This document shows, in pieces, positions 1 to 64,000 of a stretch of DNA of 64,000 bases (position 1 is its first letter; each line of letters starts with the position of its first letter). Location of the stretch: positions 248,001 through 312,000 of the forward strand of contig NZ_RJUK01000002.1 in NCBI RefSeq assembly GCF_003762925.1. The letters run 5' to 3'. The position numbers and the translations under genes are program-made. This stretch comes from Marinimicrobium koreense. GTDB taxonomy: Bacteria; Pseudomonadota; Gammaproteobacteria; Pseudomonadales; Cellvibrionaceae. A model generated the notes under the pieces. It did no database searches. It saw only the letters and a program-made list of their open reading frames with translations, and was not told where the DNA came from.

Positions 1-181
1 CGGGAATATCCGCCCGGGTCATGCGTTGTTTTTCCGGAACCTCAACCAGCGATAACGTCAACGCGATTCCCAGCGCCAACCCGGCACAGCCGATCGGCCA
101 CCAGCGATAGTGATTGGCCGAAGAGCGACCGGGATGCCACTGGATGACCAGGTCCTGATAACGGGGGGCGGTCTGCATCAT
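1..181 (-). CDS. Partial inner-membrane protein after exbD (AgmX/PglI- or TonB-like candidate), cut by window edge
   Basis: The last gene of the left-hand operon, of which only the first 60 codons lie in the window. Its ATG at 181 (a second ATG is the next codon) follows the stop of the upstream exbD by a few bases, so the two are translationally coupled. After about 23 polar residues there is a single hydrophobic segment (WWPIGCAGLALGIALTL) and then a charged stretch, the topology of a bitopic TonB-like protein with a short cytoplasmic N-terminus. In ExbB-ExbD-ExbD gene sets the next gene often encodes an AgmX/PglI C-terminal-domain or TonB-like protein. That identity is inferred from position, because the diagnostic C-terminus lies outside the window. 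Confidence 0.6.
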   Translation of the reverse strand, partial: MMQTAPRYQDLVIQWHPGRSSANHYRWWPIGCAGLALGIALTLSLVEVPEKQRMTRADIP

Positions 182-186
182 GATGG

Positions 187-690
187 TCACAACTGACTCG
201 CCTCCTCCGCTGGGTCAGAGATCTGACTGGCGGCGAAGGCGACCTGACGAAACTCCAGAACCCGACTGGTTTCCACAACCCGCCTGATGATTTCGTAGGG
301 GACAGACTGATCGGCCAATACCGTCAGGGTGTCGTTTTCACCACCGGCAGACAGGGACAGTCTGTAGGCCAGCTCTTCTCGCAGAGGCTCAATGACACCG
401 CCGCCCTCGTTGGTCACCTCCTCAAGTTTCGCCACCGACTGGCCATGCACCAGTATGGCTTCCCGTGAGATCAATACCCTCAAGGTTTCCTCGGGCGGTT
501 GCTCGGCGGTGGAGTCCGGCAGTTTCATCACTTTCTGGCTCGGCAACTCACTGTCACTGGATGCATTGACCAGCAGGAAGAACACCAGAATGGTAAAGAT
601 ATCCATCAGTGACACGAGATTCAGCCCCGGCGACTTGCGCAACCTCTGGTTGCGCTGAATACGGCGGGCCCGTCGACTCAGAGATTTCAT
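187..690 (-). CDS. exbD: ExbD/TolR-family proton-channel subunit (second copy)
   Basis: A 167-residue ExbD/TolR-type protein: basic N-terminus, one transmembrane helix at about residues 24-42, then a periplasmic domain. The helix keeps the family's proton-carrying aspartate at D30 (context LNLVSLMDIFTIL), aligning with E. coli ExbD D25. ExbD proteins pair with an ExbB pentamer to turn proton flow into movement of a periplasmic partner. The gene overlaps the upstream exbD copy by four bases and is followed almost directly by a TonB-like gene. It is the only one of the two ExbD copies here with the acidic residue, so it is probably the active subunit. The family call is firm; the partner it drives is not known. 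Confidence 0.9.
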   Translation of the reverse strand: MKSLSRRARRIQRNQRLRKSPGLNLVSLMDIFTILVFFLLVNASSDSELPSQKVMKLPDSTAEQPPEETLRVLISREAILVHGQSVAKLEEVTNEGGGVIEPLREELAYRLSLSAGGENDTLTVLADQSVPYEIIRRVVETSRVLEFRQVAFAASQISDPAEEASQL

Positions 691-1196
691 GCCGAACCCT
701 CCCTGTCTGTCGGCGCATCACCCAGCGATATGTCCGGAAACAGCTCGACCCGCTCGAGCGTACCAAGCTGTACCTGCTGCGTGCTCCCGACCCGATCCAT
801 CACCTGTATCAGAGTGTTGTAGGAAACGCCCGGCGCGAGCCGCAAGGCAATCCCGGTTTCATCGGGGAAACGTTGCTTGATTTCAATCAGCGCTTCCCGA
901 AGCTGGCGCCACTGAACCTCATCATCCGTTCGTTCCAGACGCGTAATCACGCCGATGTTGGCATCCCTCAATACCAGGTCATCGTCCGACACCACCAACT
1001 GGAGCTGAAGATCCAGCGGCTGTTCCGAGGATTCCTGCTCCGTCTGCGGCCCCGGAAGATTCAACTCCAGAACGGTCATCCGGGAGAAAACCGCCGTAAT
1101 CAACAAGAACGGGACCAGTATGACCATCAGATTCATGAACGCTGTGATGTTCAGCTCAGCGGCCTCCTGAACCTGACGCTTGCGACGAAAGCGCAT
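687..1196 (-). CDS. exbD: ExbD/TolR-family protein with Asn replacing the membrane Asp (first copy)
   Basis: A 169-residue ExbD/TolR-type protein with one N-terminal transmembrane helix (about residues 17-38) and a periplasmic domain. The segment LNITAFMNLMVIL aligns closely with INVTPFIDVMLVL of E. coli ExbD, but the essential aspartate is asparagine here (N22). If this alignment holds, the subunit cannot carry protons itself and would act as a structural partner for the downstream copy, which keeps Asp. It starts four bases after the exbB stop and overlaps the next exbD. In known ExbB-ExbD-ExbD motors such as Myxococcus AglR-AglQ-AglS, two different ExbD-like proteins share one channel. Confidence 0.88.
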   Translation of the reverse strand: MRFRRKRQVQEAAELNITAFMNLMVILVPFLLITAVFSRMTVLELNLPGPQTEQESSEQPLDLQLQLVVSDDDLVLRDANIGVITRLERTDDEVQWRQLREALIEIKQRFPDETGIALRLAPGVSYNTLIQVMDRVGSTQQVQLGTLERVELFPDISLGDAPTDREGSA

Positions 1197-1200
1197 GCCT

Positions 1201-1818
1201 TTACTCCCTGATCATCAAGTTCAGACATTTGACGGCCGCGGTTTCAATACTGTCGACCACTCGCGCCGCTTTGGTGGAAAGGTAGGAATGCAACAGCAAC
1301 AGCGGAATGGCGGCGCAGAGCCCAAAGGCCGTGGTATTCATCGCCACCGAAATACTGGCCGACAGCATCTCCGCCTTGTCCGCCGGATTGGCCTCGGCGA
1401 CGGCGGTAAATGCCTGAATCAGGCCGATGATGGTGCCCAGCAGCCCAAGCAGCGTGGCCACATTGGCCAGCGTTGCCAGGTAATGGGTGCGCTGTTCAAC
1501 CTCCGGCAGCACTTCCATTACGCCTTCTTCCATCGCGGATTCGACCGTCTCACGCCTGGGGTTCCCTTTGAAACGGGAAAAGCCGTAACTCAGAATCCGT
1601 CCCAGCGGGTCTTTCAGGTCAGTCAGAGACTGTGAGGCCCGCTCGTAATCCTGGGCCTTGAGCATCGGCGCCAACTTGAGCCAGACCCGGTTGACCGACT
1701 TCTGGGTTTTCGACAGGTAAAAGAAGCGATCCAGGGTAATCGCCAGCCCCGCCGCCATGATGAACAGGATCGCCCACATGAACGGGCCACCCACTTGGAA
1801 AAAACGGACAAATTCCAT
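1201..1818 (-). CDS. exbB: MotA/TolQ/ExbB proton-channel family protein
   Basis: A 205-residue inner-membrane protein with the three-helix ExbB/TolQ layout: one helix near residues 13-33, then a cytoplasmic stretch, then two helices at about 115-140 and 155-178. The conserved pore threonine contexts are visible (LGLLGTIIGLIQAF and MNTTAFGLCAAIP). It would form the pentameric channel around the two ExbD-type subunits encoded immediately downstream. It lies 15 bases after a 64-codon ORF that itself follows the T6SS kinase gene, so it appears to belong to the same transcript as the T6SS membrane-complex genes. No TolA/Pal genes are nearby, so it is not the housekeeping Tol system. Confidence 0.92.
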   Translation of the reverse strand: MEFVRFFQVGGPFMWAILFIMAAGLAITLDRFFYLSKTQKSVNRVWLKLAPMLKAQDYERASQSLTDLKDPLGRILSYGFSRFKGNPRRETVESAMEEGVMEVLPEVEQRTHYLATLANVATLLGLLGTIIGLIQAFTAVAEANPADKAEMLSASISVAMNTTAFGLCAAIPLLLLHSYLSTKAARVVDSIETAAVKCLNLMIRE

Positions 1819-1833
1819 AACAAGCCTCTGTGG

Positions 1834-2028
1834 TTAATGATGTTTCCGTTGAGTTACAAGATCGTTGGTCGCGCTTTCTGGTGAAGTCCGACCGTTGACA
1901 TTTGAATCGATGGCCAGCAAGAGGTGGCGGCGCTTCAGCCGATACTCCGCCAACGACACCGATCGCTGGTTGTAGTCGTCTACCAACTGGTGCAGCTGCT
2001 GTATCAGAGTCGTTACATCCACGGTCAT
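1834..2028 (-). CDS. Small 64-residue protein between ppkA and exbB, function unknown
   Basis: A 64-codon ORF that fills the space between the kinase gene (14 bases upstream) and exbB (15 bases downstream) on the same strand. That fit, and the lack of any other coding frame there, supports it being a real gene. The product is predicted soluble and helical, with no signal peptide or membrane segment. Its N-terminal half (LIQQLHQLVDDYNQRSVSLAEYRLKRRHLL) is split here as LIQQLHQLVDDY and RSVSLAEYRLKRR for reading, and resembles a short helical adaptor. I do not recognise the family. Position suggests a role linking kinase signalling to the ExbB/D module, but this is only context. Confidence 0.65.
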   Translation of the reverse strand: MTVDVTTLIQQLHQLVDDYNQRSVSLAEYRLKRRHLLLAIDSNVNGRTSPESATNDLVTQRKHH

Positions 2029-2042
2029 ATCGCTCGAGTCTC

Positions 2043-4571
2043 TTAGCGGTTTTTAAGCTGTCTGACCAAGCGCAGACCGGTATAGGTGTCCGGGTGGCCA
2101 TCGTGTGATTTCTGCCAGCTCACCTGGCATTCATCCATCGACGTATCGTAGTGCCCCCCGGCAACCGATAACGCTCCCCCGCTGAGCACCCATTCCTGAG
2201 CGTTGCCCAGATGATTCACCAGGCCCCAGCGGTTCTGCCCACCCACGCTGGCTTTGACCATGGAGCCGCCACGTTGAATACCCCGGGAGGAGAACAGACA
2301 GTTGCGGTTCGGGTCCGGCTCTGCGCCGTCCGCTCGGGCAGCATGGCGCCACTCCTCGTAGGTTGGCAGCCGATAACGGTAACCGGTCTGTTCACTGAGC
2401 CAGCGGGCGTAGGCCTTCGCCTGCTCAATACTGATGTCAGTGACGGGTCTGTCCCGGGATTGCTCTTGCTGTACCTCACACGTTGATGCGCGACAGAAGC
2501 GATTGAAGTCCCCAACGGTCACCTCCTCACGACCAATGGCGTAAGCAGGCCGGCCCGCAATCCCGGGGACCACCACCATGTCCGGACCGAGCCCCGCGCC
2601 CGGCAAGGTATCCCGACACCCCACGCGCGGGCCTCGGCCTCCCATTCCGGCCAGAGAGGCGTCACAGGGGTCTTTGGGTTCTATGGCGATGCCGGCAATG
2701 GCGGCACTGCGCGGAAAAATCTGCATGGCGTGCTGCTTGAATGTCTGGGCCCGGTCGGGAAAGCGAGCGCCAATGGTTTCGATGCAGGATGCCAGCGCGC
2801 CGATCATCCGGCTTTGCTCGCGCTGATATCGACCCGGGTCCAACTCCTGCAACTTGTTGACGGCAATGGCCAGGTCATCCATATTCAGCTGTTGTCGGCA
2901 GGCAAGCTGTCGATCAACGTTGGCCAGTGCGTTATCGAACTCGCGATTGACTTTTTCCTGAACCGCCTGCTTGCGTGCCTGTTCCTGCGCCAGAGCCTGC
3001 GCCGCTCGGCGCGCCTCGGCCTGCTGTTCCGCTTCGAGCCTGGCCCGCTCGAGTGCGCTGTCTATCTGTTCGGACAGCCGGTCGAGCGCGGCTTCGTCAT
3101 CGCTGTAGCGCCGGGCATTGGTCAGCCGGGCACGGGCCTGCTCCAGAGCGCCTGCTTCAATTTCCTCATCAATTTTTTCCAGATACGCCTTGTAAATGGA
3201 CGCACGCTGACCCTCCAGCCACTGATCACTCTCCCCCAAAAGATCCCGCAAGTCGGTATAGCTCTGCCAGAGCTGACGCTCCCATTGGGAAGAAAATGTC
3301 AGTGTGGTCAACAGTTCGGTCAGCTCGTTCTGCTTCATTTCCAGCCTGAGTCGCTGCTCGATCTCCATCCGCACATCCTGCTCGGAAAACTGTGGAATCC
3401 ACTGATCCCGATACTGATAGGCGGCGGTCGCCATTGACGTCACCACAATCAGCGCGCCGATCGCGTATTTGGCAATCGCCACTTTCCGATGCACGAAGGC
3501 ATTCCAGAACGCCTGAACCGACGCCACCCGATCCTCGCGACGGAACGCCAGACAATGTTCAATGGCTCGCCACTGGCTTTTGGGAATACCCACCAGGCGT
3601 TTCGGTTTGAGCTTCTGACGGGCCGCCTCGTCGGCATGCACCCGGTTGAACGGGTGCTCGCCGGCAAAGAGCTCATAGGCAATGCATCCGAGCGCGTAGA
3701 GGTCATCACGCGCATCGGGCGGAGCGCCCTCAAGCATCTCCAGGCTCGCGTAAGCGGGCGTCAGAGCGCCGAGGTTTCCCGCATCAAAAACCGTTTTATC
3801 GTCTTCCGAGTCGTCGGACCGCTCGGCCTTGGCCACCGCGCGGGCAATACCAAAGTCAAACACCTTGGGAATGCCTCGGTGGGTGACAAAGATGTTGCCC
3901 GGCTTCAGATCCGAGTGAATGATGTTTTCCGCATGGGCATAGATCAATGCCGAACACACGCCTTCAATAATCTTCAGACAATCTTCGTGAGGCAATCCGG
4001 TGGAACGATACTGGGATAACAACTTGTCCAGCGGCTTGCCATCAAGAAACTCCATGGTCATGAAAACCGTGTCGCCATCCCGGTCGAAATCGTGCACGTT
4101 AACGATATTCGGGTGCGCGATACGTTGGGTTTTGCGCGACTCTCTCTGCAAGGCGATGAACGCTTCAGGGTGGGCCTTGAACTCATCGCTCAACACCTTG
4201 ATCGCGACATAGGGGTCACGATCCTGGGCCTCAATTTTCAGCCGGTCCTTGGCTTTGTAGACCACCCCCATGCCACCGGCGCCCAGAATGTCCTCCAGCA
4301 AAAACCGGCGCTTCAGTAAACCATGATGGCCCGCAGGGCGCTTCGGGGAAGCGGCCGCTTTGGTTTTGGTCGGTCTGGCGACGACGGTGGGCGGATTCGG
4401 ATCCACCAGCGTGGCATCCGATCCACGACGACGCGGCGGCGCCTGATAGCGGGTTCTGTCACTCTCCGCAGGCCCTTCCTCCGATCGGCTCCGCGGGGTA
4501 TACACGGTGGCATCGGTTGGGGTGTTTGCGCGCGGCGCGATCCGCGTTTTAGTGTCCCTGGTTTCAGTCAT
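2043..4571 (-). CDS. ppkA: T6SS-associated Ser/Thr protein kinase with C-terminal FGE/SUMF1-like domain (PpkA-like)
   Basis: An 842-residue membrane kinase of the threonine-phosphorylation pathway that switches T6SS on through the FHA protein. Residues 1-85 are disordered and basic. The kinase domain spans about 88-360: Gly-rich loop GAGGMG (97-102), catalytic Lys K125, catalytic loop HSDLKPGN (D221) and DFG at 239-241. The usual HRD is HSD and the APE motif reads SLE (276-278). A transmembrane helix lies at about 364-385, followed by an Ala/Glu-rich coiled coil in the periplasm (about 470-560). A formylglycine-generating-enzyme-like domain (about 680-835, REEVTVGDFNRFC to GLRLVR) is the probable sensor. 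It lies just after pppA, the matching phosphatase. Confidence 0.93.
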   Translation of the reverse strand: MTETRDTKTRIAPRANTPTDATVYTPRSRSEEGPAESDRTRYQAPPRRRGSDATLVDPNPPTVVARPTKTKAAASPKRPAGHHGLLKRRFLLEDILGAGGMGVVYKAKDRLKIEAQDRDPYVAIKVLSDEFKAHPEAFIALQRESRKTQRIAHPNIVNVHDFDRDGDTVFMTMEFLDGKPLDKLLSQYRSTGLPHEDCLKIIEGVCSALIYAHAENIIHSDLKPGNIFVTHRGIPKVFDFGIARAVAKAERSDDSEDDKTVFDAGNLGALTPAYASLEMLEGAPPDARDDLYALGCIAYELFAGEHPFNRVHADEAARQKLKPKRLVGIPKSQWRAIEHCLAFRREDRVASVQAFWNAFVHRKVAIAKYAIGALIVVTSMATAAYQYRDQWIPQFSEQDVRMEIEQRLRLEMKQNELTELLTTLTFSSQWERQLWQSYTDLRDLLGESDQWLEGQRASIYKAYLEKIDEEIEAGALEQARARLTNARRYSDDEAALDRLSEQIDSALERARLEAEQQAEARRAAQALAQEQARKQAVQEKVNREFDNALANVDRQLACRQQLNMDDLAIAVNKLQELDPGRYQREQSRMIGALASCIETIGARFPDRAQTFKQHAMQIFPRSAAIAGIAIEPKDPCDASLAGMGGRGPRVGCRDTLPGAGLGPDMVVVPGIAGRPAYAIGREEVTVGDFNRFCRASTCEVQQEQSRDRPVTDISIEQAKAYARWLSEQTGYRYRLPTYEEWRHAARADGAEPDPNRNCLFSSRGIQRGGSMVKASVGGQNRWGLVNHLGNAQEWVLSGGALSVAGGHYDTSMDECQVSWQKSHDGHPDTYTGLRLVRQLKNR

Positions 4572-4590
4572 ATCCCTTCATCTTCCTGAC

Positions 4591-5409
4591 TCAACGTTCC
4601 CATTGAGCGCATTGCCGTCCATTGGAACTGTCTACTCTGCCGGGCTCGCCTTTGATCACCACCACCGAGACGTTATCCGGTGCCCCTGCGCGCAAGGCGA
4701 CATCAATCAGTGCCTGAGCACAGAGGTCAGGATCCCGGTCGGCCATGATTCGGGCGATGGTCTCGGTTTCAATCACGCCATGGAGTCCATCGCTGCACAG
4801 CAGAAACAGGTCACCGAGCCGCACATCAAACAGGCGCATATCCAGTTGCAGGTGCTCTTCCACTCCGACCGCACGCGTAATCACGTTGCTACACTGATGC
4901 ACTCGGGCCTGCTCGCGATTGATCAGGCCCATGGCCACCATGTCTTCTACCTGGCTATGATCCCGGCTCAACTGCGTGAGGGCTCCGTTGCGAAAACGGT
5001 ACAACCGGGAGTCCCCCGCCCAGAGCACCACCCCGATACGACCGCGGATCATCAGGTGCACCAGCGTGCTCCCGATCGTGGCGCCGTCGAGCTCCATTCG
5101 GGCATAGTTCTGCAACCCCTGATTCACCCCCTGCAGACAGTCTTCGACCCGTTCCACCGACTCAGCCAACGCCTCGGGCAAGTGCAATTGGGCGAGCCCC
5201 TGAACGATTTCCCGACTGGCCAGGTCGCCCACCTCGTGACCGCCCATGCCGTCGGCCACGGCCCAGTGGTTTTGATCAGCGCACGCAAACACCGCGTCTT
5301 CATTCAACTTGCGCACCGCGCCGGCATGGGTCGCATGCTGGCAGCGCCAGTGAATGGGGCGCCGATACGTGGTATCAACCGGTTGCGGCCGGGTCTGGGT
5401 ATCAAGCAT
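4591..5409 (-). CDS. pppA: PP2C-family Ser/Thr phosphatase (PppA-like)
   Basis: A 272-residue PP2C-type metal-dependent phosphatase that should reverse PpkA phosphorylation and keep the T6SS off. PP2C signature residues are present: KLNEDAVF (first metal-binding Asp), ADGMGGHEVGD, LLCSDGLHGV and APDNVSVVV. I chose the ATG at 5409, which overlaps the end of tagF by eight bases. The open frame continues about 85 codons further upstream, but that part is low-complexity shadow of tagF and lies before the conserved domain. No membrane segment is seen, so it is cytosolic. It is 19 bases from ppkA, forming the usual kinase/phosphatase pair. Confidence 0.92.
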   Translation of the reverse strand: MLDTQTRPQPVDTTYRRPIHWRCQHATHAGAVRKLNEDAVFACADQNHWAVADGMGGHEVGDLASREIVQGLAQLHLPEALAESVERVEDCLQGVNQGLQNYARMELDGATIGSTLVHLMIRGRIGVVLWAGDSRLYRFRNGALTQLSRDHSQVEDMVAMGLINREQARVHQCSNVITRAVGVEEHLQLDMRLFDVRLGDLFLLCSDGLHGVIETETIARIMADRDPDLCAQALIDVALRAGAPDNVSVVVIKGEPGRVDSSNGRQCAQWER

Positions 5410-6139
5410 CCCTGAGCTCCCTGGGGCACGGTGCGAACGGCTGCTCCCACTGCCAGTCCCGCCACTGCCCCGTATACATGGCGGCCACCCCTGCAACCGC
5501 CGGCAAACCCCGCGCCGTAACGACACAGGGTTCGACCCGATCAGATCCCGCGGTGGACCAGATGCTGTAGCTCGGCATGGTCGCCGACAGGGCCGCATCC
5601 AACAGGTAGGGATAGACCTGCTCGGGCCGGGCCTGCTCTTCATGAAGTGTGACGATACGATCACCGCCCGAGCCGGACGCTAGTCGGGTGTACTCTGCAT
5701 TGACCCGCAGGGGACTGGACTGAATACGGGCCGCCAGTGAATCGATCTGAATCTGGCCGTCGAGCGCAGCCAGGGCAGCAGACTCCAGCGATTCGTACCA
5801 GACATCGGCGGCGGTCAACGCCACCGTGGCCGGGGTATTGGCCGGCGCCGAGCCCAGGATGGTGAACGGAAAATAACGACCGACCCGGTCCACGCTGGGC
5901 AGAGAAATTCCGGCCCAAAGCTGGCCGTCTATCACGCCTGGAGAGAGCGCAAATCGCCAGATGGGACTGGTGAGATACACATCCAGCCAGTGCTCGCCCA
6001 ACTGCTCCTGAGTCGCAGCGATTACAGACTGTAACCAGTCATCCCAGATATTCACGCACTGCGATGGTAGCCCCCGGTGAATGAAATCACCGTGGGCGGG
6101 CAGCTTACCGAAAAAACCAACGACGCCATTGGCACTCAT
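5402..6139 (-). CDS. tagF: Type VI secretion-associated protein TagF (ImpM family)
   Basis: A 245-residue TagF/ImpM protein, a cytosolic post-translational repressor of T6SS assembly in systems where it has been studied. The family start VVGFFGKLPAHGDFIHRGLP is clear, with W-D-W core residues following. I chose the ATG at 6139, which overlaps the tssM stop (TGATG). An in-frame start six codons earlier (6157) is possible but would overlap tssM by 19 bases. In Pseudomonas H1-T6SS, TagF acts with the FHA protein and independently of PpkA. Here all of tagF, tagH, ppkA and pppA are in one operon, so both control routes seem present. Confidence 0.93.
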   Translation of the reverse strand: MSANGVVGFFGKLPAHGDFIHRGLPSQCVNIWDDWLQSVIAATQEQLGEHWLDVYLTSPIWRFALSPGVIDGQLWAGISLPSVDRVGRYFPFTILGSAPANTPATVALTAADVWYESLESAALAALDGQIQIDSLAARIQSSPLRVNAEYTRLASGSGGDRIVTLHEEQARPEQVYPYLLDAALSATMPSYSIWSTAGSDRVEPCVVTARGLPAVAGVAAMYTGQWRDWQWEQPFAPCPRELRDA

Positions 6140-9100
6140 CACAGCACCTCCGGACACTGATATCGGCGCAGGGGATTATTGGTCAACAGATTGTCGACGC
6201 TTTGGGTGCGCACTTCATACACCATCGTGTTCCGATCCGCACGGGTATCCGCGGCGGCGCTGGAGAACGTCAGGTGGAAGACGTCCGAGCGAGACGTTTT
6301 CTGCACCTGAGCATCATCCAGCGCTCGGAACCAGGCCCAGGGCCCCTGGTACACCCGATCACTGGCGCCCCCGTTGACCTTCTCGAACACCAGACGCAGC
6401 CGGCGTTCCGCCTGATCACCCGACCAGTCAACCCGACGCCAGAACTTGGGCCCGTGACTGTACGACAGGGTCTGGTCGCCCATATCAAGAATAAAGCGGG
6501 CATTGTCTTTGGCCAGGTCTTGCGGTTTGAACTCCAGACTCAGTCGCGGGGAGGACTCCCCCGAGCGGAACATCAGTTCGGTGATCGCCTGCCCGTGGCG
6601 GATCTGAGCCAAGGCACTGGCCGAAAGCCCCAGGCCGTAACCATCCACCTGCCGGTTGTGCCACCGCCCCCGGGTCTGAACAAACGGCTCGATATACTGC
6701 TGTACAAAACGCTCGTGCAGCCCGCCCGGCTTGAAGAATTCACTGAAGTCGTACAGTGACATTTCCGCATCCACACCGCCCACCAGTGGGTAACGGCCCG
6801 CCGCCATGCGCTGATACGGCTGATACACCTGGGCCTGCCACTCGTTGACGACATGCCCTCGAGCTTCAATCAGAATACTCCGCCAGGTTTCCCGTGACAG
6901 GCCGTTGAGCCACTGCTCCAGGGGCTGGGGCAGGTTGCGCGCATAGCTTCGCAATTGACTGGCCGGATTACCCTCGCCATCGGCAAAGCGCGCGCGGGCG
7001 ATTTCGAACGCCCGTCGCTGGGGGTCCGGCGACATCCTGATGTCCTGCACGAAATCACTCAGCTTGCGCACCTCCCCAAGCACCGCGTGAATGGGTGCCT
7101 GCCCGGCATCCCCCGCCATCAACCGATGCAGCTCACTGAAATGGCGATCCACTTCGGTGGAGTCCATTTGCGAGGCAATCAAACCGGCCGCAATACTGGT
7201 TCGTTGACTACGACCCGCTCCGGCCACCTTTTCCTTGAGCTCGGGGTTGGTCAACTGCGTCTGCGCGGCGCTGACCTCCAGTACCCGCAAGAGGGGCGAG
7301 TACAGTGGGTCCGCCGCACGCGCCAACCGCTCGCTGCCCTGATTGAGGCTGGCGAAAGAACCAATGGAAAGTGCCTGCTGTACTCCCACCCAGGTGCGAA
7401 TGTAGTCGCGCAGATACAGTTCGGTCACCCGCTCGCTCAGCTCCCCGAGGTCGTCCTCAGTCATGGTCTGGGCACTCTGCTCCAGGCTCTCAAATATCCA
7501 GCGGTCATTGACCAGCTCACGCAGTACCGGCGATCGTGGTGAGAGGTCGATGGACTTGTAGCCTTCGCGGGTGAACATCCAGGGCACCTGAATCGCATCC
7601 CGGGCGTTCGCCGGCAATTCAAATACCGCGGTCAACTGATTGCCGTATTGAGCCCGCAGATCAACCGGACGTTGAAATTCCGGCTCGCTCTGAATCCGGT
7701 TATAGACTCGCTGAGCGACCGGAACCTGCAGTAGGCGTTGGGCCACCGTTCGGGCCAGAGGCTGGTTAAGCGCCTGATCCGTCAACTCCAGGGCCAGCAA
7801 CCCCTCCAGGTGGTGCCGCAACGAGGTCTGAGTCTCGCGCTCCACCGTAGCGGCCCACCGACGGGTAAACCACTCGACCACCTGCGGGGCTTCCATGCGC
7901 GAAGTATCCCCGAACATCTGGTACACCCGGAACTGGTTGTACAACTGCAGATCATCTTCGGTATCCAGCAGCGCCTGCTCCAGCTCCCGCAACAATGCCT
8001 GAGTGAACGGGCCGCGCAGATAACGCTGATACGCCTGATCGGCGCGTTCATCGATGCGTCCGTCGTAGAGGCCGACGCCGGTCAATACCGGGTGTGCGTC
8101 CCGGTCGTATACAGAACTGGCCTGAGCCAGGGCGGTCAGCGCTGGCAGGTGCGCTCGGGGGGCTGCCGGACCGTAACCATCCCCTTGTCGCTGCTCGAAG
8201 CGGGACAGGTGCGAGCGGACATCTTCCATATCAGAGGCGTGGCGACTGACACTGCCTGTCCACACCATCACCAGACCCACGACACTGGCCGCCAAAGCCG
8301 CGTAAGCCGAGCGCCGCCCCCACTGCCGCCAGCGTTCATAGCGTGGATTGGTGCCCACCAGCTCAGACTCCGGAAAAATCACATCCTGAAAGAGCCGTCC
8401 CAGGAAAAAGCCTTTACCCCGATTCACCCCCGGTGCGGCCGGTTCGCGCCCAAACCCGAACTGTGCCGACACGGTACTGACCAGGCGATCAATCGGCGTG
8501 CCATCCTGGGTGCCGCTCGAGTAATAGACGCCGCGCAACAACGGCTGGTAACGATAGCGATTCGGGGCAAAGGTCTGCTCGACAAACCCCTTGACCAGGC
8601 GGTTGAGTTGTTCAAACTGGGTCGGAAAATGCTCGATGGCGGCCCGACGCTGGGGATCGCGTTCCTGATGAAGTCGCCAGATCAGACGTTCGTACAGTCG
8701 GGCTTCGAGTTGACGAAGCTCGGCGTCAATAAACTCAAAGTCCGGGGCCGACTCCACCGAACCGGCGCGGGGCAGGCTGAGGCCCCACACCTGCTCACGC
8801 TCGTCTTTCCCCAGGTCTTCGAAAAACTCATTGAAGCCCGCGATCAGGTCCGACTTGGTGAACATGAGATAGACGGGAAAGCGCACCTCCAGCTTACTCA
8901 TCAAATCATCAATGCGGGTGCGAATGGTGCGAGCATGACTGGCACGCTCTTCTTCGGTCTGGGTGAGCAGATCCTGCACGCTGATCGAGACAATCACGCC
9001 GTTGATCGGCCGGCGACGGCGGTGCTTTTTCAGAAGCCCCAGAAACCCCTCCCAGGCCGAACTGTCCACCACCCGGTGACTGTCCTGGGTCGTGTAACGT

Positions 9101-9684
9101 CCCGCGGTGTCCACCAGCACGGCATCATTGGTGAACCACCAATCGCAGTGTCGGGTTCCGCCAACGCCCTGCAGCGCTCCGGCACCAAACTTTTCGGCCA
9201 GGGGAAACTCCAGCCCGGAGTTCACCAGCGCGGTGGTTTTGCCCGCACCCGGCGGGCCCACCATGATGTACCAGGGCAGCTCATACAGGGCTCGACTCTT
9301 GTTGGCACGGCCCCGAAAACGACGCTGCCGAAGCACGGCCAGCGCTTCGAAAAAGCGCTGCTGAACCTGCTGGACATCCTCGGCCGCCTGACTACTGACA
9401 TAGTCCGTTGCGTTGGTCTGGCTCTGCTGAATGTCGTCCACCATCGCCCGATTCTGCTGGTGATCCCGCCATTGCAGGCGCAGGTTATTCAGCCCCCACA
9501 GCACCAGCAACACCAGAATGACCAACAGTCGGGTGATGCTGCTGGCCAGGGGCGCCGCGTTTTCATCGCCAAACTTGATCAGGGGTCCGCCAAACCAGAC
9601 CAGCAGCGCCAGAATAAAGACACCCACCAGCGATAAGGTGACCGGGTGGAGCAAGGTATTTTTAATCCGCTTCATCATTACCAT
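6139..9684 (-). CDS. tssM: T6SS membrane-complex protein TssM (IcmF family)
   Basis: An 1181-residue inner-membrane protein, full length for the TssM/IcmF family, which spans the envelope with TssL and TssJ and forms the channel through which the Hcp tube is fired. Two N-terminal transmembrane helices (about 11-33 and 45-67) precede a cytosolic NTPase-like domain with an intact Walker A (GPPGAGKTT, 143-151). A third helix is near residue 455-477, and the remaining 700 residues form the periplasmic part ending in a beta-rich domain. Intact P-loops are not universal in TssM proteins, so ATP binding is plausible here. It is 15 bases after tssL and overlaps tagF. Confidence 0.96.
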   Translation of the reverse strand: MVMMKRIKNTLLHPVTLSLVGVFILALLVWFGGPLIKFGDENAAPLASSITRLLVILVLLVLWGLNNLRLQWRDHQQNRAMVDDIQQSQTNATDYVSSQAAEDVQQVQQRFFEALAVLRQRRFRGRANKSRALYELPWYIMVGPPGAGKTTALVNSGLEFPLAEKFGAGALQGVGGTRHCDWWFTNDAVLVDTAGRYTTQDSHRVVDSSAWEGFLGLLKKHRRRRPINGVIVSISVQDLLTQTEEERASHARTIRTRIDDLMSKLEVRFPVYLMFTKSDLIAGFNEFFEDLGKDEREQVWGLSLPRAGSVESAPDFEFIDAELRQLEARLYERLIWRLHQERDPQRRAAIEHFPTQFEQLNRLVKGFVEQTFAPNRYRYQPLLRGVYYSSGTQDGTPIDRLVSTVSAQFGFGREPAAPGVNRGKGFFLGRLFQDVIFPESELVGTNPRYERWRQWGRRSAYAALAASVVGLVMVWTGSVSRHASDMEDVRSHLSRFEQRQGDGYGPAAPRAHLPALTALAQASSVYDRDAHPVLTGVGLYDGRIDERADQAYQRYLRGPFTQALLRELEQALLDTEDDLQLYNQFRVYQMFGDTSRMEAPQVVEWFTRRWAATVERETQTSLRHHLEGLLALELTDQALNQPLARTVAQRLLQVPVAQRVYNRIQSEPEFQRPVDLRAQYGNQLTAVFELPANARDAIQVPWMFTREGYKSIDLSPRSPVLRELVNDRWIFESLEQSAQTMTEDDLGELSERVTELYLRDYIRTWVGVQQALSIGSFASLNQGSERLARAADPLYSPLLRVLEVSAAQTQLTNPELKEKVAGAGRSQRTSIAAGLIASQMDSTEVDRHFSELHRLMAGDAGQAPIHAVLGEVRKLSDFVQDIRMSPDPQRRAFEIARARFADGEGNPASQLRSYARNLPQPLEQWLNGLSRETWRSILIEARGHVVNEWQAQVYQPYQRMAAGRYPLVGGVDAEMSLYDFSEFFKPGGLHERFVQQYIEPFVQTRGRWHNRQVDGYGLGLSASALAQIRHGQAITELMFRSGESSPRLSLEFKPQDLAKDNARFILDMGDQTLSYSHGPKFWRRVDWSGDQAERRLRLVFEKVNGGASDRVYQGPWAWFRALDDAQVQKTSRSDVFHLTFSSAAADTRADRNTMVYEVRTQSVDNLLTNNPLRRYQCPEVL

Positions 9685-9699
9685 CGGTTCCCTGTTGGT

Positions 9700-10596
9700 C
9701 TACTCAAACGAATCCCTGGAAAAGGTTTCAATCTGCTCATTGACGGTATCGAGCTGCTCCACAACGGGGTTGGAACTGGTGTAAAGCCAGTACCGGAAAC
9801 CGGAAAAAATCAACACCAGGAGCAACGCCACGGCAGCGCTCCAGATCCACAACGGAATGGATTCCCCCAGGGTTGAGGAGGTCCGGCCGAGTCCCTGCCA
9901 ACGTGGCGACAGCGCGCGTTCGTGCTCGCCGCGATACCGGCGAATGGTCCGGTAGAGCTCGTCTTTGATCTGCTCGAGGGCATCGCGTCCGCGGTTTGCC
10001 AGACGGTAGCGCCCTTCGAACCCCAGGCTCAGGCACAAATACATCAACTCCAACATGTCCAGGTTCTGGGATGGGGCCTGGTTCATGCGCTGCAGGATCT
10101 GAAAAAATTTCTCACCCCCTGAGGTTTCATTGTGAAACGCACTGAGCAGAGTCCGCTGCGCCCAGGGACTGTCGCTACCCCAGGGGGTATTGAGTACCGC
10201 CTCATCCAGAACCGAACAGAGAACATAACGGGCCGCCAGCACAATCTCCGGCGGATAGCCCCGGTCCCGGGCCTCCACTTCGAACTCCCGGATCGACTGG
10301 GTCAATTGACGGTACAGACCGCGCACATCAGTGTGGCGTGCCGACTGGCGGACTTTGCCAAATACCAGCAGTAGCGTATTGGCGGAGCTGACCAGAGGAT
10401 TGAGCCCCCGACCGGCAACCAGAGGCTCAGGAGGCAGGTCCATCGCTGATGGTGGCGCGGGTGAATCAACCGGTGAAGGCGCACGCGGCTCTGGTGTTCC
10501 GGCCGCAGCGCGCGGGGTGTTCACGTCTGGTTTCATTCGGGTGCGATCGCCACCGGGGCGAGGCTGGCGAAAGACCGTTTTGTCCGGAGAATCCAT
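9700..10596 (-). CDS. tssL: T6SS membrane-complex protein TssL (DotU/IcmH family), short form
   Basis: A 298-residue DotU/IcmH-type protein. The first 80 residues are Pro/Ala-rich and variable, the cytosolic helical hook domain follows (about 75-240, with LTQSIREFE and CLSLGFEGRY), and a single transmembrane helix lies at about residues 250-272. Only about 25 residues follow it, so there is no OmpA-like peptidoglycan-binding domain fused at the end. Peptidoglycan anchoring must come from another protein. A GAGGAG ribosome-binding site lies a few bases before the ATG at 10596. Gene order tssK-tssL-tssM is the standard one. Confidence 0.95.
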   Translation of the reverse strand: MDSPDKTVFRQPRPGGDRTRMKPDVNTPRAAAGTPEPRAPSPVDSPAPPSAMDLPPEPLVAGRGLNPLVSSANTLLLVFGKVRQSARHTDVRGLYRQLTQSIREFEVEARDRGYPPEIVLAARYVLCSVLDEAVLNTPWGSDSPWAQRTLLSAFHNETSGGEKFFQILQRMNQAPSQNLDMLELMYLCLSLGFEGRYRLANRGRDALEQIKDELYRTIRRYRGEHERALSPRWQGLGRTSSTLGESIPLWIWSAAVALLLVLIFSGFRYWLYTSSNPVVEQLDTVNEQIETFSRDSFE

Positions 10597-10625
10597 GGGT
10601 GCTCCTCAATATCGAGAGGCGATCG

Positions 10626-11960
10626 CTATTGGCGAATCGCCCAGAACTCCATTTCCAGGCCGGGGAAGTCTCCGCCCACGTGCAACGCAAAGCCACCCGA
10701 GCTGGCCATTTCCCGCCAGAAGGCGCTGTGCTGATCCAACTCAAAGTAGGCGTATCCCGACCGGTAGGGAATCTGCCGCGGCGCCACGGGCAAAGGTTTG
10801 ATGGCAATACCCGGCATGGCGGCGTTGACCAACTGCCGGATACGCTCCACCGGGCCCACTTTGATCTGCGCCGGCAGGCGCGAGCGCAGGGTTTCCTCGG
10901 CGATATCGGCGCGCACTGCCAACACAAACGTAGCCGAAGAAAGCAGCGAGCGATCGGGAATGGTACCCACGCGGATACCGTATTTCTTTTCCTCAAGCGG
11001 CAGCCCGATGGCGGTCTGCTCATACACCATCGACAGGTAGCTGCGCAGGGTGGTCATCAGGGGCAAAAACGTGGCTTGCAATTGATCGTGCCGATACGGC
11101 GCAAACTCCGGTGGCCGCTTCTCCCTGGCGACAAAGGTCGACAACTCTCCGGCCATCAGCAGCAGTTGCTGAAACAGCGCCAGAGGATGCAGATTGCGCA
11201 CCGTGGCCAGATGGGCGATCAGGGGTTCATAGCGGTTGATCATCTGCAGCATCATGTAGTCGGCGATTTCCGCGGTTCCGCCCCGGCGGGCATCCGCCAG
11301 ACGGCCCGCAATTGCCTCGCCCCGATGATGCAGCATCCCCGATAACTCGGGCAGAAAGCCCGCGAGTCTGGGGGCGGCCGTACAATCGAGACAGGTGGCC
11401 AAGTACTGCTCATCGAGCAGCACGTTGTGGTCATCGCGCACCTCCGCAATGCGCAGCACGCCAATACAGGCATACCCGCTGAGATCCTCGGACTCGAGCG
11501 TCAGGCGTAACCGGAGCTTACCCACATCCACGGGACGGGTATCTCCGCCATCCGAGGTGACATCCCGCGCACTGACTTCCGACACGTAATAGCGGGCCAG
11601 GGCCTGTGCATCATCTTCCCGGGAGACGTCCACCGCGCCCGGCCGACGAACCGGTACCGCAAGATACACCAGCGTATTGTGGGCGCCTTCGGGAACCTCG
11701 AGCACCCCGGGCGCATCATCCACTTCGGGGAAATTGAAGGGAGTACCATCGGGGAACACGCCCCGCCCCCGGGACACGGACAGCTTGCCCAGTTTGAGCA
11801 ACTCCTGATCCAGCTCCAATGCCTGTAATCCCCAGGCATAGGCGCCCAGGGCACTGCACTTGGCATCGATGTAGCGTTCGACGTAGCGGTCGTACTGCTG
11901 AAAGTGCTGAGGGTTCAGAAACATCCCCTCGGACCAGATGACTTTGCTGCTCAACGACAT
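10626..11960 (-). CDS. tssK: T6SS baseplate protein TssK
   Basis: A 444-residue TssK (ImpJ/VasE) protein, the normal length for the family. TssK trimers connect the baseplate to the TssL-TssM membrane complex in the cytosol. The N-terminus carries the recognisable family start (VIWSEGMFLNPQHFQQYDRY), and the C-terminal beta-rich part includes YFELDQHSAFWREM. It has no signal peptide or membrane segment. It sits 42 bases after tssJ and 29 before tssL, in the usual J-K-L-M order. Confidence 0.96.
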   Translation of the reverse strand: MSLSSKVIWSEGMFLNPQHFQQYDRYVERYIDAKCSALGAYAWGLQALELDQELLKLGKLSVSRGRGVFPDGTPFNFPEVDDAPGVLEVPEGAHNTLVYLAVPVRRPGAVDVSREDDAQALARYYVSEVSARDVTSDGGDTRPVDVGKLRLRLTLESEDLSGYACIGVLRIAEVRDDHNVLLDEQYLATCLDCTAAPRLAGFLPELSGMLHHRGEAIAGRLADARRGGTAEIADYMMLQMINRYEPLIAHLATVRNLHPLALFQQLLLMAGELSTFVAREKRPPEFAPYRHDQLQATFLPLMTTLRSYLSMVYEQTAIGLPLEEKKYGIRVGTIPDRSLLSSATFVLAVRADIAEETLRSRLPAQIKVGPVERIRQLVNAAMPGIAIKPLPVAPRQIPYRSGYAYFELDQHSAFWREMASSGGFALHVGGDFPGLEMEFWAIRQ

Positions 11961-12002
11961 GGTCTATCTTCCCTATTGTTGCCGGTTCATTGTGGGTTCC
12001 AA

Positions 12003-12497
12003 TCAGTTCAGCACTGACAACTGGTTACCCGAGATCTGCAGTTTGATGACATCCCTGAACACGTTGCGCGCGGTAACGGGAATGACGACTTTGTAGGCGG
12101 CGCGCTGGTACTGATAGAACTCGGCCATGATGCCGACATAGCGCGTGTTCGCATCGAGTACCAGCTCATGGTCCCGAATCTCGCCGGGGACCACACCGGG
12201 TAGCTGGCGTCGACGTACCAACGTATCACCGAGCACGGCCGAGTCACGTTCATACAGACGCACAAAGTCAGCGTCAGCAAACGCCTGTTCGGCGGTCAGC
12301 TCGTAAAACCTCAGCACCACCGGCGCGGGCTCGTTGCTGTGATCGGGATTGATGTCCGCGCGCGCGTCAATGGACAGCCTGACATCGGTCTGTAACTTGA
12401 GCATGCCCCCGACGCGACTTTCCTGATTCGCGCAGGCGGTCAACCAACACACCAGCAGAACCGGGAAAAGCCTACGAAGTAAATCAAACCGTTCCAT
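12003..12497 (-). CDS. tssJ: T6SS outer-membrane lipoprotein TssJ
   Basis: A 164-residue lipoprotein. The signal peptide ends in the lipobox LTAC (cysteine near residue 22), followed by Ala-Asn rather than Asp at position +2, consistent with outer-membrane sorting. The mature part is a transthyretin-like beta-sandwich of the TssJ/VasD family, with the recognisable DINPDHSNEPAPVVLRFYEL region. TssJ anchors the TssM periplasmic domain to the outer membrane. An AGGAGA site precedes the start at 12497. It is the second gene of the left operon, after tagH. Confidence 0.93.
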   Translation of the reverse strand: MERFDLLRRLFPVLLVCWLTACANQESRVGGMLKLQTDVRLSIDARADINPDHSNEPAPVVLRFYELTAEQAFADADFVRLYERDSAVLGDTLVRRRQLPGVVPGEIRDHELVLDANTRYVGIMAEFYQYQRAAYKVVIPVTARNVFRDVIKLQISGNQLSVLN

Positions 12498-12541
12498 AAT
12501 TCATGTCTCCTATCGTTACCGGTCGATCATCGCGACGCCGC

Positions 12542-14050
12542 TCAGGGACGCAGGGCAGACAGGCGACGCAACTGATCCTGATACGCCTGTACAAACTCGT
12601 CACCGAAAATCTGCTGAAAAGAGCGCTCCATGTTGTCACTCAGGCCCCGGTAGTGCGCTCGGTAGTTGTCCCAATAGCGCGCCTTGCGTAAGGGCGGTAT
12701 GACGCTGGGTTTTTGTTGGCTGTTCGCATTGGCCTCGAAACGATCCGGATCGAACTCCTTGAGCATATGCTCAAACGCTCGACGCATACCGGAGATCATT
12801 GCCAACTGGTGTTCCGCAATTTCCTGGAATCCCTCGCGAATGGCCTGCAAAGGCTCCTTGTACGCCTGGCTTCGACGCACAAAAATATTCTCTAGCGCTT
12901 CATCGACGTCGGCGGAGAACTTGAGGGGATTGTTCTCCACGGGCTGAATGGTGGTGACATTCATCCGAAACTCGTTTTTTATGCTGGCCCGAGAGCGCAA
13001 CACCTGCATCAACCCTTCAATCACCTCCCGCATCATGGTGCCGATCAGCGGCTCCAGCTCTCCTCGCGCCTCCGGGCTCAGTCGGTCCAGGTCCACCCCC
13101 ATGGCGGAAAATAGCGCCTCCGATGTCCGAGGTGACATGGGACCTGCGGAAGACTGGGTGGACGTAACCTCCACAGGTTCAGCGCGGCTGACCGGAGTCG
13201 GGCGATCCGGGCTCGGGCGCTTGCCAGGCTGTGGCGTGACGACAGGCCCTGGTACTTCCTGTATCGCGTTGCCGTCATGCCCAGCGGGTTCATCCCACAG
13301 TTGTGCATCCGTTGGCTGGGGGCCGGCTGCCCACTCGGGCTCGCGGTCGATCTGCGGGGAGGCGGAGTCGGACTCGCGCCCCACAGGCTCCAGCCAGTCG
13401 GTGGGAATCAGTTGTTCCTGATGGGCCTCTGGCCAGTGGATCGCGTCGACGGACGGGTCCTGCCACTTCGATTCGGAATCGGAGAAGGCCCCTTCGCCAG
13501 GGCCGGGATACAGTGCTGTGGATTCATTGTGCCAGGGTTCGCGCTCGGCACCGGATGCGCCATCCAACATCTGCAGAGGATCCAGGGAATCTCGGGACGG
13601 GTCGGCGACCGGACCGGCATCGAAGGGATCACAGGCAAAGGGATCATCGACGGAAAAAGGCGTGGCGGGATGCTCCTCTGGCGCGGGCTCCGTCGCAAAA
13701 GGCGACGCATCGAGCGAGCCGGCCTCGGCATTCAACAGATCGATCGCGAACGTGTAGTCGCCTATCTCAACCTGATCGCCGTGATTGATCGTCGTCACCA
13801 CGCCTTTGCCCAAAGGCTCTGACGAACCGTTGATAAAAGTGCCGTTGGTGCTGTGGTCGATCAACTGAAAGCGTCCCTGTTCGACCGTAAATTCGCAGTG
13901 GCGAGCCGACAGAATCCGGGCGGGATCCGGCAGAACCCAGTGATTATCGGGACCACGCCCGATCGTTCCGCCGTGCTGATCGAATGAAAATTGCTGTTGG
14001 GGAAGAGAGGCGCCTTCTGGCGTTTTGATCATCCTGAGCTGTAAGTTCAT
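12542..14050 (-). CDS. tagH: T6SS FHA-domain protein TagH (ImpI/Fha-like)
   Basis: A 502-residue protein with an N-terminal forkhead-associated domain (about residues 1-100: TIGRGPDNHWVLPD, SARHCEF, DHSTNGTFING), which binds phosphothreonine. A long acidic, Pro/Gln-rich low-complexity linker (about 110-300) follows. The C-terminal TagH domain (about 320-500) contains NPLKFSADVDEALENIF and ends near YQDQLRRLS. In Pseudomonas the equivalent Fha1 is the PpkA substrate whose phosphorylation licenses assembly. I chose the ATG at 14050 because the FHA domain begins there; 79 more upstream codons are open but unlike the family. It is the first gene of the left operon. Confidence 0.94.
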   Translation of the reverse strand: MNLQLRMIKTPEGASLPQQQFSFDQHGGTIGRGPDNHWVLPDPARILSARHCEFTVEQGRFQLIDHSTNGTFINGSSEPLGKGVVTTINHGDQVEIGDYTFAIDLLNAEAGSLDASPFATEPAPEEHPATPFSVDDPFACDPFDAGPVADPSRDSLDPLQMLDGASGAEREPWHNESTALYPGPGEGAFSDSESKWQDPSVDAIHWPEAHQEQLIPTDWLEPVGRESDSASPQIDREPEWAAGPQPTDAQLWDEPAGHDGNAIQEVPGPVVTPQPGKRPSPDRPTPVSRAEPVEVTSTQSSAGPMSPRTSEALFSAMGVDLDRLSPEARGELEPLIGTMMREVIEGLMQVLRSRASIKNEFRMNVTTIQPVENNPLKFSADVDEALENIFVRRSQAYKEPLQAIREGFQEIAEHQLAMISGMRRAFEHMLKEFDPDRFEANANSQQKPSVIPPLRKARYWDNYRAHYRGLSDNMERSFQQIFGDEFVQAYQDQLRRLSALRP

Positions 14051-14234
14051 TCCGTTATCATCCCGAAAGTGTCCGTTTTCTTTACGCTCTATTCGCTGCG
14101 CCGTCTGGGCGTCGAGCCAGAGGGTTTTATGCGGCGTTCGCCCTTCGTTGCCCGAAGGACATTCCCTGGCGCAGATCACAAAATTTTTTGAGCCACGCCA
14201 TTGCGATGCGCCGGCCATTCTGTGATGGAAACGG

Positions 14235-14264
14235 ATTGTACACCATATTTTTTTTGAAACAGAA
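14235..14264 (-). promoter_or_regulatory. Candidate promoter for the tagH-exbD operon
   Basis: On the minus strand, TACAAT (14240-14235) is a good -10 hexamer, but no good -35 lies at 17 bases upstream, where the DNA is an A/T-rich run. A transcript from here would have a leader of roughly 180 bases before the tagH ATG. The AACGGATTG copy at 14230 overlaps the -10, so a protein bound there could block it. Assigned by eye only. Confidence 0.25.
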
Positions 14265-14314
14265 TCAAAAATATTGCACTCGGTCACATTTTTCGACGCG
14301 GAACAAAAAAATAT

Positions 14315-14343
14315 TTGGCATTCGATTCGTAAACAGTTAATTT
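14315..14343 (+). promoter_or_regulatory. Candidate promoter for the tssA operon
   Basis: TTGGCA (14315-14320) is one base from the sigma-70 -35 consensus and is followed after 17 bases by TAATTT (14338-14343), a weak -10. The leader to tssA would be about 190 bases and would contain AACGGATTG at 14391. Assigned by eye, with low confidence. Confidence 0.25.
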
Positions 14344-14538
14344 TTTAATCGCGCTGTGGTAGCTTTCTCCATCTCCAGCGAATAGCCAACAACGGATTGT
14401 TATGTTTATTTATGTGACGGACTACCTTCATTCCTTCGCGGAATGTCTGCATCAGACCAGAAAAAAGCCGTTAAAGTCGATGTGACTCAAGGCCGGCAGT
14501 GACAGGAATCAGCAGAACACCATAGGGAAAGACAGGCA

Positions 14539-15648
14539 ATGGCTTCACCCCATATCATTGAACTCGACGATTTACTCGCCCCTATCGCTGAGGATACACC
14601 CTCGGGTGAAGACCCTCGCGCCAGTGCGTCTCCGAACTCAACCTACCAGACACTCAAGCGCGAACGATCCAGTGCCCGAGCGGCGGAACGCAAGTCCGTA
14701 CACGACGGCGACAGCCAGGAGGCCGACCGCCATTGGCGTGAAGTACTCAACCTGGCACCCAAACTTCTCAGGGAAGAAGCCAAGGATCTCGAAGTCGCAA
14801 GTTGGTACACCGAAGCCCTGGTACGCAAACAGGGCTTTCAGGGCTTGCGCGATGCGTTCGCACTGATTCGCGGGTTGGTCGAACAATATTGGGAGGACAT
14901 TTACCCGACACCAGACGAAGACGGCCTGGAAACTCGCGTGGCTCCTCTCTCCGGACTTAACGGTGAGGGGGCAGAGGGCGTTCTGATCGCACCGATTCGT
15001 CGCGTCCCCATCACGGAAGGACAACCCCCCGCCCCTTTCAGCTACTGGCACTACCAGCAGGCACTCGACATTCAGAAGCTGGCCGATGAAGACGCCCGTC
15101 AGGCAAAAGAAGCCAAACTCGGTTATGGGCTGGGAGATATCGAGAAAGCCGTCCGGGAATCAGACGACACATTCTTTCAGAACCAGCGGGAAGATCTGGA
15201 TCAGGCAATTGAGCATTTTCGTGCCTGCCAGAGCCTACTGGATCAACACTGTGGTATTGAGCTGGCGCCCCCGTCCCGCAATATTCTCGAGGTTCTGGAA
15301 GAGTGTCGCGGCGCCGTCAATCATCTGGGGCGCGACAAGCTATCGCCCGCGAACGAATCCGAAGACAGTGCGCCCGAGGCGGTCGAAGCGACCGGGACGA
15401 CAGACGTTCCCGCGAACACGCCTGCCGCCCGAAAAGCGCTGGATCGCGACGAGGCCTTCCGTCAACTTCGGGAGATTGCCGAATTTTTCCGCACCACCGA
15501 ACCCCACTCCCCGGTGTCCTACCTGCTTCAGAAGGCCGTCAAGTGGGGCAATATGCGTCTGGACGAACTGATTCAGGAGCTGATACCAGACGATAGTTCT
15601 CGCACGCATTACAGCGAGCTGACGGGCGTAGAAATCACCGAGGATTAA
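14539..15648 (+). CDS. tssA: T6SS cap/assembly protein TssA (ImpA family)
   Basis: A 369-residue ImpA_N-domain protein. The family N-terminus is plain (LLAPIAEDTPSGEDPR, then RHWREVLNLAPKLL in the form DRHWREVLNL), and the C-terminus has the TEPHSPVSYLLQKAVKWG motif typical of short TssA proteins. TssA docks with the membrane complex and baseplate, primes tail polymerisation and then rides on the growing sheath end. It is cytosolic. It opens the right-hand operon, with GGGAAAGACAGGCA before the ATG, and tssB follows after 56 bases. Confidence 0.94.
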   Translation: MASPHIIELDDLLAPIAEDTPSGEDPRASASPNSTYQTLKRERSSARAAERKSVHDGDSQEADRHWREVLNLAPKLLREEAKDLEVASWYTEALVRKQGFQGLRDAFALIRGLVEQYWEDIYPTPDEDGLETRVAPLSGLNGEGAEGVLIAPIRRVPITEGQPPAPFSYWHYQQALDIQKLADEDARQAKEAKLGYGLGDIEKAVRESDDTFFQNQREDLDQAIEHFRACQSLLDQHCGIELAPPSRNILEVLEECRGAVNHLGRDKLSPANESEDSAPEAVEATGTTDVPANTPAARKALDRDEAFRQLREIAEFFRTTEPHSPVSYLLQKAVKWGNMRLDELIQELIPDDSSRTHYSELTGVEITED

Positions 15649-15704
15649 CCCCGTAAAAGGCAGTAGTGACGACCAACCAAACCAATGACAGAGGATTAGG
15701 GATT

Positions 15705-16235
15705 ATGTCCGACAGTATCCACGACAAACTCAAGCGCGTGCGCAAGCCTCGCGTTCATATTACCTACGATGTTGAAACCAACGGCACGATCGCCGAGAAG
15801 GAATTGCCCTTTGTCATGGGCGTGATGGGGGACTACTCGGGTGATAACATCGAGGCCAAGAAGTCCCTGAAAGACCGGAAGTTCTCCCAGATTGATCGGG
15901 ACAACTTCAACGACATCATGGGCAAGGTCAACCCCAAGCTGGGATTCCAGGTGGCCAACAAGCTGGAAGATGATGACAGCGAAATGAAGGTCGAGCTCGA
16001 CTTCAACCGCATGGAAGACTTTGAACCTCATCGGATCGTGCAGCAGGTCGAACCGCTGAGCAAGTTGATGGATACCCGCAATAAACTGCGTGATCTGTTG
16101 ACCAAAGCAGACCGGTCCGAGGACCTGGAAAACCTGCTGGAAAGTGTACTGAGTGATACCGAAGCTTTGGCCGCCCTGTCCGGCGAGCTGGGTGTGGGTG
16201 CAGAGCAAAAGGAGGAAGCGAAAGATGGCGAATAA
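15705..16235 (+). CDS. tssB: T6SS contractile sheath small subunit TssB
   Basis: A 176-residue TssB/VipA/ImpB protein. The family core is intact: [26 protein letters not shown], and [14 protein letters not shown]. With TssC it forms the tubular sheath that contracts to propel the Hcp tube. I start it at the ATG at 15705, preceded by AGAGGATTAGGG. A GTG 13 codons earlier is open but has no family similarity. It overlaps tssC1 by 11 bases, so the two sheath subunits are translationally coupled. Confidence 0.96.
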
Positions 16236-17715
16236 CGAAGAACAGGTGATGGAGCAGGCGGAAGCCGACGTACAGGAAGTCAGCTTTCTCGAGCAGGCCA
16301 TTACGGCGACCCGACAGACGCCGGCGGACGAGACTCAGGATCTGCTCAAGACCCTGACTCAGGAAGCCATGAACGGCACGGTCAAATGGGACAAGAACCT
16401 GACCGTCACCATCAATCGCGCCATCGCGGCGGTCGACCAGTTGATGTCCCAGCAACTGTCGGAAATCATGCACCATGAAAAATTCCAGAAGCTTGAAGGC
16501 TCCTGGCGTGGACTGAACCACCTGGTGATGAACTCCGAGACCGGCTCCCAGCTCAAGATCCGCATGCTCAACCTGAGCAAGAAAGAGCTGACCAAGGATC
16601 TCGAGAAAGCGGTGGAGTTTGACCAGAGTCAGATTTTCAAGAAAATTTACGAAAGCGAATTTGGCACCGCTGGCGGTCAACCCTACTCCGCACTGATTGG
16701 CGACTATGAGTTCTCCTCTCACCCAGACGATATCTCGCTGCTCAGCCAGATGTCCAACGTGGCCGCCGCCGGCTTCTGCCCATTCCTGACCGCTGCGGCG
16801 CCGCAGATGTTCGGCTTTGAGGATTATACCGAGCTGTCCAAACCGCGCGATCTGGAAAAGATTTTTGATTCCGCCGAGTACATTCAATGGCGCAGTTTCC
16901 GGGAAAGTGACGATGCCCGCTTTGTGACCCTGACCATGCCCCGGGTACTGGCCCGCCTGCCGTACGGCCAGTCGACCAAACCCATTGAGGCGTTCAACTA
17001 CGAAGAAGTACCGGTGGGTGAGGACGGCAAACATCGAGCCACCGAGCACGATGATTATTGTTGGATGAACGCTGCCTACGCACTGGGCACCACCCTAACC
17101 AAAGCCTTCGCCGAGTACGGCTGGTGCACCAGCATTCGCGGTGCCGAAGGGGGCGGTCGTGTCGATGGGCTGCCCAGTCATACCTTTGTCAGTGACGATG
17201 GTGACGTGGATCAGAAATGCCCGACTGAAATCGGCATTACCGACCGCCGTGAAGCAGAGCTTAGCAAGCTGGGCTTTCTGCCGCTGTGCCACTACAAAAA
17301 TACCGACTACGCGGTATTTTTCGGGGCCCAGACCGCACAGAAGCCGCCCAAGTTTGATGATCCCGAGGCGAGCGCCAACGCGGCGATTTCCGCCCGTCTG
17401 CCGTACATCATGGCAACCTCCCGCATCGCCCACTTCCTGAAAGTGATGGCGCGCGACAAGGTCGGCTCGTTCATGGAAGCGGGGGAAGCCGAAGAGTGGC
17501 TCAACCGCTGGATCGGCAACTACGTGAATGGCAGCCCCGGCGCCAGCGCCGAAATGAAAGCCCGCTTCCCATTGGCCGAGGCTCACGTCGAGGTCAAGGA
17601 AGTCCCGGGCCAACCCGGCGTATTCAATGCGGTCGCCTGGATGCGCCCCTGGTTGCAGATGGAAGAGCTGACCGCCTCCCTACGCCTGGTAGCCAACATC
17701 CCCAAGGCGGGCTAA
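16225..17715 (+). CDS. tssC: T6SS contractile sheath large subunit TssC (copy 1)
   Basis: A 496-residue TssC/VipB/ImpC protein, the standard length. Conserved stretches include [58 protein letters not shown] in the form [15 protein letters not shown], and a C-terminal [19 protein letters not shown]. The ATG at 16225 lies inside the end of tssB behind GGAGG. This is the sheath subunit most like canonical TssC. A second, divergent TssC-family gene follows after 77 bases that contain a strong hairpin and T-tract, so this gene may be the end of a short, highly expressed transcript. Confidence 0.96.
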
Positions 17716-17727
17716 AGCCAGCGCCCA

Positions 17728-17766
17728 AATAGGGCGGCGGAGGGATCCGCGCCCTATTGTTTTTTT
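17728..17766 (+). terminator. Rho-independent terminator or attenuator between tssC1 and tssC2
   Basis: A GC-rich inverted repeat (AATAGGGC-G-GCGGA / TCCGC-GCCCTATT, one bulged G, four-base loop) is followed directly by a run of seven T with one interruption. It lies inside an otherwise continuous operon, so it probably acts as a partial terminator that lets tssA-tssB-tssC1 be made in excess over the downstream baseplate genes. Confidence 0.75.
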
Positions 17767-17792
17767 CTTCTTAACGGATTCTCTGGCACGCA

Positions 17793-19310
17793 ATGTCAAA
17801 TCACCTTGCCACCCCATCGGTGTCCTCAACCCCGGATGTCCCGGCCGCAGCTCGGCTGGATGCCGTGTGTGAACGGCCCCCGAAGCTGACCGGACTGGAT
17901 GACTTTCTGACCGAAAAGAATCCACAGCGGGCGCTGGCCTACTTTCTGTCAGAGCTGGCGCCAGACGGCCCTCTGCGTAGCGTACTGGACATTGAAATCG
18001 CGGTGCATCGGACCGTTGCCCGCATCGATCGACTGATCAGCCAACAGATCAACGCCATCATCCACCATTCGCGTTTTCAGGCGTTGGAAGCGGCATGGCG
18101 CGGTGTCTGGTATCTGACCTTGCAGGCCGAGGGCGCACGCAACATCAAGATCAAGCTGCTTGATATTGCCTGGCCAGAGGTGGCCCGGGATATCGATCGT
18201 GCCCTGGACTTTGACCAGAGCCAACTGTTCCAGAAAATTTACAGCAACGAATACGGTCACCCGGGAGGCGAGCCTTTTGGCGTGTTGATCGGCGATTATC
18301 AGGTGGCGCACCGCCCGTCGTCGCGCCACCCACAGGATGACATCGCCACCTTGGAAGGCCTGGCTCAAATCGCAGCGGCGGCGTTCGCCCCCTTCATTGC
18401 CAGCGCCTCACCCGAGCTGTTTGGCCTGGACGATTTTGCCAAACTTGGCGAACCGATCAATCTCGAGGCCATTTTTTCCCAACAGGAGTATGTCCGTTGG
18501 CGGGCGCTGCGCGAAAAATCCGACGCCCGCTTCATTGGCCTGACACTCCCGAGAACCCTGATGCGCCGTCCCTATCGGACCACCGCGGGCAGTTACAAAG
18601 GGGTGCCGTTTCGGGAAGAAAAAGGCGGCCGCCAGGGAGATGGATACCTGTGGGGCAGTGCGAGCTTCGCCTTTGCCGGTGTGTTGATTCGCGAGTTTGC
18701 CAATGTCGGCTGGTTTGGCCACATACGTGGCGTTCCGCGCAATCAGATCGGGGGCGGACTGGTGACCACCCTGCCGGTGGATCACTTCGACGCGGACCCT
18801 GCGGCTCTGGCCCCCAAGCCGCTAACCGAAGTGATCATCACGGACCGGCGTGAACGGGAACTGGCCGAGTTGGGATTGATCCCGCTGTGCCAGAGTTACC
18901 AGACGCCGTTTGCCGCTTTCTACAGCAATGCCTCGATTCAGAGGCCGGTTCGGGACACAGACCAGGGTGTCAACGCCCGGCTGTCCGCCATGCTGCAACA
19001 CGTCTTGTGTGGCTCACGGGTAGCCCATTACATCAAGGTGATGATCCGGGACAAGATCGGGGCGTTTATCAGCGCCGATGAATGCGAGCTGTTTCTGCGC
19101 CAGTGGTTGTTCCGCTATACCACCGGACGGGAGGATCTGGAGTGGGAGGAGCAGGCCCGTTACCCCTTGCGCGAAGCCGCCGTGAACGTCGAAGAACACC
19201 CGGAGCGGCCCGGACAATACCTGTGCAAAATTCATCTGGTGCCTCACTACCAGATCGACCAGATGGTCTCGGAATTGGAACTGGTCACCGAACTGGTACA
19301 GACCGGCTGA
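17793..19310 (+). CDS. Second TssC-family sheath-like protein (TssC2/ImpD-like)
   Basis: A 505-residue paralogue of TssC1 (EvpB/ImpC family) with matching landmarks: FQALEAAWRGVWYLTLQA, FDQSQLFQKIYSNEYGHPGG, GVLIGDYQV, IGLTLPRTLMRRPY. It has an extra 30-residue N-terminus and ends LVTELVQTG. Tandem tssC paralogues occur in some T6SS loci (impC-impD in Rhizobium). Its role is not settled; it could cap the sheath or act near the baseplate, since it is made in the same unit as tssE-F-G. The ATG at 17793 has no clear Shine-Dalgarno sequence, suggesting low translation compared with tssC1. AACGGATT lies at 17773-17780 just upstream. Confidence 0.9.
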   Translation: MSNHLATPSVSSTPDVPAAARLDAVCERPPKLTGLDDFLTEKNPQRALAYFLSELAPDGPLRSVLDIEIAVHRTVARIDRLISQQINAIIHHSRFQALEAAWRGVWYLTLQAEGARNIKIKLLDIAWPEVARDIDRALDFDQSQLFQKIYSNEYGHPGGEPFGVLIGDYQVAHRPSSRHPQDDIATLEGLAQIAAAAFAPFIASASPELFGLDDFAKLGEPINLEAIFSQQEYVRWRALREKSDARFIGLTLPRTLMRRPYRTTAGSYKGVPFREEKGGRQGDGYLWGSASFAFAGVLIREFANVGWFGHIRGVPRNQIGGGLVTTLPVDHFDADPAALAPKPLTEVIITDRRERELAELGLIPLCQSYQTPFAAFYSNASIQRPVRDTDQGVNARLSAMLQHVLCGSRVAHYIKVMIRDKIGAFISADECELFLRQWLFRYTTGREDLEWEEQARYPLREAAVNVEEHPERPGQYLCKIHLVPHYQIDQMVSELELVTELVQTG

Positions 19311-19334
19311 CGGCCCTGAAGGAGAGAGGGAATC

Positions 19335-19832
19335 ATGAGTCATATCGCTAGAACCCGCGAGCTGCGCCCATCCATCCTGGATCGCCTGCTTGATCATGAC
19401 CCACAGGCTGTGCGCGAGCCCGCGCCGGCACGCCACCAGTACCTGAGCGAACTACGCCAGAGCGTGCGGCGAGATCTGGAGAATCTGCTCAACAGCCGTT
19501 TCTGCATGATCGAGCCCCCGCAGGAGTGTCCGGAAGCTACCCACTCCCTGCTCAACTACGGCCTACCGGACCTGGCAACCGTGAACATTTCCGACGCCGA
19601 AAAAAAGCAGCGCTTTGTGCAACAGCTCGAACGCATACTGCGGGAGTATGAACCCCGGTTCAAAAGCGTGCGGGTGACTCACCTCGAGAACCGGGAGCGC
19701 ACCGACCGAACGCTGCGCTTTCGTATTGATGCGGTGCTATGGGCCGACCCAGCGCCGCAAAGCGTGGTGTTCGACTCGATTCTCGAGCCGGTCTCTCGCA
19801 GCGTGAACGTCAAGGAGTCACTCCATGGCTGA
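19335..19832 (+). CDS. tssE: T6SS baseplate protein TssE (gp25-like)
   Basis: A 165-residue gp25/TssE-family protein, which starts sheath polymerisation at the baseplate. Family features include RPSILDRLLD near the N-terminus, LNYGLPDL in the centre (the usual xNYGLPD motif), and LRFRIDAVLW at the C-terminus. An AAGGAGAGAG site lies just before the ATG. It overlaps tssF by eight bases. Confidence 0.94.
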   Translation: MSHIARTRELRPSILDRLLDHDPQAVREPAPARHQYLSELRQSVRRDLENLLNSRFCMIEPPQECPEATHSLLNYGLPDLATVNISDAEKKQRFVQQLERILREYEPRFKSVRVTHLENRERTDRTLRFRIDAVLWADPAPQSVVFDSILEPVSRSVNVKESLHG

Positions 19833-21651
19833 TGAACTGTTGCCTTACTACGAGCGCGAGCTGGCGTACATTCGGCAGATGGGCGCCGAGTTCGCCAAGG
19901 AGAACCCGAAAATCGCCAGCCGCCTGGGCATCTCCACCGAGACCATCGAGGATCCCCATGTGTCCCGGTTGGTGGAAAGTTTCGCCTATCTCAATGCGCG
20001 CATTCAGCATCGCCTTGACGATGATTTCCCCGAATTCAGCGACGCATTGCTCGGCACCCTGTTCCCCCATTATCAGCGGCCGATTCCGGCCATGAGCATC
20101 GTGCGCTTCGAGCCCGACCCGGAGCAACTTGAGCGGCCTTTTGTGGTTCCCAAAGGCACCGAGCTCGACACCCGTTCCTTCAAGGGCGAGAAGTGTCGCT
20201 TCAGCACCTGCTATGACACCACCCTGACTCCGGTCGAAGTGGCCGAGGCACAACTGATGGGTCGCCCCTTCAACACCCCCGGGGCGGATCGAATGCGCGG
20301 CGCGGCCAGCGTGCTAAAGATTCGTCTGACGCCGCTCCTGGAGGGCGCCAACCTGGCCGATGGTCTGCCCCGGTCGCTGCGGTTTTATCTCAAGGGCCAA
20401 CCCCAATACATCCACCCGCTGTACGAGTTGTTGATCAATCGGTGTGAGAATCTGGTGTTGAGCGATGGCACCAGCCGGCCCGTCTTTCTCGGTGGCGACC
20501 AGGTGCAACCGGTCGGTTTCGGAAAAGACGAGGGACTCCTCCCCTACCCCGACAATGCGTTCCTCGGGTACCGCCTGCTGACCGAGTATTTTGCTTTTCC
20601 CGAAAAGTTTCTGTTCGTGGACATACAGGGACTGGACCTGTCCCGCCTGTCACCGACCCTCGATTCCCTGGAGCTGTACATCTACCTCGCTGATACGGAT
20701 GTGGAGCTGGAACACCACATCAACGCGGCGCACTTCGTCACCGGTTGCACACCAGTGGTCAATCTGTTCGAACATCAGGCCGACCCGATTGCGCTGGATC
20801 ACCGTCAGTACGAGTACCAGATTCAGCCCGACATCCGCCGGCCCTCGGGCTACGAAGTGTTTTCGGTAGACCGGGTGATCGCCGCAGACGCCTACGGTAA
20901 AAGCGCCGAGTACCGACCGTTTTACGGACTCAATCACGATCGGCACTACCATCAGGATCAGACCTTCTGGCACGCCCAGCGGCGTCACGCGAAACTCAAA
21001 CCGGATAACCGGGATGAGGGCACCGATGTGTTTCTCAGCCTGGTGGATCTGGAGTTTTCCCCCAGTTCCGCCGGGGAAAAGACACTGCTGATCCACACCA
21101 CCTGCAGCAACCGGGACCAGCCGGCACGACTTCCGTTCAATAACCGGGAGCCTCAACTGCAATGCGTTGACGGCAGTCCTCCCACCCGACAGATCCGCTG
21201 CCTGACTCAACCCACGGAAACCATTCGTCCGGCATTGGGTAACGCCGCTCGCTGGCAGTTGCTCTCTCACCTGCAACTGAACCAGCGTTCACTGACGGAT
21301 GGCGAAAGCGGTGAAGCCTTGCGGGAAATTCTGCGCCTGTACGATTACCGGCAAACCTCGGCGCACCGCTCCCTGATCGAGGCGATCACCGACCTGAAAG
21401 TCCGACCGGTCAACGCACCGATTCAGATCGCCGGCCGGCCCACGCTGTGTCGGGGAATGGAAGTGACCCTGACGCTTGACGATCGCTTGTTGTCCGGCGT
21501 CAGTCTGTGTCTGTTCACCCGGGTGTTAGAGCATTTCTTTGCGCTCTACTGCTCCATCAACTCATTCAGTCAGCTTCGGGTCAAGCGCAAAGGCTACGAC
21601 GGTTTTTACCGGGTCGGGCCGATTCGAGCCGGGGGTAAAGTATGTCTGTGA
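19825..21651 (+). CDS. tssF: T6SS baseplate protein TssF
   Basis: A 608-residue TssF (ImpG/VasA) protein. The N-terminal signature is intact: LLPYYERELAYIRQMGAEFA, then RLVESFAYLNARIQHRLDDD and the downstream FPHYQRPIPAMSI. TssF pairs with TssG to form the baseplate wedges around VgrG. It has no membrane segments. An AAGGAG site precedes the ATG, and the gene overlaps both tssE and tssG by about ten bases. Confidence 0.96.
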   Translation: MADELLPYYERELAYIRQMGAEFAKENPKIASRLGISTETIEDPHVSRLVESFAYLNARIQHRLDDDFPEFSDALLGTLFPHYQRPIPAMSIVRFEPDPEQLERPFVVPKGTELDTRSFKGEKCRFSTCYDTTLTPVEVAEAQLMGRPFNTPGADRMRGAASVLKIRLTPLLEGANLADGLPRSLRFYLKGQPQYIHPLYELLINRCENLVLSDGTSRPVFLGGDQVQPVGFGKDEGLLPYPDNAFLGYRLLTEYFAFPEKFLFVDIQGLDLSRLSPTLDSLELYIYLADTDVELEHHINAAHFVTGCTPVVNLFEHQADPIALDHRQYEYQIQPDIRRPSGYEVFSVDRVIAADAYGKSAEYRPFYGLNHDRHYHQDQTFWHAQRRHAKLKPDNRDEGTDVFLSLVDLEFSPSSAGEKTLLIHTTCSNRDQPARLPFNNREPQLQCVDGSPPTRQIRCLTQPTETIRPALGNAARWQLLSHLQLNQRSLTDGESGEALREILRLYDYRQTSAHRSLIEAITDLKVRPVNAPIQIAGRPTLCRGMEVTLTLDDRLLSGVSLCLFTRVLEHFFALYCSINSFSQLRVKRKGYDGFYRVGPIRAGGKVCL

Positions 21652-22778
21652 TCGCACAGCTTCAGGCCGAACCGGAAGCCTTCAGCGCCCTGCAGATACT
21701 GCGTCTGCTCGAGTTTCACGGCTCGGAGCCATCCCTTTCGGACCAGGCTCAGTACCGCCGGCCACTGCGCTTTGCCCCCGGGGTCGATGTGCGCCCTGTG
21801 TCTCAGGAGGCCATCCGTTTCAGCGGCCAGCACCGCCTGACGTTTCCCGCTTCGGAAATCGAAGAGATTGAGCCACACGGTGAGCAGTGGTCGGTTCAAT
21901 CCAATCTCCTCAGCCTGGATGGCGCGCTGGGCCCTCTGCCCTACCACTATACCGAGCTCCTGCTTGAGCGGCAGAAGGCCAAAGACCCGGCCCTGACCCG
22001 CTTTCTCGACCTGTTCAATCATCGCAGCATGAACCTGTTGTGGCAGGCGGCGAGTAAATATCGACTGCCTCTGGAGTACGAACGCGCTCGACGCCACCGT
22101 GGCTCGGCCACCACCATAGACCGTCACACCGAGATGCTCCTGTCACTGCTGGGGCTGTCGCCGCGTCTGCTTCCGGACAACCCGGATCTGCCCGCCGAGG
22201 CACTGATCTATTACGGCGGGCTGCTCTCTCAACCGGTGAAAACCGTCGACAATTTCGAGCAGATTCTCAAGGGCTATTTCCGGGTTCCCATCAGCCTGTC
22301 GACCTTCTCCGGCGCTTGGTGCGAGGTGCTGCCGGACATGCGCTGCCAGCTTCCGTCTCTGACCCAACCTCGCGGACAGAATAACTGTCTCGGTCGCTCG
22401 ACATTGCTCGGGCAGAAATCCTGGCTGGCCCAGAACCAAGTGGACGTGACCATTGGCCCACTCGACCGGGCCCAGACCGAACGGTTTGCACCGGGCAGTC
22501 CGGCGCTGAAAGCCATGGACCAGCTCAGTGCGCTATATCTCGGTTGCGAGCACCAGTTCAATCTGCAACTGAAGGTTCGCTCCGAGGCTCTGCCCAAACA
22601 ACTGCCGATCGGCACCGGCACGCCGGGGCAGCTCGGCTGGAATTCCCGGCTGCCCCGGTCAGCCTCTCGCCCGGACAGCGCCAACGCCACCCAGAATATT
22701 CCCGTGTCCACCCGGACGCCGGAGTCTCAAACATCTCATACAATCCGTCCCAAAGGACCCGGCCGTGCCGCCGCCTGA
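21642..22778 (+). CDS. tssG: T6SS baseplate protein TssG
   Basis: A 378-residue TssG (ImpH/VasB) protein, partner of TssF in the baseplate wedge. It contains ALQILRLLEFHGSEPS at the N-terminus, the conserved GPLPYHYTELLLER, and FLDLFNHRSMNLLWQAASKYR. The last 45 residues are low-complexity and rich in Ser/Thr/Pro, beyond the usual end of the family, and may be disordered. The clpV gene follows after 35 bases. Confidence 0.95.
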   Translation: MSVIAQLQAEPEAFSALQILRLLEFHGSEPSLSDQAQYRRPLRFAPGVDVRPVSQEAIRFSGQHRLTFPASEIEEIEPHGEQWSVQSNLLSLDGALGPLPYHYTELLLERQKAKDPALTRFLDLFNHRSMNLLWQAASKYRLPLEYERARRHRGSATTIDRHTEMLLSLLGLSPRLLPDNPDLPAEALIYYGGLLSQPVKTVDNFEQILKGYFRVPISLSTFSGAWCEVLPDMRCQLPSLTQPRGQNNCLGRSTLLGQKSWLAQNQVDVTIGPLDRAQTERFAPGSPALKAMDQLSALYLGCEHQFNLQLKVRSEALPKQLPIGTGTPGQLGWNSRLPRSASRPDSANATQNIPVSTRTPESQTSHTIRPKGPGRAAA

Positions 22779-22813
22779 ACGGTGACGCAGCGGTCATACT
22801 ACAAGGAGTCGAC

Positions 22814-25459
22814 ATGATTACTCTGGATCTGAAATCTCTCGTCAACAAGCTGAACAACACCACGCGCAATGCGCTCGAAGGGGCGGCGGGCATCTGCCTG
22901 TCCCGCGGTCACTACAACGTGGAAGTCGAACACTGGTGGGTCAAACTGCTCGAGGTCGACGACACCGACGCGCAGGCCATTCTGGAGAAATTCGAGCTGT
23001 CGCCGGACACCCTGAGTCGCGCTTTCAATCGCGAACTGGATCAACTCAAAAATGGCAGCACTCGTCCACCCGCACTATCGCCCAACGTGGTAGAGCTGGC
23101 CAAGCAGGCCTGGGTACTGGCGTCAGTGGAATACGCTCACAGCCAGGTCACCAGTGCTCACCTGCTGGCCGCTCTGCTCCTGGATGACAGCTTGCGTCGA
23201 TCGGCCGTGGCCAGTTGCCCCGCGCTGGAGTCACTCGCTCCGGAATCCGTGCGGGAGCTGGTCAAGGCACTGGTGGGCACTACGGCCGAGTCGCGGGAGC
23301 TACCGCCCGAACACGGGGTGGACGAAGTTCCTTCCAATACCGCCCAGGCCAGCAACACACCCTGTCTGGACAAGTACACGGTCAACCTCACCCAGGCGGC
23401 CAAAGATGGGAAAATTGATCCAGTCTGGGGTCGGGACCAGGAGGTCCGTCAGATTGTCGATATCCTGATCCGTCGCCGACAGAACAACCCCATCCTGACC
23501 GGCGAAGCCGGTGTCGGGAAAACCGCCGTGGTGGAGGGTTTTGCGCTGCGGATCGCCAAGGGTGATGTCCCCGAGCCGCTGAAGAATGTAGTGCTGCGCA
23601 GCCTGGACTTGGGACTGCTGCAGGCCGGAGCCAGCGTAAAAGGCGAGTTTGAAAATCGTCTGAAGTCTGTCATCGCCGAAGTCAAAGCCTCGCCCCAGCC
23701 GATCATCCTCTTTATCGACGAGGCGCACACCATGATCGGTGCCGGCGGTAAAGAGGGACAGGGCGATGCCGCCAACCTGCTCAAGCCCGCTCTGGCCCGG
23801 GGCGAACTGCGCACCATTGCCGCCACCACCTGGGCCGAGTACAAAAAGTACTTCGAACGCGATCCGGCTTTGACCCGGCGCTTTCAGGTAGTGAAAGTGG
23901 AGGAACCGAATGAAACCAAGGCCATTGATATGATGCGGGCCATCGCTGGCATGCTCCAGGCACACCACAAGGTGCGGATCATGGACGAGGCGATTGTCGA
24001 ATCGGTGCGCCTGTCCAGCCGCTACATGCCCGGTCGCCAGTTGCCAGACAAATCCGTCAGCCTGCTCGACACCGCCTGTGCCCGGGTGGCCCTGAGCCAG
24101 AGCGCCACCCCCGCCCCCATCGAAGACACCGAGCGGGAGCTGGACCAGATCGCCGCAAACCTGGCCACTCTCGCCCGGGAAAATGCAGCACTGGATAACT
24201 GCCAGGACCGCATCGATGAACTCACGCAACGACAGGCTGAGCTGGAACAACGCCTGGAACAACAACGGCAACAATGGCACATAGAACGGGAGTTGGTGAC
24301 CGCCGTCAATCAACACCAGGACACAATTGAAGCCGACCACGAGGCGGAGGGTGATTCCGGAGAGGCTGCCAATGCACGAGCGGATCTGAAAACTCTGCTC
24401 GAAGAGTTGACCCGCCTGCAGGGCGATACGCCCATGATCAAGGTTCATGTCGACGGCCAGGCCATTGCCGAAGTGGTATCCAATTGGACCGGCATTCCGC
24501 TGGGCAAAATGCTGTCCGATGAGATTCAATCCGTGCTTAACCTGAGCGACACCCTGAACCAGCGTGTCATCGGCCAACGCCACGCGCTGGACGCCATTGC
24601 CCAGAGCATTCGCACCGCCCGTGCCGGCTTGACCGATCCGCGCAAACCCATTGGGGTTTTCTTTATGGTCGGCCCCAGCGGTGTGGGGAAAACCGAAACC
24701 GCTCTGGCCCTGGCCGACACCCTCTACGGTGGTGAGCACAACCTGACCGTCATCAACATGTCCGAGTTCAAGGAAGAACACAAAGTCTCCATGCTGCTCG
24801 GCTCCCCGCCCGGCTACGTCGGTTATGGCGAGGGCGGTGTGCTCACCGAGGCGGTGCGGCGTAAACCCTACAGTGTGATTCTGTTGGATGAAATGGAAAA
24901 AGCTCACCCCGGCGTACAGGATGTGTTTTACAACCTGTTCGACAAAGGCACGATCAAGGATGGCGAAGGGCGCGATATCGACTTCCGTAACACCGTGATC
25001 ATCATGACCTCCAACGCCGGCGAGGAGCACATTCGCGCCCTGTGTCAGTCCCAGGAGGACACCATTGCGCCCGATGTGCTGCTGGACAACTTCCGCCCGC
25101 AGTTGCTTCGACACTTCAAGCCCGCGTTCCTCGGGCGCACCACCATCGTGCCCTACTACCCGCTGGGCGATGAAGACCTGATGAAAATCGGCGCTATCAA
25201 CATGGAAAAAATCCGTCGCCGAGTGGCGGAGCATTACGGGGCCGAGTTCAGTTTTGAGGAAGATGTCTTGCTGCACATTATTGCCCGCAGCCAGGAAGTG
25301 GACACCGGGGCGCGGAATATCGAAAACATCCTGACCCGCACCCTGCTTCCGATGATCGCCTCGGAGTGCCTCGGCCGAATGGTGTCCGGCGAGCCGATTC
25401 AGCGGGTGCGTATCGGCGTGGATGAACAGGATCAGTTCACCTGCCAGTTGGATGCGTGA
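22814..25459 (+). CDS. clpV: T6SS sheath-recycling AAA+ ATPase ClpV (TssH)
   Basis: An 881-residue ClpB/ClpV-type unfoldase that disassembles the contracted sheath. It has an N-domain (1-150), first AAA+ module with Walker A GEAGVGKT (about residue 233) and Walker B LFIDEAHT, a coiled-coil middle domain (about 430-540), and second AAA+ module with GPSGVGKTET (about 620) and VILLDEMEKAHP. I start it at the ATG at 22814 behind CAAGGAGTCGAC. A longer open frame from 22544 overlaps tssG and is not family-like. It is the last core T6SS gene of this operon; the TPR genes follow 13 bases on. Confidence 0.96.
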   Translation: MITLDLKSLVNKLNNTTRNALEGAAGICLSRGHYNVEVEHWWVKLLEVDDTDAQAILEKFELSPDTLSRAFNRELDQLKNGSTRPPALSPNVVELAKQAWVLASVEYAHSQVTSAHLLAALLLDDSLRRSAVASCPALESLAPESVRELVKALVGTTAESRELPPEHGVDEVPSNTAQASNTPCLDKYTVNLTQAAKDGKIDPVWGRDQEVRQIVDILIRRRQNNPILTGEAGVGKTAVVEGFALRIAKGDVPEPLKNVVLRSLDLGLLQAGASVKGEFENRLKSVIAEVKASPQPIILFIDEAHTMIGAGGKEGQGDAANLLKPALARGELRTIAATTWAEYKKYFERDPALTRRFQVVKVEEPNETKAIDMMRAIAGMLQAHHKVRIMDEAIVESVRLSSRYMPGRQLPDKSVSLLDTACARVALSQSATPAPIEDTERELDQIAANLATLARENAALDNCQDRIDELTQRQAELEQRLEQQRQQWHIERELVTAVNQHQDTIEADHEAEGDSGEAANARADLKTLLEELTRLQGDTPMIKVHVDGQAIAEVVSNWTGIPLGKMLSDEIQSVLNLSDTLNQRVIGQRHALDAIAQSIRTARAGLTDPRKPIGVFFMVGPSGVGKTETALALADTLYGGEHNLTVINMSEFKEEHKVSMLLGSPPGYVGYGEGGVLTEAVRRKPYSVILLDEMEKAHPGVQDVFYNLFDKGTIKDGEGRDIDFRNTVIIMTSNAGEEHIRALCQSQEDTIAPDVLLDNFRPQLLRHFKPAFLGRTTIVPYYPLGDEDLMKIGAINMEKIRRRVAEHYGAEFSFEEDVLLHIIARSQEVDTGARNIENILTRTLLPMIASECLGRMVSGEPIQRVRIGVDEQDQFTCQLDA

Positions 25460-25472
25460 CGGGTCTGACAGC

Positions 25473-26345
25473 ATGATGCCAACAGCGACAAGGAAACGGC
25501 TCTTCATTATGCTGGGTCTGTTGTGTCTGCCGGTCGTGGCCCTAAGCCAATCGTTCGATCAGGCCATCGAGCGACAGTTCAGCGACTTGCGTGACGCCGT
25601 CCGGCAGGCACAGTGGCACAGGGTGGAAGAACAACTGCCGTCTCTTCAACATCACTATTCGTTGAGCCCGCCTCAAAGAAGCTATCTGCACCTGGCGGAG
25701 GCGCTGCTGTGGCAATATCGGGGCGAGCACCGTCGGGCCATTCCGTTATACGAGCGCATCGAACCGGACAGTGATGTCTACCTTGAGGCCCGCACCAACC
25801 TGGCCATCGCGTTTTTGAAACAGGGATGGTGGTCGGATGCCCATCGGGAGTTGGAGCAACTGCTGGCACGCGCCGAACCGGAGGCCGAGCTGAAAAACCG
25901 CTGGCGCATGATGCTGGGGATGTCCCAGCTGCAGCAGGGGTTCTACCGCGATGCCCGAACCACCTTCGGCACCATCGATCAGAACAGTCGTCACAGCGCC
26001 CAGGCCTGGCGGGGCATCGGCCTGACGGCGCTGCACCTGGGGGACCACGGCGGTGCGCTCAATGCCTTCCGACGACTCAAGGAGGAGCACGCCGAAGACA
26101 TCCCCGAAGGCGCATTTCTGGTGGCCTTTACTTACGACCGGATGAACCGGCTCAAGCTGGCCGAGGCCAATTATCGGGAAGCCCTGTTGCTCTATCAACA
26201 CCAGTTACAGCAGATACAAAAAACGCTGGCGAAGCGTTCGCCCGAAGCAGCGGACACCCGGTCGCTGGAAGCTCAACAGAACCGGCTGAACACGCTGATC
26301 AGTCAAAGCCAATACGGACTGGCCACCATCTATGATCGCCGTTAA
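25473..26345 (+). CDS. Exported tetratricopeptide-repeat protein
   Basis: A 290-residue protein with a signal peptide (basic MMPTATRKRL, hydrophobic FIMLGLLCLPVVAL, likely cleavage after ALS) followed by five to seven TPR-like helix pairs across the rest of the sequence (for example YLEARTNLAIAFLKQGWW and AQAWRGIGLTALHLGDHGG). It should be periplasmic and act as a scaffold. It starts 13 bases after clpV and overlaps the next TPR gene by 14 bases, so it is co-transcribed with the T6SS. In-frame starts at 25452 and 25476 are also possible. Its partner is unknown; the ExbB/D module at the other end of the cluster is one candidate. Confidence 0.82.
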   Translation: MMPTATRKRLFIMLGLLCLPVVALSQSFDQAIERQFSDLRDAVRQAQWHRVEEQLPSLQHHYSLSPPQRSYLHLAEALLWQYRGEHRRAIPLYERIEPDSDVYLEARTNLAIAFLKQGWWSDAHRELEQLLARAEPEAELKNRWRMMLGMSQLQQGFYRDARTTFGTIDQNSRHSAQAWRGIGLTALHLGDHGGALNAFRRLKEEHAEDIPEGAFLVAFTYDRMNRLKLAEANYREALLLYQHQLQQIQKTLAKRSPEAADTRSLEAQQNRLNTLISQSQYGLATIYDRR

Positions 26346-29196
26346 CTCGTCCTTTCGCTCGCGCACACTGTGGAACGCCATCGCACCGGCTACCCTGGTA
26401 CTCGCCGGTTGCGTTTCCCAACCGCCTGAGCCGGCCACGCTCGCGCAGCTCGACCGCTCCCCCTCAACTTACCACAGTGCCCCGGTCATCGGGCAGATCT
26501 CGGACGCCGACGCCAAGAGCGCTTACTATGAATTTCTGCACAACGCACCGGGGCACGATCACAGCCGTAACCAGGCCCTGGCCCGTCTGGCAGAGCTGGA
26601 GCTGAAGGAGAGCGAGCGCTGGGCCCAACAGGACGACTATCAGGAAGACCAGCGCTATCGCGCCACCCTGGAACGCACCGTCGAACTGCTGACTCTGGCG
26701 CTGGCCGATTTCCCGGACGCGTCAGGCAACGATCGCAAGCTCTATCAACTCGCCAAAAGTCACGACCTGTTGGGCCATCACGATGCATCCTTGCAGGCCC
26801 TGGAGGCCCTGGCGCGACGCCACCCCGAGTCTGAGTTGTATGCTGAAGCGCAGTTCCGGCTTGCCGAGGCAGCGTTTAGCGCCGGCGACTACCTGGCGGC
26901 GGAAATTTCCTACACCGCGGCACTGCACAGCAGCCAGGACACCGGCTTTCACGAGCGGGCGCTGTTCAAGCGCGGCTGGTCGCGCTACAAACAGTCCCTG
27001 TATGAACCCGCTCTGGAAGATTACATCGCGGTCATACACGCGCAGGATTTTCCGGACCTGGCCGAGCAATTCGAGAACCCACTGAACGCCGACCAGCAGG
27101 TCATCTATAACGAATATTACCGCTCCCTGGCCCTGGCCATGCAGCGCTACTCCCCCCCGATCGTTGAACTGTTCAGGAAACACGGCTTGACGGACCTCTA
27201 CGCCCCCTACCACGCCAGCGCCACTCTACTTGAAGACCAGGAGCGTATCAGCGATGCCGTGACCCAGTGGCAGGCGCTGATCGCCTCCGGGCCGGAGCCT
27301 CTGCTGAGCCTGCGGGCCCGGGCCCACATCGTCTCACTCTGGCAGGAGCACGGGTTCACCGAGGCGGCTCTGCAGGCCAGCGAAACCGCTTACCGGGACT
27401 ACCAACGCTATCGAACGCTCACCGCCGGAAACAAGAGCAATCCGGCGCTGGAAAAGAACACCACGGAAGCCCTTCGCCATCAGTGGACGCAAGTGGCCCG
27501 CCATTATCACAGTCGCTACCAACAGCAGCCCGAAGACGCGCATTTGAGGCAGGCGCAGCAATGGTACCAACGGTATCTCGAGCACTTTGCCAGCTATGCC
27601 CAGCAGGACGGGGTTACGCTGCTCTACGGCGATCTGTTGGCAGAAGCCGGACAAACCGAACCGGCCTTCCTGCAATACGAGCGGGCGGCGTTCGATGGCT
27701 CGGTCATTCTCAACCAGGACGCGGCCTATGCGGCCTTGGCGCTGCTTGATGAACTGACCGGTCAACAACCGGAGCGCTGGCTGGCCCGCAATCTGCGCTA
27801 CGCACAGGCCTTCGCCCGGCTCTACCCCAGCGACCCGCGCACGCCTTCCGTTGCCTGGCAGGCCGCCCGCCACGCGTTCAGGGCCAATGCCTACGATGAG
27901 GCGATTGAACTGGCACGTTTTGCCCAGGATCACCCGCCCCATCAACAGGAGGCTTACTCGCTCATTCTGCAGAGTCATTTCGATCAGCAGCGTTACGCCG
28001 AGGCGGAACAGATCGCCCGGCAGTTACTCAGTCTCCCGGCACTTTCGGACGACACCCGCTCGCTGACCGAAGCGCGCTGGTCGTTGAGCGTGTACCGGCA
28101 GGCGGAACAAGCGGAGCGTCGACAGGAATGGGACGCCGCCATTGATCATTTCCGACGCATTCACGAAGCTTACCCCGACAGCGACAACGCCGCGCGCGGA
28201 CTGTACAACGCCCTGTCACTGGCGGGCGAATACGAAAACTGGGGCCTGGCCATCGCCCTGATTCAGCGCTTTCAGACCGTATACCCGGAACACGAATTGC
28301 GGGTCGATGCAGAACGTCAGTTGAGTACCGCCTATCTGGCCAGCGGTCAGACCGACCGGGCCGCTCGTCAGTATGAACGCCTGGCGGGCACCGAACAGGA
28401 CGGTCGCGCTCAACGGGCCGCGCAGTGGAAGGCCGCTCAACTCTATCTTGAACAGGGCGATCGGGACGCCGCGATCAATGCTTTTCGCCGGTACGCGCAT
28501 CGCTACCCGAACCCCTATCCGGAGAACGCCGAGGCCATGAACCACCTGGTGACGCTGTACACCCAATCCGGCGAACCGGAGAAGCGGGCGTACTGGCAAC
28601 AACAGATCCTGACCCGGGACCGACAGCAACCGGATCAGGCCAGGACCGACCGGACGCGACGCCTGGCCGCCACCGCCGCACTCGGCCTGGGGCGCGATCA
28701 CCACGAACACTTCAAGGCGACCCGTTTGAGCCTGCCGCTGGACCGAAGCCTCTCGGAGAAAACCGGACACATGCAGAACGCCATCCAGCACTATGCCCGC
28801 GCAGCTTCTTACGGCCTGACGGACATTGCATCGGAATCCACCCATCAGATTGGCCGCATCTACGAAACCCTGGCGCGGGACTTACTGGAGTCAGACCGGC
28901 CCACGGAACTGAGCGACGAGGCACTGATGCAATACAACATTCTTCTGGAGGATCGCGCCTTCCCGTTTGAAGACAAGGCGATTGAATTCTACGAGCGCAA
29001 CTTGCGGCGTGTCGCGTCGGTTTCCTTCAATGACTGGTTGGCAAAAAGTCGGGAGCGCCTGGCCGTCCTGTTTCCGGTTCGCTATGACCGACCGGCCAAG
29101 ATGAGCATTCGATTTCCAAAGATGGCGGAGTCAGAAAAACCAAACCACACCTCAGAACCAATCACCAACGCACGCCTGGAGGCGGACCAGCCGTGA
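26332..29196 (+). CDS. Large TPR-repeat outer-membrane lipoprotein
   Basis: A 954-residue lipoprotein. The lipobox LAGC (about residue 27, then Val-Ser) follows a hydrophobic segment, consistent with outer-membrane sorting to the periplasmic face. The remainder is almost entirely TPR-like helical repeats with the usual Ala/Tyr/Gly spacing (for example ASLQALEALARRHPESELY, AEAQFRLAEAAFSAGDYLA, RRIHEAYPDSDNAARGLYN). Large TPR lipoproteins of this kind accompany ExbB/ExbD/AgmX-type gene sets in other proteobacteria, including gliding-motility clusters. It is translationally coupled to both neighbours. It is not a known T6SS core component. Confidence 0.85.
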   Translation: MIAVNSSFRSRTLWNAIAPATLVLAGCVSQPPEPATLAQLDRSPSTYHSAPVIGQISDADAKSAYYEFLHNAPGHDHSRNQALARLAELELKESERWAQQDDYQEDQRYRATLERTVELLTLALADFPDASGNDRKLYQLAKSHDLLGHHDASLQALEALARRHPESELYAEAQFRLAEAAFSAGDYLAAEISYTAALHSSQDTGFHERALFKRGWSRYKQSLYEPALEDYIAVIHAQDFPDLAEQFENPLNADQQVIYNEYYRSLALAMQRYSPPIVELFRKHGLTDLYAPYHASATLLEDQERISDAVTQWQALIASGPEPLLSLRARAHIVSLWQEHGFTEAALQASETAYRDYQRYRTLTAGNKSNPALEKNTTEALRHQWTQVARHYHSRYQQQPEDAHLRQAQQWYQRYLEHFASYAQQDGVTLLYGDLLAEAGQTEPAFLQYERAAFDGSVILNQDAAYAALALLDELTGQQPERWLARNLRYAQAFARLYPSDPRTPSVAWQAARHAFRANAYDEAIELARFAQDHPPHQQEAYSLILQSHFDQQRYAEAEQIARQLLSLPALSDDTRSLTEARWSLSVYRQAEQAERRQEWDAAIDHFRRIHEAYPDSDNAARGLYNALSLAGEYENWGLAIALIQRFQTVYPEHELRVDAERQLSTAYLASGQTDRAARQYERLAGTEQDGRAQRAAQWKAAQLYLEQGDRDAAINAFRRYAHRYPNPYPENAEAMNHLVTLYTQSGEPEKRAYWQQQILTRDRQQPDQARTDRTRRLAATAALGLGRDHHEHFKATRLSLPLDRSLSEKTGHMQNAIQHYARAASYGLTDIASESTHQIGRIYETLARDLLESDRPTELSDEALMQYNILLEDRAFPFEDKAIEFYERNLRRVASVSFNDWLAKSRERLAVLFPVRYDRPAKMSIRFPKMAESEKPNHTSEPITNARLEADQP

Positions 29197-29816
29197 GTAC
29201 AAAGACACGATGGCCAGTGTGTGTATTGCTCTTCACCAGTGCACTGCTCGGTGCCTGTACCCAGACCACGAGTGGACCAGAACCCGGACCCGTGCGCGAC
29301 CATGCACGCCAATCTCTGAGCGAGGAGCAACAGCGCCAGGCCGACCGGGCCGCAACACGGGCGGCCACTGGAGGCTACGATGCGGCGGCGAACATCCTGG
29401 AGCAACTGATCGAACAGCGACCTCACCACCCGGAGCTCTGGGCCAACCTGTCCACGCTGTATCACCGTTTAGAGAAATCGGAATTACGGGATCAGGCGCT
29501 GGCACGGGCCCGTGAACTGAACCCGGACAGCATTCCAGCGTTGAATCTGTCCGGCATTCTGGCGCTGAATGCCGATCAACCACAATCGGCTGAGCGGCTG
29601 TTCAAAAGGATAGTGGCTCTGGAGCCCGACTATCCCGACGCGCACTACAACCTGGCGCTTATTTACGACACTTACTACCAGGACCTTGAGCGAGCCATTG
29701 ATCACTATCAGAACTATCTCGCGTTGATCGAGGAGCCGGACGACGCCACTACCGCCTGGCTCGAACAGTTGAAAAATGCGCTCAAACGTCAACAACATCG
29801 GGAGCACGCCGGATGA
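29193..29816 (+). CDS. Small TPR lipoprotein
   Basis: A 207-residue lipoprotein with lipobox LGAC (about residue 22, then Thr-Gln), a linker, and three to four TPR units (about residues 60-190: YDAAANILEQLIEQRP, HPELWANLSTLYHRLEKSE, FKRIVALEPDYPDAHYNLAL). It is likely attached to the outer membrane and faces the periplasm. It overlaps the large TPR gene by four bases and the following small gene by four bases. Its architecture recalls PilF/Pgb-type pilotins only in having TPRs; no pilus genes are nearby. Confidence 0.85.
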   Translation: MSTKTRWPVCVLLFTSALLGACTQTTSGPEPGPVRDHARQSLSEEQQRQADRAATRAATGGYDAAANILEQLIEQRPHHPELWANLSTLYHRLEKSELRDQALARARELNPDSIPALNLSGILALNADQPQSAERLFKRIVALEPDYPDAHYNLALIYDTYYQDLERAIDHYQNYLALIEEPDDATTAWLEQLKNALKRQQHREHAG

Positions 29817-30121
29817 AGTACCGCCTGTTCACTCTCCTGACCGGCGCGCTGCCACTCCTGGTGGTCAGCTCGCCTGTTCCGGCCCAGGCGAGCCCACGCA
29901 TCGAAATTGAAATGGAAGCTACGCGCATCCGTTCCAATCGGGAGCTACCCAAGCTCCTATACATTATTCCCTGGCGCGATACCGAGCTGAGCGACAGATC
30001 CGGCGAGCGAAAAATCCTGATTCCCGATTTGTTTGCGGATTACTACGAACCGCTTTTACCCCGTGAGGCGAAAGAACAATCGAACGACAGTGAAGATCGC
30101 GACGCCCAACACAACAATTAA
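29813..30121 (+). CDS. Small exported protein closing the T6SS/TPR operon, function unknown
   Basis: A 102-residue protein. Residues 1-28 look like a signal peptide with cleavage after AQA. The mature part has a predicted strand-rich centre (IEIEMEATRIRSNRELPKLL, then YIIPWRDTEL) and an acidic, poorly ordered tail ending in Asp/Asn. It overlaps the TPR lipoprotein gene by four bases, and nothing follows it for 313 bases, so it closes the operon. I do not recognise a named domain. The coupling argues it works with the TPR proteins in the periplasm. Confidence 0.75.
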   Translation: MKYRLFTLLTGALPLLVVSSPVPAQASPRIEIEMEATRIRSNRELPKLLYIIPWRDTELSDRSGERKILIPDLFADYYEPLLPREAKEQSNDSEDRDAQHNN

Positions 30122-30434
30122 TATTCTTGCGCCATAAATGGTTCAAAAGGCGTTTCTTATTTCGGAAATTTAAATCATCAAAACAAATATTTGAACGACA
30201 ACGGATTGCAATTCCTAATAACAGTCTCGTTCATTAAGCGCTAAGGATAATAAAAAAAAGTAATACGTCATAAACCGAGCAGACAGTCATTTGTCTCTTT
30301 TTATTTTGAGCTACCATCTCCTGCACCTTATGGTCATAACGACCAAAGGCAATCAAGGCGACAGGTGCGTGCCATATAACAATAACGGGCACGCCACCTG
30401 CTTTCCGTTCAGCAACACCAGGAGAAAACTACAA
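30122..30434. other. AT-rich intergenic region upstream of the cellulase gene
   Basis: A 313-base non-coding stretch between the T6SS/TPR operon and the cellulase. It is AT-rich, contains AACGGATTG at 30200-30208 and GATAAT near 30246 as a possible -10 without a good -35. A weak GC hairpin (GCGCC/GGCGT) starts near 30127 but lacks a long T-tract. No convincing ORF lies here apart from the upstream extension of the cellulase frame. Confidence 0.5.
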
Positions 30435-32540
30435 ATGATAAGCACAACACAAAAGCGTAATGGCATTTACGCCGCCATGCTGGGCCTTGGCCTTGCGATG
30501 GCGGGGCAGGGTGCCATGGCTCAATCGGCAAGTTGCGAATACGTTGTCAGCAACGAGTGGGGCAGCGGTGCCACAGCCACCGTTGAGATCACCAATAACG
30601 GCACCACCGCCGTCAATGGCTGGGACGTCAGTTGGACCTACGACAACAACCGGGTCACCAACAGCTGGAACGCGCAGGTATCGGGCAGCAACCCCTATAC
30701 GGCGACCGACCTGGGTTGGAATGGCACGATTCAACCGGGTCAGACCGTTGAGTTCGGCATGCAGATTGATGCCAACGGCGGCGCCATTGAGCGTCCGGAA
30801 CTGTCGGGTGACGTCTGCACCGGTGGGGGCTCTTCCAGCTCGTCCAGTTCCTCCAGCAGTGAGAGCTCCAGCAGTGAAAGTTCCAGCTCTTCATCCAGTG
30901 ACGACGGCGCCACGGGTCAACAGTGTGATTGGTATGGCACGCTCTACCCGCTCTGTGACAGTCAGGACAACGGCTGGGGCTGGGAAGACAACCAGAGCTG
31001 TATCGGCCTGACCACCTGTAGCGACCAGCCCGATCCCTACGGCCCGGTCGATGGCGGAAGCAGCAGCTCCTCTTCCAGTTCCAGCAGTGAGAGTTCGTCC
31101 AGTAGTGAGAGCTCATCCAGCAGCGAAAGCTCCTCCTCATCCAGCTCGTCCAGTAGCACGCCGGATGCGGGCGGTGTGTTCCGTGTTGACGAAACCGGTC
31201 AGATCACCCAGAACGGTGACGCCTTCCCGGTGCAGTGTTCTGCATGGTTTGGTCTTGAAGGCCAACACGAGCCTGCCGATGCCGAAAACAACGCCGACGG
31301 TGCTCCCATGGAGCTGTATGTCGGCAACATGTGGTGGGTCGATTCCGGCCGGACCATCCAGCAGACCATGGACGAGATTACCGCTCAAGGGATCAATACC
31401 ATCCGTCTGCCCATTGCGCCGCAGACCCTGGATCCGAACGATCCCCAGGGTATCGGTGACATTCGCGAAGGCGGCGTTTTGAAAAACCACGAGTCGGTCC
31501 GTCAGGAAAATGCCCGTCAGGCGCTGGAAGATTTCATTGTCCAGGCCGACGATAACGGCATCAACGTAATCATCGACATTCACTCCTGCTCCAATTACGT
31601 GGGCTGGCGCGCGGGCCGGCTGGATGCCACACCGCCTTACGCGGATGCGGAACGCGAGAACTATGAGTTCAAGCGCGAAGGTTATTCCTGCGGCCCGGTA
31701 GACGACCCGAACGTACAGGTCGATCTTTACAACGAAGAGCTGTGGCTTGAAGATCTCCGGGAAATCGCCGGTCTGTCCGAGCAGTTGGGTGTCGATAACA
31801 TCATGGCCATCGACATCTTCAATGAGCCGTGGGATTACACCTGGGCCGAGTGGAAGCGTCTGTCAGAAAATGCCTACCAGGCCATTGCCGAGGTTAACGA
31901 CGATGTTCTGATCATGGTTGAAGGCATCGCTACCTCAACCAGTGCCGGTGACGAAGTGCCTCACGGCGATGAAGACTCCAACCCCAATTGGGGTGAAAAC
32001 TTCTTCCCCTTCGCGGACGCACCGCTGGATATTCCCAAGGAGCGCCTGATTCTGTCTCCGCACACCTACGGTCCGTCGGTATTTGTCCAGCGTCAGTTCA
32101 TGGATCCGGCGCAACCCGAGTGTGAAGGCCTTGAAGATATCGAAGCGGCCGAAGCCGGTTGTAACATTGTTATTGACCCTCAGCGCCTGGAGGCCGGTTG
32201 GGATGAACACTTCGGGTATCTGCGTGACCAGGGTTACGCGATGATCATCGGTGAGTTCGGCGGTCATAGAAACTGGCCCGCCGATGCGCCACCGCGCCAT
32301 CGTGAAGCCTGGAGTCACGTCGAGCCCGGTATCGACATGCAGTGGCAGAATACCCTGGTCGACTACATGATCGAGAAGGACATTCAGGGCTGCTACTGGT
32401 CCACCAACCCCGAATCGGAAGATACCGGTGGTCTGTACGAGCACGCGTACGACCCGGTCTCCAATGAAAGTGGTTGGGGTCAGTGGGAAGGCTTCGAACA
32501 GGAGAAGTGGGACATGTTGCGCCGCCTGTGGGGCATCTGA
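30435..32540 (+). CDS. Secreted modular GH5 cellulase: CBM2 - Ser linker - CBM10 - Ser linker - GH5
   Basis: A 701-residue secreted endoglucanase-type enzyme. Signal peptide 1-29 (cleaves after AMA); CBM2 at about 32-128 with bracketing cysteines and surface Trp residues; Ser/Glu linker 129-155; small Cys-rich CBM10 at about 164-195 (CDWYGTLYPLCDSQ); second Ser/Glu linker about 209-241; GH5 (clan GH-A) domain to the end. The GH5 acid/base is E464 (DIFNEPW) and the nucleophile E607 (IIGEFGG), with the conserved SPHTYGPSV strand between. I chose the ATG at 30435 behind CCAGGAGAAAA; 48 further upstream codons are open but precede the signal peptide. The enzyme likely cuts cellulose or another beta-1,4-glucan outside the cell. 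Confidence 0.93.
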   Translation: MISTTQKRNGIYAAMLGLGLAMAGQGAMAQSASCEYVVSNEWGSGATATVEITNNGTTAVNGWDVSWTYDNNRVTNSWNAQVSGSNPYTATDLGWNGTIQPGQTVEFGMQIDANGGAIERPELSGDVCTGGGSSSSSSSSSSESSSSESSSSSSSDDGATGQQCDWYGTLYPLCDSQDNGWGWEDNQSCIGLTTCSDQPDPYGPVDGGSSSSSSSSSSESSSSSESSSSSESSSSSSSSSSTPDAGGVFRVDETGQITQNGDAFPVQCSAWFGLEGQHEPADAENNADGAPMELYVGNMWWVDSGRTIQQTMDEITAQGINTIRLPIAPQTLDPNDPQGIGDIREGGVLKNHESVRQENARQALEDFIVQADDNGINVIIDIHSCSNYVGWRAGRLDATPPYADAERENYEFKREGYSCGPVDDPNVQVDLYNEELWLEDLREIAGLSEQLGVDNIMAIDIFNEPWDYTWAEWKRLSENAYQAIAEVNDDVLIMVEGIATSTSAGDEVPHGDEDSNPNWGENFFPFADAPLDIPKERLILSPHTYGPSVFVQRQFMDPAQPECEGLEDIEAAEAGCNIVIDPQRLEAGWDEHFGYLRDQGYAMIIGEFGGHRNWPADAPPRHREAWSHVEPGIDMQWQNTLVDYMIEKDIQGCYWSTNPESEDTGGLYEHAYDPVSNESGWGQWEGFEQEKWDMLRRLWGI

Positions 32541-32562
32541 TTCCGGTTTTTCTGAAGCCTTG

Positions 32563-32601
32563 AAAAAATCCCCGGGCGGCTCACCACCCGGGGATTTTTT
32601 T
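32563..32601. terminator. Strong bidirectional Rho-independent terminator
   Basis: A 14-base perfect stem (AAAAAATCCCCGGG with CCCGGGGATTTTTT) around a ten-base loop, with A-runs and T-runs on the two sides. It sits between two convergent genes, the cellulase and the BNR lipoprotein, and can serve both. Confidence 0.92.
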
Positions 32602-32605
32602 GCGC

Positions 32606-33805
32606 TTAAGGAGCCAAAGATCCGATGGGTATTCGGGTGATTTCGATATCTTCCTTGTTGGTCGCGTAGGCGACATAAACAAACTCTTCGTCTACGTAGC
32701 TTTTCGGATAGCTGTAACCCGCCCGTTTATACTTTCCCTCGTACCGCCAGGGCTGCAGGTCCGCTCCGCCGGCGCGCACCAGCCAGGCCCGATCAAAACG
32801 CTGCCCTTCTTTGCTCACCGCTATTGTCAGCGGAATCCGGGTTTTGTTTCCGCTGGGATTATTGACAATAAACGCCGAACCGTCCGGTAAGTTACCAGCG
32901 CTCTGCTTGGCCCTTGAATCGGGAAAGTTGGTGATCACCGGTTGCGTCCAGCTCGCCCCCCGGTCACGACTTTCTGCTGCCAGAATTCGGAAGCTGCTCT
33001 GTTGATCGCGGAAAGTCATCACAATGCGGCCATCGCCACGGCGATACCAGCTGGGCTCGAGCTCCCGGGTGATATGCGGCTCGTGCGCCAGATTGGGCAA
33101 CTCACCCCGCTGCCAGCCCGACACGCCACTGGGATCATCGGTGAACCAGGGCGTGGCAATCAGCCCGGGCTGTTCGTGTACGGTGGTAAGAATGCGCCCC
33201 CCGGGCAGCGCTCGAAGATCCTGCTCCAGAATACCGTTCAATGGTTTGCCCGCGCGGGTCATCACTCGCCGGGGTTCGCTCCAACGTTCACCGTCAGCGC
33301 TGGAAACGTACTCCACAAAGCCACCGCGTGGCTCAGTATCGTGAGGCCATACGTTGATGTAGGCCACCAATTGATCGCCACTCACCCACCAGCCACCGTT
33401 GGTGATGGTGGCGTCTTTTCGGGGCAATGCCAGCGTCTTTGGGCGACTCCAGTTCGCGCCCTGATCCGGACTGATCGCGTAGCGGATCTCGGTTTCCGGT
33501 GCATCTTCATCCCGTCGAGAGCTCTGCCACTGAGCGTAAAGCCTGCCCCGAAAACTCATGACCACCGCACCGTGATTGTAACGGTAGTCCTCCGGGCCGG
33601 GGCGATACACCGTAAAGGTTTGCCGGCCGGGAGCGAACGACAGTCCCAGGGTGTCGGGTTGTTTAGCATCAAAAACACCCGGTGCCAATACCAGCGGCGC
33701 GCTCCGCCCGTCTTCCGACGGTACCGATTCCAGCGCGGCACAACCCGTTATTGCCAACAGCCACACCACGCCAGCCAAAAATGCTCTGACCCAATACGTT
33801 TGCAT
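32606..33805 (-). CDS. BNR/sialidase-like beta-propeller lipoprotein
   Basis: A 399-residue lipoprotein with lipobox ITGC (about residue 22). The rest reads as a six-bladed propeller of the BNR/sialidase superfamily with Asp-box-like turns (SPDQGANWSRP, SADGERWSEP, SRDRGASWTQP). A fully convincing sialidase active site (the arginine triad plus Tyr/Glu) could not be confirmed by eye. In plant-biomass loci such propellers may act on pectin or rhamnogalacturonan fragments instead of sialic acid. It shares the terminator with the cellulase and lies 15 bases after the PL1 gene on the same strand, so the two form an operon. Confidence 0.72.
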   Translation of the reverse strand: MQTYWVRAFLAGVVWLLAITGCAALESVPSEDGRSAPLVLAPGVFDAKQPDTLGLSFAPGRQTFTVYRPGPEDYRYNHGAVVMSFRGRLYAQWQSSRRDEDAPETEIRYAISPDQGANWSRPKTLALPRKDATITNGGWWVSGDQLVAYINVWPHDTEPRGGFVEYVSSADGERWSEPRRVMTRAGKPLNGILEQDLRALPGGRILTTVHEQPGLIATPWFTDDPSGVSGWQRGELPNLAHEPHITRELEPSWYRRGDGRIVMTFRDQQSSFRILAAESRDRGASWTQPVITNFPDSRAKQSAGNLPDGSAFIVNNPSGNKTRIPLTIAVSKEGQRFDRAWLVRAGGADLQPWRYEGKYKRAGYSYPKSYVDEEFVYVAYATNKEDIEITRIPIGSLAP

Positions 33806-33820
33806 AAGCGGTCGCTTTCC

Positions 33821-36532
33821 CTACGCCATCCTGATCCGAACTCGCTGGCGACGACGCCAGACCAGAAGGGACAACATCACCAGCCCGGTCAATGAAACAC
33901 TGCCACCACCGCCACTGGCGGTATCGTTACCCATATCGACACCGTCATCACCGCCGTCGGGGGCCGGTGCTTCATCGTTCTCTCCGTCCACCGGTCCCGC
34001 TGGCGTATGAGCGTCATCATACTCGGGGCTGCGCTCACACTCGCCGGCGGGATCGGTGTCCACAAACACATTGACGGTTCGAGTCATGGAGTGACCGTCG
34101 GCGTCCTCCACGCTCAACGCAATCTCCGCCAGACCGCACGCCTCGGTGGTAAAAAAGGCCGTGCCATTTTCAAGCGCCACCGAGCCATTGCTGACTGAGA
34201 TGATCGAATAGGCCGGCTCGTCGGTATAGCCACGAAACAGGTCGGCAAGGTTGAACTCGGCGGTTTCGCCCTCGCGGATCATTGTGTGAGGTTGAGCCAT
34301 CCAGTCCAGGTACTCATCCAACATGGTGTACCCATCCCGTTCGGGATCCGCATTGGCATCGGCAAAGTCGTCGCCACCGGAGAGCGGGGTCATGCCATGC
34401 AATTTCTCCCACCAGTCGGGCAGGCCGTCATCGTCGCTATCCCAATCGGGATCACGCTGCAGGTAGGGATAATCTTCATAGCCGCCCACGTCGTCTTCGT
34501 GATCGGGCAGGCCCGGCTCGCCGGTGTAACTGCCCTCGTAGGTGGCCGTTCCGGCAAGCGTTTCCTGAATGACCCGAAGATCCTGATCGTCCTGCATCAA
34601 GCCCCCGGCTCCCACATCGGACAATACCCGTTTGTAGGCTTCGGCGGCACTGTGCACTTCGGCACGGGAGGGGAAGAACGGTTCATTCACCCAGGTTTCA
34701 TAACCGTTGGGGCTGCCGCTTTTCACCCGGCAGACAGCGGTCTGGTTGCTCTCGTCCGCCCGGCCGGGAATCACATTACCGGAGCAGTAGTAACGCTGGG
34801 TTCCGGGGAAATTATCGTACTCCAAATTGAGCGCGTACATTTCTTCGGTGGCCGGGCCCGGCTTGTAATAATTGTTGACGAAGTTCACCTCGTGAGCACC
34901 ACCATCGGTGGTCCGGCTGCGCCAGTTGTAAACCACGTTATTGAAAATATCCAACCGTCCGGCGTAGTCCCCATTGCCATCCAGCCCGCCGGCCAACGAC
35001 CAGTTGCGGCCTTCATTGTGGGCCAGCAGGTTATGGTGGAAGCTGCCAATATCGCCACTGATACTGGCAGCGTAACCGTGCCGCGTGCCCGAGGGGTAAT
35101 TGTCATGCCCCGCCACATTCAATGCTTCGGCAATCAGAGTGCGCTGCAATGTGATGTTTCGCGCGCTGCGGGAAGAGAAGGCTTCATCGATGGTCCAACT
35201 GATCGAGCTGTGATCGACAATCGCGTGATCCGCACCCTGCAGACCGATGCCATCGTATGTGGTGCCGGCCCCCAGGCGCACCCGGATATGACGCATCACC
35301 ACGTCACTGGCACCACTGACACCAAAGGGTGCGCCCCGTACCACAATGCCTTTGCCGGGCGCAGTCTGTCCCGCCACAGTCACATACGAATCACTGATGG
35401 TCAGGCGCGATTCCAGATGAATGATGCCAGACACGTCGAACACAATAGTGCGCGGACCAATATCGTTTTCCACCGCCGCGCGCAAACTGCCCGGGCCGCT
35501 GTCGTTCAGGTTGGTGACTTTCACTACCTGACCGCCACGACCACCCAGTGCAAAGCGACCATAGCCCTCGGCGGCGGGAAAGGCGAGCTGACGTGGCTGA
35601 AAAGACCAGACATTACCGCGAGTGATCCGGTCCTCCAGGTCAACCTGATCCACCCGCCAGAAATACTCTTCGCGACTGTACAACCCCTGCAGTGCAAACT
35701 CACTGCTCGTCTGGCGCCCCCAATAAACCGAGCTGTCGCCGTCACTCACCAGAGCCTCATCGGTCCCGAAATACACCTCATGGGCAACCGCGTCCGGACC
35801 CGGCGTCCAATTCAGTGTCAGGTGGCCGTCGGTCGTTTCGACATGTCGATCACCGTCGGCCGGGAGAGGTTGTCGGGCTTGTTGGGCCACATTGGGCGTG
35901 TTCAATTCAAAGCCATTGATCACCACGGTTTCAATGTCCGCGCCGGCGCCAGTCTCGGCCTCGAACCGAACTTCAACATTGTCACCCGTGCTGTCGAACG
36001 TCAGGTACGCCGTCTGCGCCGCGGTGTTTTCCTCGACGCGATTGGTCATGGCCAGGTCGTTCTCGACCTGAACACCATCCACATAAATATCCAGAGGCGC
36101 CACTGTGGTGTCGGCCCAGCCATCAACCGAATTCAGATAAACCAGCAGGCTGTGCTCACCAGCGGGCAAATCCGACAGCGTCATGGTAATGGCTCCCTCC
36201 TGTGGTTCGCCGTCACCGAAATCCACCAGAAGGCCGTCGCTCACCAATCGGGCGAGATAGGGCGATTGAATATGGGTTTTGAACCAGTTCGAGCGCAGGC
36301 CGACACCACCGCTTTGGGTAAATGTCACGGTCACTCCGTCGAAGGTTTCGCTGGCTGTAGTGGCGCTACCGATGGACCAGGGCGTATAGCCCGGTTCATT
36401 GACTTCCGACGTCTGGCGGCCGGCAAAGTCCAGGTCCACTTTCACAACGGGATCTTGAGCCAGCACCTCGGAGGCGAGACTGGCACACAGGAGCACACCC
36501 AGCCATCGGCCGGGACGAGGGTTGATTGTCAT
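33821..36532 (-). CDS. Secreted multidomain PL1 pectate lyase with GlyGly-CTERM tail
   Basis: A 903-residue secreted protein. Signal peptide to about residue 26 (EVLAQ); a galactose-binding/malectin-like region (about 30-210); a fibronectin-III-like domain (about 225-315); a PL1 right-handed beta-helix (about 320-640: AAEGYGRFALGGRGG, ITVAGQTAPGKG-like segment, VDHSSISWTIDEAF); an Asp-rich calcium loop (DWDSDDDGLPDWW); a Ca/Ig-like domain; and a C-terminal GGGG-hydrophobic helix-WRRRQR tail of the GlyGly-CTERM type, processed by rhombosortase in bacteria with type II secretion. It should cleave polygalacturonate at the cell surface. The ATG at 36532 is preferred over a GTG three codons earlier. 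Confidence 0.9.
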   Translation of the reverse strand: MTINPRPGRWLGVLLCASLASEVLAQDPVVKVDLDFAGRQTSEVNEPGYTPWSIGSATTASETFDGVTVTFTQSGGVGLRSNWFKTHIQSPYLARLVSDGLLVDFGDGEPQEGAITMTLSDLPAGEHSLLVYLNSVDGWADTTVAPLDIYVDGVQVENDLAMTNRVEENTAAQTAYLTFDSTGDNVEVRFEAETGAGADIETVVINGFELNTPNVAQQARQPLPADGDRHVETTDGHLTLNWTPGPDAVAHEVYFGTDEALVSDGDSSVYWGRQTSSEFALQGLYSREEYFWRVDQVDLEDRITRGNVWSFQPRQLAFPAAEGYGRFALGGRGGQVVKVTNLNDSGPGSLRAAVENDIGPRTIVFDVSGIIHLESRLTISDSYVTVAGQTAPGKGIVVRGAPFGVSGASDVVMRHIRVRLGAGTTYDGIGLQGADHAIVDHSSISWTIDEAFSSRSARNITLQRTLIAEALNVAGHDNYPSGTRHGYAASISGDIGSFHHNLLAHNEGRNWSLAGGLDGNGDYAGRLDIFNNVVYNWRSRTTDGGAHEVNFVNNYYKPGPATEEMYALNLEYDNFPGTQRYYCSGNVIPGRADESNQTAVCRVKSGSPNGYETWVNEPFFPSRAEVHSAAEAYKRVLSDVGAGGLMQDDQDLRVIQETLAGTATYEGSYTGEPGLPDHEDDVGGYEDYPYLQRDPDWDSDDDGLPDWWEKLHGMTPLSGGDDFADANADPERDGYTMLDEYLDWMAQPHTMIREGETAEFNLADLFRGYTDEPAYSIISVSNGSVALENGTAFFTTEACGLAEIALSVEDADGHSMTRTVNVFVDTDPAGECERSPEYDDAHTPAGPVDGENDEAPAPDGGDDGVDMGNDTASGGGGSVSLTGLVMLSLLVWRRRQRVRIRMA

Positions 36533-36632
36533 AGTATCCACCAGATGTTTTTTATAGGGGTGGTTTGCCCTGCTATGGTGCAGGATCTCTCACAGTTCTC
36601 TCGGGCAGTATATTATGAGCCTTGTCGTCTTG

Positions 36633-38327
36633 TCACGGGCTTGCCGTGCGGGGTCCGGAAGGCAAGTCCCCATCCGCGTGCCAGGTTTGCACCCGATTTC
36701 TACCACCGGCTTTGGCTTGGTATAGGGCCAGGTCGGCCTTCTGTAACAGGGATGAGACCGCTTCGCCGTGTTCATACACCGCGATGCCCATACTGACGGT
36801 CAGGCTGAACTCAGTGCTGCCAAAAGTAACTGGTGTGCTCGCAATGTCCTGGCAGAGTCTCTGCGCAAGCGCTACCGCTTCTTGAGCATCGTTGTTGAGA
36901 CAGACTATGGCGAACTCCTCTCCCCCCATGCGCGCGGCCATATCACCGGTACGCACCGACTCTGCCAGCAAAGCGCTCACCTGCCGCAGTGCCTCATCGC
37001 CGGCGGCGTGGCCGTACTCGTCGTTGACTCGCTTAAAGTAATCGACATCAATCATGATCAAAGACAGGGGCAGATCATGACGTTGCGATTGAGCGGAATA
37101 ACGAACCAGACACTCGAGCAGATGCCGACGGTTCGGCAAGTTGGTGAGGTAATCGGTTCGCGCTTCCTGCTCCGCCTGCTGTTTGGCATCGCTAAGCTGG
37201 CGCGTGCGTACGGCCACCTCCGCATGGAGCCGCCGCGCGTGCAGCAGCAGCGCAAGGCCGACCATCGACACCAACGCCACCAGCCAATACCACCGGTGAG
37301 CCCAGAACAGCTCATCAAACAGGGAGTCCGGTTCCGCACTGTAGAGGAAGGTATTCAGATCCACTTCCCCGGTCAGCAATCCCTGGTCGCGAAACACCGA
37401 CTCTATATGTCGCCACCGCTCTTCGTTCATGTAGCCGACGGGAACCACATTGGGCAGTATCAGTGATTTCGAAGCTTCCGCCTCGAACATCAAGTGCTCC
37501 CGACTTTTACCAAGAGTGTTGTAATCCCGCAGGATCAGGTCCACCACTTTGTCCGGATGGGTCAGGGCGTAATCCCAGCCCCGTCGAGTCGCCTCTAGAA
37601 AATTCCTAGTCACATCGGGGGCGGTATTCAGCATCGTTTCCGTGGTGAGAAGAATATCGCCGTAGAAGTCGATACCGTAATCGCTCGGACGAAATACCCG
37701 GTAGGGAATGGCACGGCGGGTAAACTCGAAGGGCTCATTCGTGCTGTACCCGTTATAACCTGCCACCTCCCCGGAGATCAGCGGTTCCAGCGAGGTTTCA
37801 CTCGGCACCACCTGAACATCATCCACCGCCATTCCGGCGTTGGCCAGCATCGCGAGCAACTCCGCATTCATGTAGCCGCCGCTGAGCATCACGGGCTGAT
37901 TTTTCAGGTCGTAAAGTGAGTCTATCGGCCCATCCGCGCGGGTCACCAACACTGAAGGCGAGGACTGAAAAATCGCCGCCAGCGCCACCAGCGGTACACC
38001 CGAGGCGCGGTAAATCAATGCCCCGGTATCCGCCACGGCGAATTCCACTCGACCACTCATCAGTTGGTCAATGGGCGATCGGCTTTCACTGCGCTCATAC
38101 AGCGTCACGTTCAGGCCTGCATCCCGATAGTAACCTTGCTCGATCGCGGCATAATACCCAGCGAACTGAAACTGGTGGCGCCACTTCAATTGAATAGCCA
38201 CCTCAACCAACGCCGACTCATCCTTCGCAGCGGCAATACCCGACACTCCCAGCAGCAGAGAAACCAGGACTAAAAGTGTCGTCCATGCCCGGAAATCGCC
38301 TCCTGAAAACACTCCCATTGACTCCAT
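36633..38327 (-). CDS. Membrane diguanylate cyclase with periplasmic NMT1/THI5-like ligand-binding domain
   Basis: A 564-residue signalling protein. A signal/TM segment (about residues 14-33) leads into a periplasmic substrate-binding-protein domain of the NMT1/SsuA type (about 40-330: IQLKWRHQFQFAGYYAAIEQ is the typical start), then a transmembrane helix (about 345-365), a short coiled coil and a GGDEF domain (about 395-550) with an intact GGEEF active site and upstream DxLTxLPNRR motif. It should make cyclic di-GMP in response to a small periplasmic ligand. I chose the ATG at 38327; an ATG at 38366 is in frame. It lies among pectinase genes, so the ligand may be a plant-derived compound. 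Confidence 0.88.
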   Translation of the reverse strand: MESMGVFSGGDFRAWTTLLVLVSLLLGVSGIAAAKDESALVEVAIQLKWRHQFQFAGYYAAIEQGYYRDAGLNVTLYERSESRSPIDQLMSGRVEFAVADTGALIYRASGVPLVALAAIFQSSPSVLVTRADGPIDSLYDLKNQPVMLSGGYMNAELLAMLANAGMAVDDVQVVPSETSLEPLISGEVAGYNGYSTNEPFEFTRRAIPYRVFRPSDYGIDFYGDILLTTETMLNTAPDVTRNFLEATRRGWDYALTHPDKVVDLILRDYNTLGKSREHLMFEAEASKSLILPNVVPVGYMNEERWRHIESVFRDQGLLTGEVDLNTFLYSAEPDSLFDELFWAHRWYWLVALVSMVGLALLLHARRLHAEVAVRTRQLSDAKQQAEQEARTDYLTNLPNRRHLLECLVRYSAQSQRHDLPLSLIMIDVDYFKRVNDEYGHAAGDEALRQVSALLAESVRTGDMAARMGGEEFAIVCLNNDAQEAVALAQRLCQDIASTPVTFGSTEFSLTVSMGIAVYEHGEAVSSLLQKADLALYQAKAGGRNRVQTWHADGDLPSGPRTASP

Positions 38328-38697
38328 TATCGCCCCTGTGGCAATACGTCTGTTATTCGACCCCATTAAACAACTATAGCCTTACCGGCGCGTAAAGCAA
38401 CTTATGAGGCATCGCCCGCCGCCGCCCTTTGTGAATCCGGTTACAGAACATTTTATCTGATTTTCATATAGCGGCTCTGCGACGGTGGCAGGCGCAGCAC
38501 TGTCAGGGTGCGTATCGGTTACAGTGAAACACAGCTTATTTTCAGGCCCTTGACCGGCAAAGGGAAACCTCGGATATTTGATCGGTTACAGCGAAAGGGC
38601 AGTCGAATACCCGTCGTGTTTAAGTACCCCTAAAGCAAAAAAAATGGCCGCCAGCCGGCCAAACAATCTCCAATAAAAAATAGTGAGAGAGTCAATT
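38328..38697. promoter_or_regulatory. Control region upstream of the PL10 gene with three CGGTTACAG copies
   Basis: A 370-base non-coding region separating the divergent diguanylate cyclase and PL10 genes. It carries CGGTTACAG three times on the same strand, at 38438-38446, 38516-38524 and 38583-38591 (start-to-start 78 and 67 bases). CGGTTACA is the half-site of the TGTAACCGGTTACA palindrome bound by several LacI-family regulators, so these may be sites for a sugar-responsive regulator. The last copy is about 105 bases before the PL10 start. Confidence 0.55.
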
Positions 38698-40251
38698 ATG
38701 ATCATCAAACCCCTCACCTTTGCGGTGATAATGAGCGGCCTTCTGGTCGCTTGCGGCGGATCAGATTCCGCACCGGACAATGCCTCTTCCAGTTCAAGCA
38801 GCAGTAGCTCGACGGCATCCAGCGCGTCCGAATCCTCTCAATCCTCCAGTGAGACCACACAGGGCGACGAAAACAGCCTGACCATTCAGGAGTACGATAC
38901 CGGCTTCTGCCGACTCGACGGCACGGTCGACAGCGACAACGAAGGGTTCACCGGCCCGGGCTTTTCCAATACCGACAATGTTCCCGATAGCGCCATCACC
39001 TACCGGGTCAATGTGCCCGAGGCGGGTCACTACGCGCTGGAGGTGAGATACACCTCACTCAATACACGCCCCGGCGACATTCAGGTGAATGACGCCGACG
39101 CCGGTGAGTTTGAGTTTGCCACCACCGGTAGCTGGACCAGCTGGACCACTGAATCCCAGACGGTGGAACTCGACGCCGGTGACAACGACATTGGCCTGGT
39201 CGCGACCGGCGTGGACGGCCTACCGAATGTGGACGCCCTGACGGTCATCGGCGTCACCCCCACCGCGGTGGATTGTGGAGTGAACAGCGATGGCGATGGC
39301 CTGCTGCTCCCGCAGGACGGCAACCCGGTGCACAGCCGGTTCCGCAGCGCCCGTTTTGCCTGGAGTCAGGACAAGGCCGACATCGTCCTCTCTTACCAGT
39401 ACGACCACGGCGGCTGGCCGAAAAACCAGGACTACGAGTTCGAGGGTAGCGGCGGCAATGACCTGGGCACCATCGACAACGGCGCCACCGTCACCGAAAT
39501 GATTTACCTGGCTCAAGTCTATAAAGACACCGGCGAAACCCGCTACCGGGATGGCGTGCGCAAGGCCATGAACTACCTCCTCGATGCCCAGTACGACACC
39601 GGCGGCTGGCCCCAGTACTATCCGCTGCGCGGTGGTTATTCGGATCACGTCACCTTCAACGACAACGCCATGACCCGGGTGCTCACGGCGCTCTATCACG
39701 CCAATCTGGAAAGCGCTCCCTTTGATACCGATCTGTTCACCGACTCCGACCGGGCGGCCATGGCACACGCGATTGAACGGGGCGTGGATTATATTCTTCA
39801 GTCCCAGTGGGAGCAGAACGGCGAGCTGACCGTCTGGTGCGCCCAGCACGGTAAGGACGACTACCTACCCAAGGCCGCGCGTGCCTATGAACTTGAATCC
39901 CTTAGCGGCAGCGAGTCGGTCGAAATCATCGCGTTTTTGATGACCCAACCGCAGACGCCCGAAGTGGAAGCCGCCGTAAAGGCCGCTATTGGTTGGTTCC
40001 GCAGCGAGGGCACCTATCTGGACGACCACCGGTACCACAGCTCGGTGGAAGAGAAGATTGTCTACAGCGAAGGCGACCGTATGTGGTACCGCTTCTACGA
40101 CCTGAATACCAACGAAGGCTTCTTCAGTGATCGGGATGGCGGCAAGTATTACGACATCATGGAGATCTCTGCAGAGCGGCGTAACGGCTACAGTTGGGGC
40201 GGGAGCTACGGAGAAAAAATCATCTCCTACGCGGATCGGGTCGGCTATTGA
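38698..40251 (+). CDS. pelA: PL10 pectate lyase lipoprotein with carbohydrate-binding domain
   Basis: A 517-residue lipoprotein. Signal peptide with lipobox LVAC (Cys19, then Gly-Gly-Ser), a Ser-rich tether (about 27-60), a galactose-binding-like carbohydrate-binding module (about 65-185, CBM35/CBM6-like), then a PL10 (alpha/alpha)-barrel lyase (about 205-517). PL10 landmarks are YQYDHGGWPKNQDYE, TIDNGATVTEMIYL, DTGGWPQYYP and FNDNAMTRVL. It would cleave homogalacturonan by beta-elimination while attached to the cell surface. The ATG at 38698 follows GAGAGAG; a GTG five codons earlier is less likely. Confidence 0.92.
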   Translation: MIIKPLTFAVIMSGLLVACGGSDSAPDNASSSSSSSSSTASSASESSQSSSETTQGDENSLTIQEYDTGFCRLDGTVDSDNEGFTGPGFSNTDNVPDSAITYRVNVPEAGHYALEVRYTSLNTRPGDIQVNDADAGEFEFATTGSWTSWTTESQTVELDAGDNDIGLVATGVDGLPNVDALTVIGVTPTAVDCGVNSDGDGLLLPQDGNPVHSRFRSARFAWSQDKADIVLSYQYDHGGWPKNQDYEFEGSGGNDLGTIDNGATVTEMIYLAQVYKDTGETRYRDGVRKAMNYLLDAQYDTGGWPQYYPLRGGYSDHVTFNDNAMTRVLTALYHANLESAPFDTDLFTDSDRAAMAHAIERGVDYILQSQWEQNGELTVWCAQHGKDDYLPKAARAYELESLSGSESVEIIAFLMTQPQTPEVEAAVKAAIGWFRSEGTYLDDHRYHSSVEEKIVYSEGDRMWYRFYDLNTNEGFFSDRDGGKYYDIMEISAERRNGYSWGGSYGEKIISYADRVGY

Positions 40252-40273
40252 TTGGTAGCGCATACCGAGGAGC

Positions 40274-40389
40274 GGCGGATGCGGCCTTCGGCCTTATCCG
40301 CCCTACGGGGCACCGGGTGGTGCTGATCGTCACTGGACGTGTGATCTCAGACTCGTAGGTCGGATTAGCGCCCAGCGCGTAATCCGACA
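40274..40389. repeat. Pair of REP-like palindromic elements
   Basis: Two different short palindromes between convergent genes. 40274-40305 reads GGCGGAT, a GGCC-TTCG-GGCC inner hairpin, then ATCCGCCCTAC. 40355-40389 reads GTAGGTCGGATTAGCGC, three bases, and GCGCGTAATCCGACA. Close relatives recur at 53456-53605 and 58509-58535, always outside genes. Confidence 0.8.
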
Positions 40390-40415
40390 CAGCCCTGACA
40401 TCACATCCACACAAA

Positions 40416-42347
40416 CTATTGGCGCTTCAACTTCAACGCCCAATCCCGCTCTGCCAGAGCCGAACCGGCGGGGAAGGCGGCAATATCAATTTCACCCGAT
40501 TCATTCGCCATCACAGACATTCGATTGAGCCACTCACCGCTGATCGGATCAAACCACTGCATGACATAAGACGCACCGGGCGTGAATCCGCTGAGCCTGG
40601 GCGCCACCGACGCATTCTCAAAATATAGCATCGCCAGATCCGCCTCGGCGGTGCGCATCATGTAAGACCACCCGTCCAGACCATCCTCCGGCGCATTGGG
40701 TGCTTTGCGCGGCGCGATGTCGGCGGTGACGGGAACCAGAGTCTGATAGCGCTTTCCCTCAGAGAGCATAAAGCTCTCCAGGTGCTGCATATAATTCGCT
40801 GACTGATAGCGCAGCGCATCCCAGATATGCGGCCGCGCCCCATCGGGCTCGCCGGTGGTGGTAATGTCGTAAGCGGCGGTGCCGTGCACGTGCCCTGCCA
40901 AGCCACCGGACAACACCGAGCCAAACATCTGCGCCCGGGCAAAATAGTTGTCCCGTTGCGAGTTGGCCGGCGGCTCTTCCCCTCCGGGCTTGTTGATTTC
41001 GTGCAACCAGCCGGTGTAATAGGGTTCAAAGTTGATGGTCGGTTTGGGCGGATTTTCCAGGAAGAACTGCGCCTCCAGGTTTTCCCCGACCCGATGATCC
41101 CGGGGCTTGTTACCCACGCTGTGCATATCCAGCCAGGGCACCTCATCACCGGAGCCCAGGGTGGTATGAGTGGCCCGATCGATCAACACGGTATGAATCT
41201 GACCAAAGGGCGGGCGACCATAGGTCTCCAGGTGGTAAGTGAGCGCCTCGTTAAACTGATCGGCGGTCAGACTGAAGTCTTCCGGCACCCAGTCCAGATG
41301 AATGCCACTGAACACAAAGTTGTAGGCCCCATAGCGGGCAATCAGATACTGCGCGAAACGGGCAAAGCTCTCTTTGAAATCAAAATAGGCATCCCAGGAC
41401 GGGCCCACATCCCGACGCACGGTTTCCAGCAGCGGCACAAAACCGACCTCGGACAGGTGCGCCATTTTTTTATCCAGGCTCTGGAAGTAAGCCGGCGTCA
41501 GACGATTGAAGTCCGACACCCCCGGGTGCTGGTCGGAGGGCGCAAACGGCAGATGACCGTACTCATCGCGCATATTCTTGGCGGTGAAGGTGCCCCAGTA
41601 ACTTACGCCACCCGACGCATCGGTGCCCTGCTCATCGGACACATCGTAGCCGAACTTCTCCCAGGCGTTGCGCAGGTAAATACCGTTCTCATCGGCATAG
41701 GTGCTCGGGTTCAGGTCCGCCTCCCAGTTGGGGAACGCCGAGATCATACTGACGGAATTGAACCCCTGGTTCTTGCGGTAATTGACCGCATCCTCGAACC
41801 CTATGCCGGGACCGGGTTCGTACTCATCGGACGTGGCGGCGTTGCGGAACGGCAGCCGCCAGGTGGACCCCGCCAGCCAGGTGTCGCCCACCATAAAAAA
41901 CGGCGTGCCATCGGCGTATTCCAGCGCGTGGCCATTGTCGCTGACGCGCACAAACCCGCGCCGGTTGGGGTTCTCCCGCTTTTCCGCTTCGCTCCAGCCG
42001 GTGGCGGTAAAGCGCCCGCTGCGATCGTTCAACCCGGCATCGTCCGGCTGGTTTGAACCGACTTCCCAGGACCAGTCCCCCGGTGCCGTGGCCACCAGGC
42101 GCACCACAAAGCGGTTGCCGCCGTCCCAGAAGCCGTACACCCGCTTGTCGAAATCGGGCCCCTTGAGCTGCACCCAGACGTCCACTTCGGTGTAGGGGTT
42201 GTCGTAAGGGTTCTCGGCGTGGAAAACCAGCTGCTGCATCTCCCAGGTGCGGACGCCGGCCTCACTGGGCTGATCGGAGGACGTGGCGCAGGCCACCAGA
42301 GTGAACAACAGGAGTGCCGAGAGGCACAGGCGGGAAAGACGGTTCAT
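40416..42347 (-). CDS. Apiosidase-like glycoside hydrolase lipoprotein (DUF5060-DUF4038-collagen-binding-like)
   Basis: A 643-residue lipoprotein with lipobox LVAC (about residue 20). Three parts are visible: a DUF5060 beta-sandwich (about 30-125, ending near GRFTATGW), a DUF4038 TIM-barrel (about 135-530: GFVRVSDNGHALEYADGTPF, FMVGDTWLAG, FEDAVNYRKNQGFNSVSMIS), and a C-terminal beta domain of the putative collagen-binding type (about 560-640). DUF4038 includes GH140 apiosidases that act on rhamnogalacturonan-II side chains. The position beside PL1 and PL10 lyases supports a pectin side-chain role. Exact substrate is an inference. Confidence 0.82.
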   Translation of the reverse strand: MNRLSRLCLSALLLFTLVACATSSDQPSEAGVRTWEMQQLVFHAENPYDNPYTEVDVWVQLKGPDFDKRVYGFWDGGNRFVVRLVATAPGDWSWEVGSNQPDDAGLNDRSGRFTATGWSEAEKRENPNRRGFVRVSDNGHALEYADGTPFFMVGDTWLAGSTWRLPFRNAATSDEYEPGPGIGFEDAVNYRKNQGFNSVSMISAFPNWEADLNPSTYADENGIYLRNAWEKFGYDVSDEQGTDASGGVSYWGTFTAKNMRDEYGHLPFAPSDQHPGVSDFNRLTPAYFQSLDKKMAHLSEVGFVPLLETVRRDVGPSWDAYFDFKESFARFAQYLIARYGAYNFVFSGIHLDWVPEDFSLTADQFNEALTYHLETYGRPPFGQIHTVLIDRATHTTLGSGDEVPWLDMHSVGNKPRDHRVGENLEAQFFLENPPKPTINFEPYYTGWLHEINKPGGEEPPANSQRDNYFARAQMFGSVLSGGLAGHVHGTAAYDITTTGEPDGARPHIWDALRYQSANYMQHLESFMLSEGKRYQTLVPVTADIAPRKAPNAPEDGLDGWSYMMRTAEADLAMLYFENASVAPRLSGFTPGASYVMQWFDPISGEWLNRMSVMANESGEIDIAAFPAGSALAERDWALKLKRQ

Positions 42348-42431
42348 AACGACCCCTTATCGATTTACTTATGATGCAGGGATACTAGCAGAACCGCCCT
42401 TAAATACAATATGACAATAAGGCGGGCCCGA

Positions 42432-42683
42432 TCAGCGGGGTTTCTGATAGCGGGCCTTCCACTCCTCATAGGGCATGCCGTAGACCATTTCCCGCGCCGT
42501 GTCCTTGTCCACGTCCAGTCCGCGCTCCTGAGCCGCCTCCATATACCACTTGCTCAGGCAGTTGCGGCAGAAGCCGGCCAGCTCCATGAGATCGATGTTC
42601 TGGACGTCCTTGCGCTCATCCAGATGTTTGAGCAGGCGCCGAAAGGCCGCCGCTTCGAGTTCGGTTTGGGTTTGAGTATCCAT
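42432..42683 (-). CDS. DUF1244-family small protein
   Basis: An 83-residue cytosolic protein of the DUF1244 family, small helical proteins widespread in proteobacteria. Conserved elements are AAAFRRLLKHLDER, DVQNIDLMELAGFCRNCLSKWY with the CRNC cysteine pair, and the C-terminal REMVYGMPYEEWK. The CRNC pair suggests a metal or redox role, but no function is established that I know of. AGGAG lies upstream of the ATG at 42683. It is divergent from the uvrA-like gene. Confidence 0.92.
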   Translation of the reverse strand: MDTQTQTELEAAAFRRLLKHLDERKDVQNIDLMELAGFCRNCLSKWYMEAAQERGLDVDKDTAREMVYGMPYEEWKARYQKPR

Positions 42684-42873
42684 GGGGTCATCTCCTGCTC
42701 GTTCAGCGCCCCGGCCAACCCGGAGCCATCAATGGCAGACAGGGTAGGCAATCGGCCGCTACTTGTCACCCGGCCACGCCCCATCCCGGAGGCATCCAGC
42801 GTCAGGCCTTGGTCGTACTGAACAACTCCCGTATATTGAGCCCCTCAGCCTACACCGGAGTTGTCCCCCGCTT

Positions 42874-45800
42874 ATGTCCCACGATGCCATCATTGTCCGC
42901 GGCGCCCGCCAGAACAACCTGAAAAACCTGGACCTGGATATCCCTCTGGGAGAGATGGTGGTGGTGACCGGCGTCAGTGGCTCGGGCAAGTCCACCCTGG
43001 CGTTCGACACCATCTACGCCGAGGGCCAGCGCCGCTATGTGGAGACCTTTTCCGCCTATGCCAGGCAGTTTCTGGACCGGATGGACAAACCGGCGGTGGA
43101 CCTGATCGACGGTATTCCCCCGGCCATTGCGATCGAGCAGAGCAATACGGTGCGCACCTCCCGCTCCACCGTGGGTACCATGACCGAACTGAACGACTAC
43201 CTGAAGCTGCTCTTCTCCCGCCTGGCCCATCTGTATTGCCAGGGCTGTGGCCGGGAGGTGGTGTGCGACACCGCCCAGAGCGTGGTGGAAGCCCTGTATC
43301 GGGACTGGCCCAATGGCCAGCGGCTGATGGTATGCCTGCCCATTACCGTGCCGGAGACGCTCAGCGACGATGAAGTGCTGCAACTGCTCAACCAGCAGGG
43401 CTATGCCCGCATCCATGAGCGGGACGGCAGCCGGGTGGAAGTGGTACAGGACCGGCTCAAGCTGACCGACGAGAATCGGGGTCGGCTGACCGAGGCGGTG
43501 GAAACCGCGCTGCACTACGGTAAGGGCCATGTGCTGATCTATCCGATGGGCGCCGATAAAACGGTGAGCAAGCCGGAACGTTTCTCCAGCCACCACCACT
43601 GCCCAAGCTGCGATATCGACTACCCGGAACCGACGCCGAGCCAGTTCTCGTTCAACTCCCCTCTGGGGGCCTGCGACAGTTGCCGGGGTTTTGGCCGCAT
43701 CATCGGTGTGGACTATGGACTGGTGATTCCGGACGAGCGCTTGAGCCTGAAAGACGGCGCCATCAAACCGATTCAGACGCCGTCGTTCAATGAAGTCCAG
43801 CGGGATCTGATCCGCTTCGCCAAAAAGCGCAGCATCCCCATCACCAAACCCTGGGCGGAGCTGACCGACGAGCAACAACAGTGGGTCATTCAGGGCGAGG
43901 GTGAAGGCTCCTGGAGCAGCGGGCGCTGGTACGGCATCAAGGAATTTTTCGACTGGTTGGAAAGCAAATCCTATAAAATGCACATCCGGGTGCTGCTGTC
44001 CAAATACCGATCCTACACGCCCTGCCATGACTGCGGCGGCGCCCGCCTGAAACCCGCCTCGCTCTGGTGGCGGGTAGGCTCCTTCGAGGCGGCCGAACAG
44101 GCGCTGTCCGGTCGTGCCCGTTTTATGCCCAAAGGCAACACGCTGGCAGCGGATCGGTTCAACCAGTTGCCCGGTCTCAACATTGCCGATGTGATGCGTT
44201 TGCCCCTGATACGCTGCGGTGAGTTTTTCGAGCAGATGGGTGACGCCAACGCCGACGAACCCACACAACTGCTATTGGAAGAAATCCGCTCGCGCCTGGG
44301 CTACCTGTGCGAAGTGGGCCTGGACTACCTGACCCTGGACCGCCAGTCCCGCACCCTGAGCGGCGGTGAAGTGCAGCGCATCAACCTGACCACAGCGTTG
44401 GGCACCTCTCTGGTGAATACCCTGTTCGTGCTGGACGAGCCCAGCACCGGCCTGCACCCGCGCGACATTCAGCGGCTGGTCAAGGTACTGCACCGCCTGC
44501 GCGATGCCGGCAACTCCCTGCTGGTGGTCGAGCACGACCCCCAGGTGATTCTGGCCGCCGACCGCATACTGGACATCGGCCCAGGCCCGGGCCGCCACGG
44601 CGGCAATATCGAATTCTTCGGCACGCCCAACGCCCTGATGCGCAAGCCGGGCAACCTCACCGCTCGCTACCTGAGCGGCAAGGAACAGGTGTCGAGCCCC
44701 CGGGCTCTCGAGGGCGCAACCGAAAAACAGACGCTGACCATTCACGGCGCCAGCGAACATAACCTCAAGAACATCGACGTAACCATTCCGTTGAAACAAC
44801 TGGTGTGCCTCACCGGCGTGAGCGGTTCGGGCAAATCCACACTGATGCGCCAGATTCTCTACCCGGCCATTCTCAAACACCTGGGCGAACAGACCGAAGC
44901 ACCCGGCGCTCACCAACGTATCGACGGGCTGGATAAAATCGACCGGGCGGTGATGGTCGACCAGAGCCCCATCGGCAAAACCACCCGCTCAACACCCGCC
45001 ACTTACGTAGGCGCCTTCGATGCCATTCGTAAACTCTTTGTCGCCACCCCCTTGGCCAAAGAGCGCGGCTATACCCCGGGCACCTTCAGCTTCAACTCCG
45101 GCAACGGCCGCTGCCCCACCTGCCAGGGCAACGGCTTCGAGCATGTGGAGATGCAGTTTCTGAGCGATGTGTATCTGCGCTGCCCGGACTGCGACGGCAA
45201 ACGCTTCCGCGATGAAATTCTGGAAGTGAAATTGCTGCAGGATGCCGACGAGGGTCGCCGGGCGCTGTCGATTGCCGACGCTCTGGCGATGACCGTGGCC
45301 GAAGCGCTGGCGTTCTTCCACGATAAACCCGAGGTACAGCGCAGCCTGCAACCGCTGGCGGACGTGGGCCTGGACTATGTGCAACTGGGCCAGGCCGTGC
45401 CCACCCTGAGTGGCGGCGAAGCGCAGCGCCTGAAACTCGCCGGTCACTTGGCGAACACAAAAGCAAAAGACAAAGAACACATTCTGTTTCTGTTCGACGA
45501 ACCCACCACCGGTCTGCACTTCGCCGATATCGCCACCCTCATGGGCGCCTTCCGCCAGTTGCAGGCCGCAGGACATTCGCTGCTGGTGATCGAACACAAC
45601 CTGGATGTGATTCGCGCTGCAGACTGGTTGATCGATATTGGGCCGGAAGGCGGCGACGCCGGCGGCGAGCTGCTGGCGGCGGGCACACCCGCCGAGATCA
45701 TGGCCAGCAACAAAGGTTATACCGCCCGGGCATTGCGCGAGTACGACGAGTCACTGACGCAAGGCGTCGCTCTGCCCGCGCCCGCGAAAAAGCGCAAACG

Positions 45801-48414
45801 CAAAACCGATCAGGTCATCAGCGTGCACCATGCGCGCGAACACAACCTGAAGAATATCGATGTCACCATTCCGCGCGATAAACTCACGGTCATCTCCGGC
45901 GTCAGCGGCAGTGGTAAAAGCACCCTGGCGTTCGATCTGATTTTTGGCGAAGGTCAGCGTCGCTATCTGGAATCCCTGAACGCCTACGCCCGGCAGTTTG
46001 TGCAGCCCGCCTCGCGCCCGGATGTGGATGCCATCTACGGCATCCCCCCGGCGGTGGCCATTGAGCAACGCACCAGTCGCGGCGGCCGCAAAAGCACATT
46101 GGCGACCCTGACCGAAATCTACCACTACCTACGCCTGCTCTACGTCAAGCTCGGCACCCAGCACTGCCCGAAATGTGAGGTGCCCATCGAGCCGCAAACG
46201 CCCGCCGCCATTCTGGCGCGGGTGCAGAAAGATTACCGCAACCGGGAGGTCACGTTGCTCGCGCCCATGGTGGTCGCGCGCAAGGGCATCTACCGCGAAC
46301 TGGCCGAGTGGGCCGCCGCCCGCGGCTACACCAGGCTGCGCGTGGACGGCGAATACCAACCCACCGACAACTGGCCCAAGCTCGACCGCTACCGCGAACA
46401 CAACATCGAGCTGCCGCTGACCGACGTGACCGTTTCCGCCAAGAACGAACGGGCCTTGATGGATGGTCTGGAACAGGCATTGGATCTTGGGAACGGCATT
46501 GTGATTGTGGCGCCCGTCGATAAACGTACTGGCAAGCAAGCCGCCGGCGAACGCCTGTTCTCCACCCAGCGCGCCTGCCCGAGCTGCGGCGACGGTTTCG
46601 ACGAGCTGGACCCGCGCCTCTTCTCCTACAACTCCAAACACGGCTGGTGCCAGCGTTGCTACGGCACCGGCCAGATCATCAAGGGCTTTGACGAAGAACA
46701 GACCGGCGAGGAGCGCACCTGGCTTCCGGACGAAGAACAGGGCACGGAAAAAATCTGCCCGGGCTGCAACGGCCAACGCCTCAACGCCACCGCCCTGGCC
46801 GTACGCTTCCGGGACCGCTCCATTGCCGAGCTGGCATCGCTACCCGTGGACGCTGCCGAGCAGTGGTTCAAAACCCTCAAACTGAAAACCAACGAGCAGG
46901 CCATCGCCCGAGACCTGCTGGCGGAAATGCACAGCCGCCTGCAGTTCCTGCAGAAAGTCGGGCTCGACTACCTGAGCCTGGACCGCGCCGCGCCCACCCT
47001 GAGCGGCGGCGAAGCCCAGCGCATCCGCCTGGCCGCTCAACTGGGTTCCAGCCTCCAGGGCGTGTGCTACGTGCTGGACGAGCCCACCATCGGCCTGCAC
47101 ACCCGGGACAACCGCAAACTGATCGAGACCCTGCGCGAGCTGCAACAACAGGGCAACACCGTGGTGGTGGTCGAACACGACGAAGACACCATCCGCGAAG
47201 CCGACCACCTGATCGACATGGGCCCGCGCGCAGGCATCAACGGCGGTGAAGTGGTGGCCCACGGCAGCCTGAAACAGGTGATGGGCAACAAGCGCTCGCT
47301 CACCGGACAGATGCTCTCCGAGCCGCTGCGCCACCCCATGCCCGATCTGCGCAACGCTGAGATGCGCAAACTCTGGGACAAAGAGAGCCTGCACATCGAA
47401 GGCGCCACGCAAAACAACCTGCGCAACGTCAACGTCAGCATCCCCCTGCGCCAACTGATCACCATCACCGGCGTGAGCGGCAGCGGCAAAAGCACCCTGA
47501 TACGCGGCGTGCTCTATCCGAACCTCAAACAGGCCATCGCCAACAAACGCAAGAAGAAACAGACCTGGACCGGCGCCAGCCAGATTACCGGCTGGGAAAG
47601 TGTCGACCGCATTCTGGAAGTGGACCAGACCCCCATCGGCAAAACCCCGCGCTCCTGCCCCGCCACCTACATCGGCATCTGGGACACCATCCGCAAACTC
47701 TTTGCCGGCACCGTGGACGCCCGCCTGCGCGGCTACACCCCCGCACGCTTTTCGTTCAATGCGGGCGACGGACGCTGCAGCGCCTGCGGCGGCCAGGGCG
47801 AACAGAAGATAGAGATGAACTTCCTCCCCGACGTGCGCGTGCCCTGCGACGTGTGCCACGGCTGGCGTTTCAACGACGAAACCCTGAGCGTCACCTACAA
47901 GGGCAAACACATCGGCGACGTCCTCGCCATGAACATCGACGAGGCGGTCGAGTTCTTCGCCCCCATCAGCAAAGTCCACCACGCCCTGCGCCTGCTGCAG
48001 GACGTGGGCCTGGGCTACCTGACCCTGGGCCAACAAAGCCCCACCCTGAGCGGCGGCGAAGCCCAACGCATCAAACTGGTGGCCGAACTCAGCAAAGCCA
48101 ACATGACCCCGGAAGACAACAAAGGCAGAAGGTCTGCCCACAACCTCTACGTCCTCGACGAACCCACCGTCGGCCTGCATATGGCTGATGTGGATAAACT
48201 CCTGCACGTACTGCACCGGCTGGTGGATGCGGGCAACTCCGTGCTGGTGATTGAGCACAATCTGGATGTGATCGCCGAGGCGGACTGGGTGATTGATATG
48301 GGGCCTGAGGGTGGTTCCGGGGGAGGCAAGGTGATAGCGCAGGGCAAGCCAGGATCCCTGCTGAAGCGAAAGCGGTCTTATACTGGTCAGTATTTAAAGG
48401 AGGTACTTGAGTAA
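42874..48414 (+). CDS. Double-length UvrA-like ABC ATPase (two UvrA units fused)
   Basis: An 1846-residue protein, about twice normal UvrA (about 940). Four P-loops GVSGSGKST occur at about residues 33, 648, 1009 and 1533, with ABC signatures LSGGE after each. Each half repeats the UvrA order: ATPase I with FDTIYAEGQRRYVET / FDLIFGEGQRRYLES, inserted Cys-x-x-Cys zinc modules (CPSCDIDYPEPTPSQFSF; CPSCGDGFDELDPRLFSY), then ATPase II with CPTCQGNGFEHVEMQFL / CSACGGQGEQKIEMNFLP. UvrA normally works as a dimer to find DNA damage; this protein could form that pair within one chain. I chose the ATG at 42874 over 42763, since the first motif follows at once. Canonical uvrA is not in this window. Confidence 0.93.
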   Translation: MSHDAIIVRGARQNNLKNLDLDIPLGEMVVVTGVSGSGKSTLAFDTIYAEGQRRYVETFSAYARQFLDRMDKPAVDLIDGIPPAIAIEQSNTVRTSRSTVGTMTELNDYLKLLFSRLAHLYCQGCGREVVCDTAQSVVEALYRDWPNGQRLMVCLPITVPETLSDDEVLQLLNQQGYARIHERDGSRVEVVQDRLKLTDENRGRLTEAVETALHYGKGHVLIYPMGADKTVSKPERFSSHHHCPSCDIDYPEPTPSQFSFNSPLGACDSCRGFGRIIGVDYGLVIPDERLSLKDGAIKPIQTPSFNEVQRDLIRFAKKRSIPITKPWAELTDEQQQWVIQGEGEGSWSSGRWYGIKEFFDWLESKSYKMHIRVLLSKYRSYTPCHDCGGARLKPASLWWRVGSFEAAEQALSGRARFMPKGNTLAADRFNQLPGLNIADVMRLPLIRCGEFFEQMGDANADEPTQLLLEEIRSRLGYLCEVGLDYLTLDRQSRTLSGGEVQRINLTTALGTSLVNTLFVLDEPSTGLHPRDIQRLVKVLHRLRDAGNSLLVVEHDPQVILAADRILDIGPGPGRHGGNIEFFGTPNALMRKPGNLTARYLSGKEQVSSPRALEGATEKQTLTIHGASEHNLKNIDVTIPLKQLVCLTGVSGSGKSTLMRQILYPAILKHLGEQTEAPGAHQRIDGLDKIDRAVMVDQSPIGKTTRSTPATYVGAFDAIRKLFVATPLAKERGYTPGTFSFNSGNGRCPTCQGNGFEHVEMQFLSDVYLRCPDCDGKRFRDEILEVKLLQDADEGRRALSIADALAMTVAEALAFFHDKPEVQRSLQPLADVGLDYVQLGQAVPTLSGGEAQRLKLAGHLANTKAKDKEHILFLFDEPTTGLHFADIATLMGAFRQLQAAGHSLLVIEHNLDVIRAADWLIDIGPEGGDAGGELLAAGTPAEIMASNKGYTARALREYDESLTQGVALPAPAKKRKRKTDQVISVHHAREHNLKNIDVTIPRDKLTVISGVSGSGKSTLAFDLIFGEGQRRYLESLNAYARQFVQPASRPDVDAIYGIPPAVAIEQRTSRGGRKSTLATLTEIYHYLRLLYVKLGTQHCPKCEVPIEPQTPAAILARVQKDYRNREVTLLAPMVVARKGIYRELAEWAAARGYTRLRVDGEYQPTDNWPKLDRYREHNIELPLTDVTVSAKNERALMDGLEQALDLGNGIVIVAPVDKRTGKQAAGERLFSTQRACPSCGDGFDELDPRLFSYNSKHGWCQRCYGTGQIIKGFDEEQTGEERTWLPDEEQGTEKICPGCNGQRLNATALAVRFRDRSIAELASLPVDAAEQWFKTLKLKTNEQAIARDLLAEMHSRLQFLQKVGLDYLSLDRAAPTLSGGEAQRIRLAAQLGSSLQGVCYVLDEPTIGLHTRDNRKLIETLRELQQQGNTVVVVEHDEDTIREADHLIDMGPRAGINGGEVVAHGSLKQVMGNKRSLTGQMLSEPLRHPMPDLRNAEMRKLWDKESLHIEGATQNNLRNVNVSIPLRQLITITGVSGSGKSTLIRGVLYPNLKQAIANKRKKKQTWTGASQITGWESVDRILEVDQTPIGKTPRSCPATYIGIWDTIRKLFAGTVDARLRGYTPARFSFNAGDGRCSACGGQGEQKIEMNFLPDVRVPCDVCHGWRFNDETLSVTYKGKHIGDVLAMNIDEAVEFFAPISKVHHALRLLQDVGLGYLTLGQQSPTLSGGEAQRIKLVAELSKANMTPEDNKGRRSAHNLYVLDEPTVGLHMADVDKLLHVLHRLVDAGNSVLVIEHNLDVIAEADWVIDMGPEGGSGGGKVIAQGKPGSLLKRKRSYTGQYLKEVLE

Positions 48415-48430
48415 AGCCAGATAATACGCC

Positions 48431-49135
48431 TTACGCATGAAGAAACACCCGTTCACGATGAAACCGCATATATTCGTGGTGCATCGGCCTGAGCTGTACA
48501 CTCATGTTGGAGTGAAGGGGCAGCAACTCGGGCTGCTCCAACTGAGGCGACATCATAATGTCGCCTTCTTCGCCAAATGTTATTAGACCACAATCAAAAG
48601 CCTTATCTAATGTAGGCAGCAATAGCAACCCGTTATACCGATCAAGCCTCTCGGAGTTCGTCGCGACACGCCAGGGTTTTATGTGAGATGCAACTAACAG
48701 AACAGGGTCTTTATAGCCGGTGACTGAACAACCACCCCAAAGCGACAGAAGTCTTTGGCGGAACACTCCCTGACCAATCCGACTCTTAATCAAGTCACTT
48801 TTCTCCGTGTCCGATACATCGGAGTCCGCAAGAATAGTATCGATATCGGATTCGACGTCGTTATCGAATTTCTCAGCCAAGTACTCAGCATATTTGTTAA
48901 GAGCGCTATTGTACATATTGTGTCCACGCTCATTCCGTTCTCTGTATATCGGTAGTTTCCTCAGGGCTGTAGCGACGGATTGGAAACGGGCATGACTGTA
49001 AATCGACGTTAGGGGCCCGTCCGTTAGTCCGCCTGCCATCGCCCAATCTGACATAGGCCCCTTTATGGCGCCTTCGTACTTCTTAATGGAAGATTGCGAA
49101 AGCTCTCTCAGTTTCATCCAGTTTTCAAATGTCAT
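48431..49135 (-). CDS. HNH endonuclease (HNH_2 type), probable transferred gene
   Basis: A 234-residue protein. The C-terminal half carries an HNH_2-type nuclease module: GVFRQRLLSLWGGCSVTG, then ASHIKPWR (first histidine pair), NGLLLLPTLDKAFDCGLI and the end of the beta-beta-alpha metal fold. The N-terminal part is helical and starts KLRELSQSSIKKYEGAIKG, found in front of the nuclease in solitary restriction-like enzymes. No methyltransferase or specificity gene adjoins it. It is convergent with the uvrA-like gene, 16 bases away. The local DNA is visibly richer in A+T than either side, and this continues to about 49370, suggesting horizontal transfer. Confidence 0.85.
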   Translation of the reverse strand: MTFENWMKLRELSQSSIKKYEGAIKGPMSDWAMAGGLTDGPLTSIYSHARFQSVATALRKLPIYRERNERGHNMYNSALNKYAEYLAEKFDNDVESDIDTILADSDVSDTEKSDLIKSRIGQGVFRQRLLSLWGGCSVTGYKDPVLLVASHIKPWRVATNSERLDRYNGLLLLPTLDKAFDCGLITFGEEGDIMMSPQLEQPELLPLHSNMSVQLRPMHHEYMRFHRERVFLHA

Positions 49136-49376
49136 AAGCGCTTCTACCGATCACTAAGTGGGACAACGACTCATTGTCGAACTCCGCCCCTGCAATGCAG
49201 GTCCGAACGGCGGGTTTATGCTATCGATTCCCACCATTCTTCTAGCTTACCGTCTTTTTGACTCACATTCTGAGCCGATTATGATGAATATTCGGCTCAA
49301 GACCAACTGTGTTCGCGATGATGCCCCGTATACTCCCCTTTGATACACTCAACGCTCACCTGATTCGGAGTACCCC
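49136..49376. other. AT-rich intergenic region with a short inverted repeat
   Basis: A 241-base gap between the HNH gene and the dsbA-like gene. TGAGCCGA (49271-49278) and TCGGCTCA (49292-49299) form an 8-base stem around 13 bases, not followed by a T-tract, so it is more like an operator than a terminator. A 61-codon ORF at 49158-49343 lacks a ribosome-binding site and any recognisable feature, so I do not call it a gene. Confidence 0.4.
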
Positions 49377-50036
49377 ATGAAGCACCTACATATCGATATC
49401 GTGTCCGACGTTGCCTGCCCCTGGTGTGCCATTGGCTATGCCCGGCTGGACAAGGCGAAGCGGGCGCTGGCCGGGGAAATCGAGTTTACCGAGCAGTGGC
49501 GCGCGTTTGAGCTGAATCCGGACGATGACGCCCAGCCAGAGCCGATACTGCCGGCACTGGCGCGCAAGTACGGCCGACCCGAGGCGGAGATGCAGGCGGC
49601 CCAAGCGGAGATGATGGGTATTGCCAAGTCGTTGGGGCTCAACTTTGAGAAAATGCAGGAACGCTATACCTGCAATACCTTTGATGCGCACCGGCTGCTC
49701 AAGTGGGCGGCGCCCCAGGACAAAGCCACGTTTTTGAAAAAAGCCCTGTTTGAGGCCTATTTCGGCCGTGCCGAGGATGTTTCAAAACCCGGCGTATTGA
49801 TCGGTTGCGCCAAGGCCGCCGGGCTGGATGCGGACGAGGCGCAACGAATCCTGGAGAGCGACGAGTTTGGGCAGGCGGTGATGGAAGAAGAGCGCAGTTA
49901 CCAGAACGCCGGGGTGACGGCGGTGCCGGCGTTTGTGGTCAACCAGCGTTATCTGATTTCCGGGGCGCAGGAAGCCGACACCCTGGTAGAAGCCTTTCGG
50001 ACCATGGCGCAAGAAATGGACAGCAACCCCCAGTAG
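49377..50036 (+). CDS. DsbA-family FrnE-like thiol oxidoreductase
   Basis: A 219-residue cytosolic thioredoxin-fold protein of the FrnE/2-hydroxychromene-2-carboxylate isomerase group. The active site CPWC is at about residues 15-18 in VSDVACPWCAIGYARL; the helical insertion (about 60-140) and the cis-Pro loop AGVTAVPAFVVNQRY follow. FrnE-like proteins have disulfide-exchange activity and have been linked to oxidative stress tolerance. No signal peptide is present. GGAGT lies just before the ATG. It is monocistronic here. Confidence 0.93.
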   Translation: MKHLHIDIVSDVACPWCAIGYARLDKAKRALAGEIEFTEQWRAFELNPDDDAQPEPILPALARKYGRPEAEMQAAQAEMMGIAKSLGLNFEKMQERYTCNTFDAHRLLKWAAPQDKATFLKKALFEAYFGRAEDVSKPGVLIGCAKAAGLDADEAQRILESDEFGQAVMEEERSYQNAGVTAVPAFVVNQRYLISGAQEADTLVEAFRTMAQEMDSNPQ

Positions 50037-50106
50037 CACCCGGCGCCGAAGAGCGGCGGGTCCGGACAGCCTCTGAGAGGTCAACCCCTACCGGTATGGA
50101 CTCCCA

Positions 50107-50481
50107 TCATGGCCCTGTGTGAGGTTTGACTCGAAGGTTCGTTCTTGGGTGTTCTTTATAGTACGCCTCGACTTTGCGGTCGTACTCGCTCATCAGTGCG
50201 TCCCGTTTCTGCTCAAACTCATCACATGTATAGGGCCGGCCCGTCTGCGCGTTCCACACCACGGTGGTCGTCAGTGCCTCTCTGGACGATATATTTCGGC
50301 TTTCGTCGCGCTCGGATAAAACCGCATAGACCACGTCCATATGACAGTAATGCCCGACACCAAAAGCCGCGACCCGGTCGCCCTCAAGGTGATGAAAAGC
50401 CAATGGACTCTGAGGTCGCTCTGTTGCGAACGAAGAAGTACAAAACATCACGCATCCTACCGCTAACCACCATCGCATCAT
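50107..50481 (-). CDS. Small exported protein, function unknown
   Basis: A 124-residue protein with a signal peptide (MMRWWLAVGCVMFCTSSFA, cleavage after SFA) and a Shine-Dalgarno AAGGAG a few bases before the start, both of which support a real gene. The mature part has two cysteines (YCHMD and YTCDEFE), perhaps a disulfide, and a charged helical end. I do not recognise a family. It lies just upstream of the broken MOSC gene on the same strand. Confidence 0.65.
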   Translation of the reverse strand: MMRWWLAVGCVMFCTSSFATERPQSPLAFHHLEGDRVAAFGVGHYCHMDVVYAVLSERDESRNISSREALTTTVVWNAQTGRPYTCDEFEQKRDALMSEYDRKVEAYYKEHPRTNLRVKPHTGP

Positions 50482-50508
50482 TTAGCTCCTTAATCGGACT
50501 CCGGCCCA

Positions 50509-50810
50509 CTAATCGCTTGAGCTGTCGTCAATAAAAACGCGATCTCCTACTGTGATCTGACCACTGTCGGTGACATCGCCATAAATTCCGAGGTTTTGAT
50601 CGGTGGTGTTTCATTCACCAGGTTGGAGCGGAACCGCTCGATTGCCCCATCCGCCTGCGTACTCAGCTCTTCTCTTTAATAGTGCAACCGTGGCAATGGC
50701 GTACCGTTTTGGCGCATTGCGACAGTGCGCAGAGTCATCAACGCCAGCGATTTTGAGCACCCGACTCAGACCGATCCCGCTCTAGCAAGGATCAAGCAGG
50801 AACCAGGCCA
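50509..50810 (-). pseudogene. Degraded MOSC-domain gene fragment
   Basis: Reading the minus strand gives a C-terminus NTTDQNLGIYGDV-TDSGQITVGDRVFIDD then TAG at 50509, which matches the end of MOSC-domain proteins (the NxGIYGxV...GxIxVGDxV pattern). Upstream, plausible coding pieces (DGAIERFRSNLVNE and DSAHCRNAPKRYAIATV) fall in other frames, and stops interrupt each frame, so at least two frameshifts are needed. About 100 residues are recoverable of an expected 240-280, so the 5' part is missing as well; the LysR gene end adjoins it. The family call rests on about 35 residues. Confidence 0.5.
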
Positions 50811-50838
50811 AAAACCTTGGGGATGCTGATATTGAGCA

Positions 50839-51744
50839 TCAATCTTCTTCAATGGCGGCGTATTGTTCGGCGATGAAATCGATCAGTGCCCGGACCGCCG
50901 GTAGTACGCCGCGGCGCGAGGGAAACACAATGTGAATCACTTCCCGGGCCGGTCGCCAGCCTGGCAATACCGACACCAACGAGCCCTGCGCCAGTTCTTC
51001 AGTGAGCATGAGGACGGGTAGCTGCACTACCCCCACGCCCTTCAGCGCTGCGGACTTCAGGGCCAGCATATCAGTGGTGAGGTAACGCGGCTGATGACGT
51101 ACCTGAACCGTGGTTCCCTCAGCATTTTCCAGACTCCAGATGGCTGCCTCTTCAGGCGTACCACGGTACAGGGTGGGCCAGTTGGCCAGATCCTCGGGGG
51201 CGGCCGGTACTCCGTACCGGTAAACAAGGTCCGGACTGGCCACCAGGCACTGCCCCCGGTCTGACAGGGTTTTGAGCACCAGGTCGCTGTCTTCCAACGG
51301 CAGAGGACGCACCCGCAAGGCCAGGTCAATCCCTTCCCCGATGACATCCACCCGTCGATTGGTTGCCTCAAGGTGAACCGATACTTGAGGGCACTGCGCC
51401 ATGAATTTGGCCAGCATCTCCCCCACATGAAAGTTCAGAAGCCCAACGGGACAAGTCATACGCACCACCCCGCGGGGCTCGGCCTGCGCGCTGTCGATCA
51501 CTTCCTGAGCCGCTTGCGCTTCCACCAACATCGCTTTGCAATGTTCGTAGTAGCGCAGCCCGACATCGGTGACCGAAAAATGGCGGGTCGAGCGGTGAAT
51601 CAGACGGGCATTGAGTCGCTCTTCCAACTGAGCGATTCGACGACTCAGCTTTGACTTGGCCAGGCCAAGAGCGCGCCCGGCCGGGGCGAAACCGCCGTGT
51701 TCTACCACCTGCACGAAGTAATACAGATCGTTGAGGTCCTGCAT
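50839..51744 (-). CDS. LysR-family transcriptional regulator
   Basis: A 301-residue LysR regulator: N-terminal winged helix-turn-helix (about residues 1-60, YYFVQVVEHGGFAPAGRALG and KSKLSRRIAQLEERL), linker helix, and a periplasmic-binding-like effector domain (about 90-295, GVVRMTCPVG to the C-terminus). The subgroup resembles the many LysR proteins beside pirin/quercetinase-like genes. It is divergent from the pirin gene, whose ATG is 125 bases away, and probably controls it. A GGAG site precedes the start. Its own stop abuts the MOSC remnant. Confidence 0.95.
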   Translation of the reverse strand: MQDLNDLYYFVQVVEHGGFAPAGRALGLAKSKLSRRIAQLEERLNARLIHRSTRHFSVTDVGLRYYEHCKAMLVEAQAAQEVIDSAQAEPRGVVRMTCPVGLLNFHVGEMLAKFMAQCPQVSVHLEATNRRVDVIGEGIDLALRVRPLPLEDSDLVLKTLSDRGQCLVASPDLVYRYGVPAAPEDLANWPTLYRGTPEEAAIWSLENAEGTTVQVRHQPRYLTTDMLALKSAALKGVGVVQLPVLMLTEELAQGSLVSVLPGWRPAREVIHIVFPSRRGVLPAVRALIDFIAEQYAAIEED

Positions 51745-51869
51745 GGTGATGAGCTCCGCCTTTGTCGTTCCACATCTGGAACAGTGAGTCGCTTTTTATC
51801 AGTCTACCGCCACTCCAGTTTCATTTATACCCTGAATCCATACAGCATATCCACGCAACGGAGGTACCC

Positions 51870-52716
51870 ATGAAAAAGGTTATCGAACGGATCACTTCAG
51901 GCCCGGGCCACTGGGTGGGCGACGGTTTCCCCGTGCGCTCGCTATTCAGCTACAGCAGTCACCCGAAGACGTTGAGCCCGTTTCTCTTGCTGGATTACGC
52001 AGGGCCACGGGGATTCTCTCCCACCAACAAGCCGCGCGGTGTCGGTCAGCACCCGCACCGTGGCTTTGAGACGGTCACCATCGTGTATGGGGGCGAAGTC
52101 GCTCACCGGGACAGCGTCGGCAATGGGGGCGTCATTGGCCCGGGTGATGTGCAGTGGATGACGGCAGGGGCCGGCATTCTGCACGAGGAGTTCCACAGCC
52201 CTGAGTTCACAGAATCAGGGGGAGAGCTGGAGATGGTGCAGTTGTGGGTCAACCTGCCGGCGAAGGACAAAATGGCCAAGCCGGGCTACCAGAGCATTAC
52301 CGCCTCGCAGATCCCGAGTGTAGCACTGCCCGACCAGGCCGGTTATGTGCGAGTCATCGCCGGTGACCACAACGGGACGGCCGGACCGGCGCAGACCTTC
52401 TCTACCATGAATGTCTGGGATGTCCGCCTGAACGCGGGGGCGAGCGCTTCGCTGAATGTTCCGGAAGGCTCTGCGCGGCACGGTGCAGGTCAATGGTGCC
52501 GACATTGCGCGGGACGCCGAGCTGGTGGTTCTGGAAACGGAAGGCACGGACATTCGTCTGGACGCCAACAATGAGGCGATCGTGCTGCTTTTGAGTGGCG
52601 AGCCCATTGAGGAGCCCATCGTCGGCTATGGCCCCTTTGTGATGAACACGGAGGAGGAAATCCGGCAGGCCATGCAGGACTTTCAACGCGGGGACTTCGG
52701 CCAGATCGCCGACTGA
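51870..52716 (+). pseudogene. Pirin-family gene with an internal frameshift
   Basis: Frame one runs from the ATG at 51870 (behind CGGAGG) and encodes the pirin N-terminal cupin (SPFLLLDYAGPRGF, GVGQHPHRGFETVTIVY, MTAGAGILHEEFHS). After SASLNVPEG it runs into unrelated residues. The correct C-terminal part (LRGTVQVNGADI, VLLLSGEPIEEPIVGYGPFVMN) continues in the +1 frame from about 52456-52475 to the stop at 52716. The join lacks six to eight residues usually found between the PEG turn and the next strand, so a deletion of about 20 bases rather than a single base change is likely. Pirins are cupin metal proteins, some with quercetinase activity. Confidence 0.88.
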
Positions 52717-52729
52717 CTCGCATCACCGC

Positions 52730-52753
52730 CCCACCGCCACGCGGTGGGTTTTT
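52730..52753 (+). terminator. Rho-independent terminator after the pirin gene
   Basis: CCCACCGC (52730-52737), a three-base loop and GCGGTGGG (52741-52748), then five T. It lies between the pirin and isochorismatase-family genes, so the second gene needs read-through or its own promoter. Confidence 0.8.
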
Positions 52754-52788
52754 GCCGGAGCTCCGGCGCTTTCATCAGGAGAATCACC

Positions 52789-53412
52789 ATGACCAAACCC
52801 TATGTACGCCTGAACAAAGACGATGCCGCCGTGCTGCTGGTGGATCACCAGACGGGCCTGTTGTCGCTAGTCCGGGACATTCAACCGGACACCTTCAAAA
52901 ACAACGTGCTGGCCCTGGCGGATCTGGCACAGTATTTCAACTTGCCGACAATTCTGACCACCAGTTTTGAGAACGGCCCCAACGGCCCACTGGTGCCCGA
53001 GCTGAAGGAAATTTTCCCTGAGGCACCGTTTATCGCCCGCCCCGGTCAGATCAACGCCTGGGATAACGAGGAGTTTCTTGAGGCGGTCAAGGCGACCGGA
53101 AAAAAACAGCTGATCATTGCAGGCGTGGTGACCGAAGTCTGCGTGGCCTTCCCGGTACTGTCCGCCCTGGCCGAAGGCTATGAAGTGTTTGTGATTACCG
53201 ATGCCTCCGGCACCTTTAATCCGATCACCCGCGATGCGGCCTGGGATCGCATGTCGTCCGCCGGCGCACAGTTGATGACGTGGTTTGGCGCGGCCTGTGA
53301 GTTGCACCGGGATTGGCGCAACGATGTGGAGGGGTTGGGGGCTTTGTTCTCCAGCCATATTCCGGATTATCGGAATCTGATCAACAGTTACAGTACGTTG
53401 GTCAGTAAGTAG
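52789..53412 (+). CDS. Isochorismatase-family (YcaC-like) hydrolase
   Basis: A 207-residue cysteine hydrolase of the isochorismatase/nicotinamidase superfamily, closest in layout to YcaC. The catalytic triad is visible: Asp in LLVDHQTGLLSLV, Lys in the central ATGKKQLIIAG region, and Cys in GVVTEVCVAFPVLSAL. YcaC-type proteins have unknown physiological substrates. The ATG at 52789 follows CAGGAGAATCACC; an open frame begins 15 codons earlier without similarity. The LysR-pirin-hydrolase order is a common gene neighbourhood, possibly linked to detoxification of aromatic or electrophilic compounds. Confidence 0.92.
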   Translation: MTKPYVRLNKDDAAVLLVDHQTGLLSLVRDIQPDTFKNNVLALADLAQYFNLPTILTTSFENGPNGPLVPELKEIFPEAPFIARPGQINAWDNEEFLEAVKATGKKQLIIAGVVTEVCVAFPVLSALAEGYEVFVITDASGTFNPITRDAAWDRMSSAGAQLMTWFGAACELHRDWRNDVEGLGALFSSHIPDYRNLINSYSTLVSK

Positions 53413-53455
53413 TAAGGGGGTATTTGGGCGGCCCTTCTGGCCACTTGAGCGTGGA

Positions 53456-53605
53456 GTCGGATTACGCCCCTTGCGGGGCTAATCCGACCTACGGGCTATC
53501 GGCTTGGGTAACGGCGGATGCGCCTCGCTTATCCGCCCTACGCAACCCCCGCAGTACCCGTAGGGCGGATCGGTCCGACGCTTCGGAGCCGTAGGCGCAT
53601 CCGCC
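53456..53605. repeat. Cluster of three REP-like palindromes
   Basis: Three palindromic units between convergent genes: 53456-53492 (GTCGGATTACGCC ... GGCTAATCCGACCTAC), 53513-53541 (GGCGGATGCGCC ... TTATCCGCCCTAC) and 53560-53605 (GTAGGGCGGAT ... GCATCCGCC, inverted). The first two units match the two types at 40274-40389. Such clustering is typical of REP/BIME elements. Confidence 0.85.
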
Positions 53606-53619
53606 GGAGTTAGATTGAA

Positions 53620-56600
53620 CTACTCTTCGCCATCCAGGGTTCGGATGTAGGTGACGACATCCTTTAAGGCCTGCTCATCCGGCAGGGTGTTGGCGAAGGT
53701 GGCCATTTGCTGGCCGAGCGGGTCGCGGGGGTCGCTGCCGCGGGCGCCGGAGCGGTAGTTCTGCAATTGGTTCAGCAGGTACCAGTCCGCCTGAACGGCG
53801 AGCGCTGGGGCGCCGAGTTCGCGATTGCCCTGACCTTGGACACCGTGGCATGAGGCACAGACGGCGTAATGCTGCTCACCGGCGCTCGCGTTGCCTTCGA
53901 CGGTGGCAACGGTTTCCCGTCTTTCCAGCTCGCTCAGGTAGCGCGACAGGTCGGCGATCGGACGAATGGGCTCTGACTCGCTTTTCAGAAACTCGAGCGC
54001 CGCACGCATCGACATACCATTCGGGTCCCGGAAGTGGGTGCCGCGCACACCGGCGTGGAATTTCTGCAACTGGGCCTGTGCATACCAGTTCTCGATGCCC
54101 GCGATGGGGGGTGCCGCCTGAGCGCGATCGCCGCCGGCGTCGCCACCATGGCAGCCTGCGCAGTGCTGCTGGTAAAGCGTCTCCCCTTTGGAGGCGCTAC
54201 TCCACTGCCGGAAGCTCGGTTCGAAACCGTGTTTTTTGTGATACTCGGCATAGGCCTCTTCTTCGACTTGCTCGAAGTTCAGGTCCAACCCGGGAGATCG
54301 CAGTTTGAGGGCCATCTGCGATTCGCTGTCCAGCTCGTCAACCACCGTTTGAAAAGCGGCCAGCTCGGCATCGCTGGGCTCTGCGCCGCGCTCGCGCCAG
54401 AGATCCAGCACTGCCAGACTCATCAACCCGAGGCGTCCGGCGGGCAGCGTCGTCCAGCCCTTCAGAGTGTCGGTCAGATCGTCCGCTTCCTCAGCCAGAA
54501 AACGTTTGGCCAGCAGGTACTCGGGCGTGCGTTCGGGGCTTTCAAAGTTTTCCAGAAAGCGACCCTGCACGGTAATGTCCGAATCATTCAACGCCTGCCA
54601 GTAATAAGTGTCGTTATTCAACGCCGCGAGACTGAACGCCTGAGCGCTCCACTCATCGACCGGCAGCTCGGTGCGCAAACGCAACAACTGCTCGCCAGCC
54701 TGATCCGATGGGGCACGCTCGGACAGAGCCAACATTGCCCAAAGCCGTGCGCGCGGTTCTTCATCGTCAAGAGACTCGGACGCCAGCGCCAGATCCGCAG
54801 GCGTGGCGCTTTCGACCAATGCCTGTACCGCGTTCTTGCGGGTGGCGCCGGAAGGATGGTGCAAGGCGTTACGTACGGCCGTGTCCGACGCCTCGTCGGT
54901 GACGGTAAACGCGCCCAGGCCATGTAACGTCCAGATGGCATGAATCGAAGCCACATCCAGGCCCAGTGAATCACGATCCGGGTTGCCGGTCAGTATGGCA
55001 CGCAAGGCCGGTATGGCATCGGTGCGCTGTTCGGTGACCAACAGGCGCTGGGCGGTCATGCGCCAGAACATGTTGTCGTTGGACAGGGTATCCACCAATG
55101 TTTCAGTGTCGGCATCGCTCAGATCCAACGGCTCATACTCGGGCGCGTCTTTGGCCACCAACCGGTATATCCGGCCCCGCTCCCGGTCCCGCAGCGGGTT
55201 GACGTGGGCATTACCTTTACCTTCTTCGGCATCAAAACCCGCCGATTCTTTGGACGGAATCGGGTTGTGCTGGATGATGAAGTTGTACCAGTCGGCAACC
55301 CACAAGTGGCCGTCGGGGCCCACGTCCATCTGCACCGGCGAGAGCCACTCATCGGTACTGCTCAGAATCGAGCCACGGTTTTTGGCTTTGTACCCGACGC
55401 TATCGGGTTGCGCGTCGATAAAAAACTGACCGAGCAGATGTGCGGTGGGCTCGCCCATAAAGGCGCCGCGATTCCAGAATTTTTCCGGGAAGGTTCGCGC
55501 CGTGTAGAGGCTCAGCCCGGAACCGGCGGTGTAGCGGCCGTGAAAGTCCACCTGGAGGAAGTTATAGGTAGAGGGGAAGATGTTGGGAAAGTCGTAAGCC
55601 TGGGCCGCCAGCCCGGGAACCACGTCTTCATCTTTACCGTAAACGTAGCTGCGCCACAAAGGCACGTGGAAAACCGGCGCATTATTGGCGGTGGAGCCGA
55701 ACACCTCGAAGTCTTCACTGAACGACAGGCCCCAGGTGTTGTTATTGAACTGGCCGATCGGCTCGATATCGGTGCCATCCAGGTTCATCCGGTAGACGCC
55801 ATTCTGGAAGGATTCACCGTTTTCATCTTCCGGTGCTTCAGAGTAGCCGACCGCGCCCCAAAGGCGATTGTCGTGGCCGTATTTCAGGTTCGATGGCCCG
55901 GCGTGAGTGTCCCGGGTGCCCCATCCGGTGTTGAGCACTTCGCGTACATCGGCCTTGCCATCGCCATCGGTGTCTTTCAGAAACAGGAAGTCCGGCGCCT
56001 GGGATACCACAAAACCGCCGTTGAGCGGGGTGATGCTGGTCGGCACGCTCAGCTCGTCGGCAAACACTTCGCAGCCATTGGCCCGGCCGTCGCCGTCGGT
56101 ATCGACACACATACTGATACGATCATTGCCTCGGCCGTCTTCCGCCTGATTGTTGGGGTAGTCGACGGACTCCAGTACGAACAGGCGGCCCTGCTCATCC
56201 CAGGTAAAGGCGATGGGGTTGACGATATCCGGCTCACTGACAAACAACTGCAGCTCAAAGCCTTCCGGCACCATGGTCAGGGCCATGGAGTCTTCCACGC
56301 TGAACGCTTTCTGGAATTTGGGGGCTGGCTCAATACGACGGTAGTTGGGAATGGTACCCGCTTCTTCATAGGAGGCTTCGGGCAAGGTTTCTACCAGCGC
56401 GCGGTTGGCTTCACGCTTTTCCTCGCCCACAGCCCAGAGGATGCCACGAATCAGCAGGTCGTGAAATTCAGGCTGACCCCAGGTGCGCTCGTCGTGACCA
56501 TAGGCGGTGTAGAACACCCGGCCTTCACCCTGCTCACGGGTCCAGGTCCAGGGCTCTTCCTCACGCTGCATCAGCACGGTACGGTTTTCTTCGTTGTGAT

Positions 56601-57189
56601 CGGCGTGAACGTAGGTTTCATCCCAGGTTTCAAAGGTCTGAAAACCTTTCATGATCGGATGGTTTTCCTGCCCGGGTACGATGGTCGCGGTGAACTCACC
56701 GGCTCCATGACTCTTGAAGCGCCCACCGACCAGGTCGACAAAGGCGTCGGAGTGACCGAAGCAGGCGCTGGCACTGTGGACGGGCAGGAACGCCCCACCC
56801 TCTTCCACGAAACTCAGCAGTGCCTCTTCCCGCTCGGGGGACAGTTCGTTGTAGTTGGCGTACAACATGACCGCATCCACATCGGCCAGCCCCTCTTCGC
56901 TCAACCGATCCAGATCTTCCACATACTCCATAAAGATCTTTTCACGGCCCAGAGACTGATTGAACAGGGGCGCGTTGCGGTAGGACATGTGAATGCCATC
57001 GCCTTCGCGGTGGCCATGACCAATGAACAGCAGATTGATCACGCCGTCTTGCGACGCCTCAGTATTGCTGGCGACCGATGCATCGCGATCGTCGCTTGAG
57101 CAACCGATGGTCGGCAGCAACAACGCCGACAGGATGACCGTTCCCAGCCGGGACCGCCACGCAGCCCATTGTCGTTCGAATTTATTCAT
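53620..57189 (-). CDS. ThuA / PVC-type propeller / HEAT / di-heme cytochrome c lipoprotein
   Basis: An 1189-residue lipoprotein (lipobox TIGC near residue 30). In order: a ThuA-like glutamine-amidotransferase-fold domain (about 50-260: LLFIGHGHREGDGIHMSYRN); a glucose/sorbosone-dehydrogenase-like propeller of the PVC type (about 300-680: VPEGFELQLFVSEPDIVNP, DTDGDGKADVREVL); HEAT-like helices (about 690-950); and two cytochrome c domains with CxxCH at about residues 1010 (CAGCH) and 1109 (CASCH). It is predicted to oxidise a sugar or related compound in the periplasm and pass electrons through the hemes. This architecture is common in Planctomycetes, Verrucomicrobia and Bacteroidetes, and less so in gammaproteobacteria. 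Confidence 0.9.
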   Translation of the reverse strand: MNKFERQWAAWRSRLGTVILSALLLPTIGCSSDDRDASVASNTEASQDGVINLLFIGHGHREGDGIHMSYRNAPLFNQSLGREKIFMEYVEDLDRLSEEGLADVDAVMLYANYNELSPEREEALLSFVEEGGAFLPVHSASACFGHSDAFVDLVGGRFKSHGAGEFTATIVPGQENHPIMKGFQTFETWDETYVHADHNEENRTVLMQREEEPWTWTREQGEGRVFYTAYGHDERTWGQPEFHDLLIRGILWAVGEEKREANRALVETLPEASYEEAGTIPNYRRIEPAPKFQKAFSVEDSMALTMVPEGFELQLFVSEPDIVNPIAFTWDEQGRLFVLESVDYPNNQAEDGRGNDRISMCVDTDGDGRANGCEVFADELSVPTSITPLNGGFVVSQAPDFLFLKDTDGDGKADVREVLNTGWGTRDTHAGPSNLKYGHDNRLWGAVGYSEAPEDENGESFQNGVYRMNLDGTDIEPIGQFNNNTWGLSFSEDFEVFGSTANNAPVFHVPLWRSYVYGKDEDVVPGLAAQAYDFPNIFPSTYNFLQVDFHGRYTAGSGLSLYTARTFPEKFWNRGAFMGEPTAHLLGQFFIDAQPDSVGYKAKNRGSILSSTDEWLSPVQMDVGPDGHLWVADWYNFIIQHNPIPSKESAGFDAEEGKGNAHVNPLRDRERGRIYRLVAKDAPEYEPLDLSDADTETLVDTLSNDNMFWRMTAQRLLVTEQRTDAIPALRAILTGNPDRDSLGLDVASIHAIWTLHGLGAFTVTDEASDTAVRNALHHPSGATRKNAVQALVESATPADLALASESLDDEEPRARLWAMLALSERAPSDQAGEQLLRLRTELPVDEWSAQAFSLAALNNDTYYWQALNDSDITVQGRFLENFESPERTPEYLLAKRFLAEEADDLTDTLKGWTTLPAGRLGLMSLAVLDLWRERGAEPSDAELAAFQTVVDELDSESQMALKLRSPGLDLNFEQVEEEAYAEYHKKHGFEPSFRQWSSASKGETLYQQHCAGCHGGDAGGDRAQAAPPIAGIENWYAQAQLQKFHAGVRGTHFRDPNGMSMRAALEFLKSESEPIRPIADLSRYLSELERRETVATVEGNASAGEQHYAVCASCHGVQGQGNRELGAPALAVQADWYLLNQLQNYRSGARGSDPRDPLGQQMATFANTLPDEQALKDVVTYIRTLDGEE

Positions 57190-57297
57190 ATTATTACCGC
57201 TATTTCACAGTGTTGGTATCTGGCTGCCCGGCGTTTGACCACCGCCGGGCAAGCCGGTCTCTATGGATTATTGTTTTTCTGGGTTCTCGATGAGGCG

Positions 57298-58428
57298 CTA
57301 CTCCACCTCAAGCGCAAACGCCGGCATGGTTTTCACTTCGCCACCGGCCATGGCGGATTCGTGGGCCAGAATACCCACACAGGTAATGTTGGCGGACTCC
57401 ACCACATTGGGGTAGGCGTTGTAGCCTTCGAGCACGGCGCGGATAAAGTTGTGCACCAGGTGCGGGTGAGAACCGCCGTGACCACCACCCTGGGTGAAGC
57501 TCAGGTGTTCGTGCTCTTCATCGTACACACCCTGACCGGTGAAGGACTGAATTTCTTCCGGCAACAGGTGAGCGTAATCCGGCACCTTGACGCGCTCGGG
57601 CACTTCCGGCTCGGGTTTGCCCCGGGTGTGCATGACCGGATCTTCACCTTCAATCAACGGCCACTCATAGGATTTCTCTGAACCGTACACATCGAAGCTC
57701 TCGCGATATTGGCGGGCGGTGTCGTACAGGGAGCGATAGATGCGGGCGCCCACGTCCGAGTCCTGCATCTGGATGTGGCAGGATTCGATGGCGAAGGGCG
57801 AGCCGTAAATGCCGGCAAACTCGTCACGGATTTTACCGGAACCGATGCACTGCACCTGGCTGGCCAGCTTGCGCTGCAAACCGAGCACTGGACCGACGCA
57901 ATGCGTGGCGTAGTGCATGGGCGGCATCCCCTCCCAATAGCTGGGCCAACCGTCCATATCCTGCTGGTGACTCGCCTGCAGGAACTGGATGCGCCCCAGA
58001 TCGCCACGGTCGTACATTTCCTTCACAAACAGATACTCGCGGCTGTAAACCACGGTTTCCATCATCATGTAAACCTTGCCGCTGGCTTTGGTGGCTTTCA
58101 CGATGCGCTCACAATCTTCCACGCTGGTGGCCATCGGAACCGTACAGGCCACATGCTTGCCCGCTTCCAGGGCCATGATGCTGTGCTTGGCGTGATCGCC
58201 AATCGGGGTGTTGATGTGCACCGCGTCCACATTGGGGTCGGCCAGCATGTCTTCATAGGTGGTGTAGCGTCCGCCGGCGGGCACATCGAACTTGTCCGCC
58301 AGCTCGTTGAGGCTCGCTTCATTGCGCTGGCACAGGGCCACGACTTCGGCATTCGGGTGCGCCTGATAAATGGGGATGAACTCGGCACCAAAGCCCAGTC
58401 CGACCAGTCCTACTTTCAACTTGCTCAT
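57298..58428 (-). CDS. Gfo/Idh/MocA-family oxidoreductase lacking the EKP lysine
   Basis: A 376-residue NAD(P)-dependent oxidoreductase. The N-terminal Rossmann fold has the dinucleotide loop VGLVGLGFGAEF (about 6-17) and INTPIGDHAKHSIMALEAGKHV, followed by CTVPMATS where the family usually reads CEKPxA; the catalytic-type lysine position is Val97. The C-terminal alpha/beta domain follows (about 125-350, DRGDLGRIQFLQ). Gfo/Idh/MocA enzymes oxidise or reduce sugar hydroxyls and may also act on 3-keto sugars. The ATG at 58428 is chosen for its AGGAG spacing. It lies between the PVC lipoprotein and the epimerase-like gene. Confidence 0.92.
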   Translation of the reverse strand: MSKLKVGLVGLGFGAEFIPIYQAHPNAEVVALCQRNEASLNELADKFDVPAGGRYTTYEDMLADPNVDAVHINTPIGDHAKHSIMALEAGKHVACTVPMATSVEDCERIVKATKASGKVYMMMETVVYSREYLFVKEMYDRGDLGRIQFLQASHQQDMDGWPSYWEGMPPMHYATHCVGPVLGLQRKLASQVQCIGSGKIRDEFAGIYGSPFAIESCHIQMQDSDVGARIYRSLYDTARQYRESFDVYGSEKSYEWPLIEGEDPVMHTRGKPEPEVPERVKVPDYAHLLPEEIQSFTGQGVYDEEHEHLSFTQGGGHGGSHPHLVHNFIRAVLEGYNAYPNVVESANITCVGILAHESAMAGGEVKTMPAFALEVE

Positions 58429-58508
58429 AATCACTCTCCTGTCTAATGCTGTTACTCAGAATGTCGTTGCAAATTCGTCATGCGCCGAGTGGTTTCAACC
58501 TGAACCTT

Positions 58509-58535
58509 CAGGTGCGCTTCGCTTACCTGACCTAC
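58509..58535. repeat. REP-like palindrome
   Basis: CAGGTGCGCTTCGCTTACCTG followed by ACCTAC, spoken here as CAGGTGCGC / GCTTACCTG around TTC. The layout and the trailing CCTAC resemble the elements at 40274 and 53513, but the outer stem differs (AGGT in place of GGAT). It lies between two same-strand genes. Confidence 0.65.
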
Positions 58536-58583
58536 GCGGCGCGGATTGCTCGTTCTCTTTAACGTAGCGTCAGGTCATCAGAA

Positions 58584-59435
58584 TCAGATGTGTGCCCACC
58601 AGTCGCGCAGGAAGGCGATCCCCCGGCGGGCGAATTCGTCCTGGCTGGGAGCAAAGCGGCGCCAGATGCATACCGCCTCGGCGAGACTGGACGCGTCCGG
58701 TGAAAAGCTCTCGATCGACAGTTTGCCGTCATAGCCCACGCTGCGCAGCCCCTCGCGCAGCCCGGCCCAGTCGCTGTTGCCCTCGCCGGGAACACCCCGG
58801 TGACTGTCGGACACCTGCACATGCACCAACTGGTCACCGCACTGACGGACCGCGTCGCGGAAATCGGTTTCTTCGATATTCATATGAAAGCTGTCCAGGG
58901 CGATGCCCAGATGCGGGCTGTGCACATCGGCCAGCATGCGCTGGGCGTCGGCCACAGTGCAGACCATATCGGTCTCGAACCGGTTGAGCGGCTCAAGGCC
59001 CAGCCGGACGCCGTGTTCACCGGCGGTGCGGGACAATTCTGTGAGGCTGGCGACGGACCGCTCCCACTCCGCCTGACGCAGCGCCTCGGTCGACAATCTT
59101 GGCTTGGCAACGGGGGCGTACAGGGGGCCGACCAGTACCTCCGATTCCAGGCCCTCGGCCAGTTTCAGGCAGGAACCGAAGTAATCGAGGGCTTTTCGCC
59201 GAATGGCCGGGTCTTCGGCGCTCAGGTCGCGCTCGCCCACCACCGCCGTACAGACCACCGCATCGAGGCCCAGATCACGCAGCACGGGCCGAAGTTCATC
59301 CACCGCATAGTGCTCGGGGTCTTCAACCGGAAACTCGACAAAGTCGAAGCCCATACCGGCGATCTTCTCCAGAAGCTCCACCTGATCACTGGTAAAGGGC
59401 GATGTCCAAAGCCAGGTGCTGGCGCCAAATTGCAT
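58584..59435 (-). CDS. Sugar isomerase/epimerase TIM-barrel protein (Hyi / tagatose-3-epimerase-like)
   Basis: A 283-residue AP-endonuclease-2-like TIM barrel. The metal-binding set can be placed from family spacing: E148 (LGLEPLNRFETD), D181 (GIALDSFHMNIEE), Q207 (LVHVQVSDSHRG) and E242 (LSIESF). D-tagatose/psicose 3-epimerases normally have His at the third place, while hydroxypyruvate isomerase (Hyi) has Gln, so this enzyme has mixed features. It should act on a ketose or keto-acid in the cytosol. The ATG at 59435 has GGGGAG at good distance; an ATG five codons earlier has none. It is in the same direction as the Gfo/Idh/MocA gene, about 155 bases upstream of it. Confidence 0.88.
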   Translation of the reverse strand: MQFGASTWLWTSPFTSDQVELLEKIAGMGFDFVEFPVEDPEHYAVDELRPVLRDLGLDAVVCTAVVGERDLSAEDPAIRRKALDYFGSCLKLAEGLESEVLVGPLYAPVAKPRLSTEALRQAEWERSVASLTELSRTAGEHGVRLGLEPLNRFETDMVCTVADAQRMLADVHSPHLGIALDSFHMNIEETDFRDAVRQCGDQLVHVQVSDSHRGVPGEGNSDWAGLREGLRSVGYDGKLSIESFSPDASSLAEAVCIWRRFAPSQDEFARRGIAFLRDWWAHI

Positions 59436-59537
59436 AGCGGTACTCCCCATTCATTAGATTTATTACTGGGACTCATGCTAGCGCTATTGAACAGCCGCGG
59501 CTTGTACCTTGTCGTAAAAAAATTGTATTATTTCGAC

Positions 59538-60278
59538 ATGAAAGAACTGGACCCCTGGCTTGCTCAGCTCGACCCCCGATACTCCGCAGGGCGGATTTTC
59601 GAGTTTATGCCGAGCGTGCTCTACTTCGTCAAAGACCGCGAAGGGCACATCATGACGGGCAACCAGGCCTTTGCCGAGCGCTGCGGCTGCGCTTCCGCCG
59701 ACGAGCTGTACGGCCGCCGGGATGACACTCTGTTTCCGCTGTATATGGTGGAAAAATTTCGGCGCGATGATGCGACCGTTTTTGCGACCGCCGAGCCGCT
59801 GCACGATCTGATTGAGCTTTTCCCGACCCGCGAGGGCCTACCGGAGTGGTGCGTCACCCACAAGGTGCCGCTGTTCGACCGCGAAGGCGGTGTGGTCGGG
59901 CTGTGCGGTATCGTGCAAAGCTACGAGCGCATGCACGATCACCCCGAGCTGCCGGTTTTTAAAGTGGTGGAACACATCCGCTCTCACTACGCCCAGCGCT
60001 TGAACATCCCCGAGATTGCCGAACAGTTCGGCTTTTCCCAGCGCCAGCTGGAGCGACGCTTTATGGAGACCTTTGGGGCGAGCCCGCGGGAGTATATTAT
60101 CCGACTGCGGATCCTGATCGCCTGCGAGCACCTGCGCACGAGCAAGGCCCCCATTTCCGATGTGGCGCTGGACTGCGGGTTTTACGATCACAGCAGCTTC
60201 ATTCGCCACTTCAAACGGATGCTGGGCGCGACGCCGCTGGCTTATCGCAAGCACCACAATGGATCCGCCGCACTGTAA
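59538..60278 (+). CDS. PAS-domain AraC-family transcriptional regulator
   Basis: A 246-residue regulator with an N-terminal PAS domain (about 20-135: FEFMPSVLYFVKDREGHI, TGNQAFAERCG, CVTHKVPLFDREGGVVGL) and a C-terminal AraC double helix-turn-helix (about 148-243: LNIPEIAEQFGFSQRQLERR, ISDVALDCGFYDHSSFIRHF). Most AraC sugar regulators have a cupin sensor; a PAS sensor suggests a different ligand or a redox/oxygen signal. I chose the ATG at 59538 where the PAS domain begins; an in-frame ATG at 59475 adds a hydrophobic stretch. It is divergent from the epimerase gene and likely controls the 53620-59435 set. Confidence 0.88.
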   Translation: MKELDPWLAQLDPRYSAGRIFEFMPSVLYFVKDREGHIMTGNQAFAERCGCASADELYGRRDDTLFPLYMVEKFRRDDATVFATAEPLHDLIELFPTREGLPEWCVTHKVPLFDREGGVVGLCGIVQSYERMHDHPELPVFKVVEHIRSHYAQRLNIPEIAEQFGFSQRQLERRFMETFGASPREYIIRLRILIACEHLRTSKAPISDVALDCGFYDHSSFIRHFKRMLGATPLAYRKHHNGSAAL

Positions 60279-60284
60279 TACGCG

Positions 60285-60308
60285 CACCGGGTAGATACCG
60301 GATTTTTT
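60285..60308 (+). terminator. Possible weak terminator after the AraC gene
   Basis: ACCGG (60286-60290) and CCGG (60298-60301) form a short stem close after the AraC stop, followed by six T. The stem is short, so the call is tentative. Confidence 0.45.
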
Positions 60309-60437
60309 ATAGCGAATCAGTGGTTCAAACCTCGGGAATATTTCCAATTCGTCTTTGCTGGCGTAATCACCGCGAACTAGGCTTACAGTGAAAGTGGGAA
60401 TGATTCTACTTTCTCATGGATCAAGGAGATCAAGCCT

Positions 60438-61040
60438 ATGCGCGCTTCCCATGTCTATGCCCCACCCATGGCCCTGGTGACCACCTTCGGCCTGCTGTTA
60501 CTGATGTACTCTCTGATCAACACCGACTTTGAACTGCCGGTAGTGACCGACCCACCAAAAATCGAACCAGTGGTCATGGCCAAGCCGGAGCCCATTGAAA
60601 CCATCATCGAAGCACCCACCCGACCAGAGCCTCCCGCCCTGGCGCCGGAGCCGATCGCCGAGCCGGTCGTGGAGACGCAGGTAACCTCGGTCACCGAGGT
60701 CAGTGTGGCGTTACCCTCGCTGTCTCGCACTGAAGCCCTGACGGTGTCCACCGGCGGTGATCTGATGGCCATCGTCAAGGTAGCACCACAATATCCACGC
60801 CTGGCGGCAACTCGCGGTATCGAGGGGTTCGTGACCGTGGAATATACGGTCACCGCCACGGGAAGAACGGCCGATGTGGTGATTGTGGAAGCGGTCACCA
60901 CCGAGGGCCAGACCACATCGGTATTTGATCGGGCGGCCATTGCTGCGGCGGAGCAGTTCAAGTATCAGCCACGAGTACAGGACGGTGTGGCGGTGGACGT
61001 ACACGGTGTGCGTAACCGGTTTGTGTTTGAGCTCGATTGA
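60438..61040 (+). CDS. tonB: TonB-family energy transducer
   Basis: A 200-residue TonB protein: one N-terminal transmembrane helix (about 12-30), a Pro/Glu-rich periplasmic spacer (about 38-75, with PEPIE and PEPPALAPEPIAEP), and a C-terminal TonB domain (about 110-200: VAPQYPRLAATRGIEGFVTV, FKYQPRVQDG). The YP and G-x-V positions are those of the canonical fold. It would pass energy from an ExbB/ExbD motor to outer-membrane receptors. No exbB/exbD adjoins this gene. AAGGAGAT lies before the ATG at 60438. Confidence 0.93.
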   Translation: MRASHVYAPPMALVTTFGLLLLMYSLINTDFELPVVTDPPKIEPVVMAKPEPIETIIEAPTRPEPPALAPEPIAEPVVETQVTSVTEVSVALPSLSRTEALTVSTGGDLMAIVKVAPQYPRLAATRGIEGFVTVEYTVTATGRTADVVIVEAVTTEGQTTSVFDRAAIAAAEQFKYQPRVQDGVAVDVHGVRNRFVFELD

Positions 61041-61052
61041 GCGCCCGCTCTA

Positions 61053-61089
61053 CGTTGCGAGCGGCATCACATAGGTGCCGCTCGCAACG
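61053..61089. repeat. Perfect 14-base inverted repeat downstream of tonB
   Basis: CGTTGCGAGCGGCA (61053-61066) and its exact complement TGCCGCTCGCAACG (61076-61089) around a nine-base loop. No T-tract follows, so it could be a Rho-dependent or stabilising hairpin, or a stray palindromic element. It differs from the REP types elsewhere in the window. Confidence 0.8.
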
Positions 61090-61168
61090 ATAGCCGCAAC
61101 GGTTTATGGTCTAATTGCACCTCCTTGACGTAGTCAAGTGAGCCACTCGCTCACCGATTGGAGGCCGC

Positions 61169-62623
61169 TTGTCAGACCCGGTATCGAACACTCAACTTGC
61201 CACTCGCTTTCCCGGCCTGGATCGCCCCTTGGCGATCGTGGACATTGAAACCACCGGCGGCAGTGTGACCCGCGACCGCATTACCGAGATCGGCATAGTC
61301 GAGGTGGATAAAGACGGTGTCCGTGAGTGGAGTACCCTCATCAACCCGGGCATGGCCATCCCGCCGACCATTCAACGCTTTACTGGGATCACCGATGCGA
61401 TGGTGGCCGACGCGCCGCGCTTTGAGCAGGTGGCGAAGGCCATCTTTCAGCGCCTGGAAGGAAAGGTGTTTGTGGCGCACAACGTCCGCTTTGATTACGG
61501 CTTCCTGCACAATGCCTTTGCTTCGCTGGGCTTTCCGCTCTCGCTGGAGCTGCTCTGTACCGTTAAACTGTCCCGGGCACTGTATCCGGAACATCGTCGT
61601 CACAGTCTCGAGACAATCATCCAGCGCTTCGGGATTGAAACCGATGCCCGTCACCGCGCCCTGGCGGATGCCCGGGCGACCTATACATTTCTGTGCCGAG
61701 CCGCAGCCGACCGATCACCCGAATCGTTTATGCAGGCCGTTCTGGTGCAGACGCGACGCCCCAGCATTCCACCGGGGCTGGACCCCGCCTGCCTGGATCA
61801 GTTACCGAATGGGCCCGGCGTGTACTATTTTTACGGCGAGAACGATAGCCTACTGTATGTTGGCAAAAGCGTGGACGTACGCAAGCGGGTTCTGTCCCAC
61901 TTTACCGCCGACCGCGCCTCGGCCCGCGGCATGGCGATGTGTCAGCAGGTACGGGACATTCAGGTGCAGTCCACCACCGGGGAGCTGAGCGCGCTGTTGC
62001 TCGAAGCCAAGGAGATCAAGACCCGGCAGCCGCTGTTCAATCGTCGGCTGCGCAGAGTCAGCACGCTGTACACCCTGCAGCTGCATGAAGACACTGAAGG
62101 CGTGCTGCGACCGGAGATCATCGAGGCACCATCGGCCTCCCGCGATCGGCGTATGCACGGTCTGTTTCCGTCAAAAAAGAAAGCGCGCAACGCGCTGATT
62201 GATACCGGAAAACAATTCGGCTTATGCGATCACGTCATCATCACACCCGCACCGCTTAATGGCCCCTGCATGGGGCGTCAACTGAAACACTGCAAGGGGC
62301 TGTGCACCGGGGACTGGTCAGCGGCGCAACACAATGTGAGCCTGATGGACGCGCTCGGCAGCCTCGCGCTGAAAGCCTGGCCCTACCCTGGACCCGCAGC
62401 GCTGATTGAATATCGGAATCCGGACGATGAAGCGTCGCCCTACACACTGTTCCTGCTGGATAACTGGTGTGTTCTGGCAACGCTGACGGGACATGGCGAG
62501 CCGGATTGGGAGACGCTCGTGGAGACGCCCACCGACATCGGTTTGCTGGATAAAGACATCTACCGCTATCTGCTCCGGGTTGTCTTCAAACCACCTCGCG
62601 AAGTCCGGCTGGTGGGACTGTGA
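61169..62623 (+). CDS. DnaQ-like exonuclease fused to GIY-YIG nuclease (Cho-like)
   Basis: A 484-residue DNA-processing protein. Residues about 20-185 form a DnaQ/RNase-T-type DEDD 3'-5' exonuclease: VDIETTGG (D25, E27), VAHNVRFDYGFL and HRALADARATY. Residues about 207-290 form a UvrC/Cho-type GIY-YIG nuclease (GPGVYYFYGENDSLLYVGKS, VRKRVLSHF). The C-terminal 190 residues resemble the Cho-side region with HCKGLCTGD. Fusions of this kind are known in bacteria and may make and trim incisions in UvrABC-type repair. The start is a TTG at 61169 behind GGAGG. Confidence 0.9.
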   Translation: MSDPVSNTQLATRFPGLDRPLAIVDIETTGGSVTRDRITEIGIVEVDKDGVREWSTLINPGMAIPPTIQRFTGITDAMVADAPRFEQVAKAIFQRLEGKVFVAHNVRFDYGFLHNAFASLGFPLSLELLCTVKLSRALYPEHRRHSLETIIQRFGIETDARHRALADARATYTFLCRAAADRSPESFMQAVLVQTRRPSIPPGLDPACLDQLPNGPGVYYFYGENDSLLYVGKSVDVRKRVLSHFTADRASARGMAMCQQVRDIQVQSTTGELSALLLEAKEIKTRQPLFNRRLRRVSTLYTLQLHEDTEGVLRPEIIEAPSASRDRRMHGLFPSKKKARNALIDTGKQFGLCDHVIITPAPLNGPCMGRQLKHCKGLCTGDWSAAQHNVSLMDALGSLALKAWPYPGPAALIEYRNPDDEASPYTLFLLDNWCVLATLTGHGEPDWETLVETPTDIGLLDKDIYRYLLRVVFKPPREVRLVGL

Positions 62624-62651
62624 TAAATGTAGCCTGAACTCACGCCGAGCC

Positions 62652-64000
62652 TTAATTAGTATCCGAGGTCTCAAGCCCTCCCAGGCTCACCACCACGCGG
62701 TTACGACCTCCCTGTTTGGCTTTGTACAATGCCTGGTCAGCCTGTTTCAGCAAGTGATCAATCGACTCACTCGGATGCCCGTAATAGGCGCCAATGCTCA
62801 GCGTTATCCCAACTCCGGTGGTTTTACTTTCAACCTCCGTGGTACGGCGAATGCGCTCGGCCAGCTCTTCCAGCGTCGGTGGGTCGCAGGGCGAGAGCAA
62901 CACCAGGAACTCGTCGCCGCCCCAGCGGCCGACGACGTCGTAAGGACGAACCGACGCCTTCAGCCAGGTGGCCACCCGACGCAGCACATCGTCGCCTAAT
63001 TGATGACCACGGTCATCGTTGATGATTTTAAAGTGATCAATGTCCAGCCAGATCAGACCATATCGATTGCCCTCGCGCTCGGCTCGGCTGATCACTTCCA
63101 GCAGCGCTTCATCCAACCCTCGGCGATTCTTCAACCCTGTCAAGGCGTCAACGCGAGCCTGGCGATGCAATTGCTCGGTGCGCTGGGCAACGGTCGCTTC
63201 AAGCTCGCCGGTATAACGTCTTACCCGGTCAGTCATTTTTTCGAAGTGGTCGGCCAGGCGACCGACTTCATTATCCGGTTTGGGCAGGTAAGGTAGCTCA
63301 AAACGCCCTTCCCGCACTTGTTCAACGGCGCTTTCCAGGCTGGCGATCGGGCGTAAAACACGGGACTGAATGACGTAGTGAAACAGCCCCAGTGCCACTA
63401 CCAGGGTTACCAGGAATACCACAATCAGAGGCCACAGGTAATGGCCCGGTACGAGGGTGTTCAAATCCAGCAGGGTAATTTCAAACCACCCGATCGTCGG
63501 TAAAAAGGCGACCCCGGCAAGGTGTTCGGAGCCATTGATGCGGACAAAACCACTTTCCACCGCGCCGGCGGTGTCCGGGCGCTTCTTGAGCATTTCCAAC
63601 ATGCCGAGAATACGCTGCTTGTCCTGGGGGGAATCGAACAGGCGATCGACCGTGTTTTTCTGTCCTTCCGGTTTGATGATGCTGGCAAAATCGATGTAAT
63701 TGCGGTCCCGGTAAAGCTGAATGGCGCCGTTGTAGTCGACAAACAGGGTGGTAATTCCGTCTTGGCCAATGTCGACGATGTCCTGCAGGAAAGCATCGAG
63801 GTTAAGCCCGGTTCCCACCATGCCCAGAATATTGCCCTGATCGTCGCGAACCAGTACATCGATCCACAGCTTGGTCACCCCCAGCGCCACATCCGGGTTG
63901 ACGTTGAGATGGAAGTCCCGCCCCTCCTCAATCAACTGAAAGAACCAGGCATCGTCCGCGCTGTCCGGGTCCAGGACGTAGCGAAACTGGTTCCCCGCGA
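62652..64000 (-). CDS. Diguanylate cyclase with periplasmic Cache-type sensor and HAMP, N-terminus outside the window
   Basis: At least 449 residues lie in the window; the frame stays open to position 64000, so the start is beyond it. The visible order is a dCache-like extracellular sensor (RYVLDPDSADDAWFF, WIDVLVRDDQGNILGMVGTG), a transmembrane helix (YLWPLIVVFLVTLVVALGLF), a HAMP domain, a coiled coil and a C-terminal GGDEF domain with an intact GGDEF site (GRWGGDEFLVLLS). It should make cyclic di-GMP on sensing a small periplasmic ligand. A TTG at 63935 marks only an internal possible start and is not used. Confidence 0.93.
   Translation of the reverse strand, partial: AGNQFRYVLDPDSADDAWFFQLIEEGRDFHLNVNPDVALGVTKLWIDVLVRDDQGNILGMVGTGLNLDAFLQDIVDIGQDGITTLFVDYNGAIQLYRDRNYIDFASIIKPEGQKNTVDRLFDSPQDKQRILGMLEMLKKRPDTAGAVESGFVRINGSEHLAGVAFLPTIGWFEITLLDLNTLVPGHYLWPLIVVFLVTLVVALGLFHYVIQSRVLRPIASLESAVEQVREGRFELPYLPKPDNEVGRLADHFEKMTDRVRRYTGELEATVAQRTEQLHRQARVDALTGLKNRRGLDEALLEVISRAEREGNRYGLIWLDIDHFKIINDDRGHQLGDDVLRRVATWLKASVRPYDVVGRWGGDEFLVLLSPCDPPTLEELAERIRRTTEVESKTTGVGITLSIGAYYGHPSESIDHLLKQADQALYKAKQGGRNRVVVSLGGLETSDTN

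Follow-up and report, generated by a model that had tools for sequence, protein, structure and literature searches.

A conserved four-gene set in Marinimicrobium koreense built around a ThuA–DUF7133 protein with an interchangeable electron-carrier tail, a candidate periplasmic sugar oxidation module

Four neighbouring genes in a 64,000-nucleotide stretch of the Marinimicrobium koreense genome (the window, taken at its full length) form a real, repeatedly conserved unit, encoding an exported protein in which ThuA, DUF7133 and diheme cytochrome c domains are joined, a Gfo/Idh/MocA protein (Gfo), an epimerase-like protein and a divergently transcribed PAS–AraC regulator. The preferred reading, held at a probability of about 0.55, is that of a horizontally acquired catabolic module in which the exported enzyme would oxidise a plant-glycan sugar and the cytosolic pair would process the product. 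The unit as originally predicted is upheld by domain matches and homologues, with three gene starts re-set from the sequence and its homologues. Transcription on the minus strand runs from a ketose-3-epimerase-like TIM barrel (D-tagatose-3-epimerase-like, 283 aa; 58584–59435, within ORF 58584–59450, where homologues begin at Met 59435), through Gfo (376 aa; 57298–58428, within ORF 57298–58434, where ATG 58428 is favoured by a ribosome-binding site and by homologues), to the ThuA–DUF7133 protein (1189 aa; 53620–57189); the PAS_4–AraC gene (246 aa; 59538–60278) lies on the plus strand and starts at 59538, the listed ORF having started at 58800.

Among the 144 genomes in the window's family, Gfo was detected in 12, the window's own genome counted (E<=1e-40), and in the same 12 the large ThuA–DUF7133 protein adjoins it; 16 family genomes passed the cut-off for the large protein, the four beyond the carriers being partial matches. 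Since order and orientation of all four genes are identical in each of the 11 other family carriers, they are not a chance set; the flanks vary, being shared by the window and one sister genome and partly by one more. In one fragmented assembly (G024) the large gene is broken into two reading frames close to unread bases, possibly an assembly artefact. The spacer between the epimerase-like and Gfo genes (58429–58583) exceeds that of two sister genomes by ~100 bp and contains an imperfect inverted repeat (58508–58530), which was ruled out as a dispersed element by its single copy in the genome. Elsewhere in the window, positions 61169–62623 encode a DnaQ-type exonuclease fused to a GIY-YIG nuclease resembling Cho/UvrC.

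Within the exported protein, a ThuA domain (residues 66–253; 56431–56994, minus strand; PF06283, 122.5 bits) is followed by DUF7133 (residues 297–681; 55147–56301, minus strand; PF23500, 353.8 bits against a cut-off of 27), a HEAT match slightly below its cut-off (26.4 against 27.7), and a diheme cytochrome c tail (about residues 986–1189; 53623–54234, minus strand) with CxxCH motifs at 1010 and 1111. The ‘PVC-type heme-binding CxxCH protein’ model TIGR02604 is matched at 220 bits, over its cut-off of 122.2; the PVC heme domain TIGR02603 scores 20.3, under its cut-off of 68.15. A periplasmic heme lipoprotein had been proposed here, of which the export and the two heme motifs stand, and the lipoprotein assignment is moderately supported: the N-terminus carries LPTIGC as a lipobox candidate, better lipoboxes are present in three relatives (L033, L035, L036), and the large proteins of two more (L041 and L043) have a signal peptide in which a lipobox was looked for and none found. 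A second ThuA fusion of 829 aa, to a GSDH propeller and cytochrome c, occurs in the same genome (contig C1, L049:9694–12183), and beside the module copy in L035 a stand-alone ThuA gene is accompanied by a GMC oxidoreductase gene (L035:14422–17350), possibly another sugar oxidation set.

The strongest functional argument comes from the C-terminus. Nearly all ThuA–DUF7133 relatives outside the window's family lack CxxCH, featuring a cupredoxin at this end instead: tails of 62 ThuA–DUF7133 proteins comprised 46 azurin-like, 11 two-heme, one one-heme, three truncated and one of neither type, and those of nine DUF7133 proteins without a ThuA match comprised seven one-heme, one azurin-like and one of neither type. 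A copper-ligand pattern, QHN ... C-T-F-P-G-H-x4, is visible in the azurin-like tails; among six relatives scanned, PF00127 was matched over its cut-off in four (L058, L068, L108, L101), PF13473 below its cut-off in one (L093) and cytochrome c in one (L103), and the azurin model TIGR02695 was matched, below its cut-off, by two proteins. The L103 protein is the Verrucomicrobiota ThuA–DUF7133 protein with the one-heme tail; it shares 46% identity with the window protein over residues 48–847, beyond which there is just a weak cytochrome match. Two other family genomes encode stand-alone diheme cytochromes similar to the diheme tail of the window protein (48 and 41% identity), the gene for one adjoining a flavin oxidase gene and that for the other a TonB receptor gene. 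The same C-terminal position is thus taken by two unrelated one-electron carriers, a diheme cytochrome in the window's family and azurin-like copper in most relatives, which implies that the remainder of the protein gives off electrons, and this swap of cytochrome for blue copper is strong, indirect support for electron donation by DUF7133. Neither the swap nor the altered epimerase residue described below was part of the original prediction, both having been found in this analysis. Azurin genes have been reported in Bacteroidetes and Verrucomicrobia, with ThuA not mentioned in the available part of that paper (PMC8779525).

When 71 DUF7133 rows were compared, profile against profile, with 17 family GSDH (PF07995) sequences, to which the domain is thereby related, the probability was 96.8% (local) and 98.8% (global), against 0.3% or less for reversed-alignment and ThuA-alignment controls; the window protein itself gave no direct Pfam match to GSDH (PF07995). 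His429 (DTHAGPSNL; codon 55903–55905, minus strand) aligns with a GSDH histidine that we take to be catalytic, and a histidine stands at this place in 71/71 DUF7133 rows, a distant Ketogulonicigenium protein included. Tail swap, profile homology and invariant histidine together argue that DUF7133 is a redox enzyme, which lends the predicted oxidising role of the exported protein strong indirect support as far as a redox role is concerned. It is accordingly improbable that DUF7133 is a non-catalytic periplasmic sugar-binding or sensing protein merely carrying an electron-transfer domain; other carbohydrate-binding-like domains do occur in relatives and we know of no activity for DUF7133, but the exchange of unrelated carriers and the GSDH homology with its invariant histidine speak against such a role. 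Structure predictions made from 12 close relatives reached a mean pLDDT of 48.6 for Gfo and 39.5 for DUF7133.

As to the cofactor of a redox-active DUF7133, PqqE was over its cut-off in 0/12 carriers, and PqqC was matched in 0/12 carriers and likewise in none of the control genomes, so that PQQ would come from outside, or the cofactor differs. Membrane-bound sorbosone dehydrogenases are described as PQQ-dependent in the available part of PMC9171043. On a Ketogulonicigenium vulgare plasmid (L051:3470–6220), a DUF7133 ‘dehydrogenase’ gene adjoins a separate c-type cytochrome gene; its identity as L-sorbosone dehydrogenase was suspected and dropped, the literature found tying the gene to no activity.

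Both putative cytosolic partners carry altered active-site motifs. Gfo, in which no signal peptide was seen, has a clear Rossmann domain (PF01408, 90.5 bits against a cut-off of 24), and was rightly singled out as odd: the EKP motif present in DgpA, GFOR and E. coli YcjS reads TVP (58135–58143, minus strand), valine replacing the EKP lysine, in 92/92 Gfo rows, the patterns used to scan for relatives not having included this stretch. A GH109-like role for Gfo was also considered as a possibility, on the basis of sequence motifs. The epimerase-like protein, in which no signal peptide was seen either, matches 3vyl over its whole length (141 bits) and scores 172.2 on the D-psicose 3-epimerase equivalog NF051856, under the cut-off of 300. 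Glutamine (codon 58815–58817, minus strand, placed by alignment) replaces the histidine of solved ketose 3-epimerases and YcjR, presumably a metal ligand in the former, in 52/55 epimerase-like rows; the other metal-site residues of E-D-H-E (E, D and E) are kept in 55/55, and the histidine itself is kept in three loci devoid of a ThuA–DUF7133 protein (L057, L075, L121). On these alignments the Gfo and epimerase-like substitutions are conserved changes, not decay; they make the cytosolic chemistry testable, and might mean that the two proteins catalyse another reaction than that proposed.

These substitutions bear directly on a 3-ketoglycoside route, a quite possible alternative in which the exported enzyme would oxidise a glycoside at C3, cleavage would fall to ThuA or a separate hydrolase, Gfo would reduce the resulting 3-keto sugar, and C4 or C3 would be corrected by the epimerase-like protein. 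ThuA/ThuB are, we assume, linked to 3-ketotrehalose; the 3-keto-disaccharide hydrolase family PF06439 is present in 12/12 carriers; and YcjR, annotated as 3-dehydro-D-guloside 4-epimerase, shares 39% identity over 114 residues with the epimerase-like protein. Set against this, Gfo is without the EKP lysine that YcjS has, glutamine stands where YcjR has histidine, and the BT_2158 and BT_2159 models score 33.5 and 32.9 against cut-offs of 750 and 650. Precedent for such a route is offered by lactose use in Caulobacter, which, in the available part of PMC9007349, needs a periplasmic 3-dehydrogenase, a transporter, two epimerases and a reductase. Within the window's own genome, seven PF06439 matches were counted, some in frames over 1100 codons.

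The set had been described as uncommon in this class of bacteria and as resembling gene groups of Planctomycetes and Bacteroidetes, and its distribution agrees on both counts. Beyond the 12 family carriers, Gfo was found in 0/368 genomes of an even class sample outside the family; Paraglaciecola algarum (L108), outside that sample, has it. A contig scan yielded 543 Gfo relatives, of which the best 80 by Gfo similarity were kept, so that counts lean to close relatives; two of these (L052 and L053) duplicate family genomes (G062 and G053), and were excluded from the tail counts, the three trees and the locus census, being included in the 92 Gfo and 71 DUF7133 rows. The 78 outside loci that result (Gfo identity 63–72%) belong to Bacteroidota (53), Verrucomicrobiota (15), Planctomycetota (5) and others (5). 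ThuA–DUF7133 is encoded in 50 of them, on the same strand as Gfo in 49/50, the epimerase-like gene in 45 and both in 39; in seven the DUF7133 protein lacks a ThuA match, and DUF7133 is absent from 21. Where at least 4.5 kb was available on each side (47 loci), the corresponding counts were 38 for ThuA–DUF7133, 32 for the epimerase-like gene and 31 for both.

Plain vertical ancestry, which would have spoken against transfer, was not seen in trees built by a quick method, with family Gfo and ThuA–DUF7133 placed beside Verrucomicrobiota. The Gfo tree places the family in one clade (100), grouped with three Verrucomicrobiota (98); the ThuA–DUF7133 tree (tails left out; L059 and L067, both truncated, and short-match rows excluded) groups it with two heme-bearing Verrucomicrobiota (98), some branches being long; and the epimerase-like tree (L067 and L096 excluded), which has no Verrucomicrobiota rows, has one family clade (99) inside a mostly Bacteroidota half. 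Horizontal transfer of the module into the window's family is thus likely on these phylogenies. Because 0/15 Verrucomicrobiota loci have the epimerase-like gene, no single donor is apparent for all of the genes, and the module may combine more than one origin. Paraglaciecola, whose tail is of the azurin type, falls with Bacteroidota in the trees, which points to the module having entered Gammaproteobacteria a second time.

Neighbouring genes give a hint of the substrate, pointing to xylan or other plant glycans, from Pfam scans that took in chosen genes (one scan covering 75 of 301 listed neighbours). GH11 xylanase genes adjoin the module in 3/11 family loci, one of them cut by a contig end; L036, L041 and L108 have esterases nearby, of BD-FAE, tannase/feruloyl or carboxylesterase type; GH95 is found near L033 and L108; and, speaking against xylan, GH31, sulfatase, alpha-galactosidase and GH125 genes occur as well. 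XylA-type genes occur in three other loci, the protein exceeding its NCBIfam cut-off in L075, the sole locus tested, and XylR-type regulators in four. Among the scanned flanks of the window itself (LysR, pirin, YcaC, TonB and exonuclease genes) no glycan gene was seen, and xylan-derived sugars are ranked first with low confidence. A rather unlikely division of roles would place Gfo and the epimerase-like protein in a xylose-type pentose route and have the exported protein oxidise some other glycan-released compound. It draws on two loci, L057 and L075, where Gfo and a histidine-bearing epimerase-like protein lie beside XylA-type and FGGY-type genes without ThuA–DUF7133, and on the four loci where the XylR-type regulator adjoins Gfo; it sits poorly with the tight same-strand linkage of Gfo and ThuA–DUF7133 across phyla, and with the glutamine form of the epimerase going with ThuA–DUF7133 loci.

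Control by the divergent PAS–AraC regulator, also foreseen, gains a plausible target in a conserved 36-bp intergenic block (59503–59538, plus strand), which reaches the regulator start codon and in which two TNYCG elements are set 21 bp apart. The block occurs once per genome in 12/12 carriers, and zero times in a backward control; both elements become CCG in three close relatives, and a similar block lies upstream of the PAS–AraC gene in a Verrucomicrobiia locus (L054). It is read as a candidate operator and promoter of the regulator; a scan for consensus promoters at the block returned no match.

In the preferred reading of an acquired catabolic module, the DUF7133 propeller would act in the periplasm, oxidising a hydroxyl group on a sugar or glycoside derived from plant glycans, with electrons passing to its own diheme tail and onwards to the respiratory chain; the oxidised glycoside would be bound or cleaved by the ThuA domain; the keto product would enter the cell, where Gfo and the epimerase-like protein would convert it to an ordinary sugar; and PAS–AraC would sense a ligand or redox state, switching the operon at the 36-bp block. 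More tentatively, ThuA–DUF7133 could represent an undescribed class of periplasmic glycoside oxidoreductases with a modular outlet (diheme cytochrome, monoheme cytochrome or azurin-type copper), whose Gfo and epimerase-like partners use undescribed chemistry. DUF7133 is annotated as a domain of unknown function, and the tail swap gives a large protein family a testable role; the module points to a plant-glycan oxidation route that may be common to several phyla.

A limited set of papers was searched and nothing in it was recognised as this module; judged by the features tested, its parts fall outside the BT_2158/BT_2159 models, the canonical ketose 3-epimerases and PF07995 itself. D-tagatose and L-ribulose 3-epimerases (3vyl, 2ou4) are similar over the whole length, whereas the epimerase-like protein has glutamine for the metal-site histidine. 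TIGR02604 PVC-type proteins include the window protein by score; the module's tail, however, is of another diheme type, and azurin-like in most linked relatives. GSDH and DUF7133 are homologous by profile across the propeller and have the invariant histidine in common; the window protein adds ThuA and the electron-carrier fusion. The E. coli YcjQ/R/S system (glycoside 3-dehydrogenase and 4-epimerase) likewise has a pair of Gfo and TIM-barrel epimerase, from which the module differs by TVP for EKP, glutamine for the metal-site histidine and an extra exported dehydrogenase-like protein. Caulobacter LacABC, as described in the available part of PMC9007349, combines genes for periplasmic oxidation, an epimerase and a reductase as the module does, whereas subunits of the LacABC type described there were not found in the module, which has ThuA–DUF7133 in their place.
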